Positions 1-64,000 of a DNA stretch of 64,000 nucleotides are shown here, piece by piece. The DNA is taken from assembly GCF_018402495.1 (NCBI RefSeq), contig NZ_JAGYIU010000001.1:496001-560000 (forward strand), written 5' to 3'. The translations under genes were made by a program, and so were the position numbers. Position 1 is the stretch's first letter; each line of letters opens with the position of its first letter. The notes beneath the pieces were generated by a model, which was given only the letters and a program-made list of their open reading frames with translations, was not told the origin of the DNA and searched no databases. Source of the stretch: Pseudoalteromonas sp. Lineage in GTDB: Bacteria > Pseudomonadota > Gammaproteobacteria > Enterobacterales > Alteromonadaceae.

Positions 1-1
1 A

Positions 2-2080
2 CCGGCCACCGCCTTTGAATTTAATGTGTTTGTGGATGAAGCGGGCGATGAAAAAAATAAACCGACCAATAAAGGTGTTGGGCAAGCCCATTTAGCCACC
101 CATTTTGCTAATAAAATAGTCACGTTACTTGAGCAAGCAAATCAAGGCATAGCCTGTATTGGTGCGACCCCTGTAAGCGCTGCCGATATTTGTATCTTGG
201 TGCGTGACCGTGTTGAGGCGCAAATAATGAAGCAAGCGCTGAGTAAAGCCAATATTGCCAGCGTGTATTTGTCGCGCGACAGTGTCTTTAGCCAAGAGCT
301 AAGTCACCATTTACTCAATTTTTTAACTGCGCTGCACGGCCAATACGATGAGTCGCTGCTTCGTGGTGTGCTCGCGGGGCCGTTATTTTGTTTAAGTTAC
401 AACGAAATTTTTGCCTTAGCCGAGGATGAAAATGCATGGCAAGAGCATTTAAACTTTTTTGCCCAACTTAGCCATATTTGGCACAAGCAAGGGGCTATGG
501 CGATGCTCGAGCGCTTACTAAGCCATAATCAGCTCAGCGCTAAATGGCAAGGTTTAGGTTATAACGTAGAGCGTTGGCTCACCGATTTTAGGCACCTTGG
601 CGAAATTCTGCAGCAAAAACAAATAGAGCTTGAAGGGACACTGCGCTTATTACGCTGGTTTGCGCAAAAGGTGAGCCAGCAAGAGGGTGAAACTGTGCAA
701 GTTCGCTTAGAAAGCGACGCTAACTTAGTTAAAATTGTTACTATGCATGCTTCAAAAGGGCTTGAATACCCGCTGGTATTTATGCCATTTGCTAGTGGTT
801 ATCGTGAAACTAAAGAGGCACTTTATCATAATAACGGCAAGTTAATTTTTGATTTAAGTAAAGACGAAGCTGCCTTGCAAAAAGCAGAAAAAGAACGCCT
901 AGCAGAAGACCTGCGTTTATTATATGTAGCGCTTACCCGCGCGGTGCATTTTTGTGCACTGGGTGTATATAACATTGGACAAGGGCAAAGTAGTCGTTTA
1001 GCGATTCAAAGTTGTGCGCTGGGGCATGTATTGTTCTCGAACTTAGACATAACCAGTAGCCAAACATGGCGCACTCATTTGAGCGAGTTTTGTGATGCCA
1101 ATGATGCAATGGCGTACCTGCAATTTACCTCGAGTGAATTATTAGAGCAGGGTATACTTTGCCTAAATAGCAGTAACACTCAACAGCAAAGCTTGAGTAT
1201 TAATACAGTAACTGCACACATTGAACGCGATTGGCGAGCAACCAGTTTTAGTGCGCTAAGCTTTAAAAAGCATACTGACCAACTAGCCCCCGGGCGTAGT
1301 GATGAAGATCATCAAAGAGATGAGTTTGCCGTGCAACAAGATGAACTTCCCTCACCGTATAGCTTTCCAAAAGGCGCAAAACCCGGTAGTTGTTTGCACG
1401 AAATATTTGAGCAACTTGATTTTACCAGCCCGGTTGTTCACCCCACTAATGCGGAGCAAAATCTTGCAGCTGTGGTTAAGCGTACCTTTGAAAAATACCA
1501 TATTGATGAGCAATGGCAGCAAATTACCGAGCAATGGGTGCTTGATGCGCTGAGTTGCCCACTAAACAGCAAGAATAATTTAAGTTTGAACCAATTAGCG
1601 CCAAGCGATTGCCTCGTTGAAATGGAGTTTAACTTGCCTCTTAGTAGCCTAAGCGCTCCTAAACTTAATGAAATACTGGTGAAGCATTTTAGTTTTACAC
1701 ACAGCAACCTTGAATTTGCCCATGTTAAAGGCTTATTAAAAGGCTTTATTGATTTAATATTTTGCTACCAAGGTAAATATTATATTTTGGATTATAAATC
1801 GAATTATTTAGGCAGCACCTCCGCAGATTATGAGCCTGAGCAACTAGAGCAAGCGATGACGAGTCACCAATACCACTTACAGTATTTAATTTATACCGTA
1901 GCGCTGCATCGCCTGTTAAAACAGCGTATCCCCGATTACGCAATAGAGACGCATTTAGGCGGTGTGTACTATACCTTTTTGCGTGGTATGCCAGCAGGTG
2001 AGGGCGTGTACTTTAAACAATTAAGTGCAGAACAAGTGGTTATTTTAGATGGCTTATTTAGCCAAGGAGCGATGCTATGA
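2..2080 (+). CDS. recB: RecB, exonuclease V beta subunit (5' truncated by window edge)
   Basis: This is the C-terminal part, about 690 residues, of the RecB helicase-nuclease subunit of RecBCD, which processes double-strand breaks. The reading frame is open from base 2, so the GTG at 26 is probably internal. Superfamily 1A helicase motifs are visible: VKIVTMHASKGLEYP followed by RLLYVALTRA (motifs V and VI). The C-terminal nuclease domain shows GSCLHEIFEQ, then KGFIDLIF and the catalytic LDYKSN motif, so the nuclease looks intact. The stop overlaps the recD start by four bases (ATGA), the usual recB-recD coupling. recC is expected just outside the window. Confidence 0.95.
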   Translation, partial: PATAFEFNVFVDEAGDEKNKPTNKGVGQAHLATHFANKIVTLLEQANQGIACIGATPVSAADICILVRDRVEAQIMKQALSKANIASVYLSRDSVFSQELSHHLLNFLTALHGQYDESLLRGVLAGPLFCLSYNEIFALAEDENAWQEHLNFFAQLSHIWHKQGAMAMLERLLSHNQLSAKWQGLGYNVERWLTDFRHLGEILQQKQIELEGTLRLLRWFAQKVSQQEGETVQVRLESDANLVKIVTMHASKGLEYPLVFMPFASGYRETKEALYHNNGKLIFDLSKDEAALQKAEKERLAEDLRLLYVALTRAVHFCALGVYNIGQGQSSRLAIQSCALGHVLFSNLDITSSQTWRTHLSEFCDANDAMAYLQFTSSELLEQGILCLNSSNTQQQSLSINTVTAHIERDWRATSFSALSFKKHTDQLAPGRSDEDHQRDEFAVQQDELPSPYSFPKGAKPGSCLHEIFEQLDFTSPVVHPTNAEQNLAAVVKRTFEKYHIDEQWQQITEQWVLDALSCPLNSKNNLSLNQLAPSDCLVEMEFNLPLSSLSAPKLNEILVKHFSFTHSNLEFAHVKGLLKGFIDLIFCYQGKYYILDYKSNYLGSTSADYEPEQLEQAMTSHQYHLQYLIYTVALHRLLKQRIPDYAIETHLGGVYYTFLRGMPAGEGVYFKQLSAEQVVILDGLFSQGAML

Positions 2081-4095
2081 GCGATTTAAATCAACAACCC
2101 GGTTTGTTTGATGAGCTTGACGATGCGCTTGAAGAAAAAACAGCACAGCGTAATCAACTGCAAGTTGAACCTGTAAATACAACCACGAAAGTTGTGCCGC
2201 TGATCACTTATTTAACTAATGAGCACCGAGTGCGTGTGGTTGATGTAAAATTAGCGGAATTACTCAGTGGCACAAACGCCCAGCAGGGGTATGACGAACT
2301 CTTTTATCTTATTTTAATGCTGTGTTTATCGCAGCAAAGCCAGCATAGCTGTTTAACCCTAACAGAGGTTGACTGGGCTAATCCGTTTAATTTACGTCAA
2401 AGCGACTTTACTCAATTAGAAAGCACCGCACCTGACACTCTTAGCCCATTTAATGACGGTTTTACTACCGAAACAGCAATAAGTTACTTACTCTCGCACC
2501 ATAGTGTGGGGGATCAAAAGCCGTTGCAATTGTTTGATCAGCGGTTGTATTTTTCTCGTTTAGCCGAATATGAACATACCCTTGCCCAGCGGTTGCTGGC
2601 AATGAGTGAGCGACAACTTAATATTGATGATGAAATTCTTGCTCAATTACTAACGCGCTACTTTCCTGATGATCCGAGCATTGATATTGATTGGCAAAAA
2701 GTAGCCTGTGCCATTGCCGCCACAAAGGGCTTTAGTGTGATCACGGGCGGGCCAGGCACGGGTAAAACCACCACGGTGACCAAGCTATTAGCGATTTTAC
2801 AGTCCTTGTATCAAGCAGCGCCATTGAGCATAAAATTGGTAGCACCAACAGGTAAAGCAGCGGCGCGACTAACAGAGTCAATTTTAGGGGCAAAAAATAA
2901 GCTTAGTATGATTCCTGCTGAAATTAAATTACTCATCCCAGATACGGCTCAAACAATCCATCGCTTGTTGGGGGTAAAGCCATTCACCAATAAATTTAGG
3001 CATGATAAGGCAAATCCGTTGCACTTAGATGTGTTAATTATTGATGAAGCGAGTATGGTTGATTTATCACTTATGGCTAAATTAATTGAGGCCCTGCCAG
3101 CGCATGCTCGATTGATTTTACTCGGTGATAAAGACCAGCTTGCTTCAGTCGATACCGGCAGTGTTATGAGTGATTTATGTCAAGGTTTAACTCTTGGTAT
3201 TACGCCAAACTATTCGCAAGCACGATGTGATGAGTTAAATAGCGTGTGTTTTAATAATAAACCAAAATTACTGACGCAAAGTAATAGTAAATTCAAGCTT
3301 GCTGACTGCATTGCTTTTTTACAACATAGCTATCGGTTTGACTCACAAAGCGGTATTGGCCAACTAGCGCTTGCGGTTAACAGTAATAATAGTGGTATTT
3401 TAAAGTATGTAGAGCAACAAGCTAGTGAAGGGCATTTCAGCGATGTTATTTTAGATTATAATTTTGCCGCCCAACCAATTGAGAAACTCGTTAAACGTGC
3501 CGCCAGCCAGTATGCCCATTATCTTAATTTAATTGCCAAAGGTGAAGATGCGGCACAGGTACACGCTGCTTTTGCAAACTATCAATTACTTGCTGCGGTA
3601 AAAGAAGGGGATTATGGCGTAAATAGTTTGAATCAGCGAATTGAGCGGGTATTGCAACAGCAAGGGTTAATTAGCGTTAACCCTAATCAGCGACATTACA
3701 CGGGTATGCCTATTATGATTAGCCAAAACGATTATCAACTTAAACTTTTTAACGGCGATATAGGTATTTTAATGCCTGATGACAGTGGCCAACTCAAAGC
3801 ACTGTTTATTGATGAGCAGGGTAATGAACGTGCATTTTCACCTGCACGACTCCCAGCGCACGATAAAGTGTATGTTATGACCATCCATAAATCGCAAGGT
3901 TCAGAGTTTAGTTACACTGCTATGGTATTGCCACCACTTAAGCAAGCGAGCGTCGGTATTAACCGGCAATTAGTGTATACCGGTATTACCCGCGCAAAGC
4001 AGACCTTTGAGCTGGTAGCAGATAAAAAAGTACTGCAACTGGCGATGGGTAAAAGTGTGTCACGGGCATCAGGACTCTATGAGCGATTAGTGTAA
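2077..4095 (+). CDS. recD: RecD, exonuclease V alpha subunit
   Basis: RecD is the 5'-3' helicase subunit of RecBCD. The 672-residue protein has Walker A GGPGTGKT at about residues 224-231, Walker B LIIDEASMVD, an SF1B C-terminal motif VMTIHKSQGSEF and the final VYTGITRAKQ. It is somewhat longer than the roughly 610-residue E. coli protein, mainly through an N-terminal acidic extension and an insert around residues 370-420. It starts inside the end of recB (ATGA overlap), so translation is coupled. Only about 55 bases separate its stop from the insertion sequence downstream, so any native terminator may lie beyond or have been displaced. Confidence 0.96.
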   Translation: MSDLNQQPGLFDELDDALEEKTAQRNQLQVEPVNTTTKVVPLITYLTNEHRVRVVDVKLAELLSGTNAQQGYDELFYLILMLCLSQQSQHSCLTLTEVDWANPFNLRQSDFTQLESTAPDTLSPFNDGFTTETAISYLLSHHSVGDQKPLQLFDQRLYFSRLAEYEHTLAQRLLAMSERQLNIDDEILAQLLTRYFPDDPSIDIDWQKVACAIAATKGFSVITGGPGTGKTTTVTKLLAILQSLYQAAPLSIKLVAPTGKAAARLTESILGAKNKLSMIPAEIKLLIPDTAQTIHRLLGVKPFTNKFRHDKANPLHLDVLIIDEASMVDLSLMAKLIEALPAHARLILLGDKDQLASVDTGSVMSDLCQGLTLGITPNYSQARCDELNSVCFNNKPKLLTQSNSKFKLADCIAFLQHSYRFDSQSGIGQLALAVNSNNSGILKYVEQQASEGHFSDVILDYNFAAQPIEKLVKRAASQYAHYLNLIAKGEDAAQVHAAFANYQLLAAVKEGDYGVNSLNQRIERVLQQQGLISVNPNQRHYTGMPIMISQNDYQLKLFNGDIGILMPDDSGQLKALFIDEQGNERAFSPARLPAHDKVYVMTIHKSQGSEFSYTAMVLPPLKQASVGINRQLVYTGITRAKQTFELVADKKVLQLAMGKSVSRASGLYERLV

Positions 4096-4150
4096 CCCAA
4101 TGCTTATACTAATCGTTTATTTTTGGTGTTCTTTTTCTCTTGAATTCAAG

Positions 4151-4163
4151 TATTAAGTGCAAT
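4151..4163 (+). repeat. IS30 left terminal inverted repeat
   Basis: The repeat reads TATTAAGTGCAAT and matches the complement of 5198-5210 (TAATAAGTGCAAT) at 12 of 13 bases. It lies immediately beyond the transposase stop codon at 4166. Confidence 0.6.
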
Positions 4164-4165
4164 CA

Positions 4166-5134
4166 TTATGCAGCCACCAGAACTTCTGATTGCCCGGTAA
4201 ATAATTCATGAGGAGTTTTATACCCTCTTGTCTTTCTTGGCCGATGGTTGAGCTTATCAACTGCCGCCTGTATTTCTGACTCACTTAGCGCCATAAAGTC
4301 AGTTCCCTTGGGGAAGAAGCGCCTGAGTAAGCCGTTGGTATTCTCATTTATGCCCCTTTCCCATGATGAATATGGGTGAGCGAAATACACATCCGCTTCT
4401 AATTTTTGTGCAATATGCTCATGGTAAGCAAACTCTTTTCCATTATCTAAAGTCACGGTAATAACCTTATCTTTATATGGTGTCATACACTTTATCAGCG
4501 CATCGGCTGTTATTTGCGCATGTTTGCTTTCAATTCTGTGAACGATTGTATATAACGTTTTACGTTCAACCATTGTGACAAAGGCATTTTTACGCCCTTT
4601 GCCTATCACTGTGTCACCCTCCCAATCACCAATCCTAGACTTTGCATCCACAATACTTGGGCGTTCATCAATACTGACTCGATTAACTATCTGCCCACGT
4701 TTATCGTAGCTTCCATAGCGTTTTTTATACTTTTTACATGCACGAGTGAGTGTCTTATGTAGTTCACCACCACGCGCCTTGTCCCTGTAAATATATTGAT
4801 AAATCGTTTCATGATGTAAAACGACCTTTTTCTCTAAAGCTAAGCGACCTGCCACCTGCTCTGGCGAAAGTCCGTTAAGCAACAATTTATTAATCCATTC
4901 AGTAACTTCATCTGTTAACTTACTTGCTTTGAAAGATGATTTGCGTCTTTGCTCTGCAAAATTATTGGCTTGGTTAGGCCGATAGCCTTTAAGCCCTTTA
5001 TTGCGTTTTAACTCTCTGGAAATAGATGACGGTGAACGAGTTAGTTCATCAGCAATTTGTTTTTGGTTATTTCCTGCTTTTATTAACGCGTAAATCTGGT
5101 ATCTTTCTTCTTGTGTCAGCTGTTTATATTTCAT
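4166..5134 (-). CDS. IS30-family transposase
   Basis: This DDE transposase moves the surrounding IS30-type element. The N-terminus (MKYKQLTQEERYQIYAL) carries the IS30 helix-turn-helix with QKQIADELTRSPSSISRELKRN. The catalytic core shows GDWEGDTVIGK (first D), TLDNGKEFAYHE (second D) and WERGINENTNGLLRRFFPKG (E). I take the start at 5134 because it begins at the usual IS30 N-terminus and has AAGGAA upstream; an in-frame ATG at 5185 would add 17 unconserved residues. The protein, about 322 residues, looks full length, so the element may be active. Confidence 0.93.
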   Translation of the reverse strand: MKYKQLTQEERYQIYALIKAGNNQKQIADELTRSPSSISRELKRNKGLKGYRPNQANNFAEQRRKSSFKASKLTDEVTEWINKLLLNGLSPEQVAGRLALEKKVVLHHETIYQYIYRDKARGGELHKTLTRACKKYKKRYGSYDKRGQIVNRVSIDERPSIVDAKSRIGDWEGDTVIGKGRKNAFVTMVERKTLYTIVHRIESKHAQITADALIKCMTPYKDKVITVTLDNGKEFAYHEHIAQKLEADVYFAHPYSSWERGINENTNGLLRRFFPKGTDFMALSESEIQAAVDKLNHRPRKTRGYKTPHELFTGQSEVLVAA

Positions 5135-5197
5135 TAAAGCAATTTCCTTTGGCGAGAAAATGGCCGAATTATAACAGCTGGCCATCTAATCTGAGAA

Positions 5198-5210
5198 ATT
5201 GCACTTATTA
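5198..5210 (-). repeat. IS30 right terminal inverted repeat
   Basis: This is the partner of 4151-4163. Its outermost TAA (5208-5210 on the minus strand) coincides with the stop codon of the neighbouring TRIC-family gene, so the IS end may supply that stop. Confidence 0.55.
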
Positions 5211-5867
5211 TCCGAATTTAGGTCTAAATAGATTGGGTTGCCAGCCAAAATGCAGTGCGCCTAATCTTAAAAAAACACTGACCAACAGCGAACCAAGAAT
5301 GCACCATAAATAAGGGGCTTCTAACAAAAATAGCGTGGCATAGGTTAAGCCTCCTGCAAAACAGGCGGTGGAATAGAGCTCTTCGCGCATCACCAACGGC
5401 ACTTCTCGACAGATCACGTCGCGTATTAAGCCACCAAATATCCCCGTAGTCATGCCCATTGTAAGTGCAACCATCATGGTGGTGCCTTCAATTAATGCTT
5501 TTTCAATACCGACCACATTAAAAATAGCCATACCAATTGCATCAACTAACAACATGTAATAGTTAGACACATCGGGTAAGTGGCGAATAAACATAACAGT
5601 GACAAAAATAGCCACATAGGTGACATATAAAAAATCTGGGTTTGCTATCCAAAAAACGGGTTGGTTAAGAAGTATGTCTCTGAGCGTGCCACCGCCAAGC
5701 GCGGTGACTGAGCCAACCACCACCACTCCAAATCCGCCAATATCTTTATCATGGCCTAATAACGCACCTGAAATTGCAAAAAAAGCCACACCAATTAAGC
5801 TTAAAAAATTAAAATATTCTGCTGTCACTGAGGCGTCCTTTCCAATTTGAGAGTTTATACCGCTCAT
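5208..5867 (-). CDS. TRIC / UPF0126 family membrane channel protein (YadS/YicG-like)
   Basis: An inner-membrane protein of about seven hydrophobic segments, made of two similar halves. The repeat signatures are GGGTLRDILL near residues 58-67 and GGLIRDVICREVPLVMREELYS in the second half, typical of prokaryotic TRIC (trimeric intracellular cation) channels. Family members conduct monovalent cations in vitro; the physiological role in bacteria is not settled. The 219-residue length is normal. The stop codon lies exactly at the end of the adjacent IS30 element, so the natural C-terminus may have been trimmed or exchanged by a few residues. Confidence 0.88.
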   Translation of the reverse strand: MSGINSQIGKDASVTAEYFNFLSLIGVAFFAISGALLGHDKDIGGFGVVVVGSVTALGGGTLRDILLNQPVFWIANPDFLYVTYVAIFVTVMFIRHLPDVSNYYMLLVDAIGMAIFNVVGIEKALIEGTTMMVALTMGMTTGIFGGLIRDVICREVPLVMREELYSTACFAGGLTYATLFLLEAPYLWCILGSLLVSVFLRLGALHFGWQPNLFRPKFG

Positions 5868-5919
5868 TAAAAGGTAAGCGAGAGGGGATTTATATTAGCT
5901 GAATAACACTCTCTAATAA

Positions 5920-5952
5920 AACAAGCACAGGGTTATTAGCCCTGTGCTTGTT
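5920..5952 (-). terminator. Intrinsic terminator after the M20 amidohydrolase gene
   Basis: A perfect 13-bp stem (5920-5932 with 5940-5952, sequence AACAAGCACAGGG) and a 7-base loop lie just beyond the stop of the minus-strand amidohydrolase gene. The minus-strand side continues TTTATTAG, a modest U-rich tail. Confidence 0.75.
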
Positions 5953-5963
5953 ATGTTGAGTTG

Positions 5964-7253
5964 TTATTGTAAGTAGTCAACAACCAGTTGAGATAATGAT
6001 TCAACGCCGAGTTGTAAGGCGCTTTCGTCGACATAAAACTGAGGTGAATGATTACTTGGTGCCGTTTTAGCGTTTTGATCTTTTGGAGTGACGCCTAAAA
6101 AGTAAAATAGCCCGGGGGTTTCAAGCGCATAATAGCTAAAGTCTTCTGCACCGGTAATTAAATCGGTGGTAATAATGTTCTCAGCACCAGCAATACGGGC
6201 AAGCGTTGGGGTCATTTTTTGGGTGAGTGCTACATTGTTTACTGTGACAGGGTAGCCGTGATCTATATGCACATCGGCTTTTGCCCCCGCGGATTCGGCA
6301 ACCAGCTCAGCGGTTTTAGCTAAACGTTTTTTAATATCGGCACGCATAGTTTGATCAAAGGTTCTAATGGTACCAATCAGCTCTACATTATCGGGGATAA
6401 TATTTGAGCGTATGCCACCGTTAATCGCGCCAAACGAAATGACAGAAGGCGCTTTGGTTACATCAACTTGGCGAGAGGCGATAGTTTGGGTTGCCATTAT
6501 AATTTGCGATGAAGCAACAATTGGGTCTACGCCATTCCATGGACGTGAACCATGTGTTTGACGCCCAGTTACGTTAATTGTGAAAGAATCTTCACTGGCC
6601 ATTAGTGGCCCTTCACGAAAGCCAATTTGCCCTGTATTGAGTGAGCTGGTGACATGTAAACCAAACACGGCCTCAGGCTTTTGCTTAAATAAGCCTTCTT
6701 TTAACATCAGCTCAGCGCCACCTTCTTCGCCCTCGGGGGCACCTTCTTCAGCCGGTTGAAATACAAACAGTACTTCGCCCGCTAACTGATCTTTTATTTT
6801 TACCAGTGACTCTGCCACGGCCATTAAAATAGCAACATGGGTATCGTGACCACAGGCATGCATAACGCCTACTTCATTGCCACGATAGGTTGATGTTTGT
6901 TTTGAGGCAAAGGGTAAATCAACTTGTTCGGTAACCGGTAAAGCATCCATATCAGCACGCAATGCGATTAAAGGGCCTTTTTTACCGCCGCTTAATTTAG
7001 CCACAACACCGGTATGCGCAACGCCCGTTTGCACTTCAAGACCCAGTGATTTTAAATGGTTAGTAATGTACTTAGCGGTTTCAAATTCGCGATTACTCAG
7101 TTCTGGATATTGATGTAAGTGACGACGCCATGTAATGACTTTTTCACTCACACTTTGTGTTGCTTGTTCAAGTTGGGTGTTAACACTCGCGGCAAAACTA
7201 GGGGCGGAAATGGCGGTTAATAAAAAGCCACCACACATTATTTTTTTTATCAT
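5964..7253 (-). CDS. Secreted M20-family amidohydrolase / metallopeptidase
   Basis: A 429-residue zinc-dependent hydrolase of the M20D (aminoacylase/hippurate hydrolase-like) type, predicted to act in the periplasm on N-acyl amino acids or small peptides. A signal peptide ends at APSFAA near residue 22. Metal-ligand motifs are ALRADMDALPV, VMHACGHDTH and QPAEEGAPEGEEGG; the EE contains the catalytic base. A C-terminal TGAEDFSYY supplies a further ligand region. The start is backed by AAGGAATC upstream. It is a single-gene unit with its own terminator. The precise substrate cannot be read from sequence. Confidence 0.9.
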   Translation of the reverse strand: MIKKIMCGGFLLTAISAPSFAASVNTQLEQATQSVSEKVITWRRHLHQYPELSNREFETAKYITNHLKSLGLEVQTGVAHTGVVAKLSGGKKGPLIALRADMDALPVTEQVDLPFASKQTSTYRGNEVGVMHACGHDTHVAILMAVAESLVKIKDQLAGEVLFVFQPAEEGAPEGEEGGAELMLKEGLFKQKPEAVFGLHVTSSLNTGQIGFREGPLMASEDSFTINVTGRQTHGSRPWNGVDPIVASSQIIMATQTIASRQVDVTKAPSVISFGAINGGIRSNIIPDNVELIGTIRTFDQTMRADIKKRLAKTAELVAESAGAKADVHIDHGYPVTVNNVALTQKMTPTLARIAGAENIITTDLITGAEDFSYYALETPGLFYFLGVTPKDQNAKTAPSNHSPQFYVDESALQLGVESLSQLVVDYLQ

Positions 7254-7577
7254 TATGATTCCTTGGTTGTTCGTATGTAACTAACTTACGCTATTACGCT
7301 GATAAAAAGTAGTGCCGTGCGATAGTTAACAAAGAAGTTCACGGTGTTTTTAATGGCGGTTTATAAAGCCCATAAACTGTTCCAAATAGCACAATAGTTT
7401 AGCGCTTTTGTCGTATTTTAACGCAGATATTTAGGCTTAACAGTGAAAATGATAACAAAATGTTGCATTTTTTAACTTTGTTCCCAATACTGGTCAATGC
7501 GTTGCTTTTACCATGCACCGACAACAGCGTGTAACAAGCTAAGCATAATAAAAATATTGAATCAGTTAAGGATTAAT
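7254..7577. other. Divergent intergenic region, M20 amidohydrolase / lipase
   Basis: About 320 AT-rich bases separate two divergent genes and should hold both promoters. An in-frame extension of the lipase frame back to 7497 has no signal peptide at its start and is judged non-coding. I see no strong consensus promoter or RNA structure here. Confidence 0.5.
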
Positions 7578-8636
7578 ATGAACAACACACACATATTTAA
7601 ACGCGTCTCTTTATTTGCAGCAGCATTAAGCCTGCTAATGAGTTTTTCTGCGCTCAGTAAAGAGTATAAAGTAATTTTAATTCATGGTTTGCAGGTATCA
7701 CAACTTACCAATAGAGCAGTCAGTGATGTGGTAAACGATGGACAAAGCTATTGGCAGTCTTATTGGGTGAACCGCGCAGACGAGCGCATCGATTGGCCTG
7801 CATATGAACGAATAGAAGGAAAAATCACCACCGATTGGGTATGGCCTAAACTACAGCAAATTTCTCGCTCAAATCTATGCGAGCCAGGCTGTGTATTTGT
7901 GACTCATTCAACCGGTGACTTAGTTGCCCGATATATTATAGATAACCAAGAAAACTGGCTTGAAAATGCCGGATTACAGCCGCTTAATATTATTGCCACC
8001 TTTGATTTAGCCGGTGCTGGTGGCGGCAGTGAATTAGCCGACTTAGCGGTGAGTACATTAACAGGCGCATCGTGGAATTTTGCTGTAGATGCCGCACTAA
8101 CGTGGTGGTTAGGCAGTGAAGTTAATGAGGCGGTAGGTGTATTACACGATTTAAAAGTAAATAATGCACGCAGAATTGCGCCATTACCTGATGCACGCAC
8201 ACCTCGTTTACGTTTTGTAGCCGATGGTAATGCTTACTTAGGTTTAACGGCTGGATTTTTACGCGGTAATGACGACTCGGTAGTGGCTACTCACTCATCA
8301 TGTGGTGCAAGCTCGGTAAACTCATTTGGTAGCTGTAGCACCAATATTGACACTAATGGGCGTTTAAAATCGCAAGGTGATGCTGTTAATAGTTTTATGC
8401 CATATCATTATCCATTAATGATGACTAACAGTTACAGTCATAATGAGATTCAACAAGCGCAGCGACAAGGAAATGTAACGATTGCGATGAATAACATTAC
8501 GGTAGCTGGCGACACGCTAGGGTTTGAAACCGTAGATGAAACCACAGGTAGTTGGTTTTGGAAGAAACAATATCGTTATGTAAAAGACTCAGATAATTTG
8601 AGTGCATCGGCACTTATATATAATGTGATCCCATAA
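7578..8636 (+). CDS. Secreted alpha/beta-hydrolase, lipase-like
   Basis: A 352-residue exported hydrolase. The chosen ATG at 7578 is preceded by AAGGATTA and begins a clear signal peptide (residues about 1-28, ending SALSKE). The core starts YKVILIHGLQ, which fits the oxyanion-hole strand of lipases. The nucleophile elbow reads VTHSTGDLVARY, i.e. T-x-S-x-G instead of the usual G-x-S-x-G. A DDSVV acid region and a late histidine in SYSHNE complete a plausible triad. The nearest functional guess is a triacylglycerol lipase/esterase; the substrate is unknown. The next gene, 154 bases downstream on the same strand, may be a partner. Confidence 0.75.
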   Translation: MNNTHIFKRVSLFAAALSLLMSFSALSKEYKVILIHGLQVSQLTNRAVSDVVNDGQSYWQSYWVNRADERIDWPAYERIEGKITTDWVWPKLQQISRSNLCEPGCVFVTHSTGDLVARYIIDNQENWLENAGLQPLNIIATFDLAGAGGGSELADLAVSTLTGASWNFAVDAALTWWLGSEVNEAVGVLHDLKVNNARRIAPLPDARTPRLRFVADGNAYLGLTAGFLRGNDDSVVATHSSCGASSVNSFGSCSTNIDTNGRLKSQGDAVNSFMPYHYPLMMTNSYSHNEIQQAQRQGNVTIAMNNITVAGDTLGFETVDETTGSWFWKKQYRYVKDSDNLSASALIYNVIP

Positions 8637-8724
8637 ATGTGATTGTGCGTGTGGCTTTTTATGTTGCACGCTTTGATACTAATTCGCTTTATGCAGTGAC
8701 TTATTTTTAGCCAAAAAAAGCTTA

Positions 8725-8737
8725 ATGCAAATTGCAT
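8725..8737. promoter_or_regulatory. 13-bp palindrome upstream of 8791 gene
   Basis: ATGCAAATTGCAT is a perfect inverted repeat around a central base, 53 bases before the start codon of the next gene. It could be an operator for that gene; nothing else supports this. Confidence 0.3.
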
Positions 8738-8790
8738 CAGGTTTACGTTCTAAAAGTGATTAACTGCTTGATGTTATAGGATAAATAACA

Positions 8791-9855
8791 ATGAAAAAAT
8801 CCTACGTTATAGTTTTAGTGATTATAGTTGCTGGCTTGGTATGGTTTTTAGGACAAGGCAATGCCAGTTATTCTAATTTGCAACCAACACCGACTAGTAA
8901 TAAAAACACACCTAAGCATCCTCCTTCGCCAGCTAATGTAACGACGTCGAGCGCTCAATTACCAGTGCAAAATACTTTACCCGCTGAGCAACATGAGTTT
9001 AATGAAGATATAGCCAAAGCGGCATCGGCGGTGGCACAACAGTATCAACAAAGTTTGGCGTTTCCGCCTTATTCACAACCATTAACGGTATATGATGAGG
9101 ACAGACTTAAGCCAAATCAGTTCTTTCCTGTTAGCAGCCCAGTGGGTGAGCAAGGAGGGGCGTTAACAGTCAGCTTGTCTCAATATCGGTATGTGTATCC
9201 ACAAGCTGTAGAGCTAACCGTAAGCGCCCCAAATTTAGGTAAGGCGGTAGTAACACTCAGTGATACAGACACCAAAAAGTCGCTAAAAACGCAAAGCGGT
9301 GTGGCTCGTCAAAACGAGCTGGCAATGACGTTTAAAGGTGAAGAAGACTATCCACGTAATTTACAATTATTAGTTGAAGCCGATATCGCGGGCAAAATAG
9401 TCCCTGTGGTGGCACAAATACACTATATGCCGCCTAGTGCAACCCTCACTGGTTTTGAAAACGCCTATCCACGTAATGAAAACATGATAGTACCGGCCAA
9501 TCTAACGGTTATAAAAAGTGGGTTATATCGTTTAAGGGCTAACTTATACAGTGGCACCTCGCCATTGGCGCACTTAGTCGCTAAAGCGCGTTTAAATGAG
9601 GGCAGTCAGCAAATTGACTTTAAAGCGCATTGGTCTGTTTTGCCCAAGCAAACGAATGACTTACGGTTGAGGGACTTTGTTGTTGAGCGTATGTCGCCAA
9701 GCCCAGGTGAGCTTAACAGTTTTGGTGAAAGTGAAATTCGCGAGTTTACTATTGAAGATTTTGCTTACGACAGCTTACAGCAGTTGCCTTATCAGGCAAA
9801 CAAACAAGAAATGCAGAGTTTAGAGTTTTTACAAGGATTAGCTGCTGGTCAGTAG
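8791..9855 (+). CDS. Membrane-anchored periplasmic protein of unknown function
   Basis: I do not recognise this 354-residue protein. It has one N-terminal membrane segment (about residues 5-20, VIVLVIIVAGLVWFLG) without a lipobox, then a Thr/Pro/Ser-rich linker (about 30-60), then a mostly beta-strand-like domain rich in short hydrophobic/polar alternation (about 115-310) and an acidic C-terminus. The arrangement of anchor, flexible linker and beta domain suggests a periplasmic tethered protein. It follows a secreted lipase-like gene on the same strand. Lipase foldases share the membrane-anchor layout, but their characteristic motif is not visible, so I do not call it one. Confidence 0.7.
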   Translation: MKKSYVIVLVIIVAGLVWFLGQGNASYSNLQPTPTSNKNTPKHPPSPANVTTSSAQLPVQNTLPAEQHEFNEDIAKAASAVAQQYQQSLAFPPYSQPLTVYDEDRLKPNQFFPVSSPVGEQGGALTVSLSQYRYVYPQAVELTVSAPNLGKAVVTLSDTDTKKSLKTQSGVARQNELAMTFKGEEDYPRNLQLLVEADIAGKIVPVVAQIHYMPPSATLTGFENAYPRNENMIVPANLTVIKSGLYRLRANLYSGTSPLAHLVAKARLNEGSQQIDFKAHWSVLPKQTNDLRLRDFVVERMSPSPGELNSFGESEIREFTIEDFAYDSLQQLPYQANKQEMQSLEFLQGLAAGQ

Positions 9856-9872
9856 CAGCATAGAACAAAGTG

Positions 9873-9898
9873 AAGGGTTTGCATTACTGCAAACCCTT
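9873..9898. terminator. Bidirectional terminator hairpin between convergent genes
   Basis: A perfect 11-bp stem (AAGGGTTTGCA, 9873-9883, pairing with 9888-9898) with a TTAC loop lies between the ends of the plus-strand 8791 gene and the minus-strand ttcA. The U-tails on either side are weak, but the position is right. Confidence 0.65.
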
Positions 9899-9903
9899 AA
9901 AAA

Positions 9904-10845
9904 TTAGCTTAAATTAATGGTAACCACGTCGGCTTGGTTTGTTTCATCTTGTTCATGATTAACTGGCACTTTTGGAATATCTGGTTTATCGAGCGCGATA
10001 TCGCCCCCATCAATAACGTCACCCGTTTGCAAGTTGGTAAAATCAAATAATTGATTATCAGCTAAGTGTGAAGGCACAACGTTTTGCATGGCGGTGAAAA
10101 TACTTTCTATACGTCCTGGGTGCTCTTTATTCCATTGTTCAAGCATATTTTTAGTGTGCTTACGTTGTAAGTTTTCTTGTGAGCCACATAAATTACACGG
10201 AATAATAGGGTAACCTTGGCTAAACGCATATTTACTTATATCGGCTTCTTTACAATAAGCCAGTGGGCGAATAACCATGTGCTCACCGTTATCGCTCATC
10301 AGTTTAGCTGGCATACTTTTTAGTTTGCCGCCATAAAACATGTTTAAAAATAAGGTTTCGATCATGTCATCACGGTGATGACCAAGAGCAATTTTGGTCG
10401 CCCCTAACTCTTTAGCCGTGCGATATAAAATACCACGGCGCAAGCGAGAGCAAAGTGAGCAGGTTGTTTTACCTTCGGGGATAATATCAGTAACAATACT
10501 GTAGGTATCTTCTTCTACAATTTTGTATTCAATATTTAAACTATCTAGATACTCAGGGAGTACATGCTCAGGGAACCCTGGCTGTTTTTGGTCTAAATTC
10601 ACTGCAAATAAATCAAACTTGATAGGCGCAACACGCTGTAAATGTTGAAGCATGTCGAGCATAGTGTAACTGTCTTTGCCACCCGATAGGCAGACCATAA
10701 TACGGTCACCTTCTTCAATCATGTTAAAGTCCATGACAGCCTGACCTGCAAGACGACGTAAACGCTTTTGAAGCTTATTAAAGTTGTACTGAGCTTTGGC
10801 TTGAGCAGAATGAGACACTACGCCCCCTATAAAACGGTTCGGCAA
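9904..10845 (-). CDS. ttcA: TtcA, tRNA 2-thiocytidine(32) synthetase
   Basis: TtcA puts sulfur on cytidine 32 of certain tRNAs, using ATP and an iron-sulfur cluster. The 313-residue protein has the PP-loop [12 protein letters not shown] and the paired cysteine motifs [10 protein letters not shown] and [13 protein letters not shown] that bind the cluster. Length and order match E. coli TtcA. An acidic, less conserved C-terminal tail ends the protein. It lies downstream of uspE and fnr on the same strand, a common gammaproteobacterial arrangement. Confidence 0.96.
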
Positions 10846-10903
10846 ATTTAATTGCTAAAAATAAAGGGGCGTATTATATACCTAAAACGTTATGTAGCAA
10901 ATG

Positions 10904-11830
10904 CTAACTTTCTGCTAGCGGGCTTACGTACCCATCGGGTTTAAGTGCAAGTACATCACAATCAAGGCTGTCAATAACATGCTCAGCAGTGTTGCCTACT
11001 AAGGCAGCGCTTAAGCCAGTCCGTCCCACAGTGCCAATAACCACTAATTCGCTATTTAGACGTTTTGCAACATCCGGTATTACATCTTCTGGCAATCCCT
11101 CTTCAATAAAGCACTGCTCAGAGGTTAAGTTAAACGTATTAGCCAGCTCATTTGTTGATTCAATATGATGTTTTTTAACTGATTCGTTATATAACCCTGG
11201 GTTAAACTCAGGGATCTCTATGGCTATATTAACCGGTGTAGCAGGGTATGCATTGACTAAGTTAAGTTTAGCATTAGCCAGTTCACATAAAAATTGTGCA
11301 TCTTTAATTATGCGTTTATTCAGTGACAGGTGCTGTTCGTTTTCACTGACTGCATTCACGGCCGCTAAAATATTTCCATTTGCCGGCCACGCCATATCTT
11401 TTACAAATAATACAGGGGTTGGGCATTTTCTGACTAAGTGCCAGTCTGTTGGCGTGAAAATAACCGCTTTAAGAGCACCATGCTGATGAGTACCTTTGAT
11501 CACTAGGTCATATTTATCATTAATAACGGTATTAATAATTGCCTCGTAAGGGCGGTTATGCCAAATAACTTGGGTATTAATATTGATATTTTCATAAGGA
11601 GAGACAAGATCTTTTAACCAGAGTTCGCGATCTTTTAACACCGCTTTACGCATTGCTTCACGTTCATCACCAGAAAGCATGGTGGTCATTTCGTAAGAGA
11701 AATCGTAAACCGTCATAAAGGCAGTAATACTCGCGCCTGACTTTTTAGCTAAATCTATTGAACGCGCTAAGGCATTTTGTTCATCTTTTGTTGGGTCAAT
11801 AACCGCAATAATACGTTTAATCGTTTCCAT
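10904..11830 (-). CDS. uspE: UspE, tandem universal stress protein
   Basis: A cytoplasmic universal stress protein with two Usp domains in tandem (about residues 1-150 and 155-305), the UspE type. The N-terminal domain starts KRIIAVIDPTKDEQNAL. The second domain ends with VVIGTVGRTGLSAALVGNTAEHVI, which carries the G-x2-G-x9-G(S/T)-like nucleotide-binding loop. The start has GGAGCAGC before it. uspE between fnr and ttcA is conserved in related bacteria and fits a role in low-oxygen or stationary stress. Confidence 0.93.
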   Translation of the reverse strand: METIKRIIAVIDPTKDEQNALARSIDLAKKSGASITAFMTVYDFSYEMTTMLSGDEREAMRKAVLKDRELWLKDLVSPYENININTQVIWHNRPYEAIINTVINDKYDLVIKGTHQHGALKAVIFTPTDWHLVRKCPTPVLFVKDMAWPANGNILAAVNAVSENEQHLSLNKRIIKDAQFLCELANAKLNLVNAYPATPVNIAIEIPEFNPGLYNESVKKHHIESTNELANTFNLTSEQCFIEEGLPEDVIPDVAKRLNSELVVIGTVGRTGLSAALVGNTAEHVIDSLDCDVLALKPDGYVSPLAES

Positions 11831-11847
11831 TGTGCTGCTCCATTCAC

Positions 11848-11891
11848 TTAACAGTTATGTACTAAGTGTAACGCAAATACACAACTGTTAA
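11848..11891. promoter_or_regulatory. Spaced 9-bp inverted repeat upstream of uspE
   Basis: TTAACAGTT (11848-11856) and its exact complement AACTGTTAA (11883-11891) lie 26 bases apart in the 107-base uspE upstream region. On the minus strand a TTGACA box lies further upstream. The pair could be an operator or a leader hairpin. Confidence 0.35.
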
Positions 11892-11937
11892 AGGGGTAGC
11901 ACTAATATTCTTGTTCTATGTCAATTTATTAATTTAA

Positions 11938-12675
11938 TTATCGGGGCTTTACAATTGCTGCTGTGCTAGCAAGTGCGTCATTGTCTAAAATGGTAATAAA
12001 CTTACCTTCTACTTTGATCAAATCGGCTTTTTGAAAACGGCTTAATAAACGGCTAATGGTCTCAACGGTTAAACCTAGGTAGTTACCAATCTCACCACGC
12101 GTCATGGTAAAGCGAAACTCTTTACGAGAAAACCCACGCTCACCAAAGCGCTCTGATAAGTTATAAATAAAACTGGCAAGGCGTTCTTCTGCTGATTTTT
12201 TATTAAGTAATAAAAGCATTTCCTGATCGTAGGTTATTTCGCTACTCATCAAACGCATTATCTGTTGGCGTAATTTTGGTAGTTTACCAGCTAACTCGTC
12301 AAGGGTTTCAAAAGGGATTTCACATACCATTGAAGTTTCTAGTGCTTGAGAAAAACTTTGGTGCTGCATTTTGTTAATGGCGTCAAAACCAACAAGGTCT
12401 CCAGCTAAATGAAAACCTGTAATTTGCTCATCACCTTGTTCAGATAAAGTGTACGATTTAAACGATCCAGAACGCACTGCATAAATTGCATTTAAAGGTG
12501 CACCCGATTCGAATAAATAGTCACCTTTGTGTAATGGCTTTTTTCGCTCAATGATCTCATCAAGTTTATCCATTTCTTGGCCATTTAAAGAAAATGGTAA
12601 ACATAACTGGCTAATACTGCAGTTATTACAACTAATGGCACAATTACCTTTAGCACGACTTTGAGAAAAATCCAT
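11938..12675 (-). CDS. fnr: Fnr/EtrA oxygen-sensing transcription regulator
   Basis: Fnr is a CRP-family global regulator that dimerises and binds DNA when its oxygen-labile [4Fe-4S] cluster is present. Cluster ligands are visible as C16, C19 and C25 in [12 protein letters not shown] plus C118 in [11 protein letters not shown]. The middle shows the cyclic-nucleotide-like beta roll with [22 protein letters not shown]. The C-terminal helix-turn-helix [19 protein letters not shown] has the E..SR residues that read TTGAT half-sites. It is near-identical in layout to E. coli FNR (250 residues; 245 here) and sits beside the cbb3 genes it probably controls. Confidence 0.97.
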
Positions 12676-12717
12676 AAGTTCAATCCGTTAAATTTTTATG
12701 CACGACATTTACCAATG

Positions 12718-13389
12718 TTAATGCACTAGCTTATCTGTTGCAATGATTAGGAGATAGATACCATACCAAATAAGCATACTGCCTAATATTATGCGTGTCC
12801 AAGGGTGATTAAATAAGGTATTTAGTTTTTGTGCGACAATACCCAGTGAGATCATGGCGGGAAATGTGCCTAAGGCAAATGCTAGCATAACGAAGGCTCC
12901 ATCAATAGCGCTGCCACTGGTCATTGCCCAAGTTAAGGCTGAATAAACCAATCCGCATGGTAGCCAGCCCCATAAAGCACCATAACCAAGGGCTTTGAAA
13001 GGCGAGTCAATTGGCATTAAATATCTATTAAGTTTTATTAAATGTTGCCAAATGAGGTTTTTACCGAGTTTCTCAAGCCATTGTAAGCTTGCTGCTAAGC
13101 GCATAATATAAACACCTACCAGCAGCATAAAAATACCTGCTAAAAAAGATAAAAATACCGAAAAGGTTGTGTTTTGCGATGCAAATTGACCACTAATACC
13201 GGCAACAAGCGCGCCAGCTAGCATATAGCTTATTGCTCTACCGCTGTTGTAGGCAAACGAATACAACCAAGTTTGGCGTTTATTACTGGCTAATTGTAAT
13301 GAGCTTGCAATACCGCCACACATAGCAATGCAATGTCCGCTGCCAATAAGCCCCATTAAAAAAGAACTAATAAAGAGAGGTTCAATCAT
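12718..13389 (-). CDS. TauE/SafE-like (COG2836) membrane protein of the cco cluster
   Basis: An inner-membrane protein of about 223 residues and six to seven membrane segments. It begins MIEPLFISSFLMGLIGSGHC and has the conserved GHCIAMCGG near its N-terminus and GALWGWLPCGLVYSAL in the second half, both typical of the DsbD-like family found next to ccoS. The chosen start at 13389 overlaps the end of ccoS (ATGATTGA); an in-frame ATG at 13422 would lie further inside ccoS. Family members at this place are linked to cbb3 maturation or metal/redox handling, with the exact job unproven. Confidence 0.8.
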   Translation of the reverse strand: MIEPLFISSFLMGLIGSGHCIAMCGGIASSLQLASNKRQTWLYSFAYNSGRAISYMLAGALVAGISGQFASQNTTFSVFLSFLAGIFMLLVGVYIMRLAASLQWLEKLGKNLIWQHLIKLNRYLMPIDSPFKALGYGALWGWLPCGLVYSALTWAMTSGSAIDGAFVMLAFALGTFPAMISLGIVAQKLNTLFNHPWTRIILGSMLIWYGIYLLIIATDKLVH

Positions 13390-13549
13390 TACTTTTATTA
13401 TGTTGCTCTTTGTCGTCTTCAAACAAAATACTATGGCCTTGTTTGTTTAAATCGGAGAATTGCTCGCCTTTCACTGCCCAAAAAAATATGCCAATGGCAA
13501 TTAATACAAACAAAATAGCAATAGGAACTAAAATATAAATTATGCTCAT
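13382..13549 (-). CDS. ccoS: CcoS/FixS, cbb3 oxidase maturation peptide
   Basis: A 55-residue single-span inner-membrane protein, MSIIYILVPIAILFVLIAIG, then WAVKGEQFSDL, the CcoS signature (xxxGQFDDL-like), and an acidic tail. In other bacteria CcoS is needed to put haem b and copper into the catalytic subunit of cbb3 oxidase. It overlaps ccoI by four bases (ATGA) upstream and the TauE-like gene by eight bases downstream, so three proteins are translationally coupled. Confidence 0.93.
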   Translation of the reverse strand: MSIIYILVPIAILFVLIAIGIFFWAVKGEQFSDLNKQGHSILFEDDKEQHNKSND

Positions 13550-15918
13550 AATTTTAATAACCTTAGTGAATTACAAATCACTATAATTGAACTTGTGGTC
13601 ATGCCAATGGCGGCCATCCAAGGTGCCACTAATCCCATAGCAGCAAGCGGTAATATAGACCCATTGTATAGCAAAGAGAGTGTTAAATTTTGCTTAATTA
13701 TTCGCCGCGTTTGTTTGGCAATCGTTAATAAATGCTCGATAGAGGCTAAATCACTGTTAAGTAACACAACATCGGCGCTATTTTTAGAAATATCTGCACC
13801 GCTTTCCATGGCAATAGATAAATGCGCACTGGCAAACACTGGGCTGTCATTGACACCGTCTCCTACCATAGCCACTATTTCACCTTGCTCAGACCACCTA
13901 TCTACCGCTTTTTGTTTGTCTTCAGGGCTACAACTGGCTTGTACTGAATCGAGTTTAAGTGTTTTAGCCAATTTTGCGCCAGCATCAGAAGCATCTCCAG
14001 TTAGCATATGGCAGCTAAGATTAGCTGCTTGCAAAGTGTTGATGAGTTTATCAGCACGTGTTTTCACTTTATCTACAAAGTAAAAACGTGCAATTGGTTG
14101 CTTGTTTACATAAAGCGTAGCTTGCGCATTGGTTTTTTTGGTATTGAACCAACCACTTTTACCTATGGCATAATGAGTATTATTGTGTTGAGCGCTGATC
14201 CCAACACCTGGGTGGAGTTGCACATCGTCAAATTTACGCTGACCTTTGAACTCGTTAAAGGCACTGGCAATTGGGTGCTCAGAGTAGCTTTCAAGCTGTG
14301 CGGCAATATCAAGCACTTGCTCTTTGGTATAATTTTCGCTGAGAACATCTACGGCATCGAGACTAAATTTACCTTGTGTGAGAGTCCCTGTTTTATCAAA
14401 GGCAAATAAAGTGAGTTTTGAGAGGGTTTCGAGCACATGGGCTTGTTTAATTAGTATTCCTTTACGGGTTAAAGTAGCCACAGCACAGGTTAATGCGGTT
14501 GGAATGGCTAAACTTAATGCGCATGGGCAAGTGGCTACCAATACAGAAATAGTGATCCAAAAAGCAACATCAGGGTCAATTTGATACCAGCCAAAAGCAG
14601 TGAGGGACGCAAATATGAGTAATACGGCAACAAACCACTGCGCTACTTTATCGGTAATTTCTACTAATCTTGGGCGCTTTGTAAGCGCATTATGCTGCAA
14701 GCGAATAATTTGGTTAAGCAGGGTATTTTGGCCTAGCTTATTTATTTTTATTTCAATAACACCGTCATGGTTAACGGTTCCAGCATAAACATTATGGTCA
14801 ACATACTTACGTACGGGCTGATGCTCGCCGGTCATCATCGACTCATCAACACTGGTGCTGCCTTTTATTAATACGCCATCGGCAGGAATCGTTTCGCCTG
14901 CCTTTATTAGCACAACATCATTAAGTTTAAGTTTTTTAGCGGCAATTATGTGCTCTTTACCGTTTTCATCGAATGTTCGGGCAGTAAGTGGTAATAGCTT
15001 TTGTAAGTTAGCTGTAAATTCACTGGCTTTTAAACGTGCTCTAAATTCTAAATATTTACCCAACAAGAGTAAAAAGGTAAACATACAAATAGATTCAAAA
15101 TACACCTCACCCACTTCCATGACCGTGGCATAACAGCTGGCACTATAGGCGCCAAAAATAGCCAGTGACACCGGTAAATCCATGTTCAGTTGCTTTGCTT
15201 TTAAACCATTAATCGCGTTACTTAAAAAGGGCAGGGCGCTGTATAAAATGACTGGAGTGGCAAGAATTAAGCTGATCCATCTAAAGTATTGCTCAAAATT
15301 GCTATCCATCCCAGAAAACATGCCAAAGTACATAGCAAAGGCAAACATCATTACTTGCATAGTCATTAAGCCTGCCACACCTAGGCGACGAATATAGGCT
15401 TTTGCTGTTTGTTGTTTTTGCTGGGCTTCTAAATCGGATTGGAATGGGTAGGCTTTATAACCTATTTCAGCCAGTGAAGTGATTAGTTCACTTAAAGGAG
15501 TCTCGCTTTTATCCCACTGGATCATAGCGCGATTTGTTGAGGTGTTTACATCAACACGCTGTACCGATTTTAGGTTGAGTAACTGCTTTTCAATAAGCCA
15601 AGCACAAGCGGCACAAGTAATGCCTTCAACACTGAGAAGAACTTCTGAGCTATTGTTATTTGTGCTAATAAACTCATCTTGAATATCTTCATTGTCATAG
15701 CTTTTAATAAACGCGAGCTGCTCAGGGACGAGTTGCTCTACTTTACCTGCACTCACAGTACGGTACTTGTAGTAGTCGGTCATCCCTTGGTCAATTATAT
15801 TTTGTGCAACCGCTTGGCAGCCAATGCAGCACATTGGCTGCGCTATATTGTCTATAACAACATGTGCGCTAAATCCTGCTGGCACACTTTCAAGGCAATG
15901 AAAGCAATTTTCAGACAT
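13546..15918 (-). CDS. ccoI: CcoI/FixI, copper-exporting P1B-type ATPase for cbb3 assembly
   Basis: This pump moves Cu(I) out of the cytoplasm for insertion into cbb3 oxidase. The 790-residue protein has an N-terminal cysteine-rich metal-binding domain (ENCFHC at 3-8, MCCIGC at 29-34), an HMA domain with GITCAAC at C102/C105, six to eight membrane segments, the CPC transport motif at 464-466, the phosphorylated D508 in DKTGT, MTGE at 362-365, and the hinge MVGDGVNDSPVF. The extra N-terminal domain distinguishes CcoI from general CopA. It lies between ccoH and ccoS. Confidence 0.95.
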   Translation of the reverse strand: MSENCFHCLESVPAGFSAHVVIDNIAQPMCCIGCQAVAQNIIDQGMTDYYKYRTVSAGKVEQLVPEQLAFIKSYDNEDIQDEFISTNNNSSEVLLSVEGITCAACAWLIEKQLLNLKSVQRVDVNTSTNRAMIQWDKSETPLSELITSLAEIGYKAYPFQSDLEAQQKQQTAKAYIRRLGVAGLMTMQVMMFAFAMYFGMFSGMDSNFEQYFRWISLILATPVILYSALPFLSNAINGLKAKQLNMDLPVSLAIFGAYSASCYATVMEVGEVYFESICMFTFLLLLGKYLEFRARLKASEFTANLQKLLPLTARTFDENGKEHIIAAKKLKLNDVVLIKAGETIPADGVLIKGSTSVDESMMTGEHQPVRKYVDHNVYAGTVNHDGVIEIKINKLGQNTLLNQIIRLQHNALTKRPRLVEITDKVAQWFVAVLLIFASLTAFGWYQIDPDVAFWITISVLVATCPCALSLAIPTALTCAVATLTRKGILIKQAHVLETLSKLTLFAFDKTGTLTQGKFSLDAVDVLSENYTKEQVLDIAAQLESYSEHPIASAFNEFKGQRKFDDVQLHPGVGISAQHNNTHYAIGKSGWFNTKKTNAQATLYVNKQPIARFYFVDKVKTRADKLINTLQAANLSCHMLTGDASDAGAKLAKTLKLDSVQASCSPEDKQKAVDRWSEQGEIVAMVGDGVNDSPVFASAHLSIAMESGADISKNSADVVLLNSDLASIEHLLTIAKQTRRIIKQNLTLSLLYNGSILPLAAMGLVAPWMAAIGMTTSSIIVICNSLRLLKL

Positions 15919-15926
15919 ACTAATTA

Positions 15927-16418
15927 CTACTTATAGTTAGGAGTCACTAAAACGGTGGTTGTGGTCGGTAAACTAACGTTTTCTTTCATTTTCCAGTTTT
16001 TATCGACGGGCTCAATAAATATCGAGTAAGCGCCTGGAGTATAGTTTTCTAATAGTGCTGTAAACTCTTGATTTGCATTAGGGGTAAGTGTTGCCTCAAA
16101 GTCATGCGCTTTAATAGTGCGATGATAAAACGATAACTTTAATGCATGGATATTACTGGTGTCACCTTTGGTAAATTTAAAGCTTACTCGTTCATCCGAT
16201 ACATTAAGGTCGCCATGTAAATACAACGCTTTTGCTTTATCAAACTTAACAAGCTCTAAGTTAATTGCTTTGCCATTTTTATAGTAGTCATCTACCACCA
16301 TATCAGGGCCATTACCAATGGCTGTGATAAATAAAGAAATACAAAGGATAATTGTGATCAAAGGAAAAAAAACTAAAACCCAAGGCCAAAAATGTTTATA
16401 CCATTGTGTCTGTTCCAT
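15927..16418 (-). CDS. ccoH: CcoH/FixH, cbb3 oxidase assembly protein
   Basis: A 163-residue protein with one N-terminal membrane span (WPWVLVFFPLITIILCISLFITA) and a periplasmic immunoglobulin-like domain. The diagnostic VVDDYYKNGKAIN follows the span, as in FixH. CcoH joins CcoN-containing intermediates during assembly. It is eight bases from ccoI and is separated from ccoP by a strong terminator, so the assembly genes probably form their own unit, fed partly by read-through. Confidence 0.92.
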   Translation of the reverse strand: MEQTQWYKHFWPWVLVFFPLITIILCISLFITAIGNGPDMVVDDYYKNGKAINLELVKFDKAKALYLHGDLNVSDERVSFKFTKGDTSNIHALKLSFYHRTIKAHDFEATLTPNANQEFTALLENYTPGAYSIFIEPVDKNWKMKENVSLPTTTTVLVTPNYK

Positions 16419-16479
16419 AGTAACTCTTTAGTTAAAAAAATGAGCGCCCATAATATAATAAATAAAATAAAAAGACTAA

Positions 16480-16507
16480 AAAAAAGCCTCCAAGTGGAGG
16501 CTTTTTT
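16480..16507 (-). terminator. Intrinsic terminator after ccoP
   Basis: GCCTCC/GGAGGC (16486-16491 with 16496-16501) with an AAGT loop is flanked by A6 and T6, giving a U-run on either strand. It lies 62 bases beyond the ccoP stop on the minus strand and 62 bases before ccoH. Confidence 0.88.
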
Positions 16508-16568
16508 GATCTAAATTAATCTGTTGAAATAAAAAGATTAAAACAGAAACGTTCTGTTAACTTTATCG

Positions 16569-17603
16569 TTATTTTTCTTGCGATAAGCTGTAAACGTAAG
16601 CAGTTAATAAGTGAATTTTATCTTCGCCTAAAACTTCTTTAAATGCAGGCATTACACCAGCACGACCGTGGTTTAGTGTTTCTTCAACAGCACGCTGAGA
16701 GCCACCGTATAACCAAATGTTATCAGTTAGGTTCGGCGCACCAAACGGTAGGTTATGTGCAACTGAACCTTTACCATCAGCACCGTGACACGCAGCACAC
16801 ATAGCAAATTTTGCTTTACCTGCCTCAGCATCTTTTTGGTTAACAGTACGACCAGACAAACTAAGTACATAAGCCGTCATTTCCTTTACACCTTGCTCAC
16901 CTAATGCATCACCAAATGGAGGCATAGCTGCAACACGACCTAAAAGTAATGTTTCTTTAATTTTGTCAGGAGAACCACCGTATAACCAATCGTTATCTGT
17001 TAGGTTAGGAAAGCCAGTTCCACCACGAGCATCTGAACCATGGCATTGTGCACAGTTTTGAGCAAATAAACGCTGACCTATATCAATCGCTAATTGACCT
17101 TGCGTCTTTTCGTGCTTGGTACCATTTTCTAATGCAATTTGCTGTGCTGCCTCACCAGCAAACTTAGATTCTACTAAGTCTAAAACAGGTATTTTTGCCA
17201 ATTCATTAAAGATTGGGCCAAAACGCTCTTCAGCTGCGCGGTATTCAGCATCTAGTTTTACAAAACGGCCATCTTCTTTAGCTTTGATAACTGCTTCTTT
17301 TGATTCAGATAAAGAGGTAACACCTTGGTTTGAGCTTGTCCATTTAGCTAAACCTTCCCAGTTACCTAAACCAGGGTAAGCTGCTAGGTAATAAACCGAC
17401 CACACAAACGTCGCGAAGAACATGTAGGTCCACCATTTTGGTAGTGGATTGTTTAATTCTTCAATGCCGTCAAATTCATGCCCACAGCTTTCACCTTCTT
17501 TTACGCCTACGTAGTTTTTTAAGTTCCAAACTAGTAGGCCAAAGATAATGATTAAGCATGCAAGGGTTAATACAATAACCCATATACTCCAAAAGCTAGT
17601 CAT
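16569..17603 (-). CDS. ccoP: CcoP, dihaem cytochrome c subunit of cbb3 oxidase
   Basis: CcoP passes electrons to CcoO/CcoN from periplasmic cytochromes. The 344-residue protein has a membrane span at about 8-28, the PLPKWW segment and a second span at about 58-76, then two c-type haem domains: CAQCH at 184-188 and CAACH at 269-273, with likely axial Met in AAMPPF and VMPAF. Two spans put it with the longer CcoP type. It overlaps ccoQ by four bases. Confidence 0.97.
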   Translation of the reverse strand: MTSFWSIWVIVLTLACLIIIFGLLVWNLKNYVGVKEGESCGHEFDGIEELNNPLPKWWTYMFFATFVWSVYYLAAYPGLGNWEGLAKWTSSNQGVTSLSESKEAVIKAKEDGRFVKLDAEYRAAEERFGPIFNELAKIPVLDLVESKFAGEAAQQIALENGTKHEKTQGQLAIDIGQRLFAQNCAQCHGSDARGGTGFPNLTDNDWLYGGSPDKIKETLLLGRVAAMPPFGDALGEQGVKEMTAYVLSLSGRTVNQKDAEAGKAKFAMCAACHGADGKGSVAHNLPFGAPNLTDNIWLYGGSQRAVEETLNHGRAGVMPAFKEVLGEDKIHLLTAYVYSLSQEK

Positions 17604-17785
17604 TTCTCAGACCCCTTTTCCTCGTTAGAGAGTGTATTGTTGTGTTTTTTTTCATCATCAAAAATAACATTCGCGGCATCTTTAAAACGCTCTTTGCTAC
17701 GTTTACTGTATGCCCATGCAACAATCACAATAAATAATACTAAAATAACCAGAGTTAAAATGCCTCTGTATGTTCCGTAGTCCAT
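17600..17785 (-). CDS. ccoQ: CcoQ/FixQ, small cbb3 oxidase subunit
   Basis: A 61-residue single-span protein, DYGTYRGILTLVILVLFIVIVAWAYS with the basic KRSKERF after the span, which fits the CcoQ pattern. CcoQ stabilises the cbb3 complex. It sits between ccoO (six bases away) and ccoP (four-base overlap), the standard NOQP order. Confidence 0.94.
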   Translation of the reverse strand: MDYGTYRGILTLVILVLFIVIVAWAYSKRSKERFKDAANVIFDDEKKHNNTLSNEEKGSEK

Positions 17786-17791
17786 AATAAT

Positions 17792-18466
17792 CTACTTCAA
17801 ATGTGTGCCAAGTTGTTGCAAATAAGCAATAAGGGCTTGCATTTCTGTTGCACCTTTACCGTCATTCATTGCATCAACTTTGGCTATGTCAGCGATTAAT
17901 TCTTCGTCATCCCCATATCCTAAACCTGGGTGGTTTGGGTTTTCAGGATTGATGCCGAAGGTGTCACGGAAAATTTTAAGTTTTTTCAGTGTTAAGCTGG
18001 TATCAACCGTATTCTCTGCTAACCAAGGGTAACCAGGCATATTTGACTCAGGTACTACTGAGCGTGGGTCAACTAAGTGTGCATAATGCCAATCATCAGA
18101 GTAGCGTTTACCTACACGTGCTAAGTCAGGACCCGTACGTTTAGAGCCCCATTGAAACGGGTGGTCCCATACTGACTCACCCGCGACAGAGTAGTGACCA
18201 TAACGTTCAACTTCATCACGAAATGGACGGATCATTTGTGAGTGACAATTATAACAACCTTCACGTACATAAATATCGCGACCTTCCATTTCAAGAGCAT
18301 TTAAAGGACGAAGACCATCGACAGGCTTAGTGGTATCGTCTTGGAACATTAGCGGGGTGATCTCCACTAATGCACCAAAGCTAATTGCGAAAACAGTCAA
18401 GATAGCCATAAGGCCAATGTTTTTCTCGATGATTTCGTGTTTATTTTGTGATTTTTTATTGCTCAT
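17792..18466 (-). CDS. ccoO: CcoO, monohaem cytochrome c subunit of cbb3 oxidase
   Basis: A 224-residue membrane-anchored cytochrome c. One N-terminal span (about 17-37, [17 protein letters not shown]) is followed by the haem motif CYNCH at 71-75 within [15 protein letters not shown], and [10 protein letters not shown] probably holds the axial methionine. The length is near the family norm (about 200-240). It begins 12 bases after ccoN ends. Confidence 0.97.
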
Positions 18467-18478
18467 TATCCGGCTCCG

Positions 18479-19912
18479 TTATGCTAACTGCGCTTGTTCA
18501 TCAAGTTCGAGTGAGTTATTTTTCGCTGAAACTGTACGATAAACGTTATAAGCCATAACTAGCATACCTACAACGATGAATACACCACCAATGAAGCGCA
18601 TAACATAGAAAGGGTAAGATGCTTCTAACGACTGAACAAAGCTGTACATCAATGTACCGTCAGAGTTTACTGCACGCCACATTAGGCCTTGCATTACACC
18701 TGAAATCCACATTGCAACAATGTATAAAACAACACCCACAGTATGTAACCAGAAGTGTGTATTGATTAGTTTAATGCTATACATACGACCTTGTGAGAAT
18801 AACGCAGGAATAAGGTGGTAAATAGCACCAATAGAAATCATCGCAACCCAACCTAATGCACCTGAGTGAACGTGACCTACAGTCCAATCTGTGTAGTGCG
18901 ATAATGCATTAACAGATTTAATTGCCATCATCGGGCCCTCAAAGGTAGACATACCATAGAAAGACAACGATACAACTAAGAAGCGTAAAATAGGATCGGT
19001 ACGTAGTTTGTGCCATGCACCTGATAGAGTCATAATACCGTTAATCATACCACCCCAAGACGGTACAAATAAGATAATAGACATAACCATACCTAAACTC
19101 TGCGTCCAATCAGGAAGCGCCGTGTAGTGAAGGTGGTGAGGACCTGCCCAAATGTAAAGCGAAATAAGAGCCCAAAAATGAACAACCGATAAACGGTATG
19201 AATAAACAGGACGACCCGCTTGCTTTGGTACAAAGTAATACATCATACCTAAGAAACCTGCAGTTAGAAGGAAACCTACTGCGTTGTGACCATACCACCA
19301 CTGAACCATAGCATCTACAGCACCTGCGTAAATCGAATATGATTTAGTCAGTGATACTGGTACAGCCATACTATTTACAATGTGCAATACTGCAACAGTA
19401 ATAATGAAGCCAGCATAGAACCAGTTAGCTACATAGATATGAGACACTTTACGTTTTGCAATGGTGCCCATAAATACAATCGCGTAAGTGACCCAAACAA
19501 CAGCAATTAAGATATCAATTGGCCATTCTAGCTCTGCATATTCTTTAGAGCTTGTAATACCTAATGGCAAAGTAATAACTGCTAGAACAATAACTAACTG
19601 CCAGCCCCAAAAAGTAAAGGCGGCTAATTTATCTGAAAGAAGGCGCGTTTGACATGTACGTTGTACGACGTAATAAGACGTCGCAAACAAAGCACTTGTA
19701 CCAAATGCGAAAATTACTGCGTTCGTGTGTAACGGACGAAGTCGAGAGTAAGTTAACCATGGTGTGTCAAAGTTAAGTGCTGGCCAAGCTAACTGGGCAG
19801 CAATTAGAACCCCAATACCCATGCCAACGATGCCCCAAATCACTGTCATAATAGCGAATTGGCGTACAACTTTATAATTGTACTCAGTTTGTGATGCTAC
19901 TGTTTGGCTCAT
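18479..19912 (-). CDS. ccoN: CcoN, catalytic subunit of cbb3-type cytochrome c oxidase
   Basis: The haem b/b3-CuB subunit that reduces oxygen to water and pumps protons. The 477-residue protein has about twelve membrane segments. Haem and copper ligand regions are [12 protein letters not shown] near residue 60, [10 protein letters not shown], the adjacent histidines in [15 protein letters not shown], and [14 protein letters not shown]. The start has GGAAG seven bases upstream. Being first in ccoNOQP, it should carry the operon promoter in the 338-base region above it. Confidence 0.97.
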
Positions 19913-19966
19913 TTTCTGGCTTCCGCTGCAATAAATGCGTTTAGAAATGAATTACCTACCTATAAA

Positions 19967-19979
19967 AGTAGGACCTACT
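19967..19979. promoter_or_regulatory. Perfect dyad AGTAGG-A-CCTACT at the predicted ccoN start of transcription
   Basis: A 13-bp palindrome lies 55 bases before the ccoN start codon and just downstream of the -10-like TATACT. A further CCTAC copy sits at 19955-19959. It could be a repressor operator, or a hairpin at the very 5' end of the mRNA. Confidence 0.4.
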
Positions 19980-20115
19980 ATTATTCCAAAGTATACTATC
20001 TAAAACCCACAATATGTGGTTGTTAAAGATAATAATCTCAAGAAGTACTTGTTTTTTTTGCGGTTGAAATGATAAATTTTTTGGCCTTAAAAAGATAGGT
20101 CAATTGAGTAATAAT

Positions 20116-20129
20116 ATGACATCAATCAA
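20116..20129 (-). promoter_or_regulatory. Possible Fnr-binding site upstream of ccoN
   Basis: On the minus strand the 14 bases read TTGAT-TGAT-GTCAT, matching 8 of 10 fixed bases of the Fnr consensus TTGAT-N4-ATCAA. It is about 205 bases before ccoN and 125 before the divergent lipoprotein gene, farther from ccoN than a simple class II site would be relative to the TATACT I see. Confidence 0.35.
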
Positions 20130-20250
20130 ACTTTATTAAATTGCTGTCTATTTTTTGAGATGATTTGTACCTTACTTGCCTATTAAAGCCGATAATCAAC
20201 CAAGTTGCCCTAAACGTTGGGCGCATTCATTAGATACATTGAGAACCTGC

Positions 20251-20679
20251 ATGTATATATATAAAATATGTTTACTTTCTTTCCTTCTATTTTTACTAGG
20301 TTGTGACTTTTCTGGATCAACGTCAACACCAAAAGTATCTCAATCGCAAACAGAGTGTGAAAATAACAAACCGTGTGTTTTTGCAAATCAGGTTAAAGTA
20401 TGGCTAAGCGAAGAAACCCTATCACCAGAAACACCGTTTTCAATTTATACTCAGTTACCTGCCAACTTAACATCGATAAAGGCTAAATTAGAAGGAGTAA
20501 GTATGTACATGGGTTACATTCCTTTGCAGTTTAAGAGGCAAGGAAATACATGGGTAGCCAATACGATGGTGGGAATTTGTGCAGAAAAAAATATGGTATG
20601 GAAACTTGTTTTCACAACTACTGATAAAAGTACTTCAGCCAACCAAACGGTTGAATACTATTTTAATGTTACTTATTAA
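20251..20679 (+). CDS. Small lipoprotein divergent from ccoN, possible metal-binding Ig-like domain
   Basis: I do not recognise a named family. The ATG at 20251 starts a lipoprotein signal (YIYKICLLSFLLFLLGCDF, lipid-modified Cys about 17). The rest, about 125 residues, looks like a compact beta-sandwich: a disulfide-like pair TECENNKPC, then VKVWLSEETLSPETPFSIYTQLP, then GVSMYMGYIPLQFKRQG, then MVGICAEKNMVWKLVF. The Met and Cys residues in the last two strands could bind copper, and the pattern recalls FixH/YtkA-like domains. Its position facing ccoNOQP suggests a job at the oxidase. An upstream in-frame start at 20176 lacks a signal peptide and is rejected. Confidence 0.65.
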   Translation: MYIYKICLLSFLLFLLGCDFSGSTSTPKVSQSQTECENNKPCVFANQVKVWLSEETLSPETPFSIYTQLPANLTSIKAKLEGVSMYMGYIPLQFKRQGNTWVANTMVGICAEKNMVWKLVFTTTDKSTSANQTVEYYFNVTY

Positions 20680-20680
20680 G

Positions 20681-21261
20681 GGTTTAAATCATTAAACCGA
20701 GTCTAACACACTCTTAAATACTTTCTCGAATTTGCTACGAGTCACGCCAAAGCCCTCAAGCTTAGTTTACGAGCCTATTTTTGATAAACGCTATATTATT
20801 TATCCCTGTAACGTAACCTACCTCATAACTTGCATTAATTATACAAAGGTCAACAGACCCTAATTAAATAAATTACTTACATAAAAATAGTTAGTAATTC
20901 ACATCGAGTTTTACCGTTTTAATAACGCACTGTGATTAACATGTTAACCTACCTATTAAAGGTACATTATCCCGATAATTACATTTAATTACAAACTACA
21001 CTCATTTGATTTCATCTGTGCTTTTTATGTGTCTATTGCTATTTTAGTAACTGATTATTATATGTTTTTATTAGTTAACAATGAAACAATGCGTAACGTT
21101 TGTCCCTTTAAGTAACCCAGTTAATTATTGCTGTATTTTTAATAAACCCACGTTAAGTTTTCGTTCAGTTAAAGGCGCCTAAGTTGCTTCCTCTCACTCA
21201 AAATTCTCATAAAAGTGAGCATTACCAATTTTGGTAAATTTTCAACAAGTAGGGTTCATCC
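20681..21261. other. 581-base intergenic region upstream of a TonB-dependent receptor
   Basis: No gene is apparent. A 7-bp hairpin GGTTTAA/TTAAACC (20681-20698) just after the lipoprotein stop may help end its transcript but lacks a U-run. Closer to the receptor are a 6-bp hairpin CTCACT/AGTGAG (21193-21219) and the 16-bp dyad at 21222. The long leader suggests regulated expression. Confidence 0.5.
21222..21237. promoter_or_regulatory. Dyad TTACCAA-TT-TTGGTAA before the receptor start
   Basis: A 7-bp perfect inverted repeat around two bases, 25 bases before the ATG at 21262. It is placed where a repressor or an RNA hairpin could block translation. Confidence 0.35.
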
Positions 21262-23709
21262 ATGAAAAAATCAACTCTTGGTTTAGCTGTAATCGCAGCG
21301 ATCCCAATGTTCTCAAGTGTTCAGGTTTTAGCTGCAGACGAAGCAGCAAAGTCAATTGAAAAAATTCAAGTAACGGGTTCTCGTATTAACCGTACTGATA
21401 TGGAAACGGCTAGCCCAATCACTGTAATTGGTGATGATTTTATTGCTAAAAGTGGCTACACCTCAGTTGCTGACGTGCTTTCAAACCAACCGTCAGCGGC
21501 AGGTATGAGCTTAGGTGGAACGAGTAACAATGGCTCTGGTGGTTCTGCTACAGTTAATCTTCGTGGTATGGGTGCACAACGTACTCTGGTTCTACTGAAC
21601 GGCCGCCGTATGGTTTCATCAGGCACAGGTGCTGATTCTTCTGTTGATTTAAACACGATCCCTGTTGCCATGATTAAATCAATCGAAATCTTAAAAGATG
21701 GTGCATCAGCTGTTTACGGTTCAGACGCTATTGCTGGTGTTGTAAATATCATCACGAAAAAAGATTTTGAAGGCTCTGAAGTAAACGTTGAAGGTAGCCA
21801 AACTACCAAAGGCGATGGCACAAACTATGGTGTTAGTTTACTTCATGGTATGCAAGTGGCTGCCGGTAACCTAGTATTTGGTGCTCAGTACACAAACCGT
21901 GGCGATATCATACAGTCAGACCGTAAATTTGTTGAGCCAGGTTGTTCTTCTTATATTCCAGAGGGAACTTTAGGTGGCAAAGCGCCAAATGGTCAAGGTG
22001 GATTCAAAGACCGTGACACATGTTATGACTACACACCATCAAGCTACGCACAAACACCAAGTGACTTATACAGTGTATTCAGTAGCTTCAATAAAGAACT
22101 TGATTCAGATACAACGTTTAATGTTGATTTAATGTACACACGTCGTGATTCAAGCCAGCAGTTAGCGCCACAGCCTGCAAGTATTGATTTAGATACTACA
22201 ATGCTAAGTAATACATACACTAATGCATTTATCAATGAAGATGGTGTATTAGCCGATTCATTAGAGTACCGTCGTAGAATGGTTGATGCGGGTCCTCGTA
22301 TCTATGAGCAAAAAACAGATACATATAGAGCATCTGTTGCATTGCAAGGCTACTTAGATAACAACGCAAGCTGGGATGTTAGCGCAACTTATGGTCGTAA
22401 TGACTCGAAAGATAAAGTTCAAAATTCAATCCATGCGGGTAACATGGAACAAAGCATTTACGGTGACCAAGCACTTTGGTTCAGTGGCGATGCGATTAAT
22501 CGTGATCTTTTAGTATCAAGTAACTCCCTTTATACAGAGTCAAACGAAGGTGGTAATGAGCAGTTCATCCTATCTGCGGGATACAGTGCTGTTACAGAAA
22601 GTGACATTGGTTACGCAATTGGTGTAGAAAATAGATTTGAAAGTGGTTTTTATACGCCAGATCTAATTACTCAAAGAGGCGAAAGCACAGCGGCGCAGCA
22701 AGACCCGACAGACGGTGATTACTCTGTTCAATCTGTATACTTTGAAGCGTCTATGCCTGTGCTTGATTCAATTACTCTAGAAGGTGCTGCACGTTACGAC
22801 AACTACTCAACATTTGGTGGTGAAACAACGTGGAAATTAGGTGCTACTTGGAATGTAACAGATAGCTTTATGGTTCGCTCTGTACTTGCTACTGGTTTTA
22901 GAGCCCCAAATGTTGCTGAACTATTTGGTGGTAATACAGGTTCATTCGATTACCTAGAAGATCCATGGGGTAACGAGCAAGATCCACAAATCGAAGTTAA
23001 TTACACAAGCGATGATAATCTTCAAGCAGAAGAAAGCAGATCATTCACATTCGGTTTAGTGTGGGAAGTTGCTGACGGTTTATCAACTACATTAGATTAC
23101 TGGAAGTTTGATATTACTAATGCAATTACGCGCTTAGATGTACAAAACGAAATGCGCAACTGTTTTGCTGGGAATACGCAATCATGTGCAGCAGTAAATA
23201 TTACAGCGGATGGTGACTTATCTGAATTAAGTTCTGCATTAACTAATGTAGGTGCACAAGATACATCAGGTATTGACTGGAATATCTCTTATACAGCTGA
23301 TAATTACCGCATTAACCTAGATACCACTTATTTAATTGAATTTGAGCAAGACGAAATTGATTACACTGGCACTATTGATGGTAACATTGGTGGTTACTCT
23401 GAAATTAAGTCAAACCTTTCAGTTAATTACGATATTAATGACGACATCAGCGTGCTTTACAACGCGCGTTACATCAAAGGTATGGACGGTGAGTACTATG
23501 GTGAATTCTTCAGTACAGGTGATACTGTTTATCATGATATTTCTATGAGCTATAACTTAAACGACGATGTTCGTTTAACCGGTGGTATGAATAATATCTT
23601 TGATAAAGAGCCTGAGTCAGTGCTAGGTGGTAACGACATGGGGACTGTTCCTGAGCTTTACGACGTAATTGGTTCTCGTATCTTTGCAAGCGTAAACGTT
23701 AAGTTCTAA
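21262..23709 (+). CDS. TonB-dependent outer-membrane receptor
   Basis: An 815-residue outer-membrane transporter. A signal peptide ends at VQVLA-AD near residue 25; a TonB-box-like KIQVTGSRI follows; the plug domain (about 35-160) shows LRGMGAQRTLVLLNGRRMV and ILKDGASAVYGSDAIAGVVNI. The remaining 650 residues form the beta-barrel, ending in an aromatic-terminated strand (FASVNVKF). It lacks an STN domain, so it is not a signalling receptor. The plug style is that of the large Alteromonadales group often linked to sugars or peptides; no neighbouring enzyme reveals the substrate. A strong terminator follows. Confidence 0.93.
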   Translation: MKKSTLGLAVIAAIPMFSSVQVLAADEAAKSIEKIQVTGSRINRTDMETASPITVIGDDFIAKSGYTSVADVLSNQPSAAGMSLGGTSNNGSGGSATVNLRGMGAQRTLVLLNGRRMVSSGTGADSSVDLNTIPVAMIKSIEILKDGASAVYGSDAIAGVVNIITKKDFEGSEVNVEGSQTTKGDGTNYGVSLLHGMQVAAGNLVFGAQYTNRGDIIQSDRKFVEPGCSSYIPEGTLGGKAPNGQGGFKDRDTCYDYTPSSYAQTPSDLYSVFSSFNKELDSDTTFNVDLMYTRRDSSQQLAPQPASIDLDTTMLSNTYTNAFINEDGVLADSLEYRRRMVDAGPRIYEQKTDTYRASVALQGYLDNNASWDVSATYGRNDSKDKVQNSIHAGNMEQSIYGDQALWFSGDAINRDLLVSSNSLYTESNEGGNEQFILSAGYSAVTESDIGYAIGVENRFESGFYTPDLITQRGESTAAQQDPTDGDYSVQSVYFEASMPVLDSITLEGAARYDNYSTFGGETTWKLGATWNVTDSFMVRSVLATGFRAPNVAELFGGNTGSFDYLEDPWGNEQDPQIEVNYTSDDNLQAEESRSFTFGLVWEVADGLSTTLDYWKFDITNAITRLDVQNEMRNCFAGNTQSCAAVNITADGDLSELSSALTNVGAQDTSGIDWNISYTADNYRINLDTTYLIEFEQDEIDYTGTIDGNIGGYSEIKSNLSVNYDINDDISVLYNARYIKGMDGEYYGEFFSTGDTVYHDISMSYNLNDDVRLTGGMNNIFDKEPESVLGGNDMGTVPELYDVIGSRIFASVNVKF

Positions 23710-23730
23710 TTTTAACTAATTAGCAATGTT

Positions 23731-23758
23731 AAAAGGCCTAGTTTTTACTAGGCCTTTT
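23731..23758 (+). terminator. Intrinsic terminator after the TonB receptor
   Basis: An 11-bp stem (AAAAGGCCTAG with CTAGGCCTTTT) and six-base loop are followed by further T residues, 22 bases after the receptor stop. Confidence 0.9.
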
Positions 23759-23816
23759 TTGTTGAACAAAATTAAAGAGGCACGTAAACTCAGACAGATA
23801 ACCAAAGGAGGCATCA

Positions 23817-25184
23817 TTGTTAAAGCAAGACGAAAATTTATCGTTTGTTATTGAACCGCAACTATCACCACGTGCAGAGCAGCGGCTCGATCTTTATTTT
23901 TCTATCCCAAACGAAATGGGTATCAATGCACAAACACTCAGCGAAGAGTCTTACTTTAATAACCAATTTAAATCTTTTGTAGCCTATAACGCGAATAACA
24001 TTCATCTTCCATTGGTACGAAGCCGTTTTGTTAGTAAAAACAAAGGTGAGCAGCAAGATTACCGACAAAATTTAAATTTATATTGCTATCAAGTGCGCCT
24101 GGCGATTGATGCTGATATGAAAGATGCATTAAAAATTCAAGAAAGCGATGAGTTTTATCAACGAGCCATGGAGCTTTGCGAGCAAAGCCAAAGCCTACTT
24201 AGAAAACTCAGACGTTACACCCCAGATAACGAAAAGTTAATCCCGTTTTATACCAATGCTGATAACTACCTAAGCTGGCAAATTGAACAAACGTTTTTAA
24301 AGCTACTTGATGAAGGCCCGCGTAGTAGCGATCACGCTAAAGAGCGAAATGACTTATTAAACTTTTGTAAGTCAGAAAGTGAATACCGAGCAGATAAGCA
24401 ATATAACTCTGAGTCAACGCTCAAAGACGCCAACAGAATTACCAATAAAATGCGGCTATTACAGCGTTTAATAGAGCATGGAGTGATTTTACAACGTCAA
24501 ACACGCTATCTTAATAGTTATTTAAAGCGGTTGGTTAAAGGCTCGGTCACGGCCGTTATAATGGCTTTTGTGATGGTGGTTATTTTAAATGCGCGTTCTA
24601 CCTTTACTGAAGTAACCGCCACGCTTATTTTAATTTTAGGGGTTATTTACGGACTAAGAGAAATATTTAAAGAAGATATTACTCGTATTATTTGGCGTAC
24701 TATTGTACGGGGGCGGCCAAAATGGCGCTTTATTTTTAAAAATAGTATTACTAAAGATAAAGTAGCGAGCCAGTTTATTTGGTTAGAATACACACGGTTT
24801 AAAAAAATCCCCAAAGAAGTAAGAGTAATTTTTTCTAAGCGTCGCCAGCAAAACAAACAAGCGGCACAATGGCTGCATTTTGCTAGTGAAACCCGGGTCA
24901 GTGCCAAAGAGTTTTTGCCAGGTTACGATAGTTTGCAGCAAACGCTGCAATTTAATCTTGCACCATTTGCACGTTATTTAAAAAAAGGGGAAGGCAAGCT
25001 TTATCATTTAGAAAATAATAAAATCTCTAAGCAGGGAGTAGAAAGGCGCTATCAATTAAACATGGTTTTGGTGCTCACCGAATCGGATAAAACGCTCTAT
25101 CAGCGTTACAAAATCACCTTAAACCGCAGTAAAATAGTCAACATAGAGCTTATTTACACCAGCGATGCAAAAAAAGAGGAATAA
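23817..25184 (+). CDS. Conserved-looking membrane protein of unknown function
   Basis: I cannot name this 455-residue protein. It starts with TTG, supported by a near-perfect AAAGGAGG five bases upstream. An N-terminal soluble part (1-230) is rich in Q, E, K and R with helical, partly coiled-coil character (LLRKLRRY, NRITNKMRLLQRLIEHG). Two membrane spans lie close together (about 242-260 VTAVIMAFVMVVILN and 265-282 TATLILILGVIYGL). A second soluble part (285-455) is basic, with KRRQQNKQAAQWL and a beta-rich end. Both soluble parts should therefore lie on the same, probably cytoplasmic, side. Confidence 0.75.
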   Translation: MLKQDENLSFVIEPQLSPRAEQRLDLYFSIPNEMGINAQTLSEESYFNNQFKSFVAYNANNIHLPLVRSRFVSKNKGEQQDYRQNLNLYCYQVRLAIDADMKDALKIQESDEFYQRAMELCEQSQSLLRKLRRYTPDNEKLIPFYTNADNYLSWQIEQTFLKLLDEGPRSSDHAKERNDLLNFCKSESEYRADKQYNSESTLKDANRITNKMRLLQRLIEHGVILQRQTRYLNSYLKRLVKGSVTAVIMAFVMVVILNARSTFTEVTATLILILGVIYGLREIFKEDITRIIWRTIVRGRPKWRFIFKNSITKDKVASQFIWLEYTRFKKIPKEVRVIFSKRRQQNKQAAQWLHFASETRVSAKEFLPGYDSLQQTLQFNLAPFARYLKKGEGKLYHLENNKISKQGVERRYQLNMVLVLTESDKTLYQRYKITLNRSKIVNIELIYTSDAKKEE

Positions 25185-25198
25185 CATACGTTATTCCT
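25177..25198 (-). terminator. Terminator between convergent genes, U-run on the minus strand
   Basis: A 9-bp stem AGGAATAAC/GTTATTCCT with an ATAC loop. On the minus strand it is followed by seven T residues, so it ends the mfd-csiV-lipoprotein transcript; its plus-strand tail is weaker and it overlaps the 23817 gene's stop. Confidence 0.8.
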
Positions 25199-25207
25199 TT
25201 GTTGTTC

Positions 25208-25465
25208 TTATTTATCCGTTAGCCCTTTTTTGCTGAACAGCGTTACTTTATTTGATACTAAGGTAATTTCGATGTTTTTAGTGTCATCACCCCAGATACA
25301 GTTAGTATGTAATGTTTTTTCAACACAATGATCAGCGCCGCCTAAAAGTGCTTCAACCTCGGTTTTGTCCATACCAATTTTAATTTTTTCGTAATTTTCT
25401 AGGTTGACTTTAGAGCAAGCTGCAAGACTCAGTACTGCTGCAGCAATTATTAGAAGCTTCTTCAT
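25208..25465 (-). CDS. Small SmpA/OmlA-like (DUF3862-type) lipoprotein
   Basis: An 85-residue lipoprotein. The signal MKKLLIIAAAVLSLAAC gives a lipobox with Cys17. The mature part has YEKIKIGMDKTEVEALLGG, the helix-turn-helix-like start of the BamE/BLIP fold, then two cysteines (DHCVEKTLHTNC) that may form a disulfide, and a beta-rich end with GDDTKNIEITLVSNKV. The fold family is used in outer-membrane assembly and inhibitor proteins; the specific role is unknown. It is 20 bases after csiV. Confidence 0.78.
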   Translation of the reverse strand: MKKLLIIAAAVLSLAACSKVNLENYEKIKIGMDKTEVEALLGGADHCVEKTLHTNCIWGDDTKNIEITLVSNKVTLFSKKGLTDK

Positions 25466-25485
25466 GGTTTTTTCCTTAAATACTG

Positions 25486-26322
25486 TTAATGGTTAAATTT
25501 TCGAATTTGCACTATCATTCCCATACGTGGATGATCAAAATAATGAATATCTTCGCTGAAAACGCGTCTAAATTGTGAAAAGCGCGCAGATTCTAGCTCA
25601 CCATTATCTTGTTTTTCAGTGATATCAAAGTTTGCATTAATATATAAATAATGACGTAAATGTATTTTCAATAAGCCATCTAACTCCCATTTCATGGTCG
25701 GAGACTGGGCTTCATTAAACAGTGGCTCAGGGGTATCAAGTAAGCTAATAAAGTCGGAGTTGGCGTAATTAAAAGCGGTGTTCATATTGTTTTTTAATTG
25801 GTTGCCTGCAAATAAGTGCATACTAGGTGAGCGTGATTTACTTGCTCCTTCAAACCGCCAGCCGGTATGTAATAAAGGGGTGAGTCCTTTGCGGTTTAAA
25901 GCTTGGCGTTGTTGTTCAAACTGCAGTTGCTCAGGAGCGAGCAGGTAAGTTTGCTCCATCGTCTCTTGTACTGGTGCTTGAGGGGTTACTGGCAGCACAT
26001 CGTAACTTTTTACATAATCTATGCTGTCGTTACACGCTGCAGACTGCGGGTTTGAATTAACCAAAGTATCAGCAAAAGTGCGTGTTTGAAAGCGTGGATC
26101 GCCGTTTATACACGCGTCCATTGCTTGGTTTTTATAAGCAGATGCCAATAAATTTAAGGTGTTTTTATCTTCAATGGCGTCATGCTTTAAGCTAAAGTCT
26201 TCTTGTAAGTAAGGAGCAGGGCGCTGTTTAAATATTAACACCTCTACTTCAAACCAGCGCTCTGCAAATGCAGTGCTGCTAAATAAGCAGCATAAAATAA
26301 CCAGCGATCTTTTCAGCAACAT
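25486..26322 (-). CDS. csiV: CsiV family protein
   Basis: A 278-residue secreted protein with a signal peptide ending AFA near residue 20. It continues ERWFEVEVLIFKQR, the conserved start of the CsiV family, and ends with SEDIHYFDHPRMGMIVQIR, also conserved. In Shewanella CsiV is a periplasmic cell-shape integrity factor that binds peptidoglycan/LpoA-PBP1a systems. It overlaps the mfd stop by one base (TAATG), a conserved arrangement that supports the call. Confidence 0.85.
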   Translation of the reverse strand: MLLKRSLVILCCLFSSTAFAERWFEVEVLIFKQRPAPYLQEDFSLKHDAIEDKNTLNLLASAYKNQAMDACINGDPRFQTRTFADTLVNSNPQSAACNDSIDYVKSYDVLPVTPQAPVQETMEQTYLLAPEQLQFEQQRQALNRKGLTPLLHTGWRFEGASKSRSPSMHLFAGNQLKNNMNTAFNYANSDFISLLDTPEPLFNEAQSPTMKWELDGLLKIHLRHYLYINANFDITEKQDNGELESARFSQFRRVFSEDIHYFDHPRMGMIVQIRKFNH

Positions 26323-29300
26323 TAATGGCTAACCTTTTTTTCGAAATCTGCAATCATAGCAGTGATCATTTTTAAGCGTTCACGGGCATTCGCCTCGCTA
26401 ATGGCAAAGCGTAATTTATTTGCGCCATCCATTTTATAAATGTGTGGCGCACTTTGTATCAAACCAATAATGAAGCTAGGGTTAACCTTGGTATTTTGAC
26501 TAAACTCAAAGTAGCCTCCTTTAGGGTTTGCCTCTATTTTGGTTATGCCCAAATTGCTCGCCTGCATTTTTAGTTGTTGTAAACTAAATAGGTTTTTAGC
26601 TGCATCAGGTAATAAACCAAAGCGGTCTATCAACTCTACCTGCAGCTCATCAATATCAGCAAGGTTAGCACAACTTGCTACACGCTTGTACATACCTAAG
26701 CGCGCGTTAACATCATGAATATAATCATCAGGTAGCAACGCCGGTAGTTTTAAGTCCACCTCAGTTTGCTTTTGCAATAGGTTTTCAAGGGTTGGCTCTT
26801 GACCGTTTTTAAGTGCATTAACGGCTTGCTCAAGCATTTCCATGTATAAATTAAAGCCAATGGTTTGCATTTGCCCAGATTGATCGTCCCCTAAGAGCTC
26901 ACCGGCACCACGAATTTCTAAATCGTGGGTTGCTAATGCAAAGCCTGCGCCTAAATCTTCTAATGAGGCAATGGCATCCAAACGCTTTTTCGCATCTTTA
27001 GAGAGTGCTTTAGGGTTACCTGTGAGTAAATAAGCATAGGCTTGGTGATGGCTTCTACCAACACGTCCGCGTAATTGATGCAGCTGAGCAAGACCGAGTT
27101 TATCAGCTCTGTCCATAATAATGGTATTTGCTGTGGGCACATCAATGCCGGTTTCAATAATCGTAGTACATACCAGTACATTGTATTTTTGATGATAAAA
27201 ATCGGTCATGATCTGCTCAAGCTCTTGCTCTCGCATTTGTCCGTGGGCTGAGGTAACTGTTGCCTCAGGCACCCATTCGCTAATTTCTTGAGCAACACGT
27301 TCAATCGTCTCTACATTGTTATGTAAAAAGTACACTTGGCCGCCGCGTTTAATTTCACGTAAAACCGCTTCGCGAATAAGCTCTTCGTCGCGTTGGCGCA
27401 CAAAAGTTTTAACGGCTAAGCGTTTAGCCGGTGGGGTAGCAATAATAGATAAATCGCGCATACCACTCATGGCCATATTTAAAGTACGGGGGATAGGCGT
27501 AGCGGTAAGGGTGAGTATGTCAACATCTGCTCTCAGGGCTTTAATTTTTTCTTTTTGGCGCACCCCAAATCGATGTTCTTCATCAACAATTAACAGGCCT
27601 AAGTCTTTAAAGTTGATGTCTTGTTGAATTAGTTTGTGGGTGCCAATAACTACATCAAGCTTGCCATTACTCATTTTTTCAAGGGTTTCTTTTTGTTCTT
27701 TAGTTGAGTTAAAACGAGACAATACGCCCACTTCAATCGGAAAATCAGCAAAGCGGTCTTTAAAGTTATCGTAGTGTTGTTGAGCAAGTAAAGTGGTGGG
27801 CACTAAAATAGCAACTTGCTTATTATCGTTAACCGCAACAAACGCAGCACGCATTGCTACTTCGGTTTTACCAAAACCTACATCGCCACACACTAAGCGA
27901 TCCATGGCTTGTTTTGATTGCATATCACCAAGTACCGCTTCTATAGCGTTACGTTGATCATCCGTTTCTTCAAACGGGAAGCTATCACTAAATTGACGAT
28001 AAGCTTGGCCATCAAGCGTAAATTTATTACCCGGCTTTGCTTGGCGCTGAGCGTAAATATCGAGCAATTCAGCAGCAACATCGCGTACTTTTTCAGCGGC
28101 ACGTTTTTTTGCCTTATCCCACGCATCAGAGCCGAGCTTATGCAGTGGGGCACTGGCTTCTTCACCGCCAGAGTAACGGCTAAGCATATGCAGCGCAGAC
28201 ACTGGCACATAGAGCTTTGCTTCACCGGCATAAATAATGGTTACAAATTCAGTCACCACACCAGCGGCATCAATTGTTTGCAGCCCTTGATAACGGCCAA
28301 CACCATGGTCAAGGTGCACAACCGGTTGGCCTTCTTTTAACTCGGCTAAGTTACGAATTAGCGCATCTTGGCTTGCTTCATACTTGTGCTTACGGCGTCT
28401 GCGTTGTGATACTTTAATTCCAAGCAATTCTTGCTCAGTAATAATGCTCAGGCTAGGTTTTGTGCTAAGCACAACACTTTGTTCAAGTGGGCTTACAATT
28501 AAACCAACGTCACTACTGCTGTTGGTAAATTGCTCAAAAGTATCAAATTCTTTAAATTTTAAGCCGCTGGGTTTTAATATACTCAGTAATGATTCACGTC
28601 GACCATCCGACTCAACGCTAATGATAACTCGGCCTTTTTTCTTTTTTTGTTCTGCCACATAGCTAATGAATGCGTTGTAGGGTTCATGTTGTTTATGATC
28701 AATGCGGACATTAGGTAATTCATTCACGGCAAGGTTTTTATTGCCCGCTTTAGTACCTAATTTTGCTTGTGATAAACGAATACGGCCATAATTGCCCAGG
28801 TTTGAAAATAGCTCATTGATTGGCTGATACAACTCATCCGGCGGTAAAAGTGGGCGTAAGGGATCCACACGGCGGTTTTCATAGCGTACATTAACATCGT
28901 GCCAAAAATTATCCGCCGCATGTTCTAAATCGCCTAATTGCATCACGGTCGTTGATTCAGGCAAATAGTCAAAAATAGTCGCCAAGCCATCAAAAAATAA
29001 TGGCATGTAGTATTCAATACCTCCAGGCCAGTTACCTTTACTAACTTGCATGTAGACAGAGTCTTGCTCTGCGCTTGCGCCAAACTTTTCACGATAGTTT
29101 ATTCTAAAGCGTTCAATATCCGTGTCGTTAGTGGGGAATTCATGGGCAGGAAGTAACTCAATTTTTTCAACTTTTTCGTCTGAGCGTTGTGTTTCCACAT
29201 CAAATAAGCGAATGGTATCAAGCTCGTCATCAAAAAAATCGAGCCTAAATGGGTGTTTACTGCCCATCGGGTATAAATCAACAATAGAGCCACGTATTGC

Positions 29301-29795
29301 GTATTCGCCGTGCTCCATTACTTGTTGTACGTGCATGTAACCCGCTTGCTCTAAGTTTTCACGCAAAGCGTGGGTGTCTAATCTATCGCCCACTTTAAAA
29401 TTAAGCGTTGAACCGTATATAAACGAAGCAGGGGCTGTGCGCAGCATCAGCGTTGATACAGGCATAATGAGCACGCTTTGTTGCTCGTTTTTCAGGGTAT
29501 TAAGCGTTGCTAAGCGCGCGGAAATAATATCTTGATGGGGAGAGAAATGATCATAAGGCAATGTCTCCCAATCCGGAAATATCATTACCGGGTTATCCGG
29601 AAGCAAATACTCTAATTCGGTTTCAAGGCGCAAAGCACTTGGTGTATCTGGCGTAACTATTAACACTAGGTTATCTTGTTGTTTTACACCTTGTGCAATG
29701 GCAATGCTTAAGCCACTGCCTAAAAGCTCGCCCCATTGAATTTTATCTTTCTGAGATTTTACCCAAGGCAAGGCTGCCCATTGCTCAAACGCCAT
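26322..29795 (-). CDS. mfd: Mfd, transcription-repair coupling factor
   Basis: Mfd removes RNA polymerase stalled at DNA damage and recruits UvrA. The 1157-residue protein has the UvrB-like N-terminal region (IVTPDTPSALRLETEL, FPDWETLPYDHFSP), the polymerase-interacting domain (HLDHGVGRYQG), the RecG-like translocase with Walker A GDVGFGKTEVA, DEEHRFG, TATPIPRTLNMAM and QLRGRVGRSHHQAYAYLL, and the C-terminal regulatory domain. The length equals the family norm. Confidence 0.98.
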   Translation of the reverse strand: MAFEQWAALPWVKSQKDKIQWGELLGSGLSIAIAQGVKQQDNLVLIVTPDTPSALRLETELEYLLPDNPVMIFPDWETLPYDHFSPHQDIISARLATLNTLKNEQQSVLIMPVSTLMLRTAPASFIYGSTLNFKVGDRLDTHALRENLEQAGYMHVQQVMEHGEYAIRGSIVDLYPMGSKHPFRLDFFDDELDTIRLFDVETQRSDEKVEKIELLPAHEFPTNDTDIERFRINYREKFGASAEQDSVYMQVSKGNWPGGIEYYMPLFFDGLATIFDYLPESTTVMQLGDLEHAADNFWHDVNVRYENRRVDPLRPLLPPDELYQPINELFSNLGNYGRIRLSQAKLGTKAGNKNLAVNELPNVRIDHKQHEPYNAFISYVAEQKKKKGRVIISVESDGRRESLLSILKPSGLKFKEFDTFEQFTNSSSDVGLIVSPLEQSVVLSTKPSLSIITEQELLGIKVSQRRRRKHKYEASQDALIRNLAELKEGQPVVHLDHGVGRYQGLQTIDAAGVVTEFVTIIYAGEAKLYVPVSALHMLSRYSGGEEASAPLHKLGSDAWDKAKKRAAEKVRDVAAELLDIYAQRQAKPGNKFTLDGQAYRQFSDSFPFEETDDQRNAIEAVLGDMQSKQAMDRLVCGDVGFGKTEVAMRAAFVAVNDNKQVAILVPTTLLAQQHYDNFKDRFADFPIEVGVLSRFNSTKEQKETLEKMSNGKLDVVIGTHKLIQQDINFKDLGLLIVDEEHRFGVRQKEKIKALRADVDILTLTATPIPRTLNMAMSGMRDLSIIATPPAKRLAVKTFVRQRDEELIREAVLREIKRGGQVYFLHNNVETIERVAQEISEWVPEATVTSAHGQMREQELEQIMTDFYHQKYNVLVCTTIIETGIDVPTANTIIMDRADKLGLAQLHQLRGRVGRSHHQAYAYLLTGNPKALSKDAKKRLDAIASLEDLGAGFALATHDLEIRGAGELLGDDQSGQMQTIGFNLYMEMLEQAVNALKNGQEPTLENLLQKQTEVDLKLPALLPDDYIHDVNARLGMYKRVASCANLADIDELQVELIDRFGLLPDAAKNLFSLQQLKMQASNLGITKIEANPKGGYFEFSQNTKVNPSFIIGLIQSAPHIYKMDGANKLRFAISEANARERLKMITAMIADFEKKVSH

Positions 29796-29814
29796 TAATT
29801 ACTCCATTAAATTA

Positions 29815-29835
29815 GGCTCTTAGCAGCTAAGAGCC
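29815..29835 (-). terminator. Hairpin between aguB and mfd
   Basis: GGCTCTTA/TAAGAGCC (8 bp, five-base loop) lies 11 bases past the aguB stop on the minus strand. The U-tail is weak (TAATTTAA), so read-through into mfd is possible. Confidence 0.55.
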
Positions 29836-29845
29836 ATACTATTAT

Positions 29846-30739
29846 TTAGTCGCGATAGATTTTTGTTAAATCTTGATAATGATCAATTCTGCGGTCGCGT
29901 AAATACGGCCAGATACGTCTTACGTTCTCGCTGCGTTTTTGATCAAGTTCAACCATTAAAATTTGTTCATTTTGGTTATCGGCCTCAGCTAACATTTCGC
30001 CTTGAGGGCCTGCAATAAACGAGTTGCCCCAAAATTGAATGCCGTCACTTTGTCCACTCGGGTCATGCTCATGGCCCACCCGATTACAGCTAATCACAGG
30101 GACGCCATTGGCTACCGCATGGGCACGTTGGCTAATAACCCAAGCATCTTTTTGACGGGTTTGCTCGTCTTTATCATCGCGTGGATCCCAGCCTATGGCC
30201 GTTGGGTAAATTAATAGTTCGGCACCTGCCATTGCCATTAAACGCGCCGCTTCAGGAAACCACTGATCCCAACACACCAGTACGCCAAGTTTGCCCACTG
30301 AGGTTTGAATAGGCTTAAAGCCTAAGTCGCCAGGAGTAAAGTAAAACTTTTCATAAAAGCCTGGGTCATCCGGTATATGCATTTTACGGTATTTACCGGC
30401 AATACTGCCGTCTTTTTCGAGCACCACTGCGGTATTGTGGTAAAGGCCTGTAGCACGCTTTTCAAATAAAGACGCGACAATCACAATACCAAGCTCTTTA
30501 GCAAGTTCACCTAATGTGTTGCTACTCGGCCCAGGTATTGTTTCGGCTAAATCAAAGACATCGACATCTTCAGTTTGGCAAAAGTATAAACTACGGTGTA
30601 ATTCTTGTAACACAACAAGTTGTGCACCTTGACTGGCTGCATCGCGGATGCCAGCAATTGATTTTTCAATATTGTGTTCAGCGTTGTCGCTGTTGCTTTG
30701 TTGCACTAAGGCAACTGATAAATGTGCAGGTCTTGTCAT
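29846..30739 (-). CDS. aguB: N-carbamoylputrescine amidohydrolase
   Basis: Converts N-carbamoylputrescine to putrescine, CO2 and ammonia, the last step of the agmatine route. The 297-residue nitrilase-fold enzyme has its triad visible: E46 in LQELHRSLYF, K119 in KYRKMHIPDD, C156 in VLVCWDQWFPE. GIQFWGNSFIAGPQG is typical of this subfamily. It overlaps aguA by four bases, so both are made from one transcript. Confidence 0.95.
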   Translation of the reverse strand: MTRPAHLSVALVQQSNSDNAEHNIEKSIAGIRDAASQGAQLVVLQELHRSLYFCQTEDVDVFDLAETIPGPSSNTLGELAKELGIVIVASLFEKRATGLYHNTAVVLEKDGSIAGKYRKMHIPDDPGFYEKFYFTPGDLGFKPIQTSVGKLGVLVCWDQWFPEAARLMAMAGAELLIYPTAIGWDPRDDKDEQTRQKDAWVISQRAHAVANGVPVISCNRVGHEHDPSGQSDGIQFWGNSFIAGPQGEMLAEADNQNEQILMVELDQKRSENVRRIWPYLRDRRIDHYQDLTKIYRD

Positions 30740-31791
30740 TGTGCTGCTCCAGCTAAAAATCCACGAGGTAATTGCATTGTAATGCAGTGAAGACTGCCAA
30801 ATTGCTCAATAATAGGTAAACAATTTACCCCAATAATTGTGTGATCTGGGTATGCTTTTTGAACCTGTGCCAACGCGCGTTGGTCGTTTACATCGTTATA
30901 AGTAGGCACTAATACTGCATTATTAATAATTAAATAATTTGCATAGGTGGCGGGTAAGCGCGTGTTTTCATCATCGTACACGGCTTTTGGCCACGGTAAT
31001 TCAATTAGCTTATATGGGGTGTGATCGGCAGTTTTAAAGCTTTTTAGTTGTTTTTGCATTGCATCAAGCGCGCTGAAGTGCTCATCATTTTTATCATCGC
31101 ATTGCACATATACAAGGGTATTATTTGGAGCAAAGCGCACTAAGGTATCAATGTGGCTGTCGGTGTCATCACCCGCTAGATAGCCATGATCAACCCATAA
31201 AAAATCTGTTGCGCCCAAGTGCTCTTTTAAAAGCGCTTCTATGTCACTTGGGTTTAAATCTGGGTTACGGTTTTTATTAAGCAAACATTCGCTGGTTGTT
31301 AGCAACACACCATGCTCGTTTATTTCAATACCGCCACCTTCAAGTACCATATCGAGCGCTTGATAGTGGTTGTTTTTGCTACTTAACTCTTTTACCAAAG
31401 TACGATTAATTTGATTATCTAATGCGCTTTCAAATTTATTGCCCCAACCATTGAAAGTAAAATCATATACTTTTAGTTGCTCGGGTGAGTCAATAGCGCC
31501 GCAAGTAAGCGGGCCATGATCGCGCGCCCACGTATCGTTGGTAGGCGTTACTACAAAATGAACACGATTCAAAGAGATGTTAGCGCTATTTAGCAATGCT
31601 GTAATATGCCTTTTTAAGGCACTATTATGCGCCACAATAACAAGCTTTTGCTGCGTTGTTATATGCTTAGCAAGCTCAACATATACAGGTTCTACACGGG
31701 CTAAATTATCAGCCCAATCTGTGTCTTTGTGAGGCCATGTAAGCATAACAGCGTCTTGCTTGGCCCATTCAGGTAAAAGTCTAAAGTTCAT
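30736..31791 (-). CDS. aguA: Agmatine deiminase
   Basis: Converts agmatine to N-carbamoylputrescine and ammonia. The 351-residue guanidine-modifying (pentein) enzyme shows TWPHKDTDWADN, the substrate-binding NDTWARDHGP, LEGGGIE, a DTDSHIDTLVRF histidine motif and the nucleophile C336 in GSLHCITMQLPRG. It precedes aguB with a four-base overlap, giving a complete two-step putrescine pathway. Confidence 0.96.
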   Translation of the reverse strand: MNFRLLPEWAKQDAVMLTWPHKDTDWADNLARVEPVYVELAKHITTQQKLVIVAHNSALKRHITALLNSANISLNRVHFVVTPTNDTWARDHGPLTCGAIDSPEQLKVYDFTFNGWGNKFESALDNQINRTLVKELSSKNNHYQALDMVLEGGGIEINEHGVLLTTSECLLNKNRNPDLNPSDIEALLKEHLGATDFLWVDHGYLAGDDTDSHIDTLVRFAPNNTLVYVQCDDKNDEHFSALDAMQKQLKSFKTADHTPYKLIELPWPKAVYDDENTRLPATYANYLIINNAVLVPTYNDVNDQRALAQVQKAYPDHTIIGVNCLPIIEQFGSLHCITMQLPRGFLAGAAQ

Positions 31792-31823
31792 GGATTTTTA
31801 ATACAAATAAAGATGGGGCTAGT

Positions 31824-31845
31824 TTAGCAGTTCAATTACTGCTAA
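31824..31845. terminator. Hairpin between the PilZ-like gene and aguA
   Basis: TTAGCAGT/ACTGCTAA (8 bp, six-base loop) sits 60 bases beyond the PilZ-like gene on the minus strand. No U-run follows, so it may be a weak terminator or a leader hairpin of aguAB. Confidence 0.35.
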
Positions 31846-31905
31846 GTCACTTCTAAATGAGCGTTTGGCTCACAATTTTAGAGCGATTTGAGAAGTAAAT
31901 AAACG

Positions 31906-32514
31906 CTAGCTTTTATCGTTTGTACTCTCTTTGGCTTTTTCAAGTTGTTGGCGCTTTTTAAGCTGGCGAGTTTGCGCATGTAAGCTGGCCCTTACAACTA
32001 GCTCTTGGTCGCTGTCTCTTATTGATACAAATAACAGGGTATATTGGTAGTGCTCATTATCTTGTTTTTCAATGGCAACCACTTCGCTATAACAATACAC
32101 CGCAGAGGCCTCGTGTTGTAAAAAAAGTTTAGTACGAAACGTTTGCCCTAATGTATACAAATGTTCACTGGTAAACTTAATGCCGCCACCGCCGTAACTG
32201 TCGCAATAGATAGAGTTATCTTCTGGTTGTTCAGAGGCTAAAATATGACTCATGATCAAATCTATTTTGCGCGACTGAGCTTGTAAAAAAGTAGTTAGTT
32301 CTTGGGCAATATCACCTAAATTACGCAAAGGGCCTAAGGCGCTTTGCTCTAAACTGCTTACTTCGTTAGCAAGTTTAAATAAAGGTGGAATATCAGCCTC
32401 AAGTTCAGCTAAGCTTTTTGGCACAGCCGAATCATCTACGGCAAACAGATTGACGCGATTACTTTCATCAATTTGAAAATAAAGCTCAAAATCTGCTAAT
32501 TTTTGATTATTCAT
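31906..32514 (-). CDS. PilZ-like domain protein
   Basis: A 202-residue cytoplasmic protein. Residues about 1-95 are helical (DIAQELTTFLQAQSRKIDLIMSHIL). From about 100 it resembles a PilZ barrel: YCDSYGGGGIKFTSEHLY stands where PilZ proteins have (D/N)xSxxGG, followed by LFLQHEASAVYCYSEVVAIE and a strand pair LLFVSIRDSD. No RxxxR motif is visible before the DS motif, so cyclic di-GMP binding is doubtful. The tail is charged (KKRQQLEKAKE). AGGAG seven bases before the ATG supports the start. Confidence 0.6.
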   Translation of the reverse strand: MNNQKLADFELYFQIDESNRVNLFAVDDSAVPKSLAELEADIPPLFKLANEVSSLEQSALGPLRNLGDIAQELTTFLQAQSRKIDLIMSHILASEQPEDNSIYCDSYGGGGIKFTSEHLYTLGQTFRTKLFLQHEASAVYCYSEVVAIEKQDNEHYQYTLLFVSIRDSDQELVVRASLHAQTRQLKKRQQLEKAKESTNDKS

Positions 32515-32810
32515 ATGTAACTCCTAACCACCATCCGTTAATAGTAGCCTTGCGAGTATTAAATTACTACACAACAAGCTAATAAAAGTAAGCTAAATAC
32601 ATGTTTGTTTTGATTATAAAAAGCTAAACCACATAATATTGCGCTCATTTGCAAAACAGGCATAGTGATCAAAAATTTTGAAAGGTATACCCTTTATATT
32701 ACAGCATGTAGGTTGGCAACCAATAAATAACCAATAATTAACAAAATACCTTGTAATTAACCCTAAAACTCGTAATCTTACGGTAATAATAATAACAAGG
32801 GATTACCCAC

Positions 32811-33368
32811 GTGGCTCAAGGACTTAAACTTGCCAGTACATTTTCAGAGATATCTACTCAGCTACGGCGCTTTGTGTCTAAAATCGTGTCCCAAGACGAT
32901 GTTGATGATATTGTTCAAGAAACCTTTGTTAAAAGTTATGAAGCTGACCTAAAACAAGATATTCAATATACCCGCAGCTACATGTTAAAAACAGCTAAAC
33001 ACTTAGCACTTAATCATGTAGCTAAATGGGATAATAAATTCAGTACCCCTTTAAACCACGAAACCGAACTCCCCAAATTGCTTAAATCGATGCAATTAGA
33101 AGACGAATACACCTCTAAAGAGCGCTTCCTATTATTTTGCCGAGCTACTGAGCAATTAAGTCCTGTTGTAAGAAAGTGCTTTATTTTAAAAAAAGTCTAT
33201 GGAATGAGCCAAAAAGAGATCGCACAGCAAATGCAGTTAAGTCAAAGTACGGTAGAAAAACATATCGCCAAAGGATTGCTAAATACCATGCTATATATGC
33301 GCGAACAGGTGCAAGATGAAAGTGAGCATTGCCAACAAAGTGCGCCTAAAGTGAGGGCAGCAAAATGA
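32811..33368 (+). CDS. ECF sigma factor, FecI type
   Basis: A 185-residue extracytoplasmic-function sigma factor that should direct RNA polymerase to the receptor gene downstream. Region 2 shows DDVDDIVQETFVKSYEAD and YMLKTAKHLALNHV; region 4 shows VRKCFILKKVYGMSQKEIAQQMQLSQSTVEKHIAKGL. The start is GTG with AAGGGA before it. It overlaps the FecR-type gene by four bases, the classical fecIR pairing. Confidence 0.92.
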   Translation: MAQGLKLASTFSEISTQLRRFVSKIVSQDDVDDIVQETFVKSYEADLKQDIQYTRSYMLKTAKHLALNHVAKWDNKFSTPLNHETELPKLLKSMQLEDEYTSKERFLLFCRATEQLSPVVRKCFILKKVYGMSQKEIAQQMQLSQSTVEKHIAKGLLNTMLYMREQVQDESEHCQQSAPKVRAAK

Positions 33369-34441
33369 ATAACATCCATCAATTTACCTCAAAAGAATTA
33401 ATATTAGAAAAAGCATCGCAATGGATCAGTGCTATTGACCGTGGCTTAACAAAAGCAGAGCAAGAGCAATTTAAACTGTGGATGCTACAAAGCACAGCTC
33501 ATCAAAATGCAGTGTATGAATTAGCTCAGCTTTGGGATGACCTGAGTGTGCTTAATGAACTCAGCGTATTATTTCCAAATAAACAACCGGCTCACAGCAA
33601 AACAAAGCCTGCGTATGTATTTGGTATGGCAGCAAGTATTGTTGCTGCATTAATGATGTGCAGCTATTTATTGCTAAATATAGATAGCAATTTCAACAAA
33701 AATTTAGCCAAGGTAAATTATACAAAAATTTATAAAACAAAAGTTGGCGAGCAAGCAACCTATGTTTTACCGGATGGCACAATTGTCCAACTTAATACCA
33801 ATAGTTCATTGGAAGTCGCTTATAGCCAAGGCCGTAGGCAATTGTTACTAAGTCGTGGCGAGGGGCGTTTTAATGTAGCTAAAGATGCATCACGCCCATT
33901 CAGTGTGATGGCGGGTGATAAAAGCTTTACCGCTCTCGGTACCGTATTTAATGTGCAGCGCAATAGCTCGTCAGATCTCGAGCTGGTTGTTACTGAGGGT
34001 AAAGTGATGATCACCGATCCTAGCGTTGCTGTTAATGCTGACGATTTTAAAGCGTATCAACAAGCTGATAATAACAATCATGAAATTCGTCAAATTAATG
34101 CCAATATTGTGATTTCCGGTGAAAAAGCCATTATTGAACAAAGCGTTACCAAACCAATCACACAGTTATCGGTTGATGATGTGCAGCGTGACTTAGCTTG
34201 GCAAAATGGCATGTTGATATTTAATGGCGAGCAACTGGCTGATGCCTTAAACGAAGTTAGCCGTTATACCGCCACGCGGTTTGAACTATCATCTGATGAG
34301 TTAGCCCGTATAAAAGTGGCCGGTGTTTTTAAAGCGGGTGACGTGGCAGGGCTGTTAGAGAGCTTACAAAATAATTTTTCGATTGAACATGAACGTTTAG
34401 GCGAGCATGTTGTTAGCCTAAAATATCAAAAAAAATCATAG
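33365..34441 (+). CDS. FecR-type anti-sigma factor / signal transducer
   Basis: A 358-residue inner-membrane regulator that binds the sigma factor in the cytoplasm and senses the receptor in the periplasm. The N-terminal DUF4880-like part has ASQWISAIDRGLTKAEQEQFKLWM and HQNAVYELAQLWDDL. One span lies at about 88-106 (VFGMAASIVAALMMCSYLLL). The FecR domain follows: VGEQATYVLPDGTIVQLNTNSSLEV and GEGRFNVAKDASRPFSVMAG. It ends with an STN-like GVFKAGDVAGLLESLQNNFSIE. The receptor gene starts nine bases later. Confidence 0.93.
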   Translation: MNNIHQFTSKELILEKASQWISAIDRGLTKAEQEQFKLWMLQSTAHQNAVYELAQLWDDLSVLNELSVLFPNKQPAHSKTKPAYVFGMAASIVAALMMCSYLLLNIDSNFNKNLAKVNYTKIYKTKVGEQATYVLPDGTIVQLNTNSSLEVAYSQGRRQLLLSRGEGRFNVAKDASRPFSVMAGDKSFTALGTVFNVQRNSSSDLELVVTEGKVMITDPSVAVNADDFKAYQQADNNNHEIRQINANIVISGEKAIIEQSVTKPITQLSVDDVQRDLAWQNGMLIFNGEQLADALNEVSRYTATRFELSSDELARIKVAGVFKAGDVAGLLESLQNNFSIEHERLGEHVVSLKYQKKS

Positions 34442-34450
34442 GTAATCGTA

Positions 34451-37400
34451 ATGAAAATCACACCATTGTTAATCAATGTTGCTCATAAGGGTGTAAAAAG
34501 TAATTTAAAGATTAAAAAAATGATAAAAAACTATAGAGGATTTTTGTTTGCTAACTGTTTATATAAGTTGCGCAGTAACCATACGTGCCATTTAACTCAA
34601 TTTGGCCTTGTTGCACCGCTGTTTTTAAGTATCAGTGTGTATGCAAGTCAAACCGAGGGGCAAATGATGCAATTTGATATAAAAGCGCAACGAGCAGACA
34701 AAGCCTTAATAGAATTTGCTAAGCAAACAGAACAAACTGTGGTTTTTTCGTATGAACTTGCCAAGCAATACGAAGCAAATTCGTTGTATGGATTTTATTC
34801 TCAACTTGATGCACTAAAAGCATTACTGGCTGAGACACAGCTCGATGCGGTTGTTGATCAAAATGGTTTACTGAGTATTAAACTCAAACAAATCAATAGG
34901 AAAGATAACAACATGATGAAGCTTTCAGGAGTTAGTGCAGCTGTATTACCTGCTTTACTTGCAGTTAGTTCACAAGGAATCAATGCCGCTGAACAAAGCG
35001 CAGAACAAAACATCGAAAAAATTGCTATTGTAGGTAGTCGTGTGGCAGGGCGCTCAGTTGAAGACTTACCTGTCCCCGTTGATATTTTAAGTGCAGAAGC
35101 ACTCGAAAATACCGGCCAAACAGAAGTTGGCCGCATGCTTCAAGCTATCGCACCTTCTTTTAACTTTTCAAGTTCATCTATTAGTGATGGTACTGACGCA
35201 TTAAGACCAGCAACGCTACGTGGCCTAGGGCCAGATCAAACGTTGGTATTGATCAATGGTAAGCGTCGTCACCAAGCCAGTATTATTCATATTAATACTT
35301 CGGTGGGGCGTGGTACGGCGGGTACCGATATGAACGCTATTCCAGCCTCAGCAATTAAACGTATTGAAGTACTGCGTGATGGCGCTGCGGCTCAATATGG
35401 TTCTGATGCAATTGCCGGTGTTATAAATATTGTACTCAAAGATGGCAGCGAAGGTGGTAAAGCCGCTATTAACTACGGTAAGTACTCAGAAGGTGATGGC
35501 GAAACTGTTAACATCGACTTTAATAAAGGCTTTGCTTTAGGTGACAATGGTTATTTAAATACGACTATAAACTACCGTGACCGCGCACCAACTAACCGTG
35601 CAGGGCTTCATGGTTCATGTCAATTTTATGGTTGTACTGAGCTCAGTGACGGCACGTTACTGGCAGGCGACCCGCGTGAACTAACCGCGCCACGCGATAC
35701 ATTTAGAATTGGCGATGCCGACTCTCAACAATTTGGTTTAACCGTTAACACCGGCTACGAATTAGGAGCGGGTGAACTATACGGTTTTATTACCTATTCA
35801 ACGCGTGATAACGAATCAGCAGCATTTTTCCGTCATAATGCCAATGCAGGTGGTAACCCAGTATTACAAGATGGTGATGCGACAGTTCCGGCTGGCTTTT
35901 TACCAAAAATAAACACTACAATTGACGATATTTCATATAACTTTGGTTATAAAACGCAGTTTGATAACGACTCAAGCTTAGACTTATCGTACACCTATGG
36001 TGAAAACAGCATTGATTACACCACTAGCGATACGATTAATGCCTCTTATGCCAACTTCTTACGTTACGACCAAGGCTTAAGCGCTGCAGATATTCGCGCC
36101 ACTATTCCACGTGAAGGTTACGCGTATGGTATGGAGTTATCACTGCAAACGATTAATCTTGATTTTACTCAAAATTTTGATGATTACTCATTAGCAATGG
36201 GCGCAGAAATACGCACCGATGAGTACCGTATTTTAGAGGGCAGCGAATACGCATACCGCGATTACGATACCAATAATGGTGTTAATATTTATGATGGACT
36301 GAGCGGTGGTATTGGTAGCGAAAATGCATCAGGTGGCACACAAGGCTTTGGTGGTTCATCGCCAGCATCGTCGGTTGATGAGTCGCGCGATGTGATCTCG
36401 TTTTATTTAGACGCTGAAGCTTACGTTATTGAGGATGTGATTATCTCAGGGGCGTTACGTTACGATAATTACAAAGGATTTGGCGATACAGTTAACTTTA
36501 AACTCGCGGGTAACTGGTCACTAACCGAAGATATTTCACTTCGTGGTGCATTAAGCTCAGGATTTAGAGCGCCTTCAATGCAGCAGTTGTACTTTAACAA
36601 CATCAGCACGCAGTTTGTTGTTGGCCCTAATGGCAATTTAGTGGCTGAAGAAGTTGGCACGTTTAGAAACGATTCAACCCTGGCGCAAAGTTTAGGTATT
36701 CCTAAGTTAACAGAAGAGAAATCGCAAAACCGCAGTTTAGGTATTGTTTATAATGTAAGCGATAATATTAATGTAACGCTTGATTACTACTCAATCGATA
36801 TTGATGACCGTATTGTAATTAGTAATCGCTTAGGCAAAGGTTTATCAAACAGTCTTGATGCCGCGTTACTAAGCTCGGGTGCCGGTGCAGGACAGTTTTT
36901 CTTAAATGGGGCTGACACAGAAACGCAAGGTATCGACTTTGTAGCTACATGGAATACAGAAGGCCTAGGCGGCACGCTTGATTTTACATTAGCAGCCAAC
37001 TTTACCGAAACTGATGTCGTGTCGTTATTTACACCTGCAGGTTCTGGTCTTGAAACCGTGCCAGTCGATGATGTGTTTTCTGATCAAGAAATTTCTATCA
37101 TTGAAGAATGGCAACCAGAAGATCGCATTAACTTAAGTGCGCTTTATCGCCGTGACGATTGGACTGTTAATTTATCACTTAATCGCTTTGGTGAGTATAC
37201 AGTTGAAGATGGCGGCCGCCAGACTTACGGTGCTGAAATTTTAACTGACATTAAAGTTAATTACTTTGTAACTGATAATTTATCGGTAAATATTGGCGCA
37301 AATAACTTATTTGATGTTTATCCAGATGAAAACACCATAGGTAATTCACGTTCAGGTACTATTGTAGATGCTCAAGGTAATACCATTGTCAGCAGTGATG

Positions 37401-37483
37401 GGGTATTTAAGTACTCTCGTCGTTCAGCGCCATTTGGGTTTAACGGTGCTTACTATTACGTAGGTGCAGAATACCGCTTTTAA
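34451..37483 (+). CDS. STN-type TonB-dependent receptor (signalling transducer)
   Basis: A 1010-residue outer-membrane receptor controlled by the fecI/fecR pair before it. Order: N-terminal export signal (about 45-66), STN signalling domain (about 74-147, FDIKAQRADKALIEFAKQTE to GLLSIKL), a second signal-peptide-like segment (155-181, MMKLSGVSAAVLPALLAVSS, ending INAA), a TonB-box-like EKIAIVGSR, plug domain (about 200-330, LRGLGPDQTLVLINGKRR, LRDGAAAQYGSDAIAGVINI), and the barrel ending YYVGAEYRF. The internal export signal is preceded by its own ribosome site, so the gene may yield two forms. The ligand is unknown. Confidence 0.9.
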   Translation: MKITPLLINVAHKGVKSNLKIKKMIKNYRGFLFANCLYKLRSNHTCHLTQFGLVAPLFLSISVYASQTEGQMMQFDIKAQRADKALIEFAKQTEQTVVFSYELAKQYEANSLYGFYSQLDALKALLAETQLDAVVDQNGLLSIKLKQINRKDNNMMKLSGVSAAVLPALLAVSSQGINAAEQSAEQNIEKIAIVGSRVAGRSVEDLPVPVDILSAEALENTGQTEVGRMLQAIAPSFNFSSSSISDGTDALRPATLRGLGPDQTLVLINGKRRHQASIIHINTSVGRGTAGTDMNAIPASAIKRIEVLRDGAAAQYGSDAIAGVINIVLKDGSEGGKAAINYGKYSEGDGETVNIDFNKGFALGDNGYLNTTINYRDRAPTNRAGLHGSCQFYGCTELSDGTLLAGDPRELTAPRDTFRIGDADSQQFGLTVNTGYELGAGELYGFITYSTRDNESAAFFRHNANAGGNPVLQDGDATVPAGFLPKINTTIDDISYNFGYKTQFDNDSSLDLSYTYGENSIDYTTSDTINASYANFLRYDQGLSAADIRATIPREGYAYGMELSLQTINLDFTQNFDDYSLAMGAEIRTDEYRILEGSEYAYRDYDTNNGVNIYDGLSGGIGSENASGGTQGFGGSSPASSVDESRDVISFYLDAEAYVIEDVIISGALRYDNYKGFGDTVNFKLAGNWSLTEDISLRGALSSGFRAPSMQQLYFNNISTQFVVGPNGNLVAEEVGTFRNDSTLAQSLGIPKLTEEKSQNRSLGIVYNVSDNINVTLDYYSIDIDDRIVISNRLGKGLSNSLDAALLSSGAGAGQFFLNGADTETQGIDFVATWNTEGLGGTLDFTLAANFTETDVVSLFTPAGSGLETVPVDDVFSDQEISIIEEWQPEDRINLSALYRRDDWTVNLSLNRFGEYTVEDGGRQTYGAEILTDIKVNYFVTDNLSVNIGANNLFDVYPDENTIGNSRSGTIVDAQGNTIVSSDGVFKYSRRSAPFGFNGAYYYVGAEYRF
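34898..34915 (+). promoter_or_regulatory. Internal ribosome-binding site and ATG within the STN receptor gene
   Basis: AGGAAAG (34899-34905 region) stands eight bases before ATG 34913 (and ATG 34916), in frame with the receptor. The codons that follow spell a complete signal peptide. This looks like a second translation start giving a receptor of about 856 residues without the STN domain. Confidence 0.55.
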
Positions 37484-37514
37484 TTAATAACTCTCCTATT
37501 GTTATTTAACAACC

Positions 37515-37534
37515 AAAGGGCCGTAAGGCCCTTT
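37515..37534. terminator. Bidirectional terminator between receptor and DUF2383 gene
   Basis: AAAGGGCC/GGCCCTTT with a GTAA loop, followed by TTATAGTTTTT on the plus strand, between convergent gene ends. Confidence 0.82.
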
Positions 37535-37548
37535 TATAGTTTTTAAAC

Positions 37549-37992
37549 TTAATGTTTTTGCATTTTACTCATTTCAGCATGACAGCTTTGCATGGTAAGC
37601 AATACCTTTGACAGCGCCGCTTCACAATCATGTGATTGAGGCTTTTTTAACGCTGTTTTGATTTCTTCTAAGGTTTTATCTTCTACTTCTTCAAGCTCTT
37701 TAATGTAGGTTTGGTCGTTATCGCTAGTAAATGTACTAAGTAAAGCGGTAAATGCTCTGCGTGCTTCTACCGCGAACGAAGAGCCATCTTCACGTGCACC
37801 TTGTTGATTAATTGCATAGGGTTGTAAGCTTTCAACACTTACTTTGCGGGCGTCGATCATGCGCTGAAATAATGCACTTACGCTAGGATCTTGTACTTTA
37901 TCTTGTGCTTTTTCGTAAAAGTCGATACCGCTATTCATTACTTGGATAATGTCGGTGATATGATTTATCTCTTGTCCTTGATGGGTGCTCAT
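37549..37992 (-). CDS. DUF2383 / PA2169-family four-helix-bundle protein
   Basis: A cytoplasmic protein of about 147 residues, all helical, of the ferritin-like PA2169 family. Conserved features seen: MNSGIDFYEKAQDKVQDPSVSALFQRM near the start and RRAFTALLSTFT in the middle. The function of the family is not established; stress-related roles have been proposed. I take the ATG at 37992, with AGAGG upstream, rather than 38022. An unusual late pair of cysteines (HDCEAAL, QSCHAEM) is present. Confidence 0.8.
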   Translation of the reverse strand: MSTHQGQEINHITDIIQVMNSGIDFYEKAQDKVQDPSVSALFQRMIDARKVSVESLQPYAINQQGAREDGSSFAVEARRAFTALLSTFTSDNDQTYIKELEEVEDKTLEEIKTALKKPQSHDCEAALSKVLLTMQSCHAEMSKMQKH

Positions 37993-38163
37993 AATAATGA
38001 CCTCTGTTAATTTAAAATACATAGATAACTAAGCAAACGGCATTCCAACGCGGTTTTATTTTTTAACTAATTGTTTTTCATGGCTTTATTATTGTGAGGG
38101 GTCTAGGCAAGCTTGCTAACATGCTGCTAGCAAGCAAAATTTACATAAAAGCATGTAAGAAGG

Positions 38164-39102
38164 TTATTTAAGCTCTTCAGCTACTTCGGCTACTTTTTGA
38201 CGTAACCAAATATGGCTAGCATCTCTGTGTAACAAAGGGCTCCATATCATATCAAGTTCAAATGGTGGAATAGGAAAGGGTGGCTCAAGTATTTTAAGCC
38301 CCGGATCGTCTACATAAATATTGGCCGCTTTTGAGGGTAAAGTCGCCACGAGGTTTTTTTCTTTCGCTAAATGAATAGCAACATGGTAGTTACGAGTAAA
38401 GGTGGCAATATTTCGATGCTTCCCAAAATGTGCGAGCGCTTCGTCAACCCAACCCAGCTTTTGCACATCTTTTGGATCCATGCCAACCCCAACACCAAAG
38501 CCTGTTTTACTTACCCAAATATGACGGGCTTTTAAATAGCTATCTAGGCTAAAGTTTTCAATAATAGGGTTGTCGGATCTTACTAAACAGCAAAAGCTAT
38601 CTTTCCAAATTCGCTTATGATGAAACGATTGCGGTAAGTTCTCAAAGCGGTTAATTGCCATGTCTACTTTACCGTTTTCTACATCATGAAAGGTTACATC
38701 GCTGGGAGTTAAAATATCTAAGGTGGTGTCAGGGGCTTCTTCATGCAACTTACCTAGTAAGCGTGGTGCCATAGTACTAGCTGCATAGTCACTGGCCATA
38801 ATTCTAAACACCCGTTTACTTTGTTTTGCTTCAAATTCGCGGTTAGGCGCGAGTGTTTCTTCTAGCGTCATTAAAATACCGCGAATTACAGGCTGTAACT
38901 CTATAGCGCGCTCAGTTGGTACCATGCCATCGCTGGTGCGCACTAAAATAGGATCGTTAAAAAGGTTACGTAGGCGTTTAAGTCCATTACTCATTGCCGG
39001 TTGAGTAATACTAAGCTGGTTTGCGGCACGAGTAACGTTACATTCGCGTAATAACGTATCAAGATAAACCAGTAAATTTAAATCTATTTTACTTATATTC
39101 AT
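38164..39102 (-). CDS. LysR-family transcription regulator
   Basis: A 312-residue DNA-binding regulator. The winged helix-turn-helix is at about 5-65 (LNLLVYLDTLLRECNVTRAANQLSITQPAMSNGLKRLR), and the C-terminal half is a periplasmic-binding-protein-like effector domain (FRIMASDYAASTMAPRLL). The N-terminal style (ISKIDLNLL) is that of the NodD/LeuO subgroup. It starts 16 bases after aceK on the same strand, with AAGGA before the ATG, so both are likely cotranscribed; it may respond to a central-carbon metabolite. Confidence 0.92.
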   Translation of the reverse strand: MNISKIDLNLLVYLDTLLRECNVTRAANQLSITQPAMSNGLKRLRNLFNDPILVRTSDGMVPTERAIELQPVIRGILMTLEETLAPNREFEAKQSKRVFRIMASDYAASTMAPRLLGKLHEEAPDTTLDILTPSDVTFHDVENGKVDMAINRFENLPQSFHHKRIWKDSFCCLVRSDNPIIENFSLDSYLKARHIWVSKTGFGVGVGMDPKDVQKLGWVDEALAHFGKHRNIATFTRNYHVAIHLAKEKNLVATLPSKAANIYVDDPGLKILEPPFPIPPFELDMIWSPLLHRDASHIWLRQKVAEVAEELK

Positions 39103-39118
39103 TGTGTGTCCTTAACGT

Positions 39119-40837
39119 TTACCAGTAATGGATAAAACGCTGTGCTGTAGGATAAGGATAAATATGACTCACCTTTCCATTTTTTATATTTTGTTGCGCT
39201 TGTTTCCAAAAATTTACATCAAGCAACTCAGGATGTGTACTGGTTAAAAATTGTTTATATGTTGGATTAGGCATTACAAAGGTACATAATTGCTCTGGAA
39301 ATACGTCTTGCGGGGCAACTGAGTAACTTTGTTCGTCCATTAAATAGTCATCATAACTTTTTGCTTTGGGTAGTGCTCTAAAGTTCATGTCGGTTAAATA
39401 TTGCACTTCATCGTAATCATAAAAAATAATACGTTTGTGCTTACTTACTCCAAAGTTCTTTAACAGCATATCGCCAGGGAAAATATTCACGGCAATCATT
39501 TCTTTAAGCGCCTGACCATATTCTTCAATGGCATCAGCGGCACTTTTTTCGTCTGCATGTTCTAAAAACAAATTAAGCGGTGTCATTCGCCGTTCAATGT
39601 ATAAATGTTTTATGATTAACCAGTCACCCTCAATCACCATTGATGAACCAATGGTTTTATGCAACTGTGCTAACAAGTTACTATCAAATCGTGCTAAAGG
39701 AAATACGACGTTTGAATACTCTATGGTATCGGCCATTCGGCCAACACGATCATGACTTTTAACCAGTTGGTAGCGTTTTAATACTGTATCGCGACCAAAC
39801 GGCTTACTTTCGCCAAATTTGTCTTTGATAACTTTAAATACATAACCAAATGAGGGCAGAGTAAAGACCATCATCACCATACCCGGTGTACCCGGAGCAA
39901 TGGTAAATTCGTCATTAGAATGGGTTAAATGATTTAAAAACTCGCGATAAAACTCGGTTTTCCCTTGTTTATGAAAGCCAATCGCGTTGTAAAGCTCCGC
40001 CAAGGTTTTATTAGGCATAAGTTGATTTAAAAAACGTACTAGTGCAGAGGGTGCATGGGTTTCTACCATAAAGTACGCACGCGCAAAGCCAAAAATAACG
40101 CGCATTTGCGACGACTTTGTCAGTAAAGCATCTAAATAGAGACCTTTATCTTCATGATGTAACACAGCGATTATAAAAGGCTGAACGCCACTTTGCGATA
40201 CCACACGCCCGACAATATAAGCGGCTTTATTACGATAAAACGGGGTATGTAATATATCAAAACGCATTTGCCAATGCTGGTGGTGTGTATCGGGAGCTTG
40301 TTTGTAAAATGCTTTAACTAATAAACGAATATCGCGCTCAAGGTTGAAAAAATCGGCTTTAAAATCAAAGTGATTAATAATGCGTTTAATGGTGGGCTTT
40401 AAGCCATCTACAACGGGAAAGTAACTACGGTACTGCGCTTCAACAGGCACCGAAGGAGCGTCTTTTAAAGTCGCTTCTACAAAAATAAAGTCATTATGAA
40501 AATAGCGGCGATGGTATAGGCGGCAAAAAACTGAATTATAAAATGTCTCAGCAAGCTCAGCTTGTGGATGAAAACATAAAAAATGTTGGTATATTTTTTT
40601 AACTTCAAGCCATAAGTTTTCGTTTAGTTCGTCTGTTTGCTGGCGTTCTCGCAAGGTTTTTGTGGTTTCGTTTACGCGGTCATCGTAATAACTGATACGC
40701 AGGCGGCTAATATCATTAATTGCTTGCCAGTCTCTTTTAGCAAAAGCATAAGGCGCCTTGGCTGTTGTTCTTTGAAACAGCAAATAGTGCTTTTTAAAGC
40801 CCTTTAAAATTAATTCAGCAATTTGGCGTGGTTGCAT
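39119..40837 (-). CDS. aceK: AceK, isocitrate dehydrogenase kinase/phosphatase
   Basis: AceK phosphorylates and dephosphorylates isocitrate dehydrogenase, steering carbon between the TCA cycle and glyoxylate shunt. The 572-residue protein (E. coli 578) has the ATP-binding APGTPGMVMMVFTLPSFGYVFK, the LKRYQLVKSHDRVGRMADT segment and the catalytic FYDYDEV near residue 475. Unlike E. coli, aceB and aceA are not adjacent; a LysR gene follows instead. Confidence 0.96.
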   Translation of the reverse strand: MQPRQIAELILKGFKKHYLLFQRTTAKAPYAFAKRDWQAINDISRLRISYYDDRVNETTKTLRERQQTDELNENLWLEVKKIYQHFLCFHPQAELAETFYNSVFCRLYHRRYFHNDFIFVEATLKDAPSVPVEAQYRSYFPVVDGLKPTIKRIINHFDFKADFFNLERDIRLLVKAFYKQAPDTHHQHWQMRFDILHTPFYRNKAAYIVGRVVSQSGVQPFIIAVLHHEDKGLYLDALLTKSSQMRVIFGFARAYFMVETHAPSALVRFLNQLMPNKTLAELYNAIGFHKQGKTEFYREFLNHLTHSNDEFTIAPGTPGMVMMVFTLPSFGYVFKVIKDKFGESKPFGRDTVLKRYQLVKSHDRVGRMADTIEYSNVVFPLARFDSNLLAQLHKTIGSSMVIEGDWLIIKHLYIERRMTPLNLFLEHADEKSAADAIEEYGQALKEMIAVNIFPGDMLLKNFGVSKHKRIIFYDYDEVQYLTDMNFRALPKAKSYDDYLMDEQSYSVAPQDVFPEQLCTFVMPNPTYKQFLTSTHPELLDVNFWKQAQQNIKNGKVSHIYPYPTAQRFIHYW

Positions 40838-40862
40838 CAGTACTCCTTAATAGACGCCTTTA

Positions 40863-40925
40863 GGTGTTTAGGATATTAGTATTAAATCCGAAAAAGGTGG
40901 ACAAAGGAAATGATCACTAAACACC
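40863..40925. repeat. Spaced 9-bp inverted repeat upstream of aceK
   Basis: GGTGTTTAG (40863-40871) and its complement CTAAACACC (40917-40925) lie 45 bases apart within 90 bases upstream of aceK. It may be a two-site operator, perhaps for the LysR protein encoded downstream; this is inference. Confidence 0.3.
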
Positions 40926-41019
40926 CAATAGAGCTTATACTCTACAATGTTGTTAAGGGTATGTTATTTTATATTTAAAACCAAGCTAATTAAGATGATA
41001 TTTATTGAAGTTAGCCTGA

Positions 41020-41502
41020 TTAAGGCTGGTAGGTTTCAATCTCTTTTTGTAATGTTTTAATTCGCTTTTCAATCAATGCTTTATCTTTTTTATATTGTTT
41101 ATCTAGCTCTTTTTGTGTATTTTTAATGTCTTTATTAATACGCTTTTTATCATCCTCACTTAATATACGGTTTAAGCGTTGTTGTTGTTTAAAATCCGCT
41201 CGGTCTTTCTCCCGTGCAAGAATGGCTAACTTTTGCTGATTACTGCGCAGCTCTGCCTCTAAGTTAGAAATAATAGCCTCTCGCTCAAGTGCGTTTAACT
41301 GTTTACTGTAATTTATTTTTTTACCCGTTTGCTTAGGCTCAGTGGTTTTTATTATGTGTGCGGTGGCATTATCACTGCAGGGAAACTGAGAAAAAGTAGT
41401 ACCTTTAGGAGTAACGCACTTGTAGTAGGTTGCTTGCGCTGCAGCATAAGGACTAAAGTTAAAAAGACAGACAGTAACGATCACATTAATAACTTTACAC
41501 AT
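41020..41502 (-). CDS. DUF4124-domain secreted protein with coiled coil
   Basis: A 160-residue exported protein. A signal peptide ends at AAAQA near residue 24. The DUF4124 motif follows: TYYKCVTPKGTTFSQFPCSDNA, with a likely disulfide. The rest is a highly charged coiled coil (NLEAELRSNQQKLAILAREKDRADF, KKRINKDIKNTQKELDKQYKK). The role is unknown; DUF4124 proteins are common in Gammaproteobacteria. Confidence 0.82.
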   Translation of the reverse strand: MCKVINVIVTVCLFNFSPYAAAQATYYKCVTPKGTTFSQFPCSDNATAHIIKTTEPKQTGKKINYSKQLNALEREAIISNLEAELRSNQQKLAILAREKDRADFKQQQRLNRILSEDDKKRINKDIKNTQKELDKQYKKDKALIEKRIKTLQKEIETYQP

Positions 41503-41617
41503 AGCGATTATCCTTAATTTGCGCTGTTCGGGTTAAAATTTTTGATGATAAAAACTATAACCTAGGCAGGGAGGATAGCAAGTTGAATAAACAATAAGAA
41601 ATTAATAAACACTGCGT

Positions 41618-41652
41618 TTTAAAGCGAGCTATTACCGATAGCCCGCTTTAAA
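41618..41652 (-). terminator. Strong hairpin after the YejM-like gene
   Basis: TTTAAAGCG-a-GCTAT pairs with ATAGC-c-CGCTTTAAA (14 pairs, one mismatch, five-base loop), five bases past the stop of the minus-strand gene at 41657. It lacks a clean U-run. Confidence 0.6.
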
Positions 41653-41656
41653 CTAG

Positions 41657-43153
41657 CTATTGGCTGAATGTTTTAAGCTTTTTGATTCCATGGACTAAAA
41701 ATGGAATATCAAGCCCTTGTTCAATTGAAAACCCTTCAGCGGCAGAGATATTTCTAAAATTTCCATCACGATCAATAAGCGTGATTCTATCTTTTTTGTA
41801 AGCAATCACCACGCCTTGCGAGTAATTAACCCCAATATTATTACTTTTACTGTACAAGTTTTCGCCCAGCATAGTTTGCTGCGCAAGCGCATTACAGTTT
41901 AAGTATTGGCCAAGGCTTGTAGCGATAATATCGCTAGGCTGAATTAAACCGTTCACCTTAGAAATAAATTTATCAGAGCTGTACAATGTTGACGTGGTTA
42001 CAATTTCATTGCTATTTTGCGAGATACTAAAAGCAAAAAATTCAGTAGCGTCATCACGTACAGTGGCGTTTTCAGCCCCTTTGACAATTCTTATTGCACT
42101 GTCTTTGTGTGCTTGCTCGTTAATAAAGCTCAGCTCATCAATACCGGCCACTTCCACACTACGGCGTTGGCTTTGCCAAACGGGTAAAGTTTGCTGATCA
42201 ATAATGTTCGTTTTGTAAAATGCTGGCAAGCCGTACACAAGCCCAAATAACATATCACTATGATCGGTGGGTTGTAAAAATTGCGTGTTTTTATAAATAC
42301 TTTGTTGGCTGGCAACAAATTTTGCTAGCTGCTCGTCATTATCAAACACCAATATATCAACTTTTGCTGCGCTGTAATCTTCACATTTTTCTAATGGAGC
42401 AGGTGCTTGATAATTAATACCTTGGTTATTAATTTTAACGTTGTGCGCTTGCTCGTAGCTTTCAATATCCAGCAAATCGTTTTTAGCGAGTAAGCTTTTT
42501 GCCGTAGTCGGGTACGAAAGTGGTAGTACATTATCTTGTTTAGTGATATCAAATTTTAAATTTGCATCAGCCCAAATATGAATGCTGTGGCTTAGCGCAA
42601 AACAAATCACTAAAAATGAACCAGCATAACGGGCAAATTTAAACTGTTTTAAACGCCCTAAATGATGCCAAGTAAAATTACTAACAGTCAATTGAAACGC
42701 TAATATTGCTAACACTATGCTGCCTGCTAGCAAGGTAGTAAGTGCGGGTGAGTTTGTTACACGATGCCACAACAGTGAAATAATTTCAGGCAGTGCAGAG
42801 GCATTTAAGTGATAACCTAAGTTAAAGTAGACGTAAGCGTCTAAAGTAAGGATAGAGGCCCCGACAGTTGCAATCACTGCTGCCATACCACGTATATGCC
42901 GTGGGTAGGGGAATACTAAACTCAAAGGGAAAACCGTCAGCACAAATGCTAAAAATGCAATAAAGCTAGTGTGGCTTAGCCAAGTAACCATCATATAGGT
43001 TATACCCATAAATGTGGTAGGTGGCGAATCGGCAAATAAATAGCTTAAGCTAATTAAAAGCGCTAAGCCAATATTGGCAAATGTAAACCAATGACCCCAA
43101 CTTAATAATTGACTCGCTTTCGATGAAAACTGGTTGTGCTGCGATAAATTCAT
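41657..43153 (-). CDS. YejM/PbgA/LapC-like inner-membrane protein with shortened periplasmic domain
   Basis: A 498-residue inner-membrane protein. Residues about 1-195 form the DUF3413 membrane domain of YejM, with SQLLSWGHWFTFANIGLALLISLSYLF and SHSIHIWADANLKFDITKQDNVLPLSYPTTAKSLL matching E. coli YejM in order. In E. coli this protein (586 residues) senses lipopolysaccharide and protects LpxC from turnover. Here the periplasmic part is about 90 residues shorter, and sulfatase-fold metal motifs are not recognisable, although DMLFGLVYGLPAFY resembles the family's FGLFYGISPSY. It is followed upstream by yejL as usual. Confidence 0.8.
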   Translation of the reverse strand: MNLSQHNQFSSKASQLLSWGHWFTFANIGLALLISLSYLFADSPPTTFMGITYMMVTWLSHTSFIAFLAFVLTVFPLSLVFPYPRHIRGMAAVIATVGASILTLDAYVYFNLGYHLNASALPEIISLLWHRVTNSPALTTLLAGSIVLAILAFQLTVSNFTWHHLGRLKQFKFARYAGSFLVICFALSHSIHIWADANLKFDITKQDNVLPLSYPTTAKSLLAKNDLLDIESYEQAHNVKINNQGINYQAPAPLEKCEDYSAAKVDILVFDNDEQLAKFVASQQSIYKNTQFLQPTDHSDMLFGLVYGLPAFYKTNIIDQQTLPVWQSQRRSVEVAGIDELSFINEQAHKDSAIRIVKGAENATVRDDATEFFAFSISQNSNEIVTTSTLYSSDKFISKVNGLIQPSDIIATSLGQYLNCNALAQQTMLGENLYSKSNNIGVNYSQGVVIAYKKDRITLIDRDGNFRNISAAEGFSIEQGLDIPFLVHGIKKLKTFSQ

Positions 43154-43158
43154 AGAGT

Positions 43159-43383
43159 TTACTTAACCGACTGCGCGAGTGCTTTTGCAAAGTTCTCGGT
43201 AACGGCTTGTCTTTTCCCTGTTGGTACATGCTCTTTTAAGATATGCGTGATAGAATTTCCTAAACACATAAGACTTAAATCAACCGGCGCATTGTGTTTT
43301 GATAAAACATCAATAAGCTGATCGACGATTTGTTCTACTTCTTCATTAGAGTATTTTGATAAGATTGGCATCAGTTGGTTCAA
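43159..43383 (-). CDS. yejL: YejL family protein (DUF1414)
   Basis: A 74-residue cytoplasmic protein, MPILSKYSNEEVEQIVDQLIDVLSKHNAPVDLSLMCLGNSITHIL, the clear YejL pattern. The biochemical function is unknown. It is five bases upstream of the YejM-like gene and divergent from yejK, 51 bases away, matching the yejK/yejL/yejM arrangement of enteric bacteria. Confidence 0.94.
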   Translation of the reverse strand: MNQLMPILSKYSNEEVEQIVDQLIDVLSKHNAPVDLSLMCLGNSITHILKEHVPTGKRQAVTENFAKALAQSVK

Positions 43384-43434
43384 TAAAAAGAGTTATATTC
43401 CCGTATTTTAACACCAGAGGCGTGAAAAACAAAG

Positions 43435-44451
43435 ATGGCAATAGATGTTAAAAAATTAGTCGTACACTATGTAGACAAAAAAGACGACGACACTCAAATT
43501 CACCTTCGTAACGACGAAATGACTATCAACGATAAAGTGGCTGTATTCATTGAGCAATTACACCATGCCTACAATGGCAAGCCAGGTAAAGGGTTTTGTG
43601 CTTTTAGTGGCGAAAAAAACAGTATTGTTGCCTCTACCATGCAAAGCTATCGCAATAATGAGCTTGGCTTTTGGCATATGACCGAGCAGGCATCAACGGT
43701 GTTAAAAGAAGAGTTAGATAAATACGCCTTTAACGAAACCGGCTATTTAGTATTCTGTCACTATCAGTACGTGGCGACAGATTATATGTTGATTGCCATG
43801 ATCAATATTAAAGAGCATTACTCAATGACTTCTGAGCTTGATTTAGCCGCATCGCGTCATTTAGATATTTCGCGTATGCAATTGGCTGCTCGTATTGATT
43901 TAACCGCATGGGATACCCAGGCAGACGACAATCGTTATATTTCATTTATTAAAGGTCGTGCAGGGCGTAAAGTCGCTGACTTTTTCTTAGACTTTTTAGG
44001 TTGTGAAGAGGGCATTGATCCTAAGCAGCAAAGTCAAGTGATGCTCAATGCGGTAGAAGACTACTTATCAGAGCAAGAGTTTGATAAATCTGAAAAAGAC
44101 GAGTTACGTAAGCAAGTATTCGATTACTGTAACGACTGTGTTACCACGGGTGAAGAAGCTAATGTGAGTGAACTTTCAGCAACGCTTACTAAAGGCGACG
44201 ACAACCCGTTTGAAAGTTTTTGTAAAGAGCAAAGCTATGACTTAGAAGAGTCATTCCCGGTTGATAAAAAAACGGTAACCAGCATGGTTAAATTTTCAGG
44301 CTTAGGCGGTGGAGTCAGTATCAGTTTTGAGCGTAAGCATTTAGGCGAGCGTGTAACTTATAATGAAGCCACCGATACGTTAGTGATCAAGGGCATTCCG
44401 CCAAACCTAAAAGATCAGCTACAGCGCTTTATGGAACAACAGCAAGATTAA
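43435..44451 (+). CDS. yejK: YejK/NdpA, nucleoid-associated protein
   Basis: A 338-residue nucleoid-associated protein that binds DNA and associates with topoisomerase IV and gyrase in E. coli. The start MAIDVKKLVVHYVDKKDDDTQIHLR and the motif YISFIKGRAGRKVADFFLDFLGCEEG are diagnostic, and VSISFERKHLGERV is near the end. The length agrees with E. coli (335). It is transcribed away from yejL. Confidence 0.95.
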   Translation: MAIDVKKLVVHYVDKKDDDTQIHLRNDEMTINDKVAVFIEQLHHAYNGKPGKGFCAFSGEKNSIVASTMQSYRNNELGFWHMTEQASTVLKEELDKYAFNETGYLVFCHYQYVATDYMLIAMINIKEHYSMTSELDLAASRHLDISRMQLAARIDLTAWDTQADDNRYISFIKGRAGRKVADFFLDFLGCEEGIDPKQQSQVMLNAVEDYLSEQEFDKSEKDELRKQVFDYCNDCVTTGEEANVSELSATLTKGDDNPFESFCKEQSYDLEESFPVDKKTVTSMVKFSGLGGGVSISFERKHLGERVTYNEATDTLVIKGIPPNLKDQLQRFMEQQQD

Positions 44452-44458
44452 ACTCACA

Positions 44459-44717
44459 GCGGGCTGCGAGCTACGGGTTTCGGGATCAGGCTCGTAACCC
44501 GCACCTCTTAGCCCGCTAACTTTTTTGACTCTAATCTTTGGTTTTTTAATCACAGAGAACACCGAGGCGCTGCGCGCTGCACCGAGAATACAAAACAAAA
44601 CCAATACCCTGTACTTTTTAATTTCATAACATTTGTATTTAATCATTTCCTCTTTTTTCTTCTATCCTCTGTGGTAAATAAATCACTAAAATCTTATTGT
44701 CATGCTTACGGCAATTT
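44459..44717. repeat. Long palindromic repeat, copy 1
   Basis: The first copy begins GCGGGCT, contains ACGGGTT...AACCCG and AGCCCGC that can pair into a cruciform (44459-44516), then a spacer with CACAGAG (44562 region) and CTCTGTGG (44668 region), an inverted pair, and ends CTTACGGCAATTT. A five-base insertion near its start distinguishes it from copy 2. Confidence 0.85.
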
Positions 44718-44971
44718 GCGGGCTACGGGTTTCGGGATCAGGCTCGTAACCCTAACCCCGCAGCCCGCTAACTTTTCTGCCTCTAGTCTTTGATTTTTTA
44801 ACCACAGAGAACACCGAGGCGCTGCGCGCTGCACTGAGAATACAAAACAAAAACCAATAATCTGTTATTTTTAATTCTCATAACATTTGTATTTAATCAT
44901 TTCCTCTGTTTTCTCCTATCCTCTGTGGTAAATAAATCACTAAAGTCTTATTGTCATGCTTACGGCAAATT
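44718..44971. repeat. Long palindromic repeat, copy 2
   Basis: A direct, nearly identical copy of 44459-44717, about 254 bases. ACCACAGAG (44801-44809) and its perfect complement CTCTGTGGT (44921-44929) flank its central part. The GC-rich block CGAGGCGCTGCGCGCTGC is common to both copies. Confidence 0.85.
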
Positions 44972-45022
44972 GCGAGCTACGGGTTTGGGGAACAGGCTCG
45001 AAGCCCGATCCCCGCAGCCCGT
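44972..45022. repeat. Long palindromic repeat, partial copy 3
   Basis: Only the first 50 or so bases of the repeat are present (GCGAGCTACGGGTTTGGGG ... CGCAGCCCG), more diverged than copies 1 and 2. A related sequence, GGCTCGTAACCCGATACCCG, recurs at 63702-63721. Confidence 0.75.
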
Positions 45023-45160
45023 AAATTTGTGAATGCATTTCTTAAAGATCTTATTGCACTGAGAGAAGAGAATGAGGAGTAAATGAGAAGATAAAACAGG
45101 TATTAGCAGATAACTTGTAGACTTAGAGCTTGATCTCGTGTGAAGCGAAGCTTCGAATGT

Positions 45161-45201
45161 TTTAACCTTTAACCTTTAACCTTTAACCTTTAACCTTTAA
45201 C
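45161..45201. repeat. Tandem heptamer array (TTTAACC)n
   Basis: Five exact TTTAACC units and a sixth partial unit. The purity suggests recent slippage; the copy number probably varies between strains. Confidence 0.9.
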
Positions 45202-45278
45202 ATCCAGTCTTTAATCCTTACCCGATCCTCGCAGCCCGAACCCCGTTGCCAGTTACATAAATGCCAGACAATAAAAAA

Positions 45279-45302
45279 CCGCGTTAAAATTAATTAACGC
45301 GG
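45279..45302 (-). terminator. Intrinsic terminator after rne
   Basis: CCGCGTTAA/TTAACGCGG with a six-base AT loop; A6 precedes it, giving six U residues on the minus strand. It lies 31 bases beyond the rne stop. Confidence 0.9.
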
Positions 45303-45332
45303 CTTTTTTATGCTTTGAGCTAAACTTAGTGC

Positions 45333-48300
45333 TTAGTCAGCACTCAACGTTTTAGTCATTGCTGAGCTTGCACGACCGGCAGGTTTTACCGAGCCAGGGC
45401 GAAGGCCGCTGTCAGGGATTAACTCACGTTTGTCATGTGCCATTGCAACCGATATATGCTTGGTTTCGCTATCGGCTACAGCCGTAGGCTGTGCCATTGG
45501 CGCACTTGCATGTCCTGTTGTAATCACAGTTTTAGCGTTTACATTAGCTGAACTCGCTTGCGAAACTGTATTAGGTTGACTTTCAACCACAGGCGCTCCT
45601 TCAGCTTCTACAGGTGTTTCAGTAGCGCTAACTGGTGCTGTTTCAGCTTCAACAGGAGCTTCTTCAGCCGGTACTGATTCTTCAGCTTTTACTGGTTCTT
45701 TAGCTTTCACTGGTTCTTCAGCTTGCACTGGTTCTTCAGTTTGCACTGGTTCTTCAGTTTTCACTGGCTCTTCAGTTTGCACTGGTTCTTCAGCTTGCAC
45801 TGGTTCTTCAGCTTTCACTGGTTCTTCAGTTTTTACTGGTTCTTCAGCTTTCACTGGTTCTTCAGCTTTCACTGGTTCTTCAGTTTTTACTGGCTCTTCA
45901 GCTTTCACTGGTTCTTCAGCTTTCACTGGTTCTTCAGTTTTTACTGGCTCTTCAGCTTTTACTGGTTCTTCAGCTTTTACTGGTTCTTCAGCTTTTACTG
46001 GTTCTTCAGCTTTTACTGGTTTTTCAGCTTTTACAGGCTCTTCAACTTTCGCTAATTCTTCTTCAACAATGTTTTGTTCAACTGCATCAGAGGCATCAAC
46101 GGCCGTTTTATGTGCTTTTGCTTTTAGCTCTGCTTCGTATTCAGCAGCGGCTTGATCCGCAACTGGAATGAAAGCAGGCGCTTCATCAGACTTCTCTTGC
46201 GCGTTTTCACTTTCAGGGCGACGACGACGTTGGCCAGATGCACGAAGATGACGCGGTGAACGACGTGAGCGAGTACGTGTTTGCTCTTGCTCTTCATCTT
46301 GTGTTGCCACGTTATCGTTTGCATCAACAACAGCCTCAGCTTGTTCTTTAGCAGGTGCAGGTGCTTTTTCATCAGATACCGGCGCTTGCTTTTCAACAAC
46401 AGGAGCTTGCTCTTTCACTTGTGGCTTGTCTTCTTTAACCACTGGTTGCTCAACAGTTTGCTCAGTTGTTTGAACTTGCTCTGTGCTTTCGTCTTGTACG
46501 CGAACTTTTTTACGTAAATTACGACGTTGACGACGTACCTTAGGCTTTTGCTCTTTTGGCTCAGCATTTGCACTCTTACCCGATTTAGCCGTAGTATCCG
46601 CGTTTTGAGTTTCCTCTACTTTTACTTGGGTTTTATCTTCAGTTTTATGCTCAGGACGTTTACGCGTATTTGAATTACGACGGCGCTTATTGCGATTCTC
46701 ATTCTTGTCTTGCGTATCAGCTGCAGGCGCTGACTCATTTTTAGTTTCAGTGTCTGCAGTACGTTCGTTACGTGGTTTATTACGTGGGTTGTTATTACGA
46801 CGACGTTGGTTGTTATTACGACGACGATTATCATTGCCACGGTTATTATTTGCGCGCTCTTGCGATTGCTTTTCAGTCTGTTTTTCTGATTCTTGCTCAG
46901 TGTCAGACCTAAATAACGATTTAATCCATTTACCTAATGCGGTAAATAAACTGATTTCAGCTTTAGCCTCTACTACCGGTGCAGCTTTTGCTGCTTGTGG
47001 CGCAGGCGTTGAAGGCATAACGACGCCTTTAAGCTTCGGCTCTTCACGAACAGGTGCCGCTGGCGATTTAGACATTTCAAATGCTTCAGGCTCAGGCGCA
47101 ACAACTTGCTCGTAGCTTACAGTTTCAAGTGTTTCGTCTTTACGTAAACGCATTACTTCGTAGTGAGGTGTTTCCATGTGTTGATTAGGAATAATCACTA
47201 CATCACATTTATGATGCTTTTCAATACGGTGAACGCTACGACGTTGCTCATTCAATAAATAAGCGGCAACAGCAACAGGCACTTGAGCATTAACTTGAGC
47301 GGTGTTGTCTTTAATCGCTTCTTCTTCAATTAAACGAAGAATAGACAATGCGATTGATTCGTTAGAACGAATAGTACCTTGACCACTACAACGTGGACAA
47401 ACACCTTGGCTTGCTTCACCGAGTGAAGGGCGTAGGCGTTGGCGCGACATTTCAAGTAAACCAAAGCGAGAAATTTTACCAATTTGAACGCGCGCACGAT
47501 CTGGGCGAGCAGCATCTTTTAAGCGGTTTTCTACTTCACGTTGATGACGTGGAGGTGTCATATCAATAAAGTCGATAACAATTAAGCCACCTAAATCACG
47601 TAAACGAAGTTGACGTGCAATTTCATCTGCCGCTTCTAGGTTGGTGTTAAGCGCTGTTTCTTCAATATCGCCGCCTTTTGTTGCTTTTGACGAGTTGATA
47701 TCGATAGAAGTCAGTGCTTCAGTAGGGTCAATTACAATTGAACCACCTGAAGGTAAGCGTACTTCACGTTGGAACGCAGACTCAATTTGGCTTTCAATTT
47801 GGTAGTGTGTAAATAAAGGTGTATCACCTTGATAAAGCTTAACGCGGCTCATGAAATCAGGACGAAAACGCTCTATGTGCGCTTTAGCTTCTTCAAAAAC
47901 ACGAGGCTTATCAATTAAAATTTCGCCAATGTCACGACGTAAATAATCGCGAATTGCACGGAAAATCACGTTACTTTCTTGGTGAATTAAAAATGGTGCT
48001 TTTGCACTGTCTGCCGCTTGTTGAATGGCTTCCCAGTGGACTAATAATGCTTTTAAATCGTAGTTTAGTTCTTCAAACGACTTACCAACACCTGCGGTAC
48101 GTACAATTAAGCCCATACCTTTAGGTAGTTCTAAGCGGCTTAGCGACTCTTTAAGTTCAGTACGCTCATCACCCTCAATACGGCGAGAAATACCGCCAGC
48201 GCGAGGGTTGTTAGGCATAAGCACTAAATAACTACCTGCCACGCTGATAAAGGTAGTCAGTGCAGCACCTTTTTGGCCGCGCTCTTCTTTATCAACTTGT

Positions 48301-48605
48301 ACAATAACTTCTTGACCTTCTTTGATCACGTCGCGAATATTCGGACGACCATGGAAGGTGTAACCTTGTGGGAAGTAAGTACGAGCAATTTCTTTTAAAG
48401 GAAGGAAACCATGACGATCAGCACCGTAATCAACAAATGCTGCTTCTAAAGATGGTTCAATACGTGTGATTTTACCTTTATAAATATTGGCTTTTTTCTG
48501 TTCGTGACCTGGGCTTTCTATATCTAAATCATATAGGCGCTGGCCGTCAACCAGTGCTACGCGCATTTCTTCTTGCTGCGTTGCATTGATTAGCATACGT
48601 TTCAT
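45333..48605 (-). CDS. rne: RNase E
   Basis: The essential endoribonuclease that starts mRNA decay and rRNA/tRNA processing and scaffolds the degradosome at the membrane. The catalytic half (about 1-510) has the S1 domain ([21 protein letters not shown]), the RNase E/G core with SIDINSS and IVIDFIDM (metal-binding aspartates) and the zinc-link CPRCSGQG. An amphipathic segment ([15 protein letters not shown], about 560) fits the membrane anchor. Arginine/asparagine-rich RNA-binding blocks follow ([15 protein letters not shown]). A long EEPVKA repeat tract (about 850-980) precedes the conserved end, with [14 protein letters not shown] last. Confidence 0.97.
45671..46060 (-). repeat. 18-bp tandem repeat inside rne (hexapeptide EEPVKA)
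   Basis: About twenty 18-base units encode E-E-P-V-K/Q-A/T. Point changes are mostly A-to-T (GCT/ACT) or K-to-Q swaps, and keep the acidic, proline-rich spacing. The opposite strand is open by chance because of the periodicity. Confidence 0.92.
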
Positions 48606-49375
48606 AATGTTACTCTACTAGTTTGTGTCGCTGACATGACGATGTTTTCTCGCCTGTTCAGGTGTTCCTATTTTTAGAATGTGCAGCCTCACGACTGGGT
48701 CTTTAACGGAACGGCTCTGTATTTAGTAAGCAGTATTTTAAATGCCGGCAAACAATAGGGTGTAATCACGCTATTAAATTCTAAGGGGATACAAACGTGT
48801 CGGCTGTTTAGCTCAATACTCGTTTTATCCAGAAGTTGGCCTGTCATAACAATCTTATTAAATGCATTCATATTAGGTGCTTAGGGCTCTTTAGCTTCAA
48901 ACCATAGTTTCGTTTTTAAAACTACCGTTATCGTTTTTATGAGCAAAAATCGCTACCGATGTTAATGAACGCTTATTTATTAGATTTTTTTAGTTCTAAA
49001 TAAGCTGCTGTACGGTACTACAATATTTGAGCGAATTCTGAACGGCGTTTTTTTACGCCGCCACTATCAGACAAATTATCTGTTCATTGCTTTTACTATC
49101 ACTTTAAAAATCAATTCATGTTCAAACTTAAGCAGCAATATATTACGCGCATTGCCGTTAGTTGTGCGCACGTGTTAACTGGGTATGTATAAAAGCTTTG
49201 GAAAACTTAACTCGGATCTGTATGATCGGTTACCCAGAATGTGCATCACGAATGTTTTAATGTGTTAAAAAGCACCGTTGTTATTTGCAAATACTAAATA
49301 TTTGCGCTGCTGATTATCCCACTATTATAACTGTGTTAGCAACTAAATTATTTTACTTAAATCAGTGATTAGGCA
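48606..49375. other. Long divergent region between rne and rluC, including the rne leader
   Basis: About 770 bases with no convincing gene. RNase E commonly controls its own message through a structured leader, and this region is long enough for one. Hairpins seen include CGGCGT-T-rich loop-ACGCCG (about 49044-49063) and, nearer rluC, GCAAATA-CTAAA-TATTTGC (49287-49305). A 60-codon minus-strand frame at 48689-48871 is not credible. Confidence 0.55.
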
Positions 49376-50335
49376 ATGTCAGAAAAAACCGGCTTACAAG
49401 TAACTTTTGTCACTATCAACGAAGACCACCTAGGTCAGCGTATTGATAACTTTCTTATTACCCATTTAAAAGGGGTGCCTAAAAGCGCAGTTTACAAAAT
49501 TCTTCGTAAAGGTGAGGTGCGTGTAAACAAAAAACGCATTAAGCCTGTGTATAAATTGCAGCTAGACGACGTTATTCGTATACCACCAATCAGAGTGTCA
49601 GAGCGTGAAGAGTTTGTCCCTTCAAAACTCGATAAAGTAACGCGCCTTGAAGACGATATTCTATTTGAAGACAAATACCTGATGGTTATTAACAAGCCAT
49701 CGGGTATGGCTGTGCATGGCGGCAGTGGCCTAAGCTATGGCCTTATTGAAGCATTACGTGTTTTACGCCCAGAAGAGCGCAGCCTTGAGCTTGTGCATCG
49801 TTTAGACCGTGATACATCAGGTTGTTTACTCATTGCTAAGCGCCGCTCTGTGCTGACTGCCTTGCATGAGCAATTGCGTGAAAAAACCATGGAAAAAAAT
49901 TATTGGGCACTTGTTGAGGGTCAATGGGACTCTAAAACAAAAAATGTGACTGAAGGCTTGCGCAAAAACACCCTAAAATCGGGTGAGCGCGTAGTACGTG
50001 TTGATAACACTGAGGGCAAACCGTCGCATACCCGCTTTAAAGTGCTTGAGCGTTTTAACGATTGCTCATTAGTACAAGCATCTCCTGTAACCGGTCGTAC
50101 TCACCAAATTCGTGTGCATACTCAGTGTCAAGGTCATGCTATTGCCTGTGATGACAAATATGGCGATCAAGGGTTTGACGAGTCAATGCGTAAACGTGGT
50201 TTAAACCGCTTATTTTTACACGCCCATGATTTAAGTTTTTACCACCCTAAAAACGAAACCACTATGCGAGTAGAAGCACCGCTTGATAAAGCACTATCAA
50301 GTTGTTTAGTTAAACTTAGAGCAGCAAAAGCGTGA
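49376..50335 (+). CDS. rluC: RluC, 23S rRNA pseudouridine synthase
   Basis: RluC makes pseudouridines at positions 955, 2504 and 2580 of 23S rRNA (E. coli numbering). The 319-residue protein has an S4 RNA-binding domain at about 18-80 and the catalytic HRLDRDTSGCLLIAK, with nucleophile D144, the same number as in E. coli. It is divergent from rne as in E. coli, and its stop overlaps the next frame by four bases. Confidence 0.96.
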   Translation: MSEKTGLQVTFVTINEDHLGQRIDNFLITHLKGVPKSAVYKILRKGEVRVNKKRIKPVYKLQLDDVIRIPPIRVSEREEFVPSKLDKVTRLEDDILFEDKYLMVINKPSGMAVHGGSGLSYGLIEALRVLRPEERSLELVHRLDRDTSGCLLIAKRRSVLTALHEQLREKTMEKNYWALVEGQWDSKTKNVTEGLRKNTLKSGERVVRVDNTEGKPSHTRFKVLERFNDCSLVQASPVTGRTHQIRVHTQCQGHAIACDDKYGDQGFDESMRKRGLNRLFLHAHDLSFYHPKNETTMRVEAPLDKALSSCLVKLRAAKA

Positions 50336-50991
50336 TCTCACCCACCATGAAAAACTACAAGCTGGTGATTTTTGATTGGGACGGCACCATTATGGATTCA
50401 ATTAGCAAAATAGTTAATTGTATCCGCAAAAGTGCGCAGTTACTCAATATTGAACCGCCGAGCGATACTGCCAGTAAAAATATTATTGGCTTGTCGCTTG
50501 AAAACGCAATAGCGAGCTTGTTTCCTGATTACAGTGAGCATCACGAAGCGCTTATTGCAGGTTATAAACAGCAGTATGCGCTTGATACCACCCCAACACC
50601 GGTGTTTGAGCACGTTGAACAGGTGCTCACTGAGTTAAAAAGTCAAGGCGTAATATTGGCGGTTGCCACAGGTAAAAGTCGGGTAGGGTTGGAGCGTTTA
50701 CTAGATAAAAGCCAGCTGCGTCACTTTTTTAGTGCTACACGCACCAGTGATGATGCACAATCTAAACCTGCCCCCGATATGCTTTATCAATTGCTTGAAG
50801 AGCTAGGGATAAGTGTTGATGAAGCGCTAATGATAGGCGACACGCAAATAGATATGGCAATGGCAAAAACTGCAGGTATGGATAGGCTAGGGGTAACCAT
50901 GGGCGTGCACAACGCTGCGCAATTAAACGAGTTTACGCCTATTGCAACCGCTGACAACTATCAGCAGTTGCAACAACTTTTACTTAGTTAG
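50332..50991 (+). CDS. HAD-family phosphatase, phosphoglycolate-phosphatase-like
   Basis: A 219-residue HAD subclass IA hydrolase. Motif I is [10 protein letters not shown], motif II ATGKS, motif III K in QSKPAPDML, motif [18 protein letters not shown]. The cap domain is helical (about 20-85). The GTG at 50332 overlaps the rluC stop; the ATG at 50347 (MKNYKLVIF) is an equally likely start because the family begins near there. The substrate is not evident. Its end overlaps the convergent maf-like gene by eight bases. Confidence 0.87.
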
Positions 50992-51580
50992 TTTGTGCGC
51001 TTAATACATCTAAGCCAAACTCAGCCAATAATTGGCTGAGTTTAATGAGTGGTAAACCAATTAAACTATTTGGGTCATCACCACTGAGCTTTTCAAATAA
51101 ACAAATACCTAAGCCTTCACTTTTAAAACTTCCTGCACAGTTATAAGGTTGCTCTGCGTCGCAATAAGCACCTATTTGCGCTGTTGTTAACGTTTTAAAA
51201 GTGACATTAAAGGGCTCAACAATAGTTTTGCTTTGTCCAGTTTGAATATTGTGTACGCACAGCCCCGTTAAAAAAGTAACAGTTTGCCCGCTAAATAAGC
51301 TGAGTTGGTTTACAGCATTTTCTTTATTGTGCGGCTTGCCTAAAATTTGGCCATTAAATACAGCAACTTGATCGGAGCCAATTGCTAACCCTTGGTCAAA
51401 ATGATCGGCGGCAGCTGCGGCTTTTAGTTCGCTTAAACGCTTAACAAGATCGTTAGGTGCTTCGTTGCTGTGAGGCGTTTCGTCAACATCGGGCGAAAAG
51501 GTTTCAAAAGGCAGATTAAATTTTTGTAATAAAGACTGCCTAAAAGGCGAGCTTGAGGCTAATATAAGAGAGTGCTTCAT
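50984..51580 (-). CDS. yceF: Maf-family nucleotide pyrophosphatase (YceF type)
   Basis: A 198-residue house-cleaning pyrophosphatase that, by analogy with E. coli YceF, splits m7GTP. Conserved motifs: [32 protein letters not shown] with [14 protein letters not shown] and FLTGLCV, and [14 protein letters not shown]. It is divergent from yceD, with 131 bases between, as in E. coli. Confidence 0.93.
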
Positions 51581-51673
51581 GGCATGTTTTCCTAACGTAA
51601 ATCAGATTGAGTTAGGATAAATCAGATCCGTAAGTAAAACACGTGAAAAACAACGTAAAATTGGTTTTTTACT

Positions 51674-51702
51674 TTGACTAACCCACTAACTATCTATATG
51701 AT
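51674..51702 (+). promoter_or_regulatory. Sigma-70 promoter of the yceD-rpmF-plsX operon
   Basis: TTGACT (51674-51679), 17 bases, TATGAT (51697-51702). This is a near-consensus promoter. Transcription would start about 51709-51710, only two or three bases before the yceD ATG at 51712. Confidence 0.75.
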
Positions 51703-51711
51703 GCAGCCCCT

Positions 51712-52236
51712 ATGCAAAAGGTGAAAATTCCCATCACTCTTCATCCGGGCAAAGCAGCGCAACACCGTTTAAAGTATGACGGCATTGTACCGCTTGAGAA
51801 ACTTACTCGTTTACGAGAAGTTATCCAGGAAGAAGTAGGTGAAATAGCGGTAAAAATTCATTGCAAAAACGATGAGCAAGGTTTAGTTGTGATCAGTGGC
51901 AATTTGTCCACACACGTAACTGTTACTTGTCAACGTTGTAATGGTGATTTAGGGTTGGATTTGGATCAAGACTTTGTGTATTCGCCAGTCGGTTTGGATG
52001 CAGAGTCAGATGATCTTCCACAAAGCTACGACGAAGTAGCACTTGATGAAAATGGTGAAATAGACGTGTTTGAGTTAATCGAAGACGAACTTATCTTAGC
52101 CGTGCCATTAGTGCCTACCCACAACGAAGCTTCATGCAGTTATACAGCAGAGCCTGCCAGCTTTGGTGTTTTAAAGGCGGAAGATGATAAACCAAATCCA
52201 TTTGATATTTTGAAACAACTTAAGAAAGATTCTTAG
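51712..52236 (+). CDS. yceD: YceD, DUF177 23S rRNA accumulation protein
   Basis: A 174-residue protein with MQKVKIPITLHPGKAAQHRL at the start, aligning with the E. coli YceD N-terminus, a VTCQRCNGDLGLDL metal-like CxxC, and the acidic ENGEIDVFELIEDELILAVPLVPTH motif. It ends PNPFDILKQLKK. In other bacteria DUF177 proteins support 23S rRNA accumulation. No Shine-Dalgarno precedes the ATG, and the promoter lies directly upstream, so the message may be leaderless. rpmF follows after nine bases. Confidence 0.94.
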   Translation: MQKVKIPITLHPGKAAQHRLKYDGIVPLEKLTRLREVIQEEVGEIAVKIHCKNDEQGLVVISGNLSTHVTVTCQRCNGDLGLDLDQDFVYSPVGLDAESDDLPQSYDEVALDENGEIDVFELIEDELILAVPLVPTHNEASCSYTAEPASFGVLKAEDDKPNPFDILKQLKKDS

Positions 52237-52245
52237 GAGAAGACT

Positions 52246-52416
52246 ATGGCTGTACAAAAAAGCAAAAAGTCTCGTGCAAGACGCGGCATGCGCCGTTCAC
52301 ACGATGCGATCAGTGGTCCAACTTTAACTGTAGACCAAACATCTGGTGAGACTCATCGTCGTCACCATGTGACTGCAGATGGTTACTACAAAGGCGTTCA
52401 AGTAATTTCTAACTAA
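52246..52416 (+). CDS. rpmF: Ribosomal protein L32
   Basis: A 56-residue large-subunit protein, [21 protein letters not shown], then [21 protein letters not shown]. It lacks the zinc-binding cysteines, as in most Gammaproteobacteria. TTAGGAGA before the ATG is a good ribosome site. The yceD-rpmF-plsX order is conserved. Confidence 0.97.
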
Positions 52417-52427
52417 GAGATTGCTAT

Positions 52428-53465
52428 ATGCTGACTAATCTAACCATAGCGTTAGATATGATGGGGGGCGATTATGGCCCCCGTTCATCTATCCCCGCAG
52501 CCGTTAACGCGGTAAATGCTAATGCCAACTTAAAACTTATTTTATGTGGCAACGAGCAAGTAATAGCTAAACAATTAGAATCACTCGATTCACTTTCTCA
52601 CCCCAGATTAATTATTCGCCATTGCAATGACGTGGTCACCAATGCCTGCGAACCCGCTGTTGCTATACGCTCAAAAAAAGATTCCTCAATGCGTGTTGCC
52701 CTCGATTTAGTTAAATCGGGTGAAGCGCAAGCCTGTGTTAGCTCAGGCAATACAGGGGCGCTATTTTTTATGGCGCATTACGTATTAAAAATGCTGCCAG
52801 GGGTTAAACGTCCCGCACTTATATCAGCCGTTCCCACAGAGCAAAAAAATCCCGTTTACTTACTCGACTTAGGCGCTAATGTGCACTGTGATGCGCAAAT
52901 GTTGTATCAGTTTGGCATTATGGGCTCTGTAGTGGCAGGCCAAGCACTCGGGTGTGATAACCCAAAAGTGAGTTTATTAAATATTGGCGCCGAAGACATA
53001 AAAGGCCATGAAGAAATTAAGCAAGCCGCGCAATTAATGCAACAAAGCGAACTGATTAATTATATTGGTTATAGCGAAGGGAGTGATATTTTTTCTGGCA
53101 AGGCCGATGTTATTGTTTGTGAAGGCTTTGTTGGCAATGTAGCACTTAAAACTTGCGAAGGCATTGCCAAACTTATCATGAAAAAGTTTAGCCGTGCGCT
53201 TGAAAAACACGTTGTTTATAAATGTATGGCATTTATATTAGCGCCAATTATAAAAAAACTCTACAAAAGGGTGAACCCCGACCAGTATAACGGCGCTTCT
53301 CTGGTAGGATTGCGCGGTATTGTTGTTAAAAGCCATGGAAATGCCTCAGCTAAAGCATTTCATGCCGCAATCGACGAAGCAGTGAAAGAAGTAGAGCGTC
53401 AACTTCCTGATAAAATTGCTGCTATCTTCGAAAAAACACATTCTAAAGACACGGCGGTTGAATAA
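52428..53465 (+). CDS. plsX: PlsX, acyl-ACP:phosphate acyltransferase
   Basis: PlsX forms acyl-phosphate from acyl-ACP for phospholipid synthesis. The 345-residue protein shows [12 protein letters not shown] at the start, [52 protein letters not shown] and [16 protein letters not shown]. It follows rpmF by 11 bases. The next gene is fabD, not fabH as in many relatives. Confidence 0.97.
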
Positions 53466-53522
53466 CGTAGTTAACGTGCCGTGTTATGTATTATTTTATT
53501 TTGTTTAATTAAAGAGCAAACT

Positions 53523-54449
53523 ATGGCACAAAAAATTGCACTTCTTTTTCCAGGTCAAGGCTCGCAAACTGTGGGTATGTTAAACGAGCTACTTGAAAGC
53601 TCAGACATAGTAAAAGCCACATTTGCAGAAGCATCAACGGCACTTGGCTACGATCTGGTCGATCTTGTACTTAACGGCCCAGAAGAAAAACTAAACCAAA
53701 CACACCGCACTCAACCTGCATTATTAACCGCAAGCGTAGCTATTTATCGCCATTGGTTAGCTGCAAACCCAGATACAGACGTGATCATGGCAGGCCACAG
53801 CCTAGGTGAATACTCAGCTTTAGTATGTAGCAATGTAATTAGCTTAAGTGAAGCCGTAAAACTGGTTGAAAACCGTGGTTTATACATGCAAGAAGCCGTA
53901 CCTGCGGGTGTGGGCTCTATGGCCGCTATTATTGGTCTAGGTGATGACGAAATTAAAGCAGCATGTGAAGCGTCTGCACAAGGCGAAGTGGTTGCTCCGG
54001 TTAATTATAACTCGCCAGGCCAGGTGGTTATTGCGGGTCATAAAGACGCAGTAGATAGAGCATCTGTTGCGTGTAAAGAAGCCGGTGCAAAACGTGCACT
54101 TCCTTTATCGGTAAGCGTCCCCTCGCATTGTGAGCTAATGAAACCGGCTGCTGAAAAATTAGCAGCCGATTTAGCGGCTTTAACATTTAATACACCTAAG
54201 TGTGATGTAATTAATAATGTTGATGTAAAAGCTGAAGGTTCAGCGGATGCAATTAAAGATGCATTAGTGCGTCAGTTATACAGCCCAGTACGTTGGACCG
54301 AAACAGTACAGGCACTGGTTGCACAAGGCGTCACACAAAGTTATGAATTTGGCCCTGGTAAAGTATTAACCGGACTTGCAAAACGTATTGATAAAGCAAT
54401 GGTATGTGGCTCAGTAAACGACCTTGCTACAATCGACACAGCTAAATAA
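53523..54449 (+). CDS. fabD: FabD, malonyl-CoA:ACP transacylase
   Basis: FabD loads malonyl groups on acyl carrier protein. The 308-residue enzyme starts MAQKIALLFPGQGSQTVGM, with the active serine S93 in AGHSLGEYSAL and the histidine in SVPSHCELMKPA. The start at 53523 fits the family; a frame extension to 53481 is AT-rich and unconserved. It lies 57 bases after plsX and 12 before fabG. Confidence 0.96.
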   Translation: MAQKIALLFPGQGSQTVGMLNELLESSDIVKATFAEASTALGYDLVDLVLNGPEEKLNQTHRTQPALLTASVAIYRHWLAANPDTDVIMAGHSLGEYSALVCSNVISLSEAVKLVENRGLYMQEAVPAGVGSMAAIIGLGDDEIKAACEASAQGEVVAPVNYNSPGQVVIAGHKDAVDRASVACKEAGAKRALPLSVSVPSHCELMKPAAEKLAADLAALTFNTPKCDVINNVDVKAEGSADAIKDALVRQLYSPVRWTETVQALVAQGVTQSYEFGPGKVLTGLAKRIDKAMVCGSVNDLATIDTAK

Positions 54450-54461
54450 GAGTATATAAAA

Positions 54462-55208
54462 ATGAGTAATTTATTTTCTTTAGAAGGCAAAGTTGTCCTG
54501 ATCACAGGCGCAAGCCGAGGCATTGGTAAAGCCATTGCAAACACCTTAGTAGCTCAAGGCGCAAAAGTAGCGGGTACAGCGACGAGCGAGTTGGGCGCTG
54601 CAAAAATTAGCGAATACTTAGGCGATAACGGTAAAGGTTATGCGCTTAACGTTACCGATCCTGCGTCAATTGAGGCGACATTAGCGGCAATAAAAGCTGA
54701 TTTAGGTGATATTGATGTATTAGTAAATAATGCCGGTATTACGCGCGATAATTTATTAATGCGTATGAAAGAGAGCGAGTGGGACGACATTATCGACACT
54801 AACCTAAGCTCTATTTTCCGCTTATCTAAAGCGGTACTTCGCCCAATGATGAAGAAAAAGAACGGCCGTATTATCAATATTGGCTCAGTGGTAGGCACTA
54901 TGGGTAACGCAGGCCAAGCAAACTACGCGGCGGCTAAAGCGGGCGTAATCGGTTTTTCTAAATCGTTAGCGCGTGAAGTAGCATCGCGTGGTATTACTGT
55001 AAACGTGGTTGCGCCAGGCTTTATTCAAACAGACATGACAGATGATTTGACAGATGAGCAAAAAGCAGCAACGCTTGCAAACGTTCCTGCGGGTCGTTTA
55101 GGTCAACCAGATGAGATCGCTGCAGCCGTGTGTTATTTAGCATCAGACGCCGCTGCGTATGTATCAGGTGAAACCTTGCATGTAAATGGTGCGATGTACA
55201 TGGTTTAA
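54462..55208 (+). CDS. fabG: FabG, 3-oxoacyl-ACP reductase
   Basis: The NADPH-dependent reductase of fatty-acid elongation. The 248-residue short-chain dehydrogenase has TGASRGIGKAIA (cofactor loop), NNAGITRD, catalytic S in INIGSVVG, YAAAK (Y and K) and the C-terminal SDAAAYVSGETLHVNGAMYM. It is 12 bases downstream of fabD. Confidence 0.97.
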   Translation: MSNLFSLEGKVVLITGASRGIGKAIANTLVAQGAKVAGTATSELGAAKISEYLGDNGKGYALNVTDPASIEATLAAIKADLGDIDVLVNNAGITRDNLLMRMKESEWDDIIDTNLSSIFRLSKAVLRPMMKKKNGRIINIGSVVGTMGNAGQANYAAAKAGVIGFSKSLAREVASRGITVNVVAPGFIQTDMTDDLTDEQKAATLANVPAGRLGQPDEIAAAVCYLASDAAAYVSGETLHVNGAMYMV

Positions 55209-55397
55209 GTTCGCAATGCGAATTAACGAATATGGCCAGTTTTATAAAAAATAATGAATTTTTAGCAAACTTGCTTTAAACATACTTGAAATCGCTGTGA
55301 AAATAAGCGATAAAAGGTAAAATAAACATTCAACAGGTTTGACCAGCAAATTATTTATGGTCAAAAGATTGAATCAGAGATTTATCGGACGTAAACT

Positions 55398-55433
55398 ACG
55401 CCGCAATCTGAAAATAACGCATTGGCGTTTTTT
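55398..55433 (+). promoter_or_regulatory. Terminator-like hairpin in the acpP leader, possible attenuator
   Basis: AACGC-ATTG-GCGTT (55416-55429) is followed by TTTT and sits just before the acpP ribosome site. A competing pair ACGCC (55398-55402) with GGCGT (55424-55428) would break it. Mutually exclusive hairpins are the hallmark of attenuators; the stems are short. Confidence 0.35.
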
Positions 55434-55449
55434 AATAAAGGAAAGAAGA

Positions 55450-55686
55450 ATGAGCGATATCCAAGAACGCGTAAAGAAAATTATCATCGAACAGCTAGGT
55501 GTTAAAGAAGAAGAAGTTAAAAACGAAGCTTCATTCGTTGATGACCTAGGTGCAGACTCTCTTGATACTGTTGAATTAGTAATGGCTCTTGAAGAAGAGT
55601 TTGACACTGAGATCCCAGATGAAGAAGCTGAAAAGATCACAACAGTACAATCTGCAATCGATTACGTTACTGCACACGCTGAGTAA
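55450..55686 (+). CDS. acpP: Acyl carrier protein
   Basis: The 78-residue carrier of growing fatty acyl chains. Phosphopantetheine attaches at S37 in [12 protein letters not shown]. The start [16 protein letters not shown] has AAAGGAAAG upstream. A longer in-frame start at 55339 would add 37 basic residues foreign to ACP and is rejected. A 241-base gap before it suggests an own promoter for high expression. Confidence 0.98.
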
Positions 55687-55697
55687 TTAATCGTAAA

Positions 55698-55723
55698 TTA
55701 AGGGCAGCATTCGCTGCCTTTAA
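55698..55723 (+). terminator. Terminator or attenuator between acpP and fabF
   Basis: TTAAGGGCAGC-ATTC-GCTGCCTTTAA, 11 pairs with one G-U, then TCTTTAT, 12 bases past the acpP stop. Partial termination would let acpP be made in excess of fabF. Confidence 0.65.
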
Positions 55724-55732
55724 TCTTTATAT

Positions 55733-55842
55733 CCAAACCACCTCAAAGTACATGATTCAACACCACACCCATACTCACCATCAGCAACACAATTGCTATG
55801 CGTCGGTTTTTGGTTTGAGACTCGCACTTTGAGGTAGCTTGG
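55733..55842. repeat. Inverted repeat flanking a 76-base core, MITE-like, between acpP and fabF
   Basis: CCAAACCACCTCAAAGT (55733-55749) matches the complement of 55826-55842 at 15 of 17 positions, with a perfect 10-bp inner core (ACCTCAAAGT). The 76 bases between encode nothing evident. This could be a tiny mobile-derived repeat or an RNA structure in the acpP-fabF spacer. Confidence 0.5.
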
Positions 55843-55888
55843 GTATGATCACCTAACTATAAAAATAATACCTTATTGGAGGCAAACC

Positions 55889-57127
55889 GTGGCTAAACGT
55901 CGTGTCGTCGTAACTGGCTTAGGAATGTTGACGCCGCTGGGCAATGATGTGCAATCAACCTGGCAAGGCTTATTAGATGGTAAAAGTGGTATTCAAAATA
56001 TCACCCACTTTGATACATCAAAATTTGGTACTCACTTCGCTGGTTTAATCAATGATTTTGATGTATCGGCTTATATGTCACCAAAAGATGCTAAAAAAAT
56101 GGATTTGTTTATTCAGTACGGCACTGCAGCAGGTGTTCAAGCTTTTCAAGACTCAGGCCTTGAAGTTACTGAGCAAAACGCAACCCGAATTGGTGTAGCG
56201 GTAGGATCAGGGATTGGTGGTTTAACCCTAATTGAAGAAAACCACATTAAATTATTAAATAGCGGCCCACGTAAGTTATCGCCGTTTTATGTACCTTCTA
56301 CCATTATTAATATGATCTCAGGCCATTTATCAATTATGCATGGTTTACGTGGTCCCAATATTTCAATTGTAACCGCATGTACAACCGGTTTGCATAATAT
56401 TGGCCATGCCGCCCGTATGATTGCTTACGGCGACGCTGATGCTATGGTTGCCGGTGGTGCAGAAAAAGCCTGTACACCTATTGGTATGGGTGGCTTTAAC
56501 GCCGCACGAGCGCTCTCAACGCGCAATGACGACCCACAAGCGGCGTCTCGTCCGTGGGACAAAGACCGTGACGGCTTTGTACTTTCTGATGGTGCGGGTG
56601 TCATCGTATTAGAAGAATACGAACACGCTAAAGCACGTGGCGCTAAAATATATGCTGAGCTTGTTGGTTTTGGTATGAGTGGCGATGCCTACCACATGAC
56701 CTCACCACCAGAAGACGGTGCAGGTGCAGCACTGGCTATGGAAAACGCATTAAACGATGCGCAAGTAAACGCAGAGCAAGTTGGTTACATTAACGCACAT
56801 GGCACGTCTACTCATGCGGGTGACAAAGCCGAAACGTCAGCGGTTAAAACTATTTTTGGCGATGCCGCTAAAAATGTTATGGTAAGCTCATCTAAATCTA
56901 TGATGGGGCACCTACTAGGTGCTGCGGGCTCTGTTGAATCGATAGTATCTATTTTGTCGTTAACCGATCAAAAAGTAACACCCACAATTAACTTAGATAA
57001 CCCAGATGAAGGCTGTGATTTAGATTACGTACCGCACACTGCGCGTGACGCAAAGTTTGATTACGCACTGTGTAACTCATTTGGTTTTGGTGGTACTAAT
57101 GGCTCGTTACTATTTAAAAAGGTATAA
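55889..57127 (+). CDS. fabF: FabF, 3-oxoacyl-ACP synthase II
   Basis: The elongating condensing enzyme. The 412-residue protein has its catalytic triad in [14 protein letters not shown] (Cys), [14 protein letters not shown] (His) and [14 protein letters not shown] (Lys/His), with the C-terminal [16 protein letters not shown]. Translation begins at GTG, backed by TTGGAGG. It is the last gene of the fab block before a strong terminator. Confidence 0.97.
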
Positions 57128-57152
57128 TCTTTTTTAAACAACAAACGACAAT

Positions 57153-57180
57153 AAAAACCCAGTTGTTTAACTGGGTTTTT
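57153..57180 (+). terminator. Intrinsic terminator after fabF
   Basis: AAAAACCCAGTT-GTTT-AACTGGGTTTTT, 12 pairs ending in a T-run that continues, 25 bases beyond the stop and 17 before pabC. Confidence 0.92.
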
Positions 57181-57196
57181 TTATGTGTAAAAAATT

Positions 57197-57994
57197 ATGC
57201 AAACAATAATAACAGCAAGTGAAACCAGCCAAATAAGTACGCGTGATAGAGGCTTAAACTATGGCGATGGCTTTTTTACAACCGCCATTGTAACGCATGG
57301 ACAGGTGGAGCATTGGGATTATCATAAAGCGCGTTTAATTGAATGTGCTCAGCGTTTAGGGTTTCCTGCGCTTGCGTTTACCCCACTTGAGACCCATATT
57401 AGCCAGCAAATAGCTTCTAAAGTTAAAGCGGTACTTAAAATAGTTATAACACGCGGTGAGGGCGGGCGAGGTTATGCGCCACCAAGCGAATGCAACCTAA
57501 CTATTATAATGAGTGTTTTACCTTACCCAAAGGACTACCACACCTTAACAGACACTGGAGTAAGCTTAGCGATTAGCCCGATTAAATTAGCAATACAACC
57601 ACATTTGGCAGGGCTTAAAACGCTAAATCGCTTAGAGCAAGTACTAATAAAAAATGCCTTACAAACCCAGCAAAGCGATGACGCTCTAGTACTTGACTAC
57701 AACAATAATGTAATAGAAACCTCCGCTGCGAATATCTTTGCAATAAAAAATCAAAAAATATTTAGCCCTATGCTTGATGAGTGCGGGATCAAAGGTGTTT
57801 TTCTGCAATCTTTATGTGATAAATTAGCAATTGAATTTAAACGCGTTAGCTTAAGTGACCTCACCCAAGCAGACGCGGTATTTATATGTAATAGCTTAAT
57901 GAAAATTGTGCCCGTAAACAGGATAGGCGAACACCGTTTTGATCATGCTCATAGTCAATTACTATTAAAAGAATTACTAGCCAAGGAGGCTTAG
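57197..57994 (+). CDS. pabC: PabC, aminodeoxychorismate lyase
   Basis: A PLP enzyme releasing 4-aminobenzoate and pyruvate for folate synthesis. The 265-residue fold-type IV protein has STRDRGLNYGDGFFTTAIV at the start and the PLP lysine in AGLKTLNRLEQVLIKN, then ALVLDYNNNVIETSAANIFAI. It overlaps mltG by one base. The pabC-mltG-tmk-holB order is typical of Gammaproteobacteria. Confidence 0.94.
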   Translation: MQTIITASETSQISTRDRGLNYGDGFFTTAIVTHGQVEHWDYHKARLIECAQRLGFPALAFTPLETHISQQIASKVKAVLKIVITRGEGGRGYAPPSECNLTIIMSVLPYPKDYHTLTDTGVSLAISPIKLAIQPHLAGLKTLNRLEQVLIKNALQTQQSDDALVLDYNNNVIETSAANIFAIKNQKIFSPMLDECGIKGVFLQSLCDKLAIEFKRVSLSDLTQADAVFICNSLMKIVPVNRIGEHRFDHAHSQLLLKELLAKEA

Positions 57995-58980
57995 TGTTAA
58001 AAGTTATATTATCAGTATTATTTCTGGCTTTATTTAGCTCAGTAATTGGCTATCAGCAACTACAGGCCACAATTAAAACGCCATTAAAGGTAGCTAACAA
58101 TACCCAGTTTGAAGTTAAAAAAGGCACCGGTTTTAACCAATTATGCCGCCAATGGCAGCAGCAACAGTGGGTAAAAGACTGCTGGCGATTTCAAATATTA
58201 GCTAAACTTGACCCAACCTTGACAGATTTAAAAACTGGTTTGTATGAGCTAAGTTCAGATAGCGTCATTAATAACATCAAAAAAATTAATCAAGGTCAGC
58301 AAGTTAGTTTTAGTTTTACCATTATAGAAGGCCAATCTCTTAGAGAGGTTTTAAACACACTCAGCACAGCGTCACATTTGCAAAACGATTTAAACCTTGA
58401 GCAACTTGGCGAGCAAATAATAGGTAAGCAAACCCATCTAGAAGGTTGGTTATTCCCCGATACCTATCATTATCACAGCAATGATACCGCCAGCAGTTTA
58501 CTCAAACGAGCAGCGCAAAAAATGCAGCAAACATTGGCAGATACTTGGCAGCAACGAGCAAGCGATTTACCTTACAATACCGCTTATGAGGCACTGATTA
58601 TGGCCTCTATTATCGAAAAAGAAACAGGCCTTGCCAGTGAGCGACCGTTAATTGCCTCTGTGTTTGCAAACAGATTAAACACCAATATGCGCTTACAAAC
58701 CGATCCAACTGTTATATATGGGCTAGGCGAAGAGTTTGATGGTGATATTAAACGTAAAGACTTGAGAAATTACACCCCGTATAATACCTATCGAATTAAC
58801 GGATTGCCGCCCACACCAATTGCCATGCCATCAAAAGAAGCAATTTTAGCGGCAATAAATCCGCCTCAAAGCGAGTATTTTTACTTTGTAGCAAAAGGCG
58901 ATGGTAGCCATCAGTTTTCAACCACATTAAAGCAACACAATGCGGCGGTTAGAAAATACATTTTAAATAAAAAGAATTAG
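57994..58980 (+). CDS. mltG: MltG, endolytic murein transglycosylase
   Basis: An inner-membrane enzyme that cuts nascent glycan strands and ends their extension. One N-terminal span ([19 protein letters not shown]) is followed by a LysM-like part and the YceG core: [24 protein letters not shown], catalytic E in ASIIEKETG, and [21 protein letters not shown]. Translation starts at GTG with AAGGAGG upstream. Length 328. Confidence 0.95.
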
Positions 58981-58985
58981 TGTTT

Positions 58986-59612
58986 ATGAAATCAAAATTT
59001 ATAGTTATAGAAGGCCTAGAAGGCGCAGGTAAATCAACTGCTATTGCCCTATGCCAAGACTTTTTAAACCATCACCATGTTGACTTTATTAATGTGCGCG
59101 AACCCGGCGGTACGCCACTGGCTGAGTCGTTACGTACCTTGGTAAAAGCAGAACATGAAGAAGAAATCGCCTTTGAAACCGAACTGCTCATTATGTATGC
59201 AGCGCGATCACAGCTAATGCATAATGTAATAAACCCAGCACTAGAACAAGGCTTGTGGGTATTAGCCGATCGCCACGATTTATCGTCACAGGCGTACCAA
59301 GGCGGCGGACGAGGCATTAGTGCAAACACCTTGGCGTCGTTATCATCTATGGTGTTAAAAGGGTTAAAGCCCGATTTAACCATTTACCTTGATATTGACC
59401 CTGTTATTGGCCTTGAACGAGCAAAAGGCCGTGGTGAGCTTGACCGAATAGAACAAGAAGCCATTGAGTTTTTTCAGCGCACTCGTATGCGTTACATTGA
59501 ACTGGCAAACGACGACGACAGTATAAAAACCGTTGATGCTAACCAAAGTATTGATAAAGTACACCGTGATATTACCAATGTACTACGCACGTTTTTTTCA
59601 GGGTTAAAATAA
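58986..59612 (+). CDS. tmk: Thymidylate kinase
   Basis: Phosphorylates dTMP to dTDP. About 208 residues with P-loop [10 protein letters not shown], the DR-type motif [26 protein letters not shown] for substrate, and the [12 protein letters not shown] lid. I choose ATG 58986 ([10 protein letters not shown]); the GTG at 58980 overlapping the mltG stop would add two residues. Confidence 0.95.
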
Positions 59613-59613
59613 T

Positions 59614-60528
59614 ATGGCATTGCCATGGCTTAACAATGTAGAGCAACGCTTAGCCCAAAGTTATAAAGCGCAGCGCTTTCATCATGCACAGTTATTTTGT
59701 GGCCCGATTGGGGTAGGCAAGTTTGAGCTTAGCGAAAAATTAGCTAACAGTTTGCTATGCCACAACACACAAACACAGTTAAGTGCCCCAAATAGTGTGT
59801 TAACACCTTGTGGGCAGTGTAAAAGCTGCTTGCTAAACCTAGCACAGACACACCCAGATAAACGCGTTACCCAAGTAGAAGGACAAAGCATAGGGGTAGA
59901 CGACATACGTGGCATAAGCGATTTTATGCACCAGTCGGCAGCGCAAAATGGCAACAAAGTAGCGATTATTCAAAACTGCGAAAAAATGACCACCGCAGCC
60001 GCTAATGCTTTATTAAAAACGCTTGAAGAGCCAAGTAACAGCCGGTTTTTAATTCTTACAACCAGCCAAACAGCGCAATTACCGGCCACTATTTTAAGCC
60101 GCTGCGCCAAAACCGAAGTAAAAGTAACCAATAGCCAGTTAGCACAACAGTGGCTTGAATCATTAGCGATAGAAGCTTACCCATGGTTGCCACTGTTTTA
60201 CAGCCAACCGCTGCAAGTAAAGCAATGGCAACAGCAAAATCAGCTACAGAGCATAGATACACTCTATAAATTTGCAACTGAGTTTAAACAAAGTCATAAT
60301 TTTGATGCGCTAGTCGAAATAATAAATAAACAGCCTGAGCTTGTTCGTATTTTTACCTTATTCTTAAGCGAGCAACTAAAGCAGCAACTATTAAACGGTA
60401 TGAGTTTTGACGCTTACCAAATTGCACAGCAAGCCCTAAATGATTTTTTACAAAACAATATACAAATTTTGGGGCTAAACTTACCGCTTGCGGTATCACG
60501 ACTAGCGTATATATTACGAAACCAATAA
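59614..60528 (+). CDS. holB: DNA polymerase III delta' subunit
   Basis: A clamp-loader subunit of the replicase. The 304-residue protein shows FHHAQLFCGPIGVGKFELSEKLA, a zinc-binding CGQCKSCLLNLAQTHPD, NCEKMTTAAANALLKTLEEPS and LPATILSRC, all in the expected order. The Walker-like GPIGVGK is partly kept. It starts one base after tmk ends and is followed by pilZ, as in Pseudomonas. Confidence 0.94.
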   Translation: MALPWLNNVEQRLAQSYKAQRFHHAQLFCGPIGVGKFELSEKLANSLLCHNTQTQLSAPNSVLTPCGQCKSCLLNLAQTHPDKRVTQVEGQSIGVDDIRGISDFMHQSAAQNGNKVAIIQNCEKMTTAAANALLKTLEEPSNSRFLILTTSQTAQLPATILSRCAKTEVKVTNSQLAQQWLESLAIEAYPWLPLFYSQPLQVKQWQQQNQLQSIDTLYKFATEFKQSHNFDALVEIINKQPELVRIFTLFLSEQLKQQLLNGMSFDAYQIAQQALNDFLQNNIQILGLNLPLAVSRLAYILRNQ

Positions 60529-60540
60529 AAAGGATTAGAT

Positions 60541-60867
60541 ATGCAAGAGCTATTAGTTGATATAGATGATCTTGACGAGTTATATCGCTGTTATATGCCT
60601 TTTTTAAAAAAGGGGGGGCTATTTGTACGCACCAATATGCGCTATGAGCCTGGGCATTCACTCGCTTTACGCGTAACACTACCTGACGCCCTAGAAGACG
60701 ACGTGGTCACCGGTAAAGTTATTTGGATCACTCCGCAAGGCGCACAAAGCTCAAATCCACCAGGGATCGGTATTAGCTTTTTAGATGATAAAACAAACCT
60801 AAACGCGAAGATCGAAAAACTGCTGGGGACTATGTTAAACTCCGGCAATCCAACTTATACCATGTAG
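60541..60867 (+). CDS. pilZ: PilZ, type IV pilus assembly protein
   Basis: A 108-residue cytoplasmic protein of the original PilZ type, required for type IV pilus formation. It keeps LYRCYMPFLKKGGLFVRTNMRYEPGHSLALRVTLPD and VVTGKVIWITPQGAQSSNPPGIGISF. It lacks the cyclic di-GMP-binding arginines, as usual for this class. The holB-pilZ-tatD order supports the call. Confidence 0.9.
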   Translation: MQELLVDIDDLDELYRCYMPFLKKGGLFVRTNMRYEPGHSLALRVTLPDALEDDVVTGKVIWITPQGAQSSNPPGIGISFLDDKTNLNAKIEKLLGTMLNSGNPTYTM

Positions 60868-60884
60868 TAAAAACAGGCCTTATT

Positions 60885-61664
60885 TTGATTGTAGATTCTC
60901 ATTGCCATTTAGACCGTCTTGATTTTGATAAACTCGATTTAAACCTAGACCAAGTACTTGATAACGCCCGCGCAAAAAAAGTAGAACACTTTTTATGTGT
61001 GAGCGTCACACTTGATCAGTTCCCCAATATGCTAGAGCAAATTAAGCATTACGACGACGTATCAGCGTCATGTGGTGTACATCCGCTTGATCAAAAAGAC
61101 GCGCTCAACAAACAGCAATTAATTGATTTAGCCTCGCACCACAAAGTAGTGGCTATTGGCGAAACCGGGCTTGACTACTATTATGCAAAAGACACTCACG
61201 CAGTGCAGCAAGCAAGCTTTGTTGGCCATATTGAAGTAGCCAACGAATTACAAAAGCCACTTATTATTCATACCCGCGACGCACGTGCCGACACCATTGA
61301 TTTAATGCGTGAACACAAAGCACAAAACTGCGGTGGGGTATTACATTGCTTTACCGAAGATTGGGATATGGCCAAAAAAGCCATTGATATGGGTTTTTAT
61401 ATTTCTATTTCAGGTATTGTAACCTTTAAAAATGCGGTAGAACTTAAAGAAGTCGTAAAACAAATCCCACTTGATAGACTGCTTATTGAAACCGACTCGC
61501 CGTATTTAGCCCCAGTACCGTACCGTGGTAAAACTAATCAGCCAGCGTATGTGGAAGATGTTGCTTATTACATTAGTGAACTAAAAGGCATTAGCTTTAA
61601 CGAGTTGGCAAAGGCCACCACCGATAATTTTTATTCTTTATTTAAATTAGCAGCTAAAGGCTAA
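60885..61664 (+). CDS. tatD: TatD-family metal-dependent DNase
   Basis: A 259-residue TIM-barrel metallohydrolase. Metal ligands: DSHCHLDRLDFD at the start, IGETGLDYYYA, PLIIHTRDA, HCFTEDWDMA and LLIETDSPYLAPVPYRGKTNQPAYV. Translation begins with TTG, immediately before IVDSHCH, and no better start is available. The YcfH/YjjV/TatD subgroup is not resolved; position after pilZ favours the YcfH type. Confidence 0.9.
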   Translation: MIVDSHCHLDRLDFDKLDLNLDQVLDNARAKKVEHFLCVSVTLDQFPNMLEQIKHYDDVSASCGVHPLDQKDALNKQQLIDLASHHKVVAIGETGLDYYYAKDTHAVQQASFVGHIEVANELQKPLIIHTRDARADTIDLMREHKAQNCGGVLHCFTEDWDMAKKAIDMGFYISISGIVTFKNAVELKEVVKQIPLDRLLIETDSPYLAPVPYRGKTNQPAYVEDVAYYISELKGISFNELAKATTDNFYSLFKLAAKG

Positions 61665-61668
61665 CCTC

Positions 61669-63528
61669 ATGACGACTCTCTCGGTGCATCACCCGCTGTT
61701 ACTTATGGGACCTATGGTGCGCCGAGCAGAAAAAACCGCAGTTTGTATTCAGTTTGCCACTTCAAAACGGGTTAATTGCCGTATAGAACTCATGGATCAT
61801 GAATGTTATAGCGAGCAGCACACAGTCGCCCTCGGTGAGCATTTATTTTTACAGTTTGTGGTTATTAAACCGATAAACAGCCAATTCCCACGGGACACCT
61901 TATTACATTATCAGCTATTTTTAGACGACAATGCAGCTGACTTATCAGCATTTAGTTTTAATAAGCAGACGACGCCAGCGTTTGTGATCCCCAAAAAGCT
62001 AACACAAATTTTGCACGGCTCGTGTCGTAACGCCCATCACCCTGCAAAAGACAGCCTAGTCAGTTCAAGCCAATGGCAAGGTTTTCAACGCAGCCATAAT
62101 CAGCAAGGAGCGCAGTTATTACTGCTTTCGGGCGACCAGGTGTACGCCGATGACGTAGCAGGGCCCATGCTATTAGCGATTCACCAGTTAATAAAACAGT
62201 TAGGTATTTATAAAGAGCAACCACTTGAACTTGATTTACCTCAAGATATAACCGAGCAGCTTTATGGTCGTCATCATTTATTACCCACCACCTCATGGAA
62301 AAAGCGCTCTAAATTAGGTATAGGTTATTGGTTAAAAAAAGACGAGCCGCATTTTTCCAGCGTAAAAGCGTATAATCACCTGATTCACTTTGAAGAATTT
62401 GTTGCGCTTTATTTACTTAATTTTAGTAGCACCGCGTGGCAATATGTTGATTTAACAAACCTTACTTACTCAAGTAGTAACGAAAAAAACCAAACACTGT
62501 TTAATACCGAAAAAACCGTACTCATTGATTATGTGCAAGGTTTAGCTGAAGTAGAGCGATTATTTGCGAATGTGTCGACCTTGATGATGTTTGACGATCA
62601 CGATGTAACCGATGATTGGAACCTCACCGCCGGATGGGAGCAAGCAATTAACCAAAACCCGAGCAGCAAACGCATTGTTAACAATGGTCTAGCAAGTTAT
62701 TGGCTGTTTCAGGGAATGGGTAACGACGCACTACAAAAAACCGGCGCCTTATTAACCCCGTTTATAACCAGTTTAGCGGGCAACAAGCACTGGCAATTTA
62801 AAGCGTTTGATAAACACCTAAACGATTTTAACCATTGGCATTATGAGTTAACTACCATTCCCAAAGTGGTGGTGCTCGACACCCGAACACATCGCTGGCG
62901 TAACGAGCAAAACTTTAACGAACCCTCAGGCTTATTAGATTGGGAGCGCCTTACAGAGCTTGAAGAAAGCCTACTTAGCCATGACCAAGTCATTATTGTA
63001 TCGCCCGCTCCTGTATTTGGGGTTAAATCAATAGAGGCCATTCAAGCCGTGTTTAACATGTGTGGGCAACCGCTGATGGTTGATGTAGAAAACTGGATGG
63101 CGCACGAAGGCTCAGCAAAAAAACTGCTCGACACATTTAGACGCACCGACACCCCAAACGAAACACTGATTTTATCGGGCGATGTACATTATTCGTTTTG
63201 TTTTTCAGTACAAAAGCGTTTTGGCGAACACCACAATAGAATTTGGCAACTAACCGCCAGCGGGATCAAAAATGAGTTTCCCCGTAAGCTAATAAATGTG
63301 CTTGATAAACTCGACTCTATTTTATATGGACCTAAAAGCCCACTAAACTTTTTTACCAAACGCTGGCACATGGAGGTAGACAAACACCAAACCAATGGCA
63401 AAGGGCAAAAGTACCTAGTAAGTGATTCAGCAATAAGTTTAGTTACCCTAAAAGCTGGGAATTTAGCTCGTTATCAACTTATACACGGCGACGGCCACAC
63501 CACCGAATTTGATTTAAAAGAACAGTAA
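61669..63528 (+). CDS. PhoD-like metallophosphatase / phosphodiesterase
   Basis: A 619-residue protein of the PhoD-like family. Metal-binding motifs in order: HGSCRNAHHPAKD, LLLSGDQVYADDV, LMMFDDHDVTDDWN, VVVLDTRTHRW, LILSGDVHYSFCFS and QLTASGIKNEFPRK. There is no signal peptide, so it is probably cytoplasmic, unlike secreted PhoD. The N-terminal 110 residues resemble the family's beta-rich domain. It follows tatD by four bases and seems to end the long operon. The substrate is unknown. Confidence 0.85.
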   Translation: MTTLSVHHPLLLMGPMVRRAEKTAVCIQFATSKRVNCRIELMDHECYSEQHTVALGEHLFLQFVVIKPINSQFPRDTLLHYQLFLDDNAADLSAFSFNKQTTPAFVIPKKLTQILHGSCRNAHHPAKDSLVSSSQWQGFQRSHNQQGAQLLLLSGDQVYADDVAGPMLLAIHQLIKQLGIYKEQPLELDLPQDITEQLYGRHHLLPTTSWKKRSKLGIGYWLKKDEPHFSSVKAYNHLIHFEEFVALYLLNFSSTAWQYVDLTNLTYSSSNEKNQTLFNTEKTVLIDYVQGLAEVERLFANVSTLMMFDDHDVTDDWNLTAGWEQAINQNPSSKRIVNNGLASYWLFQGMGNDALQKTGALLTPFITSLAGNKHWQFKAFDKHLNDFNHWHYELTTIPKVVVLDTRTHRWRNEQNFNEPSGLLDWERLTELEESLLSHDQVIIVSPAPVFGVKSIEAIQAVFNMCGQPLMVDVENWMAHEGSAKKLLDTFRRTDTPNETLILSGDVHYSFCFSVQKRFGEHHNRIWQLTASGIKNEFPRKLINVLDKLDSILYGPKSPLNFFTKRWHMEVDKHQTNGKGQKYLVSDSAISLVTLKAGNLARYQLIHGDGHTTEFDLKEQ

Positions 63529-63737
63529 TTTAAATACAAGAATTAGGTCGCTATTATTGCCGACATGTAGCAGCGACTTCATGTCGCGTCATTTTTTAAT
63601 GTCGTGAGCGACGGGCGACGAGGTGCAGGTTCCACCGAAAAAACCTCGGGGTCAACCTTATCCGTAGGCGAGAGTTTACCTCGCGCTTATTTTAAGGTTA
63701 GGCTCGTAACCCGATACCCGTAACTCATTTTAAAGAC
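63529..63737. other. Palindrome-rich intergenic DNA
   Basis: No gene. It contains GCGAC-TTCAT-GTCGC (63574-63588), followed by a short T-run that may end the tatD-phosphatase transcript, CGAGGT...ACCTCG (about 63619-63648), and GGCTCGTAACCCGATACCCG (63702-63721), related to the repeats at 44459-45022. Confidence 0.55.
63574..63598 (+). terminator. Possible terminator or REP-like hairpin after the PhoD-like gene
   Basis: A 5-bp GC stem with TTCAT loop, then GTCATTTTTT. The stem is short and the T-run displaced by four bases. The AGCGACTTCATGTCGC motif also looks like a dispersed REP-type element. Confidence 0.4.
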
Positions 63738-63842
63738 AAAAAAAGACCCAGAGCTATAAAACTCTGGGTTATAGGGGGCTCATGTGGTGAGCCCTGCGCT
63801 AACTAAAAACACTTTCAGATTCTTAGGGAGAAGTTGAAAGTT
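63738..63842 (-). ncRNA. Candidate small RNA, three hairpins ending in an intrinsic terminator
   Basis: Read on the minus strand, about 105 bases: a 5' hairpin ACTTTCA...TGAAAGT (63841-63835 with 63817-63811) whose inner TTCT-CCCTA-AGAA loop is C-rich; a second hairpin GGGCTCA-CCACA-TGAGCCC (63794-63776); and a terminator ACCCAGAG-TTTTATAG-CTCTGGGT (63769-63746) followed by C and seven T. A TATACT box at 63854-63849 would start transcription near 63842. There is no good -35 and no open reading frame. The C-rich CUCCCU loop could pair with ribosome-binding sites, as many regulatory RNAs do. Confidence 0.55.
63746..63769 (-). terminator. Intrinsic terminator of the candidate small RNA
   Basis: A perfect 8-bp stem with an eight-base loop; seven U residues follow on the minus strand only, showing the direction of transcription. 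No minus-strand gene precedes it up to the window end. Confidence 0.8.
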
Positions 63843-64000
63843 ATTTAAGTATAGTCAAAAGTGCTAAAAACACACATTTTTGTTCGTTTTTTATACTGTC
63901 GTAATTACAGCAAGTTACATTTGTTATGCACATCTTTATTAGAGTTTACACCCAGTTTATTAACTGCGTATTTTGTACTAAATCTCGTGGTAAAGAATTT

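Follow-up and report, generated by a model that had tools for sequence, protein, structure and literature searches.

A divergent SdsR-type small RNA gene predicted directly downstream of rsmF in Pseudoalteromonas

The locus and its predicted fold

At the right end of the window, that is, of the whole 64,000-nt stretch of Pseudoalteromonas DNA analysed, the minus strand carries the 3' end of rsmF, identified with the NCBIfam model NF008898 (697.4 bits; cut-off 588) and spanning 4946-6397(-) of our locus L002. Its stop codon at 63946 lies about 105 nt upstream of a compact element of the same strand (Table 1). On the other side of this element is a PhoD-like gene (61669-63528, PF09423), and the stretch between that gene and the terminator of the element (63546-63735) contains two plus-strand terminator-like hairpins; no second copy of this stretch was found in the few stretches of the same genome or in the relatives' loci examined. 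Folded on the minus strand, 63738-63842 reaches -36.8 kcal/mol, whereas 200 dinucleotide shuffles average -19.4 (sd 3.1) and none of them is as stable (z -5.7). The predicted fold of 63738-63841 comprises three stem-loops, the last of which is an intrinsic terminator whose hairpin a terminator scan places at 63769-63746(-), thereby recovering the minus-strand U7 terminator of the original prediction. The three hairpins had also been described as perfect, which does not apply to the first one, made of 7 pairs, an internal loop and 4 pairs. A scan of the window for tRNA and tmRNA genes detected neither.

Table 1. Features of the rsmF-proximal locus in window coordinates
Feature	Position	Strand	Basis or remark
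3' end of rsmF (16S rRNA m5C1407 methyltransferase)	63946..64000, continues past window	-	NF008898
-10 box C-TATACT, C at -13, TAA after	63848..63854	-	resembles sigma-S extended -10
SdsR-type small RNA gene, predicted transcript ~104 nt	63738..63841	-	RF00111, z -5.6, model R1
5' hairpin, 7-pair outer stem around C-rich segment	63811..63841	-	fold, covariation; form typical of genus
CUUCUCCC motif, putative seed	63826..63833	-	exact in all 40 genus loci
Single-stranded core UUAGCGCA	63795..63802	-	common to E. coli SdsR
Second hairpin, GGCUC/GAGCC core	63776..63794	-	7 pairs; core pairs in 24/24 distinct rows
Intrinsic terminator, 10-pair stem (one G-U), then C + 7 U	63738..63769	-	terminator scan, covariation

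Repeats were seen elsewhere in the window. An array with an 18-base period (45570-46145) lies inside a 1090-aa minus-strand ORF, RNase E-like by eye, and encodes EEPVKA-type hexapeptides in the C-terminal part of this ORF. Between the latter and a 338-aa plus-strand ORF there are two direct-repeat pairs (44465-45028), one of 136 nt (91% identical, spaced 252 nt) and one of 163 nt (89% identical, spaced 254 nt).

Identity and distribution of the RNA

The Rfam search that had been proposed as a check gave a twofold answer. With default thresholds it reports no match within the window, whereas in E-value mode the SdsR/RyeB family (RF00111) aligns with the element end to end (model positions 1-100 of 100) at 34.8 bits, with an E-value of 1.2e-4 when 501 bases were searched against the whole of Rfam and of 5.9e-5 in a separate alignment run. 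The default scan is silent because this score falls just below the curated RF00111 cut-off of 38 bits. The alignment contains UUAGCGCA, the GGCUC..GAGCC hairpin and the terminator, all present in the window copy. Two other families came up at scores far from their cut-offs and were rejected: Qrr (RF00378, 16.1 bits; cut-off 50) and anti-hemB (RF02837, 21.6 bits; cut-off 49.5). In the opposite direction, a covariance model (R1) built from 25 genus sequences scores the window copy, itself one of its rows, at 88.3 bits and recovers the annotated sdsR of E. coli K-12 at 32.5 bits (E 1.5e-4). R1 also matches 22 of 22 sdsR loci tested (a subset of 34 from outside the family) and none of 14 other loci.

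The comparison with the E. coli K-12 RNA (NC_000913 1923104-1923207) reveals a conserved body and a divergent front. Both RNAs are about equally long, E. coli SdsR being annotated as 104 nt, and they have in common the UUAGCGCA core, the GGCUC..GAGCC hairpin, a CCCU stretch and a strong terminator. By contrast, the 5' third of the window RNA gives no convincing alignment with E. coli SdsR, which has a GGCAAGGC segment where the window RNA has the hairpin with CUUCUCCC. In E. coli K-12 the gene order is rsmF, yebV, yebW, pphA, sdsR, yebY, rsmF and sdsR having opposite orientations, whereas in the window the RNA lies directly behind rsmF on the same strand. The synteny therefore amounts to a shared neighbourhood only, given the opposite strands and the presence of yebV, yebW and pphA between the two E. 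coli genes. Judging from the reciprocal model matches together with this neighbourhood, the locus is a divergent ortholog of sdsR (ryeB).

E. coli sdsR adjoins pphA and also RyeA, while the window locus shows no sign of a conserved RyeA. A functional antisense RNA of the RyeA/SraC type on the plus strand would agree with the RF00101 match to that strand (34.0 bits; cut-off 37) and with the three of ten named relatives scanned that pass the RF00101 cut-off. However, RF00101 is largely the complement of SdsR, so such matches are expected, and conservation in the genus falls from a mean of 0.80 over the RNA to 0.32 over the first 50 nt past its U-run (40 genus sequences), precisely where a RyeA promoter would sit. 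Between 62000 and 64000, moreover, promoter-like sites are no more frequent than in shuffles, with three found, all of them on the plus strand, against 4.0 expected on both strands. We give scarcely any credence to this opposite-strand alternative and retain the minus-strand SdsR ortholog.

Genes of this type recur among the relatives. Of 60 relatives, RF00111 detects them in 34 at E <= 0.001, with 26 scoring above the cut-off, and of 148 order genomes in 74, with 66 above it, the other 74 giving no match at strict filters; among the 14 named control genomes, only E. coli matched in both surveys. A family-wide DNA search found few copies (5 of 79 genomes, including the own one) because nucleotide similarity is too low, and models were therefore used. 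R1 matches 172 of 196 family genomes and 13 of 14 individually searched genus genomes, including all 12 that RF00111 had missed; the genome without an R1 match is G157. With the RF00111, DNA and R1 searches combined, the gene is found in 40 of the 41 genus genomes searched. Nine of the ten named loci scanned exceed the RF00111 cut-off, so many named copies have probably already been marked by automatic annotation. The exception is P. distincta (L216), which leaves three of the four Pseudoalteromonas among them above the cut-off (L253, L251 and L257); the copy of P. haloplanktis ATCC 14393 (L253) has the same CUUCUCCC element and core as the window copy.

The label "undescribed" in the original prediction must consequently be dropped, in view of the end-to-end RF00111 match, the relatives above the cut-off and the recovery of E. 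coli sdsR by R1. The main papers on the conservation and targets of SdsR reportedly appeared in 2012 and 2016 in Nucleic Acids Research. Among the titles and abstract openings consulted we found no description of SdsR/RyeB in Pseudoalteromonas, where homologs may have been mentioned earlier, and the word SdsR is absent from the main text of a paper on P. fuliginea small RNAs (PMC11882849). Outside the enterobacteria, the family is named in Vibrio parahaemolyticus, with a RyeB (svpa1713.1; PMC6601013), a likeness by name.

Conservation, promoter and relation to rsmF

Conservation of the paired bases in relatives, proposed originally as a check together with covariation, is borne out by the alignment A1 (24 distinct rows), in which 95.0% of the cells are paired and 9 of 20 pairs show two-sided changes, in 32 cells. 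None of 500 shuffles reaches the paired fraction, the two-sided pairs or the two-sided cells, although the number of further pair types is equalled in 20 of 500; the sequences are related, and these shuffle counts are not to be read as probabilities. Sliding the pairing partners removes most of the covariation signal. Two-sided changes affect 4 of 7 pairs in the 5' stem (90.4% of cells paired) and 5 of 8 in the terminator stem, and the core pairs of helix 2 never vary, which leaves no covariation test possible there. The UUAGCGCA-type core is also conserved at the level of sequence: AGCGCA is present in every one of the 39 same-family loci outside the genus and in 29 of the 33 from other families, all found by models that contain it, and some genus members have AACGC there. 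The conservation profile was anchored on CTTCTCCC, whose own value is thus circular; all 40 genus loci have this motif and were included.

The C-rich segment of the 5' hairpin is a hallmark of the genus. Beyond the full set of genus loci, some of which were found with R1, CUUCUCCC is exact in all 23 model-independent ones (the window and 22 found by RF00111), and a helix encloses the C-rich motif in 35 of 35 distinct genus sequences. The free energy of this hairpin alone is unexceptional (mean z -0.27 over the 35 distinct sequences, with mononucleotide shuffles of the flanks), so that it rests on covariation and conservation; its distal part has a conservation of 0.66, little over that of the upstream stretch (0.565). 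The original prediction saw here a loop exposing CUCCCU and able to pair with Shine-Dalgarno sequences. The segment itself is genuine and fixed throughout the genus, but the minimum-energy fold of hairpin 1 fully exposes CCCUA, not CUCCCU, and in only 10 of the 35 distinct sequences are at least 5 of the 6 bases of UCUCCC unpaired; the Shine-Dalgarno pairing gained no support from the genome counts given below.

A family-wide occurrence of the CUUCUCCC hairpin was considered and rejected, the motif being found in 1 of 9 RF00111-found and 5 of 30 R1-found same-family loci outside the genus (the latter leaving out L063), as well as in 1 of 33 other-family loci; in another same-family locus, L114, it is displaced upstream by about 40 nt. 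When named genomes were scanned for the pattern, 89 stretches came up and, among the matches listed, 73 of 80 match R1, coming from Pseudoalteromonas, Alteromonas, Aliiglaciecola, Salinimonas, Aestuariibacter, Neptunicella and other Alteromonadaceae. The other seven of the 80 are R1-negative, six of them from distant phyla by title, and were taken as chance occurrences. By eye, CUUCUCCC is absent from the 5' part of E. coli SdsR. In Salmonella, the contact of SdsR with ompD includes G26 (PMC4911921); by our count this position lies upstream of the core, in the E. coli GGCAAGGC segment, and is unrecognisable in the window RNA.

Upstream of the RNA, the TATACT box (63853-63848, minus strand) is indeed at the proper distance, its spacing fitting a start near 63841. 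A generic sigma-70 scan does not report it, and the complete C-TATACT-TAA element resembles the sigma-S extended -10 consensus. The mean conservation of CTATACTT is 0.96, versus 0.565 in the 100 nt upstream (40 genus sequences), a stretch in which some spots are also well conserved. In the form C-TAYACT-TA, the preceding C and the following TA are invariant in 27 of 27 loci, retrieved with a search pattern that itself fixed four of the six box letters; the C precedes the box in 40 of 40 genus loci, partly by construction since C-preceded boxes were preferred. By eye, E. coli sdsR likewise has a -10-like box after a C.

The DNA around the hairpins had been thought to hold no gene to terminate, and a minus-strand gene beyond position 64000 had been named as the finding that could account for the terminator. 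Such a gene exists: rsmF ends on the same strand, and its 3' end could use this terminator. In 38 of 40 genus loci the gene precedes the RNA on the same strand, its stop codon lying 70-158 nt from the motif in 37 of these 38 and 531 nt in one; in L043 and L096 it was not found within the 1.5 kb examined. In the interval from rsmF to the RNA, a script modelled on the terminator scan rule detected nothing resembling a terminator at any of the 38 loci with rsmF upstream. The terminator of the RNA therefore probably serves rsmF too and is apparently common to both.

This arrangement is what would be expected if no distinct RNA were made and the hairpins simply belonged to rsmF as its 3' untranslated region and terminator, yet several observations make that reading very improbable. 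A terminator needs neither a -10 box as conserved as this one nor conserved unpaired motifs, the SdsR match runs over the whole element, and SdsR exists without rsmF directly upstream, in E. coli and at two of the 40 genus loci. The existence of a separate RNA survives the discovery of rsmF precisely because a terminator alone would account neither for the conserved box and unpaired motifs nor for the end-to-end match to SdsR. The same strand, the short gap and the missing intervening terminator would also suit a small RNA cut by a ribonuclease from the rsmF transcript, its promoter being minor or silent. We regard such an origin as unlikely: conservation is far higher in the -10 box than in the DNA preceding it, and E. 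coli sdsR is driven by its own sigma-S promoter (PMC6610125). Transcription from an own promoter and processing from the rsmF transcript may also operate side by side. Returning to the SdsR ortholog as an autonomous unit, the hairpins very probably represent, as far as sequence comparison can tell, a real small-RNA gene that was correctly spotted at the outset: a predicted minus-strand gene, about 104 nt long, that has a promoter box and a terminator of its own as well as conserved, covarying pairs.

Predicted function and targets

The genome has the partners that an RNA of the SdsR type would require, with matches for rpoS (466.1 bits; cut-off 378.7) and hfq (101.6 bits; cut-off 61.7). Its rpoS and mutS genes adjoin each other (C3:554807-558269; L105 and L182), an adjacency found in other gammaproteobacteria as well. 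According to PMC10954441, SdsR is made together with RpoS in growth arrest and engages in Hfq-assisted contacts with many mRNAs, some of which are repressed. By analogy, in stationary phase or starvation the sigma-S RNA polymerase would start near 63841 from the C-TATACT-TAA box, and the resulting RNA of about 104 nt would end at the U-run, where rsmF transcripts apparently also end. Hfq would hold this RNA by its 3' U-run, for which seven U are available, and mRNAs would be contacted, and mostly repressed, through base pairing with the unpaired UUAGCGCA and with the lineage-specific CUUCUCCC hairpin. From the sequence features we infer transcription, sigma-S dependence, Hfq binding and repression. 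The RNA is most likely a base-pairing regulator of the Hfq type, putatively induced by sigma-S, whose targets are in part specific to the lineage. Considering all readings, we place high confidence in an sdsR ortholog behind rsmF as the best overall explanation, with a proposed sigma-S-started, Hfq-held and base-pairing RNA of about 104 nt as its product.

The predicted targets probably differ, at least in part, from those of E. coli. Duplex energies of the window RNA with the yeaG, tolC and mutS orthologs of its own genome, calculated with accessibility ignored, have z-scores of 0.2, 1.6 and -0.4, respectively. The orthologs were sought by family, tolC being the best of 6 matches. The control with E. 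coli SdsR and the corresponding leaders gave z -2.4 (p 0.02) for yeaG, -1.3 (p 0.105) for tolC and -0.4 (p 0.365) for mutS, one of the three being clearly found. This weakly suggests that the known targets of E. coli SdsR are not common to the window RNA. A general anti-Shine-Dalgarno role was rejected since, over 40 genus genomes, GGGAGAAGT occurs within 12 bases of an ATG 124 times, compared with 217 for the reversed pattern.

One GGGAGAAGT site recurs in 16 of the 40 genus genomes, 13 of the 16 having been retrieved (L160, from the own genome at C3 ~932.8-933.2 kb, and likewise L161-L170, L172 and L173). An ordinary ribosome-binding site was considered here and dismissed, the site being intergenic, GGA-rich and terminator-ended in the three of 13 read closely (L160, L163 and L166). 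By eye, it lies between cytochrome c-like and yihI-like genes; the stretch contains AATAATAA as well as GGA motifs and ends in a strong terminator. We take the gene that follows to be yihI and, by assumption, compare the stretch to csrC; its composition indicates that it is probably a Csr-type regulatory RNA. The GGGAGAAGU segment of this candidate RNA is the full complement of ACUUCUCCC in the window SdsR.

These observations lead us to a broader scenario, which we advance tentatively and with less than even confidence. In the SdsR of Pseudoalteromonas and part of the Alteromonas group, a C-rich hairpin with CUUCUCCC may have replaced the 5' part through which the E. coli and Salmonella RNAs pair with their targets, with core and terminator kept, and the gene would now follow rsmF as its 3' tail, one terminator serving both; its targets would have been rewired, possibly including a Csr-type RNA through GGGAGAAGU. 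What looked like an unknown RNA becomes a named one, and the reason why default annotation misses the window copy is apparent. To the family are added a sub-threshold copy, a position downstream of rsmF with what appears to be a common terminator, and a C-rich 5' hairpin fixed in the genus. An ancient stress RNA whose core is fixed and whose front end has been exchanged would offer a natural experiment on how the targets of small RNAs evolve.
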